From Armatimonadota bacterium (lineage in GTDB: Bacteria; Armatimonadota; JAAZEB01), in assembly GCA_016199585.1 (NCBI GenBank), contig JACQGM010000167.1:1-32808 (forward strand): a stretch of DNA of 32,808 nt. The letters are read 5' to 3'. Shown one piece after another: positions 1 to 32,808 of this stretch. A program made the position numbers and the translations under genes. The notes beneath the pieces were generated by a model. The model made no database searches. It saw nothing but the letters and a program-made list of their open reading frames with translations, and was not told the origin of the DNA. Positions within the stretch are counted from its first letter, which is position 1, and each line of letters opens with the position of its first letter.

Positions 1-97
1 CACGCTTGGACGATCAGGGAGGTGTTGAGCACCGTTGTGGCGCCTGTCCCACAGCAACACTAATCGGGGAGACGACCGACTTTTCGGATAGGCTCTA

Positions 98-126
98 AGT
101 ATAGTGTAATTCTCACACTATGTCAA
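98..126 (-). promoter_or_regulatory. Sigma70-type promoter reading leftwards out of the window, with a 21-bp operator-like palindrome
   Basis: Minus strand TTGACA (121-126), 17-nt spacer, TATACT (98-103); palindrome ATAGTGTaattctcACACTAT at 101-121 spans the spacer and overlaps both boxes. Confidence 0.7.
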
Positions 127-217
127 GGGGTTTGGAGGAAGAATCTTTTCCGGCCGGTTGGGTGGTTCGCGGGGAGTGGGCGCCGTTGATCCAGCGTGGT
201 CGTCGGTCGGGCCGTGT

Positions 218-247
218 TTGACCCCGTCAGCCCGCCGGTGGTATAAT
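218..247 (+). promoter_or_regulatory. Sigma70-type promoter for the GH20 gene, probably leaderless
   Basis: TTGACC (218-223), 18-nt spacer, TATAAT (242-247); ATG at 255 lies about 7 nt after the -10 box. Confidence 0.6.
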
Positions 248-254
248 CCCCCAA

Positions 255-3206
255 ATGATTGCTCGAATCCTCTCCCGGCTTTCGGCCCGATCCCGTCTCC
301 AGGTCGCTGTCGGGTGGATGCTCGTCCTGGCACTGGGGCAGCCGGTGGCCGCCGCGCCGGAGACCGAGATCGCGGCCGGCGACCTCCGCGTCGTGTTCAC
401 CGCCTACGACGGCGTCAACGCCGCCCGGGGGGTGCGTCTCTTCTGGCGGGACACGCCGCTCACCACGCGCTCCTCCGTCAACGTGGTGGCGCCGGGGTGG
501 CGAGAGACCTTCTTCGGCCTCGGGCGATCGCCGGGAGACGTCGCGGTCTCGGACGTGCCGGAGGGGAAGCGCCTGACGTTCCAGGCCGCCAATGACGCCT
601 TCGAGCTGGCGTACGTCGTGGAGGTGCTCTCCGGCAACCGGGCGGTGCTGGAGGTGAGCGGCACGCTGCGGAAGGACGTGCGAGCGGTGATGGAGTACGC
701 GGCGGGGTACCTCTCAGCGGTCGCGCTCGCGGGCCAGCCTTACGAGGCGCTGACCGCCAACGGGCCGCTCGCCGGTCGGCTGCCCTTCGCCGCCACGAGC
801 GCCGAGCTGAGCGCCGCGATGGTGACCCCGCCCCTGCGCCGCCTGCAGATCCGGTCGCGCTTCGGCACACTGCTGATCGAGGGACCCAGCGAGGGACCCG
901 GCCTCGACTTCTTCGATGCCCGGAAAATGCCCACCGCCTGGTTTCGGGAGCACCCGGTCTTCTGGCTCGGCTACTCCACGGCGCCGCTGAAGCCGGGGCA
1001 GACCTTCCGGTCGCGCATCACCGTGCAGTTCCTGCCTCTGGATGCCGCCGCGCGCCCCGAGCGCCCGGTGCCGCGCGTTGTGTCGCTGCCGACCCGGGAC
1101 GTGCCGGACGCGCGCCTTCCCGCGCCCCCCGATGGCCAGATCATCCCCGAGCCGCAGGAGAGGACCCCCGGGAAGGGGGAGTTCCGCATCACCGCGCGGA
1201 CCCGCATTGTGGATGACGGCACCGCCGCCGCCCGGCGCGCGGCGCGCGAGCTGCAAGAGCGCCTCCAGGACGCACACGGGGTCCGCGTGCCCCGGGCGCC
1301 GGCCGCCATCTTGCCCGAGCGCCGCGACGTGATTGTCATCGGCACGTTGGGCAGCCCCACGATGCGACGGTGGCTCTCCGAGACGCGCGCCCGGCCGGTC
1401 TCCCGCCCGGAGGGATACCTCCTTCAGGTCGCCCCGCGCCATGTCCTCCTGGCTGCCGCCGACGCGCGCGGAGTGCTGTACGGCGTGTTCTCCCTGCTCC
1501 AGATGGCGCGCGCGGGCGCGCAGGAGAATGGGAGCGCGTCCGGCGCCCTTCCACACTCCCACACCCCCACACTCCCACACACCCACACTCCCCTACCCCC
1601 ACACCCACCGGCCTTCCCCGCGGCCACCATCCGCGACTGGCCCGCGCTCCCCGTTCGGGGCGTCCACCTGCTGGCCGACCACTGGTCCGGGTTCCTGCAC
1701 CGGAAGTTGATCCGGGGCATCCTGGCGCCGCACAAGATCAACACGATCCTCCTGGAGTGCCAGTACGTGAAGTGGGATAGCCACCCCGAGCTGCACGTGC
1801 CTTGGGGAATGGAGAAGGAGGAGGTGCGCGCGCTCCTCGCCCTGGCGCGGGACTACCACATCGAGGTGATCCCGCTGGTGGAGACGCTCGGGCACGTGCG
1901 CTGGATGTTCGAGAACGACCAGCACCTCGATCTGGCCGAGGACCCCGAGGCCCGCTTCGCCTACTGCCCTTCCAACCCGAAGACCTACGACCTGGTGTTC
2001 GACGTTCTGGAGGAAGCGGTCGATCTCTTCGGGCGGCCGCGCTTCTTCCACATCGGGCACGACGAGTTCCTGAACCGCGGTAGGTTCGCCGCGGAAGGTC
2101 CTTGCAAGGGCAAGGCGATCACCGACTTGTTCGTGGCGGACACGCTGAAGCTGCGCGACTTCCTGGCGCAGCGCGGCGCGCGCACCCTCATCTGGGGCGA
2201 CGTGCTCCTCGGCCCGAAGGAGGCGGCCGACGCCACGCACGCCCCCAGCCTCGCGGAGGCGCGCCAGCTCCGCGAGCGCCTGCCGAAAGACATCCTGATC
2301 ACCGACTGGCACTACATCCCCGCCGCCTCCTATCCGAGCCTCGGCATCCTGCGCGACGCCGGCTTCGAGGTGTGGGCCGCCACCTGGCAGCGGCCGGAGA
2401 ATATCCACGGCTTCGCGCGCGCCGCTGCCGAGCGGGGCAGCGGGCTGATCCAGACCACCTGGACCGGCTACTACGGCAACCGCACCGCCCTGCGCCGTGA
2501 GTTCCCGCAGTTCGCCGCCTACGTGTTGGCCGCCGGGTATGCCTGGCGGCCGGACGGGCCGCCGCCGGAGACGGCGTCCCCGGCGGCGCGCCGCCGCTTC
2601 CGCGATGCCTGGCCCGGCTTCGTCGGCACTCCTCGCGCCGCCCCCGGCTTCACCCTGGACCTGGGGCCGGTCGCCAACCTGCCGTGGCGCGACACGTCCG
2701 ACCGCGATGGCTGGCTGGGCTATGGACCGGAGCACGACCTCTCGGCGCTCGCTCCGGGCGCGCACCGCCTGGGCGACACCCTCTTCCACCTACCCGAGGC
2801 GGGGAGGGCGGTCGCTGTGTCCGGAACGCTTCTCCCCTTCCACTATCCCGAGACGGCCACCGTGCCGGTAGGGCGGCGGGCGGGGCAGCTCGCGCTCCTG
2901 ATGGCCGCGGGGTGGGCGGTGGCCGAGAACCGGACGGTCGGGTGGGTGACGGTGCGCTACGCCGACGGCACCGAGCTGCCGGTGGAGCTGCTCTACGGCT
3001 GGAACATCCGCGCCGCGCACGACGCGCGCTCCGCCTTTCTGGCGCCCGTCGCCTGGGAGGGAAGAACGACCGGAGGCGAGACGCTGCACCTGGGCGCGTT
3101 GACACTGGGCAACCCCTTCCCGGACAAGGTCATCGCCGCCATCGAGCTGAGGTCCGCCGGCACCGAGGCTGCGCCCATCCTGTTCGCCGTGAGCGGGGTC
3201 GAGTGA
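255..3206 (+). CDS. Secreted glycoside hydrolase family 20-like beta-N-acetylhexosaminidase
   Basis: Signal-peptide-like N-terminus; GH20b-like domain (IIPEPQE...GYLLQVAPRHVLLAAADARGVLYGVFSLLQMAR); catalytic barrel with RGVHLLADHW, ETLGHVRWMF and FFHIGHDEF (Asp-Glu pair). Confidence 0.85.
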   Translation: MIARILSRLSARSRLQVAVGWMLVLALGQPVAAAPETEIAAGDLRVVFTAYDGVNAARGVRLFWRDTPLTTRSSVNVVAPGWRETFFGLGRSPGDVAVSDVPEGKRLTFQAANDAFELAYVVEVLSGNRAVLEVSGTLRKDVRAVMEYAAGYLSAVALAGQPYEALTANGPLAGRLPFAATSAELSAAMVTPPLRRLQIRSRFGTLLIEGPSEGPGLDFFDARKMPTAWFREHPVFWLGYSTAPLKPGQTFRSRITVQFLPLDAAARPERPVPRVVSLPTRDVPDARLPAPPDGQIIPEPQERTPGKGEFRITARTRIVDDGTAAARRAARELQERLQDAHGVRVPRAPAAILPERRDVIVIGTLGSPTMRRWLSETRARPVSRPEGYLLQVAPRHVLLAAADARGVLYGVFSLLQMARAGAQENGSASGALPHSHTPTLPHTHTPLPPHPPAFPAATIRDWPALPVRGVHLLADHWSGFLHRKLIRGILAPHKINTILLECQYVKWDSHPELHVPWGMEKEEVRALLALARDYHIEVIPLVETLGHVRWMFENDQHLDLAEDPEARFAYCPSNPKTYDLVFDVLEEAVDLFGRPRFFHIGHDEFLNRGRFAAEGPCKGKAITDLFVADTLKLRDFLAQRGARTLIWGDVLLGPKEAADATHAPSLAEARQLRERLPKDILITDWHYIPAASYPSLGILRDAGFEVWAATWQRPENIHGFARAAAERGSGLIQTTWTGYYGNRTALRREFPQFAAYVLAAGYAWRPDGPPPETASPAARRRFRDAWPGFVGTPRAAPGFTLDLGPVANLPWRDTSDRDGWLGYGPEHDLSALAPGAHRLGDTLFHLPEAGRAVAVSGTLLPFHYPETATVPVGRRAGQLALLMAAGWAVAENRTVGWVTVRYADGTELPVELLYGWNIRAAHDARSAFLAPVAWEGRTTGGETLHLGALTLGNPFPDKVIAAIELRSAGTEAAPILFAVSGVE
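1551..1609 (+). repeat. C-rich octamer-like repeat tract inside the GH20 CDS (reverse complement of GTGTGGGR units)
   Basis: ccacactcccacacccccacactcccacacacccacactcccc...; encodes the PHSHTPTLPHTHTPLPPHPP linker between the two GH20 domains. Confidence 0.75.
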
Positions 3207-3233
3207 TCGCCGGGCGAGCCGCGGGGACGCGCG

Positions 3234-3263
3234 TTGACGCTCCGAGAAGCCGCGTGCTATAAT
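3234..3263 (+). promoter_or_regulatory. Sigma70-type promoter for the M48 peptidase pair
   Basis: TTGACG (3234-3239), 18-nt spacer, TATAAT (3258-3263). Confidence 0.65.
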
Positions 3264-3332
3264 GCCGGTGTGGAAAGCGCAGCCCGAGGCGCTTCCCCGG
3301 AGCACCGCGGGTGAGGCCCCCGATCGGGGGTC

Positions 3333-5354
3333 GTGTGGATGGCATTCCTTATGGCGTTCCCCGGGAACCGTTGGGTGGGGCGGCGCTTTGTCGTGCCGCT
3401 GGTCGCGGTCGCCTTTCTTGGCGCCCTGCCCTGGCGCGCGGCCGGATCGGTCGAGCGCAGCGTGGGGAAGCAGGCGGCCGAGCAGCTTGAGGAGGAGATC
3501 GGCGTGGTGGCCGACCCCGCGCTCTCCCTCTGGGTGCAGCGCGTCGGCTTCGCCATCGTGCGCGCCGATGCGGGGGATGCGCGCCGCTTCTCTTTCAAGA
3601 TCCTCGACGCCGACGACGTGAACGCCTTCGCCCTGCCCGGCGGCTACGTCTACGTCACGCGCGGCCTGCTCCGCTTCATCGACTCCGAGGATGAGCTGGC
3701 CACCGTGCTCGGGCACGAGATCGCCCACGTCACTTCCCACCACGGCAGCAAGCAGCTCAAACGCGACTTGCTCCTCTCTTTGGCGCTCACCCTCCTGCGC
3801 GCGCACCTGCCGGAGACGGTTGCGACGGTCGGCGAGATGGGGAGCGTGCTGTATGCCCTCCGCTACTCGCGCGGCGACGAGCGGCAGGCCGATGCCCTCG
3901 GCATTCAGAAGGCGGCGCGCGCCGGGTTCGACCCGGCGGCCATGGTCGGCTTCCTGCGCAAGCTGGCGGAGAGAGAGAAGCGCCAGCCGTCGCGCTTCGA
4001 GATCTACTTCATGACGCACCCGCCGACGGCCGAGCGTCTCGAGAGGGCGACGGCCGACCCGCTCGCCGATGCCCGCGACCCGGCGGCGCGGGCGGCCGCG
4101 GCGCGCGGGCTGGCGGCGCGCGGGCTCTACCGCCAGGCGGCGGCCCGGTACGAAGAATCGCTGGCCCGGACGCCGGGCGATGCGGAGCTGCACCTGGCGG
4201 CCGCGGCGTGTTGGGAAGCGCTGGGGCGGCGCGCGGAGGCGCGCGAGGAGCGCCGCCGCGCGCGGGCCCTCGGCGCCCGCGTGTCGGATCCCTTGCCCGC
4301 GGCGCTCCCCGCCGTGCTGCCGCCGATCCCTCGCAGCGCCGCAGTCGCCGCGAAGGCGGAGCTGGCGAAGGCGCGCGAGAGCGTGTCCGCCGGGCGCGCG
4401 CGGCGCGCCCGCGCCATCGCCGACACTCGCCGCGGCTTGGAGGATCGAAAGCGTCGGTTCCGCCGTCTTCTCGGCACGCTGAACACCGCCGCCGGGTCGC
4501 TCAGCCTGGCCGACCCGGTGCGCCAGAAGATGCTGCAGCGCATCGGGCTCGCGGTGGCGCGCCTGGAGAAGGCGCTCGGGCGCGTGGAATCGATCGCCGA
4601 GGCCGCCCACACCGTGCCCGATGGCCTGGCAGAGACGGCGGAGGCGCTGGGCGGGCGCCTGGCCGCCGCCTCCGCCGATGCCGAGGCGGTGGAGATCGCG
4701 CGGGCCTACGAGCCGGCGGCGACGCGGGCCCTGGCCGAGTTGGACCGGAGCCTCGGCGACTGCGGCAAGACGCTCCGGCTCATTGACGGCGCCCTGCGCG
4801 CCTGCCAGGTGGCGGCCCAGGACCTGGCGGAGTCCGCGCTCGTCCCCACCCGCTTCCTGATGATCCGCTACGGCCAGATCACCTCGCGCATTGATGCCGC
4901 CGCGAGCGGCGCGGAGTCGGCCGAGCGCGCGGCGGATGCCGCCGGTCTCCTCGCGGACGCCGCCGAGGCCCGACGGCGCGTGCTCGCCCTGGACCTCCTC
5001 GGGCAGCAGACGCCACGCCCGCAGCGCCCGGCCTCCTACGCCCTGCTGGTGCGCCGCTTCGGCGTTCCCGAGCGCCAGGTCGAGGCCCTGGCCGCCGGCT
5101 CGGCGCCGCTGGGGCGCGGGGCGGCCGCGCTGCTCCTCGGCATGGCGGTGCGAGTGCCGCTGAAGGTATCTGACGAGCCGGCGTCGCCCGGCGGCGGAAA
5201 GGGGGCGCCGCTGGCGGCGGACGACCGGCCCGTCGGCTCAGTCACCATCGAGCAGGCAATCGAGCGGCGGGTGCCCCTGGCGCCACTGAACATCGCTCTC
5301 CAAAGCCTGGGCCAGGACCTGGCCCGGGAGAACGAAGTGGCGGCCCCCCGTTGA
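3333..5354 (+). CDS. M48 family metallopeptidase with TPR-like C-terminal region
   Basis: HEIAH zinc motif (VLGHEIAHVTSHHG), NAFALPGGYVYVTRGLL, downstream ERQADALG; helical repeat region. Start GTG 3333 or ATG 3339. Confidence 0.85.
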   Translation: MWMAFLMAFPGNRWVGRRFVVPLVAVAFLGALPWRAAGSVERSVGKQAAEQLEEEIGVVADPALSLWVQRVGFAIVRADAGDARRFSFKILDADDVNAFALPGGYVYVTRGLLRFIDSEDELATVLGHEIAHVTSHHGSKQLKRDLLLSLALTLLRAHLPETVATVGEMGSVLYALRYSRGDERQADALGIQKAARAGFDPAAMVGFLRKLAEREKRQPSRFEIYFMTHPPTAERLERATADPLADARDPAARAAAARGLAARGLYRQAAARYEESLARTPGDAELHLAAAACWEALGRRAEAREERRRARALGARVSDPLPAALPAVLPPIPRSAAVAAKAELAKARESVSAGRARRARAIADTRRGLEDRKRRFRRLLGTLNTAAGSLSLADPVRQKMLQRIGLAVARLEKALGRVESIAEAAHTVPDGLAETAEALGGRLAAASADAEAVEIARAYEPAATRALAELDRSLGDCGKTLRLIDGALRACQVAAQDLAESALVPTRFLMIRYGQITSRIDAAASGAESAERAADAAGLLADAAEARRRVLALDLLGQQTPRPQRPASYALLVRRFGVPERQVEALAAGSAPLGRGAAALLLGMAVRVPLKVSDEPASPGGGKGAPLAADDRPVGSVTIEQAIERRVPLAPLNIALQSLGQDLARENEVAAPR

Positions 5355-7258
5355 GTCGGGCCTCACGATGCGTGCTCGCCCTGTGCGTTCTGAACGCGTG
5401 CTGTTCCGTCCCCGCGCGCGCGGACCTGGAGACGGCGCTCGAGAAGATCATCGGGCGCCAGGCGGCCACGGTCCTCTCCGAGCAGTACGGCTCGGAGAGC
5501 AACCCGGTATTGGTGGAGTGGGTGCGGCGGATTGGCGGGCGGGTCAGCGCCGCGAGTCCGCGCCGGGACGTGAAGTACCGCTTCCAGATCATCGAGATGA
5601 ACGAGCCGAACGCCCTGGCGCTCCCCGGGGGCTACATCCTCGTGACGAAGGGGCTGCTGGAGTTCGTCAATGACGACGATGAGCTGGCGGCCATCCTCGC
5701 GCACGAGGTGGGGCACGTCGCCGCGCGCCACGCCGTCGAGCAAGCCAGGCACCAGGTGGTGGCGGCGCTGCTGATCTCGACGATACGGAAGCAAGCGGGC
5801 GACGGGGCGGGGACCGCAGCCAGCCTGATGGACGCCCTCTTCGCGCTGCGGCACAGCCGGCACGACGAGCTGGAATCCGACCGCCTGGGGGCGGAGTACG
5901 CCGCGCGCTCCGGCTACGATCCGGCGGGGCTGGTCGCCTTCTTCGAGAAGCTCCGCAACTCGAAGAAGCCGTCGCTCGTGAGCCGCTTCCTGGCGACCCA
6001 CCCGCCCGCCGACGCGCGCATCGCCCGGCTGAAGGAGATCCCGTTCCTCAAAGAGACCCCGCCGGAAGTGCTCCTCGCCATCGGCGACCGCCTGGCCGCG
6101 GAGTGCCGCTACAACAAGGCGCTGGCGCGGTATTCCGAGGCGGCGAAGCAGCGACCGGGCGACGCCGCCGTGACCGCCCGGATCGCGGGCGTGCTCCTGG
6201 CGCAGGGGAAGCGCGCCGAGGCGCTCTCCCTCCGGCTCAGCGCCGGCCTGGATGCCCCCGCCGAGGCCGCGCCTCCCCCGGACTACCAGCGCCCCGACGG
6301 CGACTCGGAGCCCGCGCGCCAGGCCGTGGCCGCCGTGCTGGGCGACCTTGGGGAGCGCCAGAGGCAGCTCAACCGGCTTCTCCCGGAAGTGCAGAAGTCC
6401 CTGCGAAAGACCTGGGCGCGCCACCGCTGGACCGGGCGCCTCGAGGCGGCCTCGCTCGGCGCCCCGCAGGGCCTGAACTACCGCTGGCTTGCCCTGGCGA
6501 TGCACGCCGTCGTGCTCTCACGTGAGATTGACCGGCTGATTGACGGCGTGGGGCGGGCGGCGCGGATCGCGCCCGGCGCCCTGCAGCAGGCATCCTCGGT
6601 GTGTACCCTGGCCGCGAAGGAGAGCGGCACGGCGGCGGCGTTCCCGCGCGATCTTCTCTCCAGCATCGCCGGCGAGATGGACTCCGCCGGCCGCGAGAGC
6701 CTGGAGAGCATGGCGGAGGCGCGCAAGGCGCTCCCGGAGCTGGATGCCGCCGACCGGCTCGTGGCATCGGTGCTGGCCGGCCTGAACAGCGCCTACCTCG
6801 CCTCCTGGAACACGCACTGGGGGCACCTGGCAGTGCTGGAGGGCTTCCTGGAGCACGCCGGACGGCGGGTGGGCGCCGCGGACGCGCACGTGCTGCGGGC
6901 CTCGCAGAGCGCCGCGCGCTCCAGAGCGCGAGCGGAGCGCGCCGCGATTGACATGGCTGCGGCCGTCGCCACGCCGCGGGAGCGCGCCGTCTTCCGGGGC
7001 CTCCTGTGCGCCCGCCTGGGCGCCAGTGAGGAGCAGGCGGACGACGCGCTGGCTCAGGGCTACTCGCTGGGAGAGGCGGCGGTGATGCTTCTCTACGCCC
7101 GCAGCACGTCGCGGCCGGCGGCGACGCTGGCGGCGGCCCGTCGCCCGAACGCCACCTGGATCGAGACCGCCGAGAAGTTGGGCGTGCCCGCCGACGTGCA
7201 GGGCATTATCCTCCGGATGCTGCGCCGGAGCATCGAGGAGGAGCGCATCCACGGTTGA
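5351..7258 (+). CDS. M48 family metallopeptidase with TPR-like C-terminal region (tandem paralog)
   Basis: HEVGH motif (ILAHEVGHVAARHAV), NALALPGGYILVTKGLL, ELESDRLGAEYAARSGYDP. TTG start overlaps the upstream TGA (TTGA). Confidence 0.85.
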   Translation: MSRASRCVLALCVLNACCSVPARADLETALEKIIGRQAATVLSEQYGSESNPVLVEWVRRIGGRVSAASPRRDVKYRFQIIEMNEPNALALPGGYILVTKGLLEFVNDDDELAAILAHEVGHVAARHAVEQARHQVVAALLISTIRKQAGDGAGTAASLMDALFALRHSRHDELESDRLGAEYAARSGYDPAGLVAFFEKLRNSKKPSLVSRFLATHPPADARIARLKEIPFLKETPPEVLLAIGDRLAAECRYNKALARYSEAAKQRPGDAAVTARIAGVLLAQGKRAEALSLRLSAGLDAPAEAAPPPDYQRPDGDSEPARQAVAAVLGDLGERQRQLNRLLPEVQKSLRKTWARHRWTGRLEAASLGAPQGLNYRWLALAMHAVVLSREIDRLIDGVGRAARIAPGALQQASSVCTLAAKESGTAAAFPRDLLSSIAGEMDSAGRESLESMAEARKALPELDAADRLVASVLAGLNSAYLASWNTHWGHLAVLEGFLEHAGRRVGAADAHVLRASQSAARSRARAERAAIDMAAAVATPRERAVFRGLLCARLGASEEQADDALAQGYSLGEAAVMLLYARSTSRPAATLAAARRPNATWIETAEKLGVPADVQGIILRMLRRSIEEERIHG

Positions 7259-7310
7259 GCCGGGCGCCGCGCACCGCCGCGGCGGCTGCCGGCGCGAACG
7301 GGAGAGCCTG

Positions 7311-8048
7311 ATGTCTGAGGCGCTGCCGCCCCTTTCTCCGGAAGAGCTCCTGCGCCGGGGCGCTGCGGCGCTCGGGGTGCCCCTGGCGCCCGGCGAGGTA
7401 GAGCGATACCTCCGCTACGAGCGCGAGTTGCGCGATTGGAACGCGCGCATGAACCTCACCGCCGCCGCCGAGCCGGGCGAAGTCGTCGTCAAGCACATCC
7501 TCGATTCCCTCGCTTGCTTCCGGGTGGTGAGCGCGGGCGCCGGCGTGCGCGTCCTCGACGTGGGCACCGGCGCCGGCTTCCCCGGCATGGTGATCAAGAT
7601 CCACGCGCCCGAGACGCCGGTCACTCTGCTCGACAGCACGCGCAAGAAGCTCGCCTTCCTGGAGCACCTCTCCGATGTGCTGGGGCTCTCGGGCGTCGAG
7701 ACCGTACACGCCCGCGCCGAGGACGCCGGACGCGATCCCGGCTATCGCGAGCGGTTCGACCTGGTGGTGGCGCGGGCGGTGGCGGAGCTGCGGGTGCTGC
7801 TGGAGCTGTGCCTCCCCTTCGTGCGCGTGGGTGGTCAGTTCCTGGCGATGAAGGGTCCGCGGGGCGACGAGGAGATGGGCCCGGCCGCCCGGGCGCTCTC
7901 GCTGCTGGGGGGCGAGCGGGAGCGCGTGGAGTCCCTCTCCCTCCCCTTCGGTGCCGGCGAGCGCCGGCTGATCCTCATCCGCAAGCGCCGCCCCACCCCG
8001 AGGGCCTACCCCCGCAAGGCGGGCACGCCGGGGCGGTGGCCGTTGTGA
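7311..8048 (+). CDS. rsmG: 16S rRNA (guanine527-N7)-methyltransferase RsmG
   Basis: WNARMNLTA, KHILDSL, VLDVGTGAGFPGMVIKI, LLDSTRKKLAFLEHL, C-terminal YPRKAGTPGRWPL; all typical of RsmG/GidB. Confidence 0.96.
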   Translation: MSEALPPLSPEELLRRGAAALGVPLAPGEVERYLRYERELRDWNARMNLTAAAEPGEVVVKHILDSLACFRVVSAGAGVRVLDVGTGAGFPGMVIKIHAPETPVTLLDSTRKKLAFLEHLSDVLGLSGVETVHARAEDAGRDPGYRERFDLVVARAVAELRVLLELCLPFVRVGGQFLAMKGPRGDEEMGPAARALSLLGGERERVESLSLPFGAGERRLILIRKRRPTPRAYPRKAGTPGRWPL

Positions 8049-8131
8049 GGGGTATGGGGGTGTGGGAGTGTGGGAGTGTGGGCGCACCGGATGCCCCATA
8101 CCCCCATACTCCCATACTCCCATACCCCCAT
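8049..8131. repeat. G-rich/C-rich inverted octamer repeat element filling the rsmG-GT4 intergenic region
   Basis: GGGTATGGGGGTGTGGGAGTGTGGGAGTGTGGG, then gcgcaccggatg, then CCCCATACCCCCATACTCCCATACTCCCATACCCCCA. Confidence 0.85.
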
Positions 8132-8145
8132 ATGAGGAGCGTGCA

Positions 8146-9342
8146 TTGGCTGACGGGATCCGGGTAACGCACATCCTGGAAGCGACCCTCGGCGGCACGG
8201 GGCGGCACCTCGCGGACGTGGGGTGCGGCCTGGCGGCGGCCGGATTCGCGGTGGAGGCGGTGATCTCCCTGCGCCGCGCCGAGGATTTCGCCCCCAAGGC
8301 GCAGCGGTTGGCGGAGGCGGGCGTCACCCTCACCGAGGTGCCGATGGCGCGCGCCATCGCCCCGGCCGACGACGCCCGAGCCCTGTGGCGGCTGTACCGT
8401 CACCTGCGCCGCTCGCAGCCCGACCTGGTTCACGCGCACTCCTCCAAAGCCGGCATCCTGGGGCGGGTCGCCGCCCGTTGGGCGCGCGTGCCCGTCGTCG
8501 TCTACTCGCCCCACGCCTTCGCCTTCCAGATGCGTTCGGGGTATGCCCCACGCACCCTCTACCTGCGCCTGGAGCGGCTGGCCGGGCGGTGGACCGACTG
8601 CCTGGTGGCCGTCTCGCACGCCGAAGCCGACCTGGCCGCGGCGGCCGGCCTGCTCCCGAAGGCGCGGATCGCTGTGATCGAGAACGGGGTGGACCCGGCA
8701 GAGACCGTCTCGCGCGCGGAGGGCGCCGCCGTCCGGCAGGCATTGGGCATCGCCCCGCAGGCGCCGGTGGTCCTCTTCGCCGCGCGTCTGGTGGAGCAGA
8801 AGGCGCCGGAGGTCCTCGTTCGCGCGGCCCTGCGGGTGCTGGAGCGCCATCCAGACGCCGTGTTCCTCCTCGCCGGTGAAGGCCCTCTACGCCCGCTGCT
8901 GGAGCAGGAGATCGCTCGTGCCAACGGTGAGCCGAACGTGCGCCTGCTTGGCTACCGTCCTGATGCCGCTCGCCTCTACGCCGCCGCCGACCTCTTCGCT
9001 CTCCCCTCGCGCTGGGAAGGCCTCCCCTACGCCCTGCTCGAGGCGATGGCCGCCGGCCTGCCGGTGGTCGCCTCCGACATTCCTGCCATCGCCGAGGCGG
9101 CGCCATGCGGCGAGACCGCTCTCCTCGTCCCTCCCGACGATCCCGGCGCCCTGGCCGAAGCCCTCGAATGCCTGATCCGGGAACCCGACGATGCCCGCGC
9201 CCTCGGCGCCGCCGGCCGCGAGCGCGTGCGCCGATGCTACACCCTCGACCGGCAGGTGGCGCGATTGGGCGCGCTCTACCAAAGGCTGTGCGGTTTCGAC
9301 GTGGGCGCAGAGCGGCCGGGTGCCTCGGGCTGGCGCCGGTAG
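8146..9342 (+). CDS. GT4-family glycosyltransferase (GT-B fold)
   Basis: VTHILEATLGGTGRHLADV..., HAHSSKAGILGR, VVLFAARLVEQKAPEVLVRA, LFALPSRWEGLPYALLEAMAAGLPVVASDIPAIAE. TTG at 8146 preceded by GAGGAG is preferred over the ORF-track start 8062, which would translate the repeat. Confidence 0.88.
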   Translation: MADGIRVTHILEATLGGTGRHLADVGCGLAAAGFAVEAVISLRRAEDFAPKAQRLAEAGVTLTEVPMARAIAPADDARALWRLYRHLRRSQPDLVHAHSSKAGILGRVAARWARVPVVVYSPHAFAFQMRSGYAPRTLYLRLERLAGRWTDCLVAVSHAEADLAAAAGLLPKARIAVIENGVDPAETVSRAEGAAVRQALGIAPQAPVVLFAARLVEQKAPEVLVRAALRVLERHPDAVFLLAGEGPLRPLLEQEIARANGEPNVRLLGYRPDAARLYAAADLFALPSRWEGLPYALLEAMAAGLPVVASDIPAIAEAAPCGETALLVPPDDPGALAEALECLIREPDDARALGAAGRERVRRCYTLDRQVARLGALYQRLCGFDVGAERPGASGWRR

Positions 9343-9440
9343 TACTCCCATCCTTGGGAGAGGTAGCGGTAAGCATTCTCGATGGCGTCCGAACCGCGTG
9401 CCCGACGGATGAGCGCAAGCCAGCCGCTGCCCGTGATCAC
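9276..9440 (-). CDS. Candidate 54-aa small ORF translationally coupled to lepB (or frameshifted LepB tail)
   Basis: GTG at 9440-9438 overlaps the lepB TGA (GTGA). Peptide VITGSGWLALIRRARGSDAIENAYRYLSQGWEYYRRQPEAPGRSAPTSKPHSLW has a coding-like composition unlike the R/P/A-rich spurious frames here. Confidence 0.45.
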   Translation of the reverse strand: MITGSGWLALIRRARGSDAIENAYRYLSQGWEYYRRQPEAPGRSAPTSKPHSLW

Positions 9441-9961
9441 CGTGGCCGCCCGATGCGGCCAGGGGGCCAGTAGACGAAGAGGACCTTCCCCACCAGAAAG
9501 TCCCGCCGCAGGGGCCCCCAGTGGCGGCTGTCGTCGCTGGTATCGCGGTTGTCGCCAAGGACGAAGACGTGACCGGGCGGCACCCTCTCCGGCCGGTAGC
9601 TCAGGCCGAGGCGCTGCCGGATGTACGGCTCTGCTACGGGCACCCCGTTGCGAAGGAGCACTCCGCGGTGCAGGGCCACCTGGTCGCTCTCTCCCGCCAC
9701 GGCGCGCTTCACCCAGACCTCGGCGCGGTGCAGGGAGTGGAAGGCGACGATGTCGCCCGGCCGGGGCGGCCGCCGGCGATAGGCGGTGCGGTTGATCAGG
9801 AAGTAGTCGCCCACGCGGAGGGTAGGCTCCATTGACGGGGATGAGACGTAGGCCGGCAGAACGAGGAACAGGCGCAGGCAGGCGGCGCCGGCCAGGCCGG
9901 CCAGCAGGAGCACTCGCTCCCACACCCGCCACCGCTGGCTCGGGGTCTTCCTGTCAGCCAT
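9437..9961 (-). CDS. lepB: Signal peptidase I
   Basis: SSPSMEPTLRVGDYFLINR (catalytic Ser), RPGDIVAFHS, VWVKRAVAGESD (catalytic Lys), VFVLGDNRDTSDDSRHWGPL; N-terminal TM segment. Confidence 0.94.
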   Translation of the reverse strand: MADRKTPSQRWRVWERVLLLAGLAGAACLRLFLVLPAYVSSPSMEPTLRVGDYFLINRTAYRRRPPRPGDIVAFHSLHRAEVWVKRAVAGESDQVALHRGVLLRNGVPVAEPYIRQRLGLSYRPERVPPGHVFVLGDNRDTSDDSRHWGPLRRDFLVGKVLFVYWPPGRIGRPR

Positions 9962-10045
9962 GACCGCATGCCCCTCTTCCCGGTCGGCCCCCCTGCGCCC
10001 TCCACAACGACGCCGCCGGCAGGGAAGCCGTTGGTGCGATGTCCC

Positions 10046-10075
10046 ATTCTACGATCCTGCGCGGGCGCCTGTCAA
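10046..10075 (-). promoter_or_regulatory. Sigma70-type promoter for lepB
   Basis: Minus strand TTGACA (10070-10075), 18-nt spacer, TAGAAT (10046-10051). Confidence 0.6.
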
Positions 10076-10107
10076 CGCGCTCGAGGCACGGCCCCGCGGC
10101 GATCCGC

Positions 10108-10136
10108 TTGACATCCGGGTTCCCTGGTGCTAAGAT
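10108..10136 (+). promoter_or_regulatory. Sigma70-type promoter for the alpha/beta hydrolase
   Basis: TTGACA (10108-10113), 17-nt spacer, TAAGAT (10131-10136). Confidence 0.65.
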
Positions 10137-10381
10137 AGCCCCGGCTCGGGGTTGGTCGGCAAGGGGGTGCTGCGGCTTCCCTTGCCCGTGTCTCAGTGGC
10201 CTGCGTCCCGCGGCGGGCCGGGTCGTCCGGTCTTGCTCCGTCCGCCTGCGCGTGAATCAGACGGACGGCTTGCCAATGGCGCGTTTTCGGGAACAGGAAG
10301 GCTCTCAACCCCGGACCGGCGTCGGGTGAGGCCGCGAGCGGGGAGCAGGACGGACGCAGCGCGCCCGACGGGGACGCGCGG

Positions 10382-11269
10382 ATGGAGCGGATGATGGCGG
10401 TGCCGGTGGTGATGACGGCAATGGGGGCAGCCCCCGAGAGCCGGCAGGCGATGGCGGATCTGCCCGAGGGGTTGGATGTGCGCGACAATGCGGTGTTCGG
10501 GCAGGGGGGTGGGCGCGACCTGAAGCTGACGCTCTTCTCCCCGAAGGGCGCGCGGGCGCGTCCTCTGATGCCCGGGATGGTCTACTTCCACGGCGGCGGG
10601 TGGCGAGGCGGCAATCGAGAGGGTCTCTATCGGTGGGCGGCCCGATCCGCGGCGCTGGGGATCGTCTGTGCCAGCGCCGAGTACCGGCTCTCCGGGGAGG
10701 CGTTCTATCCGGCGGCGGTGGAGGATGCCAAGTGCGCCGTGCGCTGGATGCGCGCCCACGCGAAGGAGCTGAAGGTGGATCCCGAGCGCATCGGCTGCGG
10801 GGGAGGCTCCGCCGGGGGGCATCTCGCGGCCATGTTGGCCACCACGGCCCACCTGAAGGCATTGGAGGGGAAGGGGGGCCACGAGGGCATCTCCAGCCGC
10901 GTCTGCCTGGCGGTACTCCTCAACCCGGCGCTCGACATGCTCGGCTTCGGCGGGCGCGGGGGGCACTCGGCGGCCGTCGCGTTCCTGGGGGTACCGCCCG
11001 AGGAGAGGCCCGACCTCTACCGCGAGGCATCCCCCGTCACCCACGTCAGCAAGGAGAGCGCGCCCTGCCTCATCTTCCACGGCACCGCCGATCCGATCGT
11101 TCCCTACGCCCAAGCCGTCCGGTTCAAAGAGACGATGGAGCGCGCTGGCGCGCCCGTGGAGCTGGTGGGTGCCGAGGGAGAAGGGCACGGTTACATGGCG
11201 AGTCCGGCCTGGTTCGAGAAGTGCTGCGCGAAGATGGATGCCTGGCTGAAGGAGCGCTTCGGGATATGA
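10382..11269 (+). CDS. Alpha/beta hydrolase fold esterase/lipase-like protein
   Basis: Oxyanion motif YFHGGGW, nucleophile elbow GGGSAGGHLAAM, C-terminal Asp/His region (HGTADPIVPYAQA, EGEGHGY). Confidence 0.88.
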   Translation: MERMMAVPVVMTAMGAAPESRQAMADLPEGLDVRDNAVFGQGGGRDLKLTLFSPKGARARPLMPGMVYFHGGGWRGGNREGLYRWAARSAALGIVCASAEYRLSGEAFYPAAVEDAKCAVRWMRAHAKELKVDPERIGCGGGSAGGHLAAMLATTAHLKALEGKGGHEGISSRVCLAVLLNPALDMLGFGGRGGHSAAVAFLGVPPEERPDLYREASPVTHVSKESAPCLIFHGTADPIVPYAQAVRFKETMERAGAPVELVGAEGEGHGYMASPAWFEKCCAKMDAWLKERFGI

Positions 11270-11532
11270 TCGCCCCTGGTCGGATCAGAGTGCCTCTGGG
11301 TCCATCGCGCGGCACCCTTGGCAGCGAGACGCGGATGGCGCCCGACGAATCCTCATGGCCGCGCACCCGGACTACGCAGGGCGAGCCTGCCCCGGTTTCG
11401 AACCGACCGGACAGGGACGATGCTTGACGGGTACGAATCGAGGCGGGCCGGCCCCGCCTCCTCTTCAGCGCGGAGCCCTCGACCCGAACAACCCGTTCCA
11501 CACCTGCGGATAGCGAGAAGGAGGTTGGTTTC

Positions 11533-12345
11533 ATGGCACAGACTGGACAGAAGGTTCTCTACTTCACGCGCCATACGGTCTACACCATCGGGGCGCTTCC
11601 ATCGCCACTGAAGCCGCTGGACGCCCCCAGCCTATCGGACAATGTCGTGACGGAGATCGGCAAGCGCGCCGGGCTGGAGGTAGTCTGCACCAACAACGGC
11701 GAGGTCTTCGATGGCGACCTGAGCCAGTACGGCACCTTCGTGTTCTTCAGCTCCGGGTCGCTGCAGCAGTTGATGGGACCGGAGAGCACCCAGGGGTCTC
11801 CGCCCATCTCGGCCCGGGGTAAGGACCGGCTCTTCGCGGCGCTGGCGGCGGGCACCGGCTTCGTCGGCATCCGCAACACGGTCTCCTGTTCCGAGGAGTT
11901 GATCGGCTGTCACTACAACGGCCACGTTCGCACCCAGGCCGCCACGATGCTGGTGAAGTCGCCCGGCTTCCCCGGGCTGAGCGGCGCCGGGGAGTGCTTC
12001 TCGATCGTGGATCCGTGGTACACGTTCCGGGACTTCCAGAGTGACATCCACGTCGTGCTCGCCTACGAGACGGCGGGGGCCGAGGACGTGGAGATACCCG
12101 AGCCCCGCTGGCAGGAGATCCAGAAGAAGCTGTTCCGCCCGCCCTTCCCGTCCACCTGGGCGCGCATGCACGGGAAGAGCCGGGTCTTCTATACCAGCAT
12201 GGGCAACTACGACGACACATGGAACAGCCCGATCTTCCAGGCGATGCTGCAAGGGGCGATCACCTGGACCATCGGCCGCGTGGATGCCGATGTCGCCCCC
12301 AACCTCTCGGCGGCGACGCCGGGGGCGAACCAACTGAGCCGGTAG
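11533..12345 (+). CDS. ThuA-like domain protein
   Basis: KVLYFTRHTVYT..., GTGFVGIRNTVSC, C-terminal MHGKSRVFYTSMGNYDDTWNSPIFQAMLQGAITW; strong SD aaggagg. Confidence 0.82.
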   Translation: MAQTGQKVLYFTRHTVYTIGALPSPLKPLDAPSLSDNVVTEIGKRAGLEVVCTNNGEVFDGDLSQYGTFVFFSSGSLQQLMGPESTQGSPPISARGKDRLFAALAAGTGFVGIRNTVSCSEELIGCHYNGHVRTQAATMLVKSPGFPGLSGAGECFSIVDPWYTFRDFQSDIHVVLAYETAGAEDVEIPEPRWQEIQKKLFRPPFPSTWARMHGKSRVFYTSMGNYDDTWNSPIFQAMLQGAITWTIGRVDADVAPNLSAATPGANQLSR

Positions 12346-12395
12346 ATCGGGCACGGGTGCCCGGCGCACTGGCGCCCGGAAAGCGAGGTCGTACG

Positions 12396-13259
12396 ATGAA
12401 GTTCTCAGCAGTCACGCACGCGGTGGGGCACGCCCTCTCCCTCGAGGAGACGCTGGCCACCATCAAGGGGATCGGCTTTGACGGGGTTCTGTTCCTCACC
12501 AACCGGAACTCCGAGCCGGTTCGCCCCGACGGCACCTGCCCGAAGCCGTTCCCCGACGTGCTCCGCTCCGAGCCGGAGCACGTCCTCAAGGCGTTCCGCA
12601 ACGCCGGCCTGGAGATCTCCGCCCTCCACTACTCGGGGAAGCTGGACGTGGAGAGCGACGAGGGCGCCGACGAGAGCGTCGCCGGCCTCAAGGAGTATGC
12701 CGACTACGCGCTGGCCCTGGGGTGCCGCTACCTGACCCACGCGGTGCCCTCCGCCGGCCGCAGCCGCGTGCCGACCGAGGAGAAGGCGCCGCAGATCCGG
12801 CGCTTCGCCGGTATCATGAACCGGGTGGCGGATGCCTACGCCGACCGGGGCCTGAAGGTCGGGTGCGACATTCACCACCGGGCGGTTGTCGAGGGCCTCG
12901 ACGACTGCCGGCTGCTGGTGGACTCGATGCCCTGCAAGAATGCGGGCCTGCTGATGAACATCGGCCACCTCACCACCGCCGAGGCCTACGGCTGGCTCCT
13001 GGTGGATGAGTACCCCGAACGCATCCCGGTGGTGGGTTGGAAGGATCACAGCCTGGCGACGGACCGGCCGCGGCCGATGTGGTCCATCGAGTTGGGCACC
13101 GGCCACAGCCCGTTTGAGCTGTACGTCCGGCGCTTCAAGCAGCACCCGGCGGAGCGCGTTCACCTCGTCAACGCCGAGAATGTGGTGGACGCGGAGCGCG
13201 TGGCGGTGCTCACCCGCAGCCTGGCGTACATCCGCCGCCTGTGGGAGACGGTAGCGTAG
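12396..13259 (+). CDS. Xylose isomerase-like TIM-barrel (sugar phosphate isomerase/epimerase family) protein, copy 1
   Basis: MKFSAVTHAVGHALSLEETLATIKGIGFDGVLFL... LLMNIGHLTTAEAYGWLLVDEYPERIPVVGWKDHSL; typical family layout. Confidence 0.8.
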   Translation: MKFSAVTHAVGHALSLEETLATIKGIGFDGVLFLTNRNSEPVRPDGTCPKPFPDVLRSEPEHVLKAFRNAGLEISALHYSGKLDVESDEGADESVAGLKEYADYALALGCRYLTHAVPSAGRSRVPTEEKAPQIRRFAGIMNRVADAYADRGLKVGCDIHHRAVVEGLDDCRLLVDSMPCKNAGLLMNIGHLTTAEAYGWLLVDEYPERIPVVGWKDHSLATDRPRPMWSIELGTGHSPFELYVRRFKQHPAERVHLVNAENVVDAERVAVLTRSLAYIRRLWETVA

Positions 13260-13270
13260 GAGGCCGGGCG

Positions 13271-14134
13271 ATGAAGTTCTCAGTAGTCACGCACGCCGTG
13301 GGGCATAGCCTCTCCTTCGAGGAGACGCTGGCGACCATCAAGGAGATCGGCTTCGAGGGTGTCCTGCTGCTCACCAGCCGGGACTCCGAGCCGGTTCGCC
13401 CCGACGGCACCTGTCCGAAGCCGTTCCCCGACGTGCTCCACTCCGAGCCGGAGCACGTCCTCAAGGCGATGAGCAACGCCGGCCTGCGGATCGCCGCCAT
13501 CCACTACTCCGGGAAGATTGACGTGGAGAGCGACGAGGGCGCCGACAAGAGCGTCGCCGACATCAAGGAGTACGCGGATTTCGCCGTCGCCCTCGGGTGT
13601 GGCGCCATGACCCTCCCGGTGCCCTCCTGCAGCCGGACGCACGTGCCGACCGAGGAGAAGGCGCCGCAGATCCGGCGCTACGGGAGCATCATGAACCGGG
13701 TGGCGGAGGCGTACACCGACCACGGCCTGAAGCTCGCCTGCGACGTCCACTACCGGGCTTACATCGAGGGCCTCGACGATTGCCGCCTCCTTGTGCAGTC
13801 CATGCCTTGCGCCAACGCCTGTCTGGGAATGAATATCGGCCATTTCACCACCGCCCAGGCTTACGGCTGGCTCCTGGTGGACGATTACCCCGATCGCATC
13901 CCGCTGGTTGGCTGGAAGGACCACAGCCTGGCCCCCGATCGGCCGCGGCCGATGTGGTCCATCGAGCTGGGCACCGGCCACAGCCCGTTCGAGCTCTACA
14001 TCCGGCGCTTCAAGCGGCACCCGGCGGAGCGTCAACACCTGATCAACTGCGAGGACGTGGTGGACGCGGAGCGCGTGCCGGTTCTCAGACGCAGCCTGGC
14101 CTACCTGAGCCGCCTGTGGGAGACGGTGGAGTAG
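13271..14134 (+). CDS. Xylose isomerase-like TIM-barrel protein, copy 2 (tandem paralog)
   Basis: Same length (864 nt) and highly similar to copy 1: MKFSVVTHAVGHSLSFEETLATIKEIGFEGVLLL... Confidence 0.8.
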   Translation: MKFSVVTHAVGHSLSFEETLATIKEIGFEGVLLLTSRDSEPVRPDGTCPKPFPDVLHSEPEHVLKAMSNAGLRIAAIHYSGKIDVESDEGADKSVADIKEYADFAVALGCGAMTLPVPSCSRTHVPTEEKAPQIRRYGSIMNRVAEAYTDHGLKLACDVHYRAYIEGLDDCRLLVQSMPCANACLGMNIGHFTTAQAYGWLLVDDYPDRIPLVGWKDHSLAPDRPRPMWSIELGTGHSPFELYIRRFKRHPAERQHLINCEDVVDAERVPVLRRSLAYLSRLWETVE

Positions 14135-14155
14135 GCCCGGAAAGGGGATCCATCC

Positions 14156-15136
14156 ATGTACAAAGTCGCTATCGTGGGCTACCGGGTGCAGGGCAAGCTG
14201 CACCACGCGCCCGCCTTCGCCAAGCACCCCGACTGCAAGATCGTGGCGGTCTGCGACGTGTTGGAGGAGCGCGCCCGCGAGGGCGCGGATACCTACCGTG
14301 TTCCCTTCTACCTCGATGTGGACGCGATGCTCGACAAAGAGGAGATCGATATCGTCGCCATCCCCGTGGGGGAGAAGTACCGCTTCGACCTGGTGATGAA
14401 GTGCCTCCAGCGGAACAAGCACGTCTTCACCGAGAAGCCCCTGGTCGCCGAAGCGGGGCAGTACCGGATCGTTCCGGGCGACGTGCCCAAGGCGCGCGCG
14501 ATGATTGACGAGTGGCGCAAGCACAACGTCGCCTTCGGCATCTGCTTCGGGCTGCACGGCGGGCGCAACGTGCGCTGGGCCAAGCAGGTCATCCGCAGCG
14601 GCGAGTACGGACCGCTGGCGGTGCTGCAGGCGCGCTGCGCCATCGGGTCGTGGAACCATATCATTGACATGTTCCGGTTCCTCGGGGGCGAGGTGGCGGA
14701 GGTCTTCGCCTACGCCGACGAGGGGTGGCGCTCGAAGACGGCGGCCGTGAAGTTCGAGAGCGGCGCCGTCGGCACTCTGATGATGAGCGCCGACCTGGCG
14801 CTGCAGTACCAGTTCAAGTGGATCGGCCGCAAGGGCGAGGTCCAGATTGACGACATCGGCGGCACCGCCTGGGCGCGCTCCAATCGGTCGTACGAGTACC
14901 GCTATCTCAACGAGCAGGGCAGCCTCGCCTCGACGACCTACTTCGCGCTCTTCGACGACCACATCGCCGAGTTCGTGGATTGCATCAAGGAGGGCCGGCC
15001 CTTCGATGCCGATGGCTGGGCGGGCCTGCGGCACATGGAGATTGACGCCGCCATCGGCGGGTCGATCATGACGGGGCAGCCGGTCAAGGTGGAGCGCTAC
15101 CTGCCCGAATACGGCCGGACCATCTTCTCCGAATAG
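14156..15136 (+). CDS. Gfo/Idh/MocA family NAD(P)-dependent oxidoreductase
   Basis: [61 protein letters not shown] (EKP motif), C-terminal [20 protein letters not shown]. Confidence 0.88.
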
Positions 15137-15290
15137 CGCGCGCGCACGGCCGGCGCACCGAACGGCGGGGGCGGTCGGGCATCTCGAAGCCGGGATGGCC
15201 CCACCCGTCCGCCCCCGCCGCGTCGTGGTTCCGAGCTGGCCCTCCGGCCCCACCCCCACCGCGCCCAAGCGTCCCCTTCTTGCCCCAACC

Positions 15291-15328
15291 GCAAGAAATG
15301 TCAAGCCAAGAGCAAGAAGTGTTAAGCC
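15291..15328 (+). promoter_or_regulatory. Operator-like direct repeats upstream of pseudopilin 1
   Basis: GCAAGAAATGTCAAGCC (15291-15307) and GCAAGAAGTGTTAAGCC (15312-15328), 15/17 identical, 21-bp period. Confidence 0.55.
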
Positions 15329-15333
15329 GGGAC

Positions 15334-15362
15334 TTGACATTCACAAGCGCCAGTGCTACTAT
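15334..15362 (+). promoter_or_regulatory. Sigma70-type promoter for pseudopilin 1
   Basis: TTGACA (15334-15339), 17-nt spacer, TACTAT (15357-15362). Confidence 0.7.
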
Positions 15363-15476
15363 AGCTTTGCTGCGCCAGGGGCCACCGGAGCAGCAGCCGG
15401 ATGCGCGGCGCCTTTCCCCCGGGTGCATCCTTGCGCGCGCGTCCGGTCGTGCCGGCCCCAGCAAAGGAGATGTGCG

Positions 15477-16250
15477 ATGCGATTTGAGAGCTACCATCCT
15501 TCCGTGCGCCGCCGCGAGCGCCGGGGCTTCACCCTGATCGAGTTGCTCGTGGTCATAGCGATCATCGCTATCCTGGCGGCCATCCTGTTCCCCGTCTTCT
15601 CCCGTGCCAGGGAGAGAGCGCGGGCCGCAAGCTGCCTGAGCAACATGAAGCAGCTCGGCACCGCCTTCAACATGTACCTGCAGGACTACGACGCCGTGAT
15701 CATCGAGCAGACCCGGATAAACAATGTCGCGGCCCTCGGAAACGCCCTGTGGCCGCTCCTGGCACAGCCGTACGTGAAGAGCTGGGATGCCTTCAAGTGC
15801 CCCTCGTTCTCCATCCTCAGCACCTACTACTCCTCGGCCGCCGAGGGCCTGAAGAGAACGAACCTGAGCTACACGTACTCCAAGTCCTGCAAGGGCTACT
15901 GGGGGCTGAATCCTGCCTACAACAACAAGCAGGGGTTCTGCACGGACTGCTTCACCCTCCCAATCACCGACGCGATGGTGGAGGACCCGGCCGGCACCAT
16001 CTGGCTGGCGGAGATGGGCAGCCGAAGCACCGGACCGCTTGAGTTCTGTGTCCGCCCCGGCATCAACCTCGCCTACGAGTGGCACAACGACTACCACATG
16101 AACACCTACATGAACGGTGCCTCCGGCTACTGGTGCCGCGTGGGGAACCCCCACTTCGATGGCTTCAACGCCGTCTTCGGCGACGGGCACGCCAAGTGGG
16201 TGAAGTGGAAGAGCGGCACCCCGCGCATGTACACCATCGACGCGGACTGA
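15477..16250 (+). CDS. Pseudopilin-like protein, prepilin N-terminal cleavage/methylation domain, copy 1
   Basis: [32 protein letters not shown] type IV pilin-like N-terminus; C-terminal [22 protein letters not shown] 15477 preceded by AAAGGAG. Confidence 0.92.
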
Positions 16251-16307
16251 CGCTCACTCCGCAGCCGGGCTCGGGCAGGAGCCGTGGCTGCTTCCTCTTC
16301 GCCCTCA

Positions 16308-16362
16308 GCACTGCGGCTGCGGTACTGCCCCCCGGCGGGGGGCAGTACCGCAGCCGCAGTGC
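16308..16362. repeat. 55-bp perfect palindrome (27-bp arms, 1-nt centre)
   Basis: gcactgcggctgcggtactgccccccg-g-cggggggcagtaccgcagccgcagtgc. Confidence 0.95.
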
Positions 16363-16376
16363 GTGTACGGCTCGCC

Positions 16377-16421
16377 CGAGGGCCTGAGTGCCGAAGGCCG
16401 CCTTCGGCACTCAGGCCCTCG
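16377..16421. repeat. 45-bp perfect palindrome (22-bp arms, 1-nt centre)
   Basis: cgagggcctgagtgccgaaggc-c-gccttcggcactcaggccctcg. Confidence 0.95.
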
Positions 16422-16530
16422 CCGCAGCTCTGAGCCCCGTGCGTCTCCGGCACCACCCGTTCAACGACGCGTAGTTGCGCTAACGTTCACTTATGGAGTC
16501 TTAGCTTGCATTATCAAACAATCATGTCTT

Positions 16531-16574
16531 TCTAATCCAATTCTAATCCGAATCTAATGTTGGCCTGCTATAAT
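16531..16574 (+). promoter_or_regulatory. Promoter of pseudopilin 2 with three 11-bp-spaced direct repeats next to a -10 box
   Basis: TCTAATCC at 16531 and 16542, TCTAATGT at 16553 (11-bp period); TATAAT at 16569-16574; no clear -35 hexamer. Confidence 0.6.
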
Positions 16575-16662
16575 GAGCGGCGAGAGCAAGTGAGACAGCG
16601 CCTGCCCACACTCCCGGTCGACAGGTGGTTGCTCTCCATCGCTCTGAGAGGAGACACGAGGG

Positions 16663-17436
16663 ATGTTCGGAGGCACACGTGTTCGGCAGGCAGAGGAACG
16701 AAGGGGTTTCACCCTGATCGAATTGCTCGTCGTAATAGCTATCATAGCTATTCTGGCGGCGATTCTCTTTCCGGTCTTCTCCCGCGCAAGGGAGAGAGCG
16801 CGCGCGGCAAGCTGCATGAACAACATGAAGCAGCTCGGCACCGCGTGGATCATGTACATGCAGGACTACGACGCGATCATGAACGAGCAGGTGCGCACGT
16901 ACACGGGGGGGACGATTCTGAACATACAGGTCTGGCCCGTTCTCGCGCAGCCGTACATCAAGAGTTGGGACGTGTTCAAGTGTCCGACGTGGTCCTACCC
17001 CATGATCGTCTACACGGAGCCCCGGTTTCCGCAGTGGATCAGAAAGCCGATGAGCTACGTGTACAACAAGTCCTGCAAGGGCTACTGGAAGCTCAACCCT
17101 GCGTACGAGGGCAAGCAAGGGTTCTGCACGAACCTGAACATCGTGATGTACGATGCGCAGGTGGAGGATCCTGCCGGCACGATCTGGCTGGCGGAAGGCG
17201 GGTACAGGAACACCGGCCCGATCGAGGACCGCGTGATGGGCGTCTGGGGGCAGCTCGCCTACGAATGGCACAACGACTACCACAACAACACCTACATGGG
17301 CGGTAACTCCTCCTACTGGCGCCGCGTCGGCAACCCCCACTTCGACGGCTTCAACGCCACCTTCGGCGACGGGCACGCCAAGTGGGTGAAATGGAAGAGC
17401 GGTACGCCACGGATGTACACCATCGAAGCGGACTGA
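16663..17436 (+). CDS. Pseudopilin-like protein, prepilin N-terminal cleavage/methylation domain, copy 2
   Basis: [50 protein letters not shown]...; [32 protein letters not shown]; same length (774 nt) as copy 1. Confidence 0.92.
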
Positions 17437-17493
17437 TCGGTGTCGCGCCGGCACCCCTGCGGGGCGGTGAGCCCGAACCTCGTTCCGCGTCCC

Positions 17494-17523
17494 GAAGGGG
17501 CAGATCGCTTGGTCTGCCCCTTC
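17494..17523. terminator. Hairpin between convergent pseudopilin 2 and EamA genes
   Basis: GAAGGGGCAGA-tcgcttgg-TCTGCCCCTTC, 11-bp perfect arms; no long T tract. Confidence 0.55.
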
Positions 17524-17544
17524 CCGCATGCCTCACACCCCCGG

Positions 17545-17967
17545 CTACCGCCGGACGAGCCAGATCCCCACCACCACGAGCAGAATGCCGGCCACCCGCT
17601 CCAGCGTCACCCGTTCGCGCAGGACCAGGAACCCGAGCAGGGCGGCTACCACGGGAAACGTGCCGCAGAGGGGCACCACCTGCGAGGCCTTCCCCAGCTT
17701 CAGCGCCTGGAAGTAGGTCCACTGCCCCAGCGCCGCCGCGAGGAGGGCGCTGACCATGAAGAGCGCCGCCGTCCGCAAGTCGAGGCTGCCCAGCTCCTTC
17801 GCCCGGCCCGTGGCCGCCACCACGCCGCCCATGACCACCGCGGCCGTGATCCCGCGGATGAGCACGCCGATGGCCGGGTCAATCTTATTCGACCCGAGCG
17901 CGATCTTATCAATGATGGGGGCTCCGCCCCACAGAGCCACCGTCAGAGCGACGAAAATCCAGACCAT
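17545..17967 (-). CDS. EamA/DMT-superfamily transporter, half-size
   Basis: MVWIFVALTVALWGGAPIIDKIALGS... LGQWTYFQALKLGKASQVVPLCGTFPVVAALLGFLVLRERVTLERVAGILLVVVGIWLV; single EamA-like repeat, ATG at 17967. Confidence 0.82.
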   Translation of the reverse strand: MVWIFVALTVALWGGAPIIDKIALGSNKIDPAIGVLIRGITAAVVMGGVVAATGRAKELGSLDLRTAALFMVSALLAAALGQWTYFQALKLGKASQVVPLCGTFPVVAALLGFLVLRERVTLERVAGILLVVVGIWLVRR

Positions 17968-18055
17968 GCGCCGTCCCCCGCGGGAATACCCGCCATTTTC
18001 GGGACGTAGTGCGACAACGGCGCGCCGAATCCTGCTCGCGCTCCCGATCAACCTC

Positions 18056-18084
18056 TTGACACCCGGGCGCAAGCCGGGTATAAT
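18056..18084 (+). promoter_or_regulatory. Sigma70-type promoter of the MarR gene with an inverted repeat in the spacer
   Basis: TTGACA (18056-18061), 17-nt spacer, TATAAT (18079-18084); ACCCGGgcgcaagCCGGGT at 18061-18079. Confidence 0.7.
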
Positions 18085-18090
18085 GTTGTC

Positions 18091-18549
18091 ATGCCAAAGG
18101 TTAGTACCGCCAATGAAACGATGGAGATGGAGCCGCCGCTGCCGGAGACGCGCCTGGGCCGTCTTCTCTCCCTGGCGCAGAAGCACGCGTCGCGCTCCCT
18201 GCGGGCGGAGTTGGAGCCCTTTGGCATCACCCCGGTGCAGTTCGCCGTCCTCATCGAACTCTACTGCCGCGACGGGCTCTCGCTCAACTCTCTTTCCGAG
18301 CGGTTGCGCGCCGACCCCCCCACGATCAGCGGCGTCGTGGATTGCCTGGTGAGCGCGGGCTACGTGGAGCGACGTCCCGATCCGAACGACCGCCGCCGGC
18401 TCCGCCTCTTCGCCACCGAGAAGGCGCGGGCGATCGAGGACGAGCTGTACGCCGCCGACGCCCGGCGAGAGGCGGCGATGACGCGCCGGTTGGCGCCGGA
18501 AGAGCGGGAGGCGCTCAAGGAGCTCCTGCGCCGGGTGGTGGGCCTGTAG
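18091..18549 (+). CDS. MarR family transcriptional regulator
   Basis: ITPVQFAVLIELY...LSLNSLSERLRADPPTISGVVDCLVSAGYVERRPDPNDRRRLRLFATEKA: winged helix with DxR wing. Confidence 0.9.
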   Translation: MPKVSTANETMEMEPPLPETRLGRLLSLAQKHASRSLRAELEPFGITPVQFAVLIELYCRDGLSLNSLSERLRADPPTISGVVDCLVSAGYVERRPDPNDRRRLRLFATEKARAIEDELYAADARREAAMTRRLAPEEREALKELLRRVVGL

Positions 18550-18573
18550 CAGTGCAGTTATAGGAGAGTCATA

Positions 18574-21057
<2,484 letters not shown>

Positions 21058-21338
21058 GCCGCGCCCCGGCGCGCCCTGTCGGCGCCCCCATCTGAGGGGA
21101 GCCACCGCCCGCCCAGCACGGCGGCCGCCACCCGCGACAGTGACCGGGCCCGGCTTGCGCCGGGCAGTCGCTGAAGAACGTCCCTTGTCGTACGGCCCCT
21201 GCTCTGCACCCCGGCAGGCATCCGCGAAACTGCTCACCCCGGCACCGGCCACCCGAGGCCCGCTGAACCGTTGCCATCTGCGGCCTCCGCGCCCTCATGC
21301 CTCGCGCATGCGGGATTCCTGAGGATCGGCATCCATCG

Positions 21339-21367
21339 TTGACACCCCTTCTCCCTTCTGCTAGAAT
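21339..21367 (+). promoter_or_regulatory. Sigma70-type promoter for the AAA+ gene
   Basis: TTGACA (21339-21344), 17-nt spacer, TAGAAT (21362-21367). Confidence 0.65.
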
Positions 21368-21485
21368 CCCGATGGTGTACCCGGTGAGTGCGGCGGTCCT
21401 CTTCGTCTCATCCTGCCTGGTGGCTGCGCGTTGGCAGGTCCGCCTGGAGCCCCCCGGCTGCACCCGTGAGCGGAGGCATCACCCG

Positions 21486-23198
21486 ATGGAAACCACAACC
21501 CGGTTCCTGCCCGCCTGGGCGGAAGAGCTGCGCCAGAAGTACCTGGCAGGGGTTGCCAACACCTTCCTGATCCACTTCAACGTGTTCGACCTCGTGCCCT
21601 ACGAGAGCGACTACGTCTCGCTGAAGGACTTCTTCCATCGTTTCTTCGAGGGGAAGAAGGACATCATCGCCTTCTACAACGTCAGCGAGGGCCTGACCTT
21701 CGCCACGGATGAGATGCGGCGCAAGTTCTTCAGCCTGCCCGGGCTGCGCGACGAGTCGTACGCGGCCGGAATCAAGCCGGTGCCGAAGCAGGCGTCGGTG
21801 GTCCTCTGGCTCCTCGAGCGCGCCCTGCAGGCGCCCAAGGCGAGCATCGCCGTGGTGATTGACTTCCTGGAGACGGTGGCGCCGGCGGGGCAGATCTCCT
21901 TCCTCTCCGCCGAAGACCGCCAGAACGTGATCACCCTCCAGCGCTGGGCCTCGAACCAGTACCTGCTGGAGTTGTCCGACACCATCGTCATCACCATCGC
22001 CGCCAAGCTGGGCGACGTTCACGAGAGCCTCCGCTCGGCGCCGCAGGTGGACCTGCAGCAGGTGCCCCGCCCCGACCTCGGGGAGCGCCTCGCCTTCATC
22101 CGCTATCTCGTCGAGCGCCAGGGCGCGGCGCTCGCCCCCGACATGTCCATGGAGCGTCTGGCGGGCCTCACGGCCGGCCTGAACCGCCAGAACCTGGCCA
22201 ACCTCCACAAGCTGGCCCGGCGGGAGAGCAAGCCTCTCGACTACGAGCTGGTGCGCGACACCAAGAAGGAGATCCTCCAGGACGAATCCGCCGGCCTGCT
22301 GGAGGTGGTGGAACCGAAACACGGCCTGGAGAGCATCGGCGGCCTGAGCTACATCAAGGATCGCCTGATGAAGATCGCCCGCTACATGCGCGAGGGGAAC
22401 ACCAAGCGCGTGCCGATGGCCCTCGCCTTCGGGGGACCTCCCGGCACGGGCAAGACCGCGGTCGCCTTCGCCTTCGCCAAGGAATCGGGCGTCAACTGCG
22501 TCATCCTCAAGGAGTCGCGCGAGATGTGGGTCGGCTCCAGCGAGCGCAACCAGGAGTACGTCTTCCGCCTGATCGAGGCGATGGCGCCGGTGATCGTCAT
22601 CGTGGACGAGGCGGACCAGAGCGAGGGCGCGCGCGGCAGCATGTCCGACTCCGAGGTGGACAAGCGCCTCTGGGCGCAGAAGATCCGCTTCATGGGCGAC
22701 GCGGCGCACCGCGGGCGGATCATCTTCATCTTCACCAGCAACCGCCTCGACCTGATTGACGTGGCGATGAAGCGCCGCGGGCGCATTGACCAGATCATCC
22801 CCTTCCTCTACCTGGAAGACGACATGCGCCCCGCCATCTTCCAGGCGATCATGAGGCGGGAGAACATCCCCTACGATGTGAAGGAGTGGCCGCCGATCAC
22901 CGCCGCCACCGCGCGCTTCTCCGGCGCCGATATCGAGTCCGTCGTCCTCAACGCCGACGAGATCGCCGACGAGGAAGACGCTTCCGCCGTTACCGACCGC
23001 CACCTCCTCGCCGCCCTCGACGACTTCATCCAGGCGCGCAACGAGGATATGATCCGCTACATGGAGCTCCTCGCTCTCACCGACTGCTCCACCCGCAGCA
23101 TGCTCCCGGAATCGCTGCGCGACACCTTCGACCGCAACGAGGCGCTGGCCGAGCTGGAGGAGCTGCGCACCAAGCTGCGAATCGAGGGGCTGGTGTAG
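21486..23198 (+). CDS. AAA+ ATPase with degenerate N-terminal AAA-like half (Ycf46-like architecture)
   Basis: GGPPGTGKTAVAFAFA (Walker A), PVIVIVDEADQ (Walker B), FTSNRLDLIDVAMKRRGRIDQII. ATG 21486 with upstream GGAGG preferred over ORF-track start 21297. Confidence 0.82.
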   Translation: METTTRFLPAWAEELRQKYLAGVANTFLIHFNVFDLVPYESDYVSLKDFFHRFFEGKKDIIAFYNVSEGLTFATDEMRRKFFSLPGLRDESYAAGIKPVPKQASVVLWLLERALQAPKASIAVVIDFLETVAPAGQISFLSAEDRQNVITLQRWASNQYLLELSDTIVITIAAKLGDVHESLRSAPQVDLQQVPRPDLGERLAFIRYLVERQGAALAPDMSMERLAGLTAGLNRQNLANLHKLARRESKPLDYELVRDTKKEILQDESAGLLEVVEPKHGLESIGGLSYIKDRLMKIARYMREGNTKRVPMALAFGGPPGTGKTAVAFAFAKESGVNCVILKESREMWVGSSERNQEYVFRLIEAMAPVIVIVDEADQSEGARGSMSDSEVDKRLWAQKIRFMGDAAHRGRIIFIFTSNRLDLIDVAMKRRGRIDQIIPFLYLEDDMRPAIFQAIMRRENIPYDVKEWPPITAATARFSGADIESVVLNADEIADEEDASAVTDRHLLAALDDFIQARNEDMIRYMELLALTDCSTRSMLPESLRDTFDRNEALAELEELRTKLRIEGLV

Positions 23199-23222
23199 GA
23201 CTTGCGATTGCCGATTGATCCC

Positions 23223-23262
23223 GGCCCTTCGACGTACTGCCTGGGCCCTTCGACGTACTGCC
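23223..23262 (+). repeat. Two-copy tandem 19-nt repeat (21-nt period)
   Basis: ggcccttcgacgtactgcc at 23223-23241 and 23244-23262. Confidence 0.9.
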
Positions 23263-23320
23263 CGGAGCGCCCGAGAATCGGGCCGGTAGCCTGCCGGCGG
23301 TGCGTGGCTGGTGAAGAGCG

Positions 23321-23349
23321 CGCCCCCGGGAAAGGGATTCCCGGGGGCG
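23321..23349. terminator. Hairpin downstream of the AAA+ gene
   Basis: CGCCCCCGGGAA-aggga-TTCCCGGGGGCG, 12-bp perfect arms. Confidence 0.6.
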
Positions 23350-23445
23350 TTGCCGTCAATCCGTGCCTCAGTCCCAGAGCCAGAGGCGGTTGGCGGGGGC
23401 CTCCCATTCGGCGGGTAAGGGTCTCCGCTCGATAGTTCGGGACAC

Positions 23446-23469
23446 CGCCCGGCGATGAATCGCCGGGCG
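23446..23469. repeat. Compact hairpin in the AAA+/ATL intergenic region
   Basis: CGCCCGGCGAT-ga-ATCGCCGGGCG, 11-bp perfect arms; outer TCGGG/CCCGA could extend it to about 23437-23475. Confidence 0.7.
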
Positions 23470-23645
23470 TGCCCGAGCGACCGGACGGCCAACGCACGCT
23501 GATGGTGAAGGCCATGCGTCTGGGTCGAACTCCTCCGCGCGCGTGGGCGAGAGAATGGCACGCGCTCACAGGATACGACGGATCGGGCTGGAGGCACCTT
23601 GCCCACCCACCCCGCCCCCGCCGGTTCCGCTTCGGCCGGGGGTGC

Positions 23646-23948
23646 CTACGGCTCCCACAGGTGGGCGCGGAGATCCATGCGGCCCTCCGCATCGAAGGAG
23701 ACGCCCTCGGCTTCGAGGCGGCGGCGCTGCTCGCGCATTGATCCGGTGTCGGGACGGGGGGAGATGACGCCGCGCGAGGAGACCACGCGGTGCCAGGGCA
23801 CGTCGTGGGGCGCCCGGCGCATGGCGAAACCGACGGCGCGGGCGCGCCCGAAGCAGCCGAGCGCGTCGGCAATCTGCCCGTAGGTCATCACGCGCCCGCG
23901 TGGGATGCGGCGGACCAGCGCCCAAACGCTCGCAGGGAAGTCTTCCAT
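23646..23948 (-). CDS. Alkyltransferase-like protein (ATL; MGMT DNA-binding domain lacking the acceptor Cys)
   Basis: RIPRGRVMTYGQIADALG, ARAVGFAMRRAPHDVPWHRVVSSRGVIS; PWHRV in place of PCHRV. Confidence 0.9.
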   Translation of the reverse strand: MEDFPASVWALVRRIPRGRVMTYGQIADALGCFGRARAVGFAMRRAPHDVPWHRVVSSRGVISPRPDTGSMREQRRRLEAEGVSFDAEGRMDLRAHLWEP

Positions 23949-24036
23949 TCGAGCGCGGAGTGAGGATGAGCGGGTAGCGAGCGATGAATGACGGATGCCT
24001 CCGGCTCAGCGCCTCCGGCCCCCGGCGCGGGCGGGA

Positions 24037-24390
24037 TCACGCGCCCCGCGCGAGGGCGGCGACGGCCTCCTGCGTGTTGCCGTGGACGTCGAAGACGCGC
24101 GCGAGGTGCGTCATCTCGAGGGCCTTGGCGACCGCCGGGCTCAGGTGGACCAGGCGCAGGCTGCCGCTCGCCTCCACGACGCGGCGGCGGGCGCCGATGA
24201 GCGAGCCGAGACCCACGCTGTCAATGAACTTCACCCGCCGCATGTTGAGGAGGATGTGGCGGTAGCCCTCCTCCACCAGCGACGAGATCCGTGTCTTCAA
24301 GAGCTCGGCGGTCTGCACGTCCACCCGCCCGCGCAGCAGCATCTCCGCGATCTCGCCCGTCTCCTTCTTGACCACAATCTCTAGATCCAT
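24037..24390 (-). CDS. STAS-domain protein (anti-sigma factor antagonist-like)
   Basis: LRGRVDVQTAELLKTRISSLVEEGYRHILLNMRRVKFIDSVGLGSLIGARRRV (DSxGLGxL phosphosite-type motif). ATG at 24390 with GGGAG upstream. Confidence 0.85.
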   Translation of the reverse strand: MDLEIVVKKETGEIAEMLLRGRVDVQTAELLKTRISSLVEEGYRHILLNMRRVKFIDSVGLGSLIGARRRVVEASGSLRLVHLSPAVAKALEMTHLARVFDVHGNTQEAVAALARGA

Positions 24391-24833
24391 TGTCTCCCTC
24401 TCTACCCACTGCCCCCGATGACGGCGCGTGGCAACGCGAGGCCCCAACACCACCCGGGCGGCCATCGGGGATGAGAAACCTTACGCGGGCCGTGCCGCTC
24501 CTGCAACAGCCGCCTGGCGCCCGCGCGCGCATCCTGGAGTATCAGCAGCCTGTGCAATTAGAATGCCGTACCGGCGCCCGCGCCACGCAGCGCTTCCTTC
24601 AGCACCGGATCCCCGTCGGCGATTGGAATGGCGTGCGCCCCGGGCGCTCCTCGTCGCCAGCGCGGAGGGCAGTCCCGCTCTCCTTCGCCGAGCCGGCCGG
24701 GCGGTCCGCGCTCCTCGGCCGCGCGCCACCGCGCGAGGCTCATCGGCGAAGCTGGCAAGTCATTCTTTCCCGTTCCGCGATGGCCGAAACGCGCTGCGCG
24801 GCGGCGCCGCCCTTGCGGGGCGCTGCAGCGCGG

Positions 24834-24860
24834 GGCCGCCTCCCTGCCCGGGAGGCGGCC
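24834..24860. terminator. Hairpin downstream of the minus-strand operon
   Basis: GGCCGCCTCCC-tgccc-GGGAGGCGGCC, 11-bp perfect arms, 34 nt past the minus-strand stop at 24894. Confidence 0.5.
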
Positions 24861-24893
24861 GCCGCCCCGAGCGCTGCCGCGCCCTGCCTCGGG

Positions 24894-26000
24894 TCACCGC
24901 CGGGCGGGTGGCTGCGGAGCGCCGCCGCGGCCCGGCGTCGCAGGTCTGGGCTGGGGCGTGGGCTGCCTCAAGCGGTTGATCAGCATCTCGTACGCCCGGG
25001 CCGCCGGCTGGAACTCGCGCTGCTGCTCGGGCGTGAGCTGCCGCATCTGGCTCATGTAAGGCTGAGCGCGCTGTTGGATCATGGCGCCCACCTGCTTGCG
25101 CTCCTCCGGCGAGAGCTTGGCCACCCCGCGGCTGAGGCCCACCAGTTGCGCGGTGATACTCTGCACCTGCTGCTGGCGCTGGCGCGGATCCAGCCGCAGC
25201 AGGTTCCCGATCTGCTGGCTGGCCACTACTTGGCGCTGCTGCGGCGTCATCCTCGCCCACTGCTGCGCCTGGCGGCGCGCCTCCTGCGCCGCCACTTCCT
25301 CGTCGTCGGGCACCGCGCCCGCACCCGTGGTCGGTGCGCTCTTCAGTTGATAGACGAGTGTCCACGCCATGTCGAGCTGTTGGCAGAGAGACGTGAGGAC
25401 ATCCGGCAGCGGCGTGTCCGCCGCAGCGAGCGTCGCCTCGCCCTTCAGGTCCTCGGGCGCCTCGATGGAGACGTGCGCCATCTCTGCCACTGTGGCGATC
25501 ACGGCTGCCACCGGCATCGGGTTGGCAAGACTGAGCGACAGGCGGGGCAGGCCCATCGGCAGCCTCAACACGTCCGGGGCGAGCGGGCTCCCCTCCTTCT
25601 TGGGCACAATGACGAAGACGCGCGAGGCCGTGTACCCCGGCGGCCGCGCCACCGTCATCAAGGCGGTCTCAAAGGGCTGGTCGGTGAAGTCGGCGGACAC
25701 GCTGCCGCGCGGCTCCCCCTCGACGCGGATCGTCCATCCGGATTCCTTCGCCAGCGCCTCGATCACCGGCTTCGCCGGCACGTTGACGGCGCGAAGGGTG
25801 AGCTTCGTGCCGCCCTCGCTGGCAGACAGGATGAAGTCGTTGGCGGCGGCGGCCGCGCCTGTGGGCGCCGCCGGCTGCTCGGCTTTCGTCTCGGCGGCCT
25901 TCTCCGGCTGGACCGGCGGCGGCGCGTCACCCCCCTCGGCGGCACTCGCCGCCGCGGCGGCGCACAACAGCAGGGCCAGCAGCAGTGAACGGAGTGCCAT
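24894..26000 (-). CDS. Secreted protein with secretin-N/STN-like segments and a Gln-rich LTxxQ-like helical C-terminus
   Basis: Signal peptide; LTLRAVNVPAKPVIEALAKESGWTIRVEG and AAVIATVAEMAHVSIEAPEDL resemble STN/secretin-N repeats; LTPEQQREFQ in the C-terminus. Confidence 0.55.
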   Translation of the reverse strand: MALRSLLLALLLCAAAAASAAEGGDAPPPVQPEKAAETKAEQPAAPTGAAAAANDFILSASEGGTKLTLRAVNVPAKPVIEALAKESGWTIRVEGEPRGSVSADFTDQPFETALMTVARPPGYTASRVFVIVPKKEGSPLAPDVLRLPMGLPRLSLSLANPMPVAAVIATVAEMAHVSIEAPEDLKGEATLAAADTPLPDVLTSLCQQLDMAWTLVYQLKSAPTTGAGAVPDDEEVAAQEARRQAQQWARMTPQQRQVVASQQIGNLLRLDPRQRQQQVQSITAQLVGLSRGVAKLSPEERKQVGAMIQQRAQPYMSQMRQLTPEQQREFQPAARAYEMLINRLRQPTPQPRPATPGRGGAPQPPARR

Positions 26001-26027
26001 AGCGTCTCCCCCTTTCCGGTCTCGGAA

Positions 26028-26813
26028 TCAGCTCTGCTCCGGCAGCAGGAGCTGCATCAGCATCCGGGCGTTGCGGCCCGCCTGCCCCTGGTAGTGGTTG
26101 TTGAAGAAGGCGTAGGTCTCCTGCGTCTGCCGGGCCACGTCATGGATGCGGGGTACCCACTCGCGCAGCTCGGTCTCGGAATAGAGATAATCGTAGCGCT
26201 CCCATGCCTCTTCGTGCCGCCACCATTTCTGGGCATTGCGGCCATGGAACCGAAAGTAGCCGACCGACGAAGTCGCCACGGCCAGCGGAGGCATCAGCCC
26301 CTTCAGCCGGGGCTCGTCCACGCAGCAGTAGCCGAGGCCGGCCGCGCGGAGCAGGTCGAACGTCTCATCCCGCACCCACTCGCGGTTGCGGAACTCCACC
26401 ACCGTGGCGGTGCCTTGCATCCGGTCCGCCAGGGCCGCCACGTAGGCACGGTTCGGCGCGGAATTGCGGAAGGACCAGGGGAACTGCGCCAGCACGCACC
26501 CTAGCTGCCCGGCGTCGCGCAGCGGCGCCAGGGCCGAGACGAACCGGGCGAAGAGCGCATCGGCCTCGCCGCCGATCTCGTGCGTCAACTCCTTGCCGGC
26601 CTTCACCACGAACCGGAACTCCGGCGGCACCTTCTGCCGCATGCGAGAGAGCATTCCGGCGTCGGGCATGCGGTAGTAGGTGGTGTTGATCTCCACCGTC
26701 TCAAAGTGCCGGGAGTAGAACGCGAGCATCTCGCGCTCGGGCAGACCTTCCGGGTAGAAATGACCGCGCCAATCCTGGTAACTGTAGCCGGAGGTGCCAA
26801 CGTGGATGGCCAT
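26028..26813 (-). CDS. DUF72 family protein
   Basis: IHVGTSGYSYQDWRGHFYPEGLPEREMLAFYSRHFETVEINTTYYRMP... YAFFNNHYQGQAGRNARML. Confidence 0.92.
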   Translation of the reverse strand: MAIHVGTSGYSYQDWRGHFYPEGLPEREMLAFYSRHFETVEINTTYYRMPDAGMLSRMRQKVPPEFRFVVKAGKELTHEIGGEADALFARFVSALAPLRDAGQLGCVLAQFPWSFRNSAPNRAYVAALADRMQGTATVVEFRNREWVRDETFDLLRAAGLGYCCVDEPRLKGLMPPLAVATSSVGYFRFHGRNAQKWWRHEEAWERYDYLYSETELREWVPRIHDVARQTQETYAFFNNHYQGQAGRNARMLMQLLLPEQS

Positions 26814-26881
26814 TCCCGCTTCATGCCCCTCCATCCAGTATAGCACCGCGCCGGGCGGGCGTCAACGGTCACTGTTTCAGA

Positions 26882-27820
26882 TTATCGCGTGGGGGTGCGC
26901 GCGGCGAATGCCAGCGTCTCCGCCAGGGAGCGCACGCCGGCGGTGGCGCCCATGGCGGTGACGGACATCGCGCCCACGGCGTTGGCCAGGCGCGCCGAGT
27001 CTCTCAGGCCCATTCCCTTGACGATGCCGGCCAGCAAGCCGGCGACCCAGCAGTCGCCCGCGCCGGTGGCGTCCACGGCATCCACCCGGAACGGCGGCAG
27101 GAGGTGCTCCTCCGCGGCGGAGCGCACGTAGCACCCCTGGTCGCCCATCTTGATGCCGACCACCTTCACGCCGGCCGCGAGGAGGACGCGGGCGATGGCA
27201 TCCGGCTCGCGCTCGCCGGTGATCATGCGCGCCTCCTCCAGGCTGGGCACGCAGTAATCCGCCCAGGGAAGCGCGGGGGCGAGGATGTCCATCCATCCCC
27301 CCCGGCTGTTCCAGGCGGTATCCACGCAGGTGGTGACGCCTCGCTCGCGCGCCCGGCGCAGCACGCCCGCCAGCGGCTCGCCGTCCAGGCGCGGGATCAG
27401 GAACGCCGACCCGACGTGGAGCACCCGCGCTCTCTCCACCAGCCCGAAGTCCACGTCCTCGGCCACCAGCTCGGCGTTGGCGCCCAGGTAGTGGATGAAG
27501 GATCGCTCCCCGGTCTCGGAGACGCAGACCATGGTGGCGGAGGTGTTGCGGCCCGGGTGCCGGCGCACGCCGTCCGTCCCCACCCCCACCCGCTGCAGGG
27601 CGGCGACCATGAAGTCGCCGAAGGGATCCTGGCCCACCTTGCCGATCACGGCGGCCTCGATGCCGAGGCGAGAGAGGCCGATCCCGGTGTTGACGGCGCA
27701 CCCGCCGGTGTGCAGCTCCATCTGCTCCACCAGGACCAGCCTCCCCTCCTCGGGCCAGTGATTCACGGGCTTGGCTACCACGTCGGCGACCAGAATGCCC
27801 AGGCAGACGATCTCACTCAT
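26882..27820 (-). CDS. PfkB family (ribokinase-like) carbohydrate kinase
   Basis: HTGGCAVNTGIGLSRLG, GKVGQDPFGDFM, C-terminal VDAVDATGAGDCWVAGLLAGI anion-hole motif. Confidence 0.92.
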   Translation of the reverse strand: MSEIVCLGILVADVVAKPVNHWPEEGRLVLVEQMELHTGGCAVNTGIGLSRLGIEAAVIGKVGQDPFGDFMVAALQRVGVGTDGVRRHPGRNTSATMVCVSETGERSFIHYLGANAELVAEDVDFGLVERARVLHVGSAFLIPRLDGEPLAGVLRRARERGVTTCVDTAWNSRGGWMDILAPALPWADYCVPSLEEARMITGEREPDAIARVLLAAGVKVVGIKMGDQGCYVRSAAEEHLLPPFRVDAVDATGAGDCWVAGLLAGIVKGMGLRDSARLANAVGAMSVTAMGATAGVRSLAETLAFAARTPTR

Positions 27821-27859
27821 CGCACACCTCCATGACGCGGGAACCCGCTGCGGCCTTCT

Positions 27860-28873
27860 TCAGAATGTGACCAGGACCTTCACCGCTGCGCCCGGGCCGG
27901 CCGCCAGGGCGAGCGCGGCCGGGAAGTCGGCCAGGGCGAAGCGGTGCGTCACCAGCTCGCGCACGCGCACGCGGCCGTCGGCGATCAGCGCGATGGCGCG
28001 CGCGTGCGTGTACGGGTTGATGTAGGAGCCGATGACGGCCAGCTCGTTCAGGAAGATATCGTAGGGGCGGATCGGCACCTCGGCATCCTTCGGGTTCACG
28101 CCGAAGAGGAGAACGCGCCCGCCGCGCCGCGGCAGGGCCAGCGCCTGCGCCACGGTGCGCGGGCTTCCCACGCACTCGATCACCACGTCGGCCCCGATTC
28201 CCGTCTGGTCCCGAACGAGGGCGTGGAGGTCGGTCCGCAGCGGATTGACGACGACATCGGCGCCGAGCCGGCGAGCCAGGTCGGCCTTCGCTTCCGCCGG
28301 CTCGGAGACGACGACCCGGCGCGCCCCCTCCAGGCGGGCGAGCTGCAGCATCAGCAGCCCGATCGTGCCCGCGCCGAGCACCACCACGGTGTCGCCGGCC
28401 TGGATCCGCGCGCGATCCATCCCGTGAACGCAGCAGGCGAGCGGCTCGGCGAAGGCGGCCTCCGCGAACGACAGGGTCTCCGGCAGCCGGTACGCCTGCT
28501 GCGCCGGCACCCGGCAGAACTCCTGGAATCCGCCCGGGATGTTGACGCCGAGGGCCGTCAGGTTCTCGCACAGGTGGATACGGCCCCGCCGGCAGTACGG
28601 GCAGACGCCGCAGTGGATGTTCGGATCGACGGCCACGCGGTCGCCGGGGCGCACGTGCGCGACGTCGGCCCCCGCTGCGGCCACCTCGCCGGCGAATTCG
28701 TGCCCGGGGACGACGGGATACTGCGCGCGGAACCCGCCGTGGAAGATGTGTGCGTCCGTGCCGCAGACGCCGCAGGCCGCCACGCGCACGCGCACGTCCG
28801 CCGGCCCGATCTCGGGGACGTCGCGCTCCTCAACCCGTGCCGCCAGCGGCCGCTCGATCACTGCTGCTCTCAT
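27860..28873 (-). CDS. Zinc-dependent MDR alcohol/polyol dehydrogenase
   Basis: CGVCGTDAHIFHG, GHEFAGEV, CGVCPYCRRGRIHLCENL (structural Zn), VVLGAGTIGLLMLQLAR. Confidence 0.92.
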   Translation of the reverse strand: MRAAVIERPLAARVEERDVPEIGPADVRVRVAACGVCGTDAHIFHGGFRAQYPVVPGHEFAGEVAAAGADVAHVRPGDRVAVDPNIHCGVCPYCRRGRIHLCENLTALGVNIPGGFQEFCRVPAQQAYRLPETLSFAEAAFAEPLACCVHGMDRARIQAGDTVVVLGAGTIGLLMLQLARLEGARRVVVSEPAEAKADLARRLGADVVVNPLRTDLHALVRDQTGIGADVVIECVGSPRTVAQALALPRRGGRVLLFGVNPKDAEVPIRPYDIFLNELAVIGSYINPYTHARAIALIADGRVRVRELVTHRFALADFPAALALAAGPGAAVKVLVTF

Positions 28874-28891
28874 GGCACTCCCCGTTGCCGC

Positions 28892-31066
28892 CTACGACCC
28901 GCCCCCGGCTCCCCGCGGCGGGGGTGCCGGAGCCGACTCGGGGGCATGGAGCATCCGGCGCGCCTCCTCCAGCTTCGGACGGATCAGGCTGCGCACGTCG
29001 CGCGGACGCCTATCCGGGTCCAGCCGCCGCGCGAGGCCCACGAGTTGCTGCAGCGTCCCGGCGTTCCCCTGGCGCATCCCCAGCTCCTTCGCCAGGCGGT
29101 CCAGCTCGTTCAGCTCCGCGACCGCCACCTCGATCGGCACCATGAAGTCCGGTTTCATGCCGAGAAGCACGGTCGGCTCCGGCCCCAGGTCAAGGCGCAG
29201 ACGATCATTCCCGTTCTGCCGCTTCAGTACCTTGCCGGTGACGTCGTAGACTTCCACCACCCCGAACGCGGGCGGCCGGATATGGATGCGCCGTTTCCCG
29301 TTCGGGCACCAGACGTGGATCTCATAGCCGCGCCGGGTCTGCATGCCGTAGGCGCGCAATCCCTCGCCCACGTCCAGGGAGTGCCACATCTGGTCCGGGA
29401 GAGTCGGGATCCACCAGGCGTCGGGGGCCACCGGGCGGGTCTCGACTTCGACCACCGGGTGCTGGATGCCGAACGCGCCGGTTTCGCGCGTGGGATGGGG
29501 ATAGAGGAGGAAGCGAGGGCGGTAGTCGGCCGCATCCGGGCGCGCGGTCAGGGCGGTGCGGTACTCGGCCAGCCAGGCCGCAGTCTCGACCGGCGCGTCA
29601 CCGGGATCCACGAACCATGCCTTCATCCCGACCTGACGGAGCAGATCCAGCGCGGCCAGAAGGCTCTCCTTCGTGCGGTAACCTTGCAGCGCCAGCGCCA
29701 GGCACCAGGGGCGCGCGATCGCCTGGCGCGCCTCGCCGGCCGCGAGGCCCGCCTGGGCCACCAGGCGCACCGCGTCGGTGCGGATGCCGATCCCGGCGAA
29801 GCCCCCGAGGGGCCGGTCGTTGACGTGGTAGCGGCGCATGCTGCCGGATCGCTGCACGACCACCGGCACGTCGGCGATCTGCTGCCGGATCGCCTGGGCG
29901 ACCAGGTTCAGATGCTCCCGAAGTGACTGCTCGCGGAAGGAAAGGTGGTCGTACCAGAAGGATGACTCCGCCGGCGCGATCGTGTAGCAGCGCCGTTCCT
30001 TCTCGTCCAGCAGGTAGCCGGCCTTGCCGTCCTTGGTATCGGCCATGGCGAGCGGCACCAGGCGCGCGGCCACCTGGAAAGAGGATGGCTGCGCGCCGCG
30101 GAAGGCCCACTGCTCGCGCAGCGTCTCGATCCGGGCGTAACGGCGGTTGAGAAACGCCTCGAACTCCAGGCGGTAGCTATCGGACACCGGCACCAGGTAG
30201 CCTCCCGGGCCGTCCAGTTTGAGGGCCTGCGAGTAGGGGTGAACCAGGAAGCGCAGCCCGGGCCCGAGCTTCAGGCCGGAGAGCCCTCGCAGGGAGTCCT
30301 GGGCTGCTTCGAAGCCGCCCCATGCGTCCGGCAGCCCCGAGGCTCCGGTGAGGAAGGGGGTCATCACCACCCGCTGCTTCTCGCCCTCGGGAACGGTGAG
30401 GTCGGCAGTTGCCCGCACCCCCCGCGGCCCCTCCGTCTGCCGGGCCCAATCCACCCGCAGCAGCGCTCCCGTGTCCGCGTCCAATACCGCGACGGCGATG
30501 CGCTGGATGGCGCCGGCATAGCCCGGGATCTGGATATCAACGGCGCACTCGCCACTGGCGGCGGTGGGCTCCGAGGTGAAGGCTCCGCCACCGACGTAGT
30601 AGCCGGCGGCCGGGCCCGGCAGCGCGGCGGGGAGCGCCAGGCCGTATCGGAGTCCCTCCGCCTCCAACTGGTCAATGAGGCGCTGCCAGGGCGCGACGGC
30701 TGCGCCGACGGCGGCGCCGTCCGCCGCGACGGCGACATCCCCGATGCCCGCAGCCTTGAAGGCGCGGAGCGCTTCCCGGTCGGCATCCCGGGCGGCGGCG
30801 TCCTCGGGGTGCGCCACGGAGCGCGGGGCGAAGGTAACGCCCACCGGGAGGTAGGGCGCCCCGTCCCAGGTGAGGGCGAACGCGGCGTTGACCTCCCACG
30901 GGTGGCGGGCCCCGGTGGCGTCCCGGTAGGTGCCGCTGGCGCCCGGCGGCGCGGGGGGCAGCGGCGCCGGCTTGGGTTCGCCGCGCCGGGCGAGGGCGGG
31001 CATCGCGGCGGCCAAGAGCGCCAGAGCGACCCCGGTGGTGCGAATGAGGGCAGGATGAGTCCGCAT
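28892..31066 (-). CDS. Secreted glycosidase-like protein of unassigned family
   Basis: Signal peptide MRTHPALIRTTGVALALLAAAMPALA; aromatic-rich barrel-like body and C-terminal beta-domain-like region; ATG at 31066 with GGAAG upstream. Family not recognised with certainty. Confidence 0.6.
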   Translation of the reverse strand: MRTHPALIRTTGVALALLAAAMPALARRGEPKPAPLPPAPPGASGTYRDATGARHPWEVNAAFALTWDGAPYLPVGVTFAPRSVAHPEDAAARDADREALRAFKAAGIGDVAVAADGAAVGAAVAPWQRLIDQLEAEGLRYGLALPAALPGPAAGYYVGGGAFTSEPTAASGECAVDIQIPGYAGAIQRIAVAVLDADTGALLRVDWARQTEGPRGVRATADLTVPEGEKQRVVMTPFLTGASGLPDAWGGFEAAQDSLRGLSGLKLGPGLRFLVHPYSQALKLDGPGGYLVPVSDSYRLEFEAFLNRRYARIETLREQWAFRGAQPSSFQVAARLVPLAMADTKDGKAGYLLDEKERRCYTIAPAESSFWYDHLSFREQSLREHLNLVAQAIRQQIADVPVVVQRSGSMRRYHVNDRPLGGFAGIGIRTDAVRLVAQAGLAAGEARQAIARPWCLALALQGYRTKESLLAALDLLRQVGMKAWFVDPGDAPVETAAWLAEYRTALTARPDAADYRPRFLLYPHPTRETGAFGIQHPVVEVETRPVAPDAWWIPTLPDQMWHSLDVGEGLRAYGMQTRRGYEIHVWCPNGKRRIHIRPPAFGVVEVYDVTGKVLKRQNGNDRLRLDLGPEPTVLLGMKPDFMVPIEVAVAELNELDRLAKELGMRQGNAGTLQQLVGLARRLDPDRRPRDVRSLIRPKLEEARRMLHAPESAPAPPPRGAGGGS

Positions 31067-31131
31067 CGGAGCGCCAGCTTCCTTTCGTGCGCGGCGGAGC
31101 GCCCTGAAAGCGCCGCGTCTTCTATCAATGG

Positions 31132-31160
31132 ATTGTACCATACGGGGGTGGGGGAGTCAA
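31132..31160 (-). promoter_or_regulatory. Sigma70-type promoter of the minus-strand operon
   Basis: Minus strand TTGACT (31155-31160), 17-nt spacer, TACAAT (31132-31137). Confidence 0.65.
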
Positions 31161-31256
31161 ATCGGCGAGCGGTGGAGATATTGAAGAAGATCGGCGGTCG
31201 CGCCGTCTAATCGGGACGGGAACTGGCACACAGGCCCGGGAGAGAGGAGAGCAGCC

Positions 31257-32421
31257 ATGAGAGGGCTACTGGTTCTCGGGATCGCGGTGGCGCTGGCGAT
31301 GGTCGGAGCGCCGCTTCGGGCCGCCGGGCGCGCCGCTTCGCGGCCGCCGATTGACGTCGTGTTCGTCCTGGATACCACCGGGAGCATGGGCGGGCTCATC
31401 GAGACGGCGAAGGAGAAGATCTGGGCGGTCGCCAACACGTTGGCGACCGCGAAGCCCACCCCGCGGATCCGCATGGGGCTGGTGGGCTACCGCGACCGCC
31501 GCGATGCCTACGTCACCCGGCGCACCGCGCTGACGGACGACCTCGACGCGGTCTACGAGGCGCTGATGGGCTTCCGCGCCGAGGGCGGCGGCGACGGACC
31601 CGAGAGCGTCAACCAGGCGCTGCACGAGGCCGTGACGAAGATGGCATGGAGCAGCGACCGCCGCGCCTATCGCGTCATCTTCTTGGTCGGCGACTACCCG
31701 CCGCACATGGACTACCAGGACGACGTGAAGTACCCCGAAACGTGCCGGCGGGCAGTTGAGAAGGGGATCACGATCAACACCATTCAGTGCGGCACGTACG
31801 AGGCAACGGCGCCGATCTGGAAGGAGATCGCCCGCCGCAGCGAGGGGACGTTCGCCCGGGTGGAGCAGTCGGGCGGCGCGGTGCGGGCGCCGACGCCCTA
31901 CGACGAGCGGCTGGCGGCGCTGGCCCGCGAGTTGGATGGCACGCGCCTCTACTACGGCACGGCCGCCGAGCAGGCGGCGGGGGAGAAGCGCGCCCGCGCG
32001 GCCGACGAGATCGCAGCGCGCGCGCCGATGGCCGGGCAGGCGTCGCGGGCCGCCCACGTCGCCCGAGAGGCGGCAGATGTGGCAGCCGACCCCGCGCCGC
32101 CCGGCATGCCGAAGGACCTGGCCACGGAGGTGCGCGCGGCGCGCGCAGGTGGGCGACCTGAAGGCGGACGCGCTGCCCCCGGCGATGCGACGCATGTCTC
32201 CTTCCGAGCGCGCGGCCCACGTGGCGAAGATGGACGCGAAGCGGAAGCAGCTCGAGGCGGAGATCCGGGAACTGACCAGGAAGCGGCAGACGCACCTGGC
32301 AGCGGCGATGCGCAAGGCAGGCTCGAAGGGGGCGCACTCGCTCGATGCGGTGCTCTTCCGCTCGATCAAGGAGCAGGGGGGCAAGCGGGGCATGACCTTC
32401 AGCGAGCGACCGGCGCTGTGA
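31257..32421 (+). CDS. Secreted von Willebrand factor A domain protein with apparent frameshift near 32141-32146
   Basis: Signal peptide; [16 protein letters not shown] (MIDAS DxTGS), [14 protein letters not shown]. Coding signal moves from the 31257 frame to the +1 frame ([48 protein letters not shown]... stop 32421). Confidence 0.8.
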
Positions 32422-32542
32422 GAGCGGCAACCCAGCCCTTCGTCCAACCAGGAGAGGGAGCCGCGCATCTGGCGTTCCGGTGGGCTGCCTTCGGCGCGCG
32501 AAGAACGAACCCCTGAATGGACCCGACGAGGATGCGAGTAAC

Positions 32543-32808
32543 ATGCGTTCCGTGGCGTTGTTCATCAGCATTGTGTTCGCCGGTGCAGAGGCCGCGTCGG
32601 CCCGGGCGCCGATCACTCCAGAGCAGGCCGCTGACGCCGTACGCCAGTTCTGCGGCGACCCCGGCCTGACGGTTGCGGTGCAGGGGGCCATACGATGGCC
32701 CGGGGAGCTTCCATGGGTACATTATACCCCGTGCGAGAAGAAAGCCCCTACTGCATTCACACGCCGCTCCTGCGTTGCTTCAAAGGGGATGATCAGCCGC
32801 TCCCCTAC
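32543..32808 (+). CDS. Secreted hypothetical protein, truncated by the window end
   Basis: ATG 32543, MRSVALFISIVFAGAEAASARAPITPEQAADAVRQFCGDPGLTVAVQGAIRWPGELPWVHYTP..., open to 32808; signal-peptide-like start. Confidence 0.55.
   Translation, partial: MRSVALFISIVFAGAEAASARAPITPEQAADAVRQFCGDPGLTVAVQGAIRWPGELPWVHYTPCEKKAPTAFTRRSCVASKGMISRSP

Follow-up and report, generated by a model that had tools for sequence, protein, structure and literature searches.

The rsmG–GT4 spacer

We analyzed a 32,808-nucleotide contig of an Armatimonadota bacterium (JACQGM010000167.1; hereafter the window), in which the spacer between rsmG and a GT4 glycosyltransferase gene, positions 8049-8132, is built of a convergent pair of arrays, both made of the degenerate octamer GTRTGGGR and separated by a 12-nt core (Table 1). 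On one side the element abuts the rsmG stop codon TGA, and on the other a single base separates it from the GT4 Shine–Dalgarno sequence, so that it occupies the spacer. This position had been described in an initial annotation, and both coordinates and sequence were as given there. Its statement that both strands carry G4-capable tracts also held: canonical G4 motifs were found at 8049-8082 on the plus strand and at 8094-8129 on the minus strand. The proposed pairing of the two halves was borne out by the inverted-repeat arms (8049-8082 and 8095-8128, 85% complementary) and by a strong predicted RNA fold of -73.5 kcal/mol, compared with -38.4 +/- 4.0 in dinucleotide shuffles (z = -8.85), but the pairing is imperfect, with 29 Watson–Crick, 4 G–T, and 1 A–C pairs in the ungapped arm register.

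Table 1. Features of the window discussed in the text (for arrays, the strand is the G-rich one)
Feature	Positions	Strand	Remarks
rsmG (16S rRNA methyltransferase G)	7311-8048	+	stop TGA 8046-8048; Pfam GidB 3.4e-47; sequence
G-rich arm, four GTRTGGGR units	8049-8082	+	canonical G4 motif on +
Core CGCACCGGATGC between the arms	8083-8094	+	locus-specific; other copies lack it
C-rich arm, about five units	8095-8132	-	G-rich on -; canonical G4 motif on -
GT4 Shine–Dalgarno GAGGAG	8134-8139	+	1 nt past the element; sequence
GT4 glycosyltransferase gene	8146-9342	+	likely start TTG 8146; Pfam Glyco_trans_1_4 3.3e-38; ORF and start by sequence
Second octamer array, single, seven units	1550-1604	-	inside GH20 gene 318-3206

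Allowing up to 3 mismatches, we counted 20 two-octamer matches in the window against 4.2 expected, a number that none of 100 shuffles reached. A second array, overlooked in the initial annotation, is located in a GH20 gene, where the GH20b domain ends and before the catalytic barrel; it has no partner and is C-rich on the coding strand. A search against Rfam gave no match at gathering score in the window.

The window holds other repeats. An inverted repeat of two perfectly matching 26-bp arms and a 3-nt loop (16308-16362) lies in a long intergenic region past a gene ending at 16250, two adjacent predicted genes carry similar 27-nt tandem repeats (CTCCGAGCCGTTCCCCCGACGGCACC; 12509-12575 and 13383-13450), and a 21-nt unit is present in nearly two perfect tandem copies (23223-23262) just past a gene ending at 23198.

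Dispersal within the genome and across phyla

The initial annotation had called the element dispersed and had named a lack of further genomic copies as a possible refutation. Copies were found and the idea survived: in the genome of the window (G000; 5.38 Mb in 449 contigs), the exact three-unit pattern gave 75 matches, compared with 10 for a reversed control, and these fall into 39 places when counted from the match list. As 15 of the 39 places are no more than about 60 bp away from the end of a contig, the assembly breaks at the element and the true copy number is probably higher. The layout of arm, core, and arm recurs in other copies. The core itself is a different matter: it differs in each hairpin examined in the genome, arm lengths vary as well, and the 12-nt core cannot be considered part of the element. 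The suggested query of arrays flanking GGGCGCACCGGATGCC would consequently recover the rsmG–GT4 copy only.

Outside this genome, the octamer has been amplified in a small number of scattered lineages and is absent from most of their relatives. Among 60 relatives, only G002 and G045 carried a three-unit array, and the exact hairpin was found in 2 of the 291 genomes searched within the phylum, G000 included. Scanned contigs with the octamer hairpin came from metagenome-assembled genomes (MAGs) of Chloroflexi, Anaerolineae, Latescibacterota, Chloracidobacterium (Acidobacteria), Bacteroidetes, and others, and seven further MAGs had between 4 and 166 exact array matches per whole genome, G061 being the richest (166). 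A search around the Chloroflexi carrier G062, covering 60 genomes including itself, added one other carrier (2/60). Every carrier is a MAG, and low copy counts in some genomes could partly represent binning strays; such strays cannot account for G000, G061, and G062, where copies with ordinary flanks number in the dozens. Among the papers listed in a literature search with the octamer string, all were unrelated.

Order, placement, and polarity

The order of the two arrays is close to invariant. In G062, pairs with the G-rich array first gave 48 + 48 = 96 matches and pairs with the C-rich array first 1 + 1 = 2; the seven other carriers (G000 included) had no exact C-first match. In a looser array scan, four C-first groups appeared among 178 elements.

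Placement statistics were computed from these 178 non-redundant elements of eight genomes, with genes called by a simple home-made hexamer-based finder, so that gene starts are approximate whereas stop codons were read directly. Of the paired elements, 59 were located in co-directional, 9 in convergent, and 3 in divergent spacers, even though 22% of all spacer bases belong to divergent spacers (p = 4.5e-5). In 31 of 56 co-directional pairs the element starts within 6 nt of the upstream stop, while placement anywhere in the same spacer would give 16.5 +/- 2.7; part of this adjacency arises because the Shine–Dalgarno sequence occupies the other side of short spacers. With the element removed, 65% of the occupied spacers in G062 are shorter than 40 nt, compared with 5% for length-weighted random placement, and the proportions in G061 (37% vs 3%) and G000 (33% vs 7%) deviate in the same direction. 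The junctions affected lie within operons and include hydrogenase small–large subunit, TadB–TadC-like, two ABC ATPases, and phosphoglycerate kinase–PPDK-like.

An element of this kind could end or slow transcription past rsmG, acting as a terminator or pause site through its hairpin or its G4. The post-stop position, the very strong hairpin, and the occupancy of convergent spacers all agree with such a function. At the rsmG–GT4 element, though, there is no U-tract and no terminator-like site, the GT4 Shine–Dalgarno follows after 1 nt with no sigma-70-like promoter found nearby, and many copies lie within operons, as at the hydrogenase junction; we therefore regard termination or pausing as unlikely. 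A classical intrinsic terminator was rejected, the stem-loop having no T tract.

Arrays without a partner have a polarity of their own. Of the 21 located behind stop codons, 18 have their G-rich strand as the sense strand (18:3, p = 0.0015); of the 25 within genes, 22 are C-rich on the coding strand (22:3, p = 0.00016), and all five that lie only near starts are C-sense. A matching rule has been reported for the GGGAATC repeats of Xanthomonas (PMC4692102). Since there is no second arm, hairpin symmetry does not explain this bias, and a polarity set relative to the gene points to the transcript. The C-sense arrays within genes can be explained as tolerable Pro/His/Thr/Ser linkers.

Origin of units and arms

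Two positions of the octamer, 3 and 8, are A or G at close to coin-flip frequencies. The other positions appear 91-99% conserved, a figure inflated because the loci were found by pattern. At position 3, the agreement between arms was no better than chance in any genome (G062 43/91, G061 24/52, G000 33/68). The arms are thus independent and not copies of each other, and fold-back or arm-to-arm copying, which showed no excess identity at the free purines, was rejected. Adjacent units of the same array agreed at chance level in G062 (120/241, 0.50 expected) and G061 (103/206, 0.51 expected), and neighbors that are independent argue that the arrays of these two genomes did not arise by simple slippage. 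In G000, adjacent units were alike at position 3 in 149 of 208 cases (0.56 expected), and a weaker resemblance was present in the smaller genomes when pooled; slippage may therefore contribute to the arrays of G000.

Arms could also have been written anew. If a telomerase-like process extended the two 3' ends at a chromosomal break with G-rich repeats before they were joined, the product would have the G-first order, independent arms, and variable arm lengths and cores, all without a transposase. We consider this route very unlikely; neither a candidate enzyme nor a template RNA was found for it, and it leaves the free choice of A or G at two octamer positions unexplained. A partial precedent is DRT10, a bacterial reverse transcriptase that makes tandem-repeat DNA of 9-nt repeats, similar in size to the present unit; the part of the source drawn on here does not mention integration of this DNA (PMC12632851). 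A scan of about 1.7 Mb for reverse-transcriptase motifs gave one clear enzyme, in a Chloracidobacterium MAG (L059:4574-6025, best match the retron type XIII model), where it adjoins an octamer hairpin at 6103-6174. One case among loci picked for their elements could be due to chance and is not evidence for a reverse transcriptase as the writer of the arrays.

Sister repeats, empty sites, and mobility

The same architecture occurs with other words. In the same genomes we found sister hairpins behind stop codons whose arms are tandem copies of words such as GGTGGTTR (G000 and G062), TAGTTGNN, AACGTTG, and ATTACCA. More post-stop hairpins with tandem arms were seen at L109:2171-2300, L121:1586-1663 and 2783-2859, and L126:1334-1438, and in G062 at L216, L217, L222, and L229. 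The arm words of these further hairpins (GGTGGTTG, TCGGATCGG, AACGTTG, GCAGATT, TAGTTGNN, and ATTACCA) outline a whole class beyond GTRTGGGR. Two words may also be joined in one repeat: sequences resembling CATGAAGGACCATGAAGAG directly precede the octamer array at the G061 loci L235 and L242, and CATGAAGGATCTGAAGAG does so in an unrelated Bacteroidetes MAG (L094), giving composite two-word repeats common to different phyla.

One clean empty site was recovered, and it belongs to a sister repeat. In G000 (C219, L129:632-713) a GGTGGTTG hairpin stands between the TAG and the Shine–Dalgarno GGAGAG of adjacent genes, whereas at the matching site in G001 (L269:10190-10230) GGAGAG directly follows TAG. 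We found no blunt empty site for GTRTGGGR itself. There is no orthologous rsmG spacer to compare, because the gene downstream of rsmG is not GT4 in either of two same-family relatives; at the tadB–tadC and hydrogenase junctions the relatives lack the octamer, but their spacers align uncleanly. The hydrogenase small–large junction of relatives (L304, L305, and L307; G002 and G001) holds different predicted hairpins, as if repeatedly acquired.

These observations bear on the possibility of a REP/REPIN- or MITE-like element moved by a transposase (RAYT, Y1_Tnp). Intergenic hairpins in many copies and with a patchy distribution fit such an element, and Y1_Tnp (PF01797) is present in G000, G062, and other genomes. 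Against it, Y1_Tnp was not found in G061, despite its 166 copies, nor in G064 or G067, and RAYT/REP activity was rejected as the general driver. The variation of cores and arm lengths means that copies share no common interior as those of a MITE would, and the only blunt empty site, that of the sister repeat, shows no target duplication. Transposase-driven movement is in our view most improbable.

A possible role in the transcript

We consider the rsmG–GT4 element to be one copy of a lineage-amplified pair of G-rich short tandem repeats, and the chances as about even that it functions, once transcribed, as a hairpin or G4 between cistrons, adjusting RNA stability or reinitiation. From its place and polarity we infer that the element is co-transcribed with its operon and works at the RNA level. 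The transcript would then contain a long imperfect hairpin or an RNA G4 beginning 0-6 nt past the stop codon; this structure could protect the upstream message against 3'-5' decay and impede the passage of ribosomes between cistrons, and the outcome would be a tuned expression ratio of the two operon genes.

If pairing in the sense RNA were selected, G–U mismatches between the arms should exceed A–C mismatches, because the two swap between strands. In 52 elements we counted 109 G–U and 122 A–C mismatches, giving no signal of selection on sense-strand pairing, and found no co-variation between arms. The outcome speaks clearly against selection on exact pairing; it is compatible with an effect of an RNA G4, or of the hairpin, which is long with or without perfect pairing. 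A further point against a role in RNA is that a single array, which has no capacity to form a hairpin, shows the same placement.

The main rival of a role in RNA, and a strong one, is neutral spread with purging. According to this explanation, a neutral or selfish repeat arises or inserts anywhere, selection spares the copies in spacers and protein linkers only, and the host gains no benefit. The lack of pairing selection and of arm co-variation is in line with it, as are the patchy distribution (2 of 291 phylum genomes and 2 of 60 around G062), the array between two domains of the GH20 gene, and the hydrogenase junction, where the hairpins of relatives differ widely in sequence. It predicts, however, that long spacers should be the most commonly occupied, while the residual spacers are short, most clearly in G062, and it does not predict the post-stop sense polarity of the single arrays. 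The explanation fails on these two counts unless insertion itself favors transcribed junctions; an insertion bias instead of function could indeed lie behind the preference for short spacers. Weighing both sides, we rate neutral spread as possible, if somewhat doubtful.

The same octamer, in the same order, polarity, and post-stop place, recurs in several phyla and is missing from most relatives of its carriers, which poses the question of how a word of no known coding value enters dozens of operon junctions. With independent arms, fold-back copying, which would have been the easiest origin, is excluded, and the unit independence seen in two genomes speaks against simple slippage in these. If the hairpin does affect RNA, it would be a cheap and widespread means of resetting gene ratios inside operons.

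Comparison with known repeats

REP elements and REPINs are likewise dispersed intergenic hairpins, and REPs often lie behind stop codons. Whereas a REP has a fixed palindromic sequence and is linked to a RAYT transposase, the GTRTGGGR pairs have variable cores and arm lengths and a main carrier in which Y1_Tnp was not found. The TAACTGA repeats of Beggiatoaceae, Cyanobacteria, and Bacteroidetes provide another example of one short intergenic unit shared across distant lineages, and one without a known spreading mechanism; they differ in not being G-rich, in being direct and hardly ever inverted, and in that most of those in the main carrier are found shortly before start codons (PMC4679880). 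The GGGGA(C/T)T repeats of Nostoc and the cyanobacterial STRRs are G-rich, short, tandem, and intergenic as well, but are heptamers, and inverted pairs are few in Nostoc (PMC4692102).

The closest likeness is to the GGGAATC repeats of Xanthomonas, which are also dispersed G-rich tandem arrays with G4 motifs. They form 70-75 convergent inverted pairs per genome, lie between aligned ORFs with few between divergent ones, are found within 50 bp of a stop codon and on the sense strand, and most of them are reported to be transcribed (PMC4692102). To the initial annotation, the octamer–core–octamer design had looked like a distinct dispersed element; the dispersal stands, but the novelty was overstated, as paired convergent G-rich repeats near stops were already described in Xanthomonas. 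Common to both are a G-rich unit of 6-9 nt with a G4 motif, convergent pairs, proximity to stops on the sense strand, and few copies in divergent spacers. GTRTGGGR differs in being an octamer with two free purine positions rather than a heptamer, in occurring in other phyla, and in often taking up, as a pair, the whole of a short operon spacer. As the unit does not fit GGGAATC or GGGANTN, we class GTRTGGGR as a variant of this kind of repeat and not as a member of the GGGAATC family itself.
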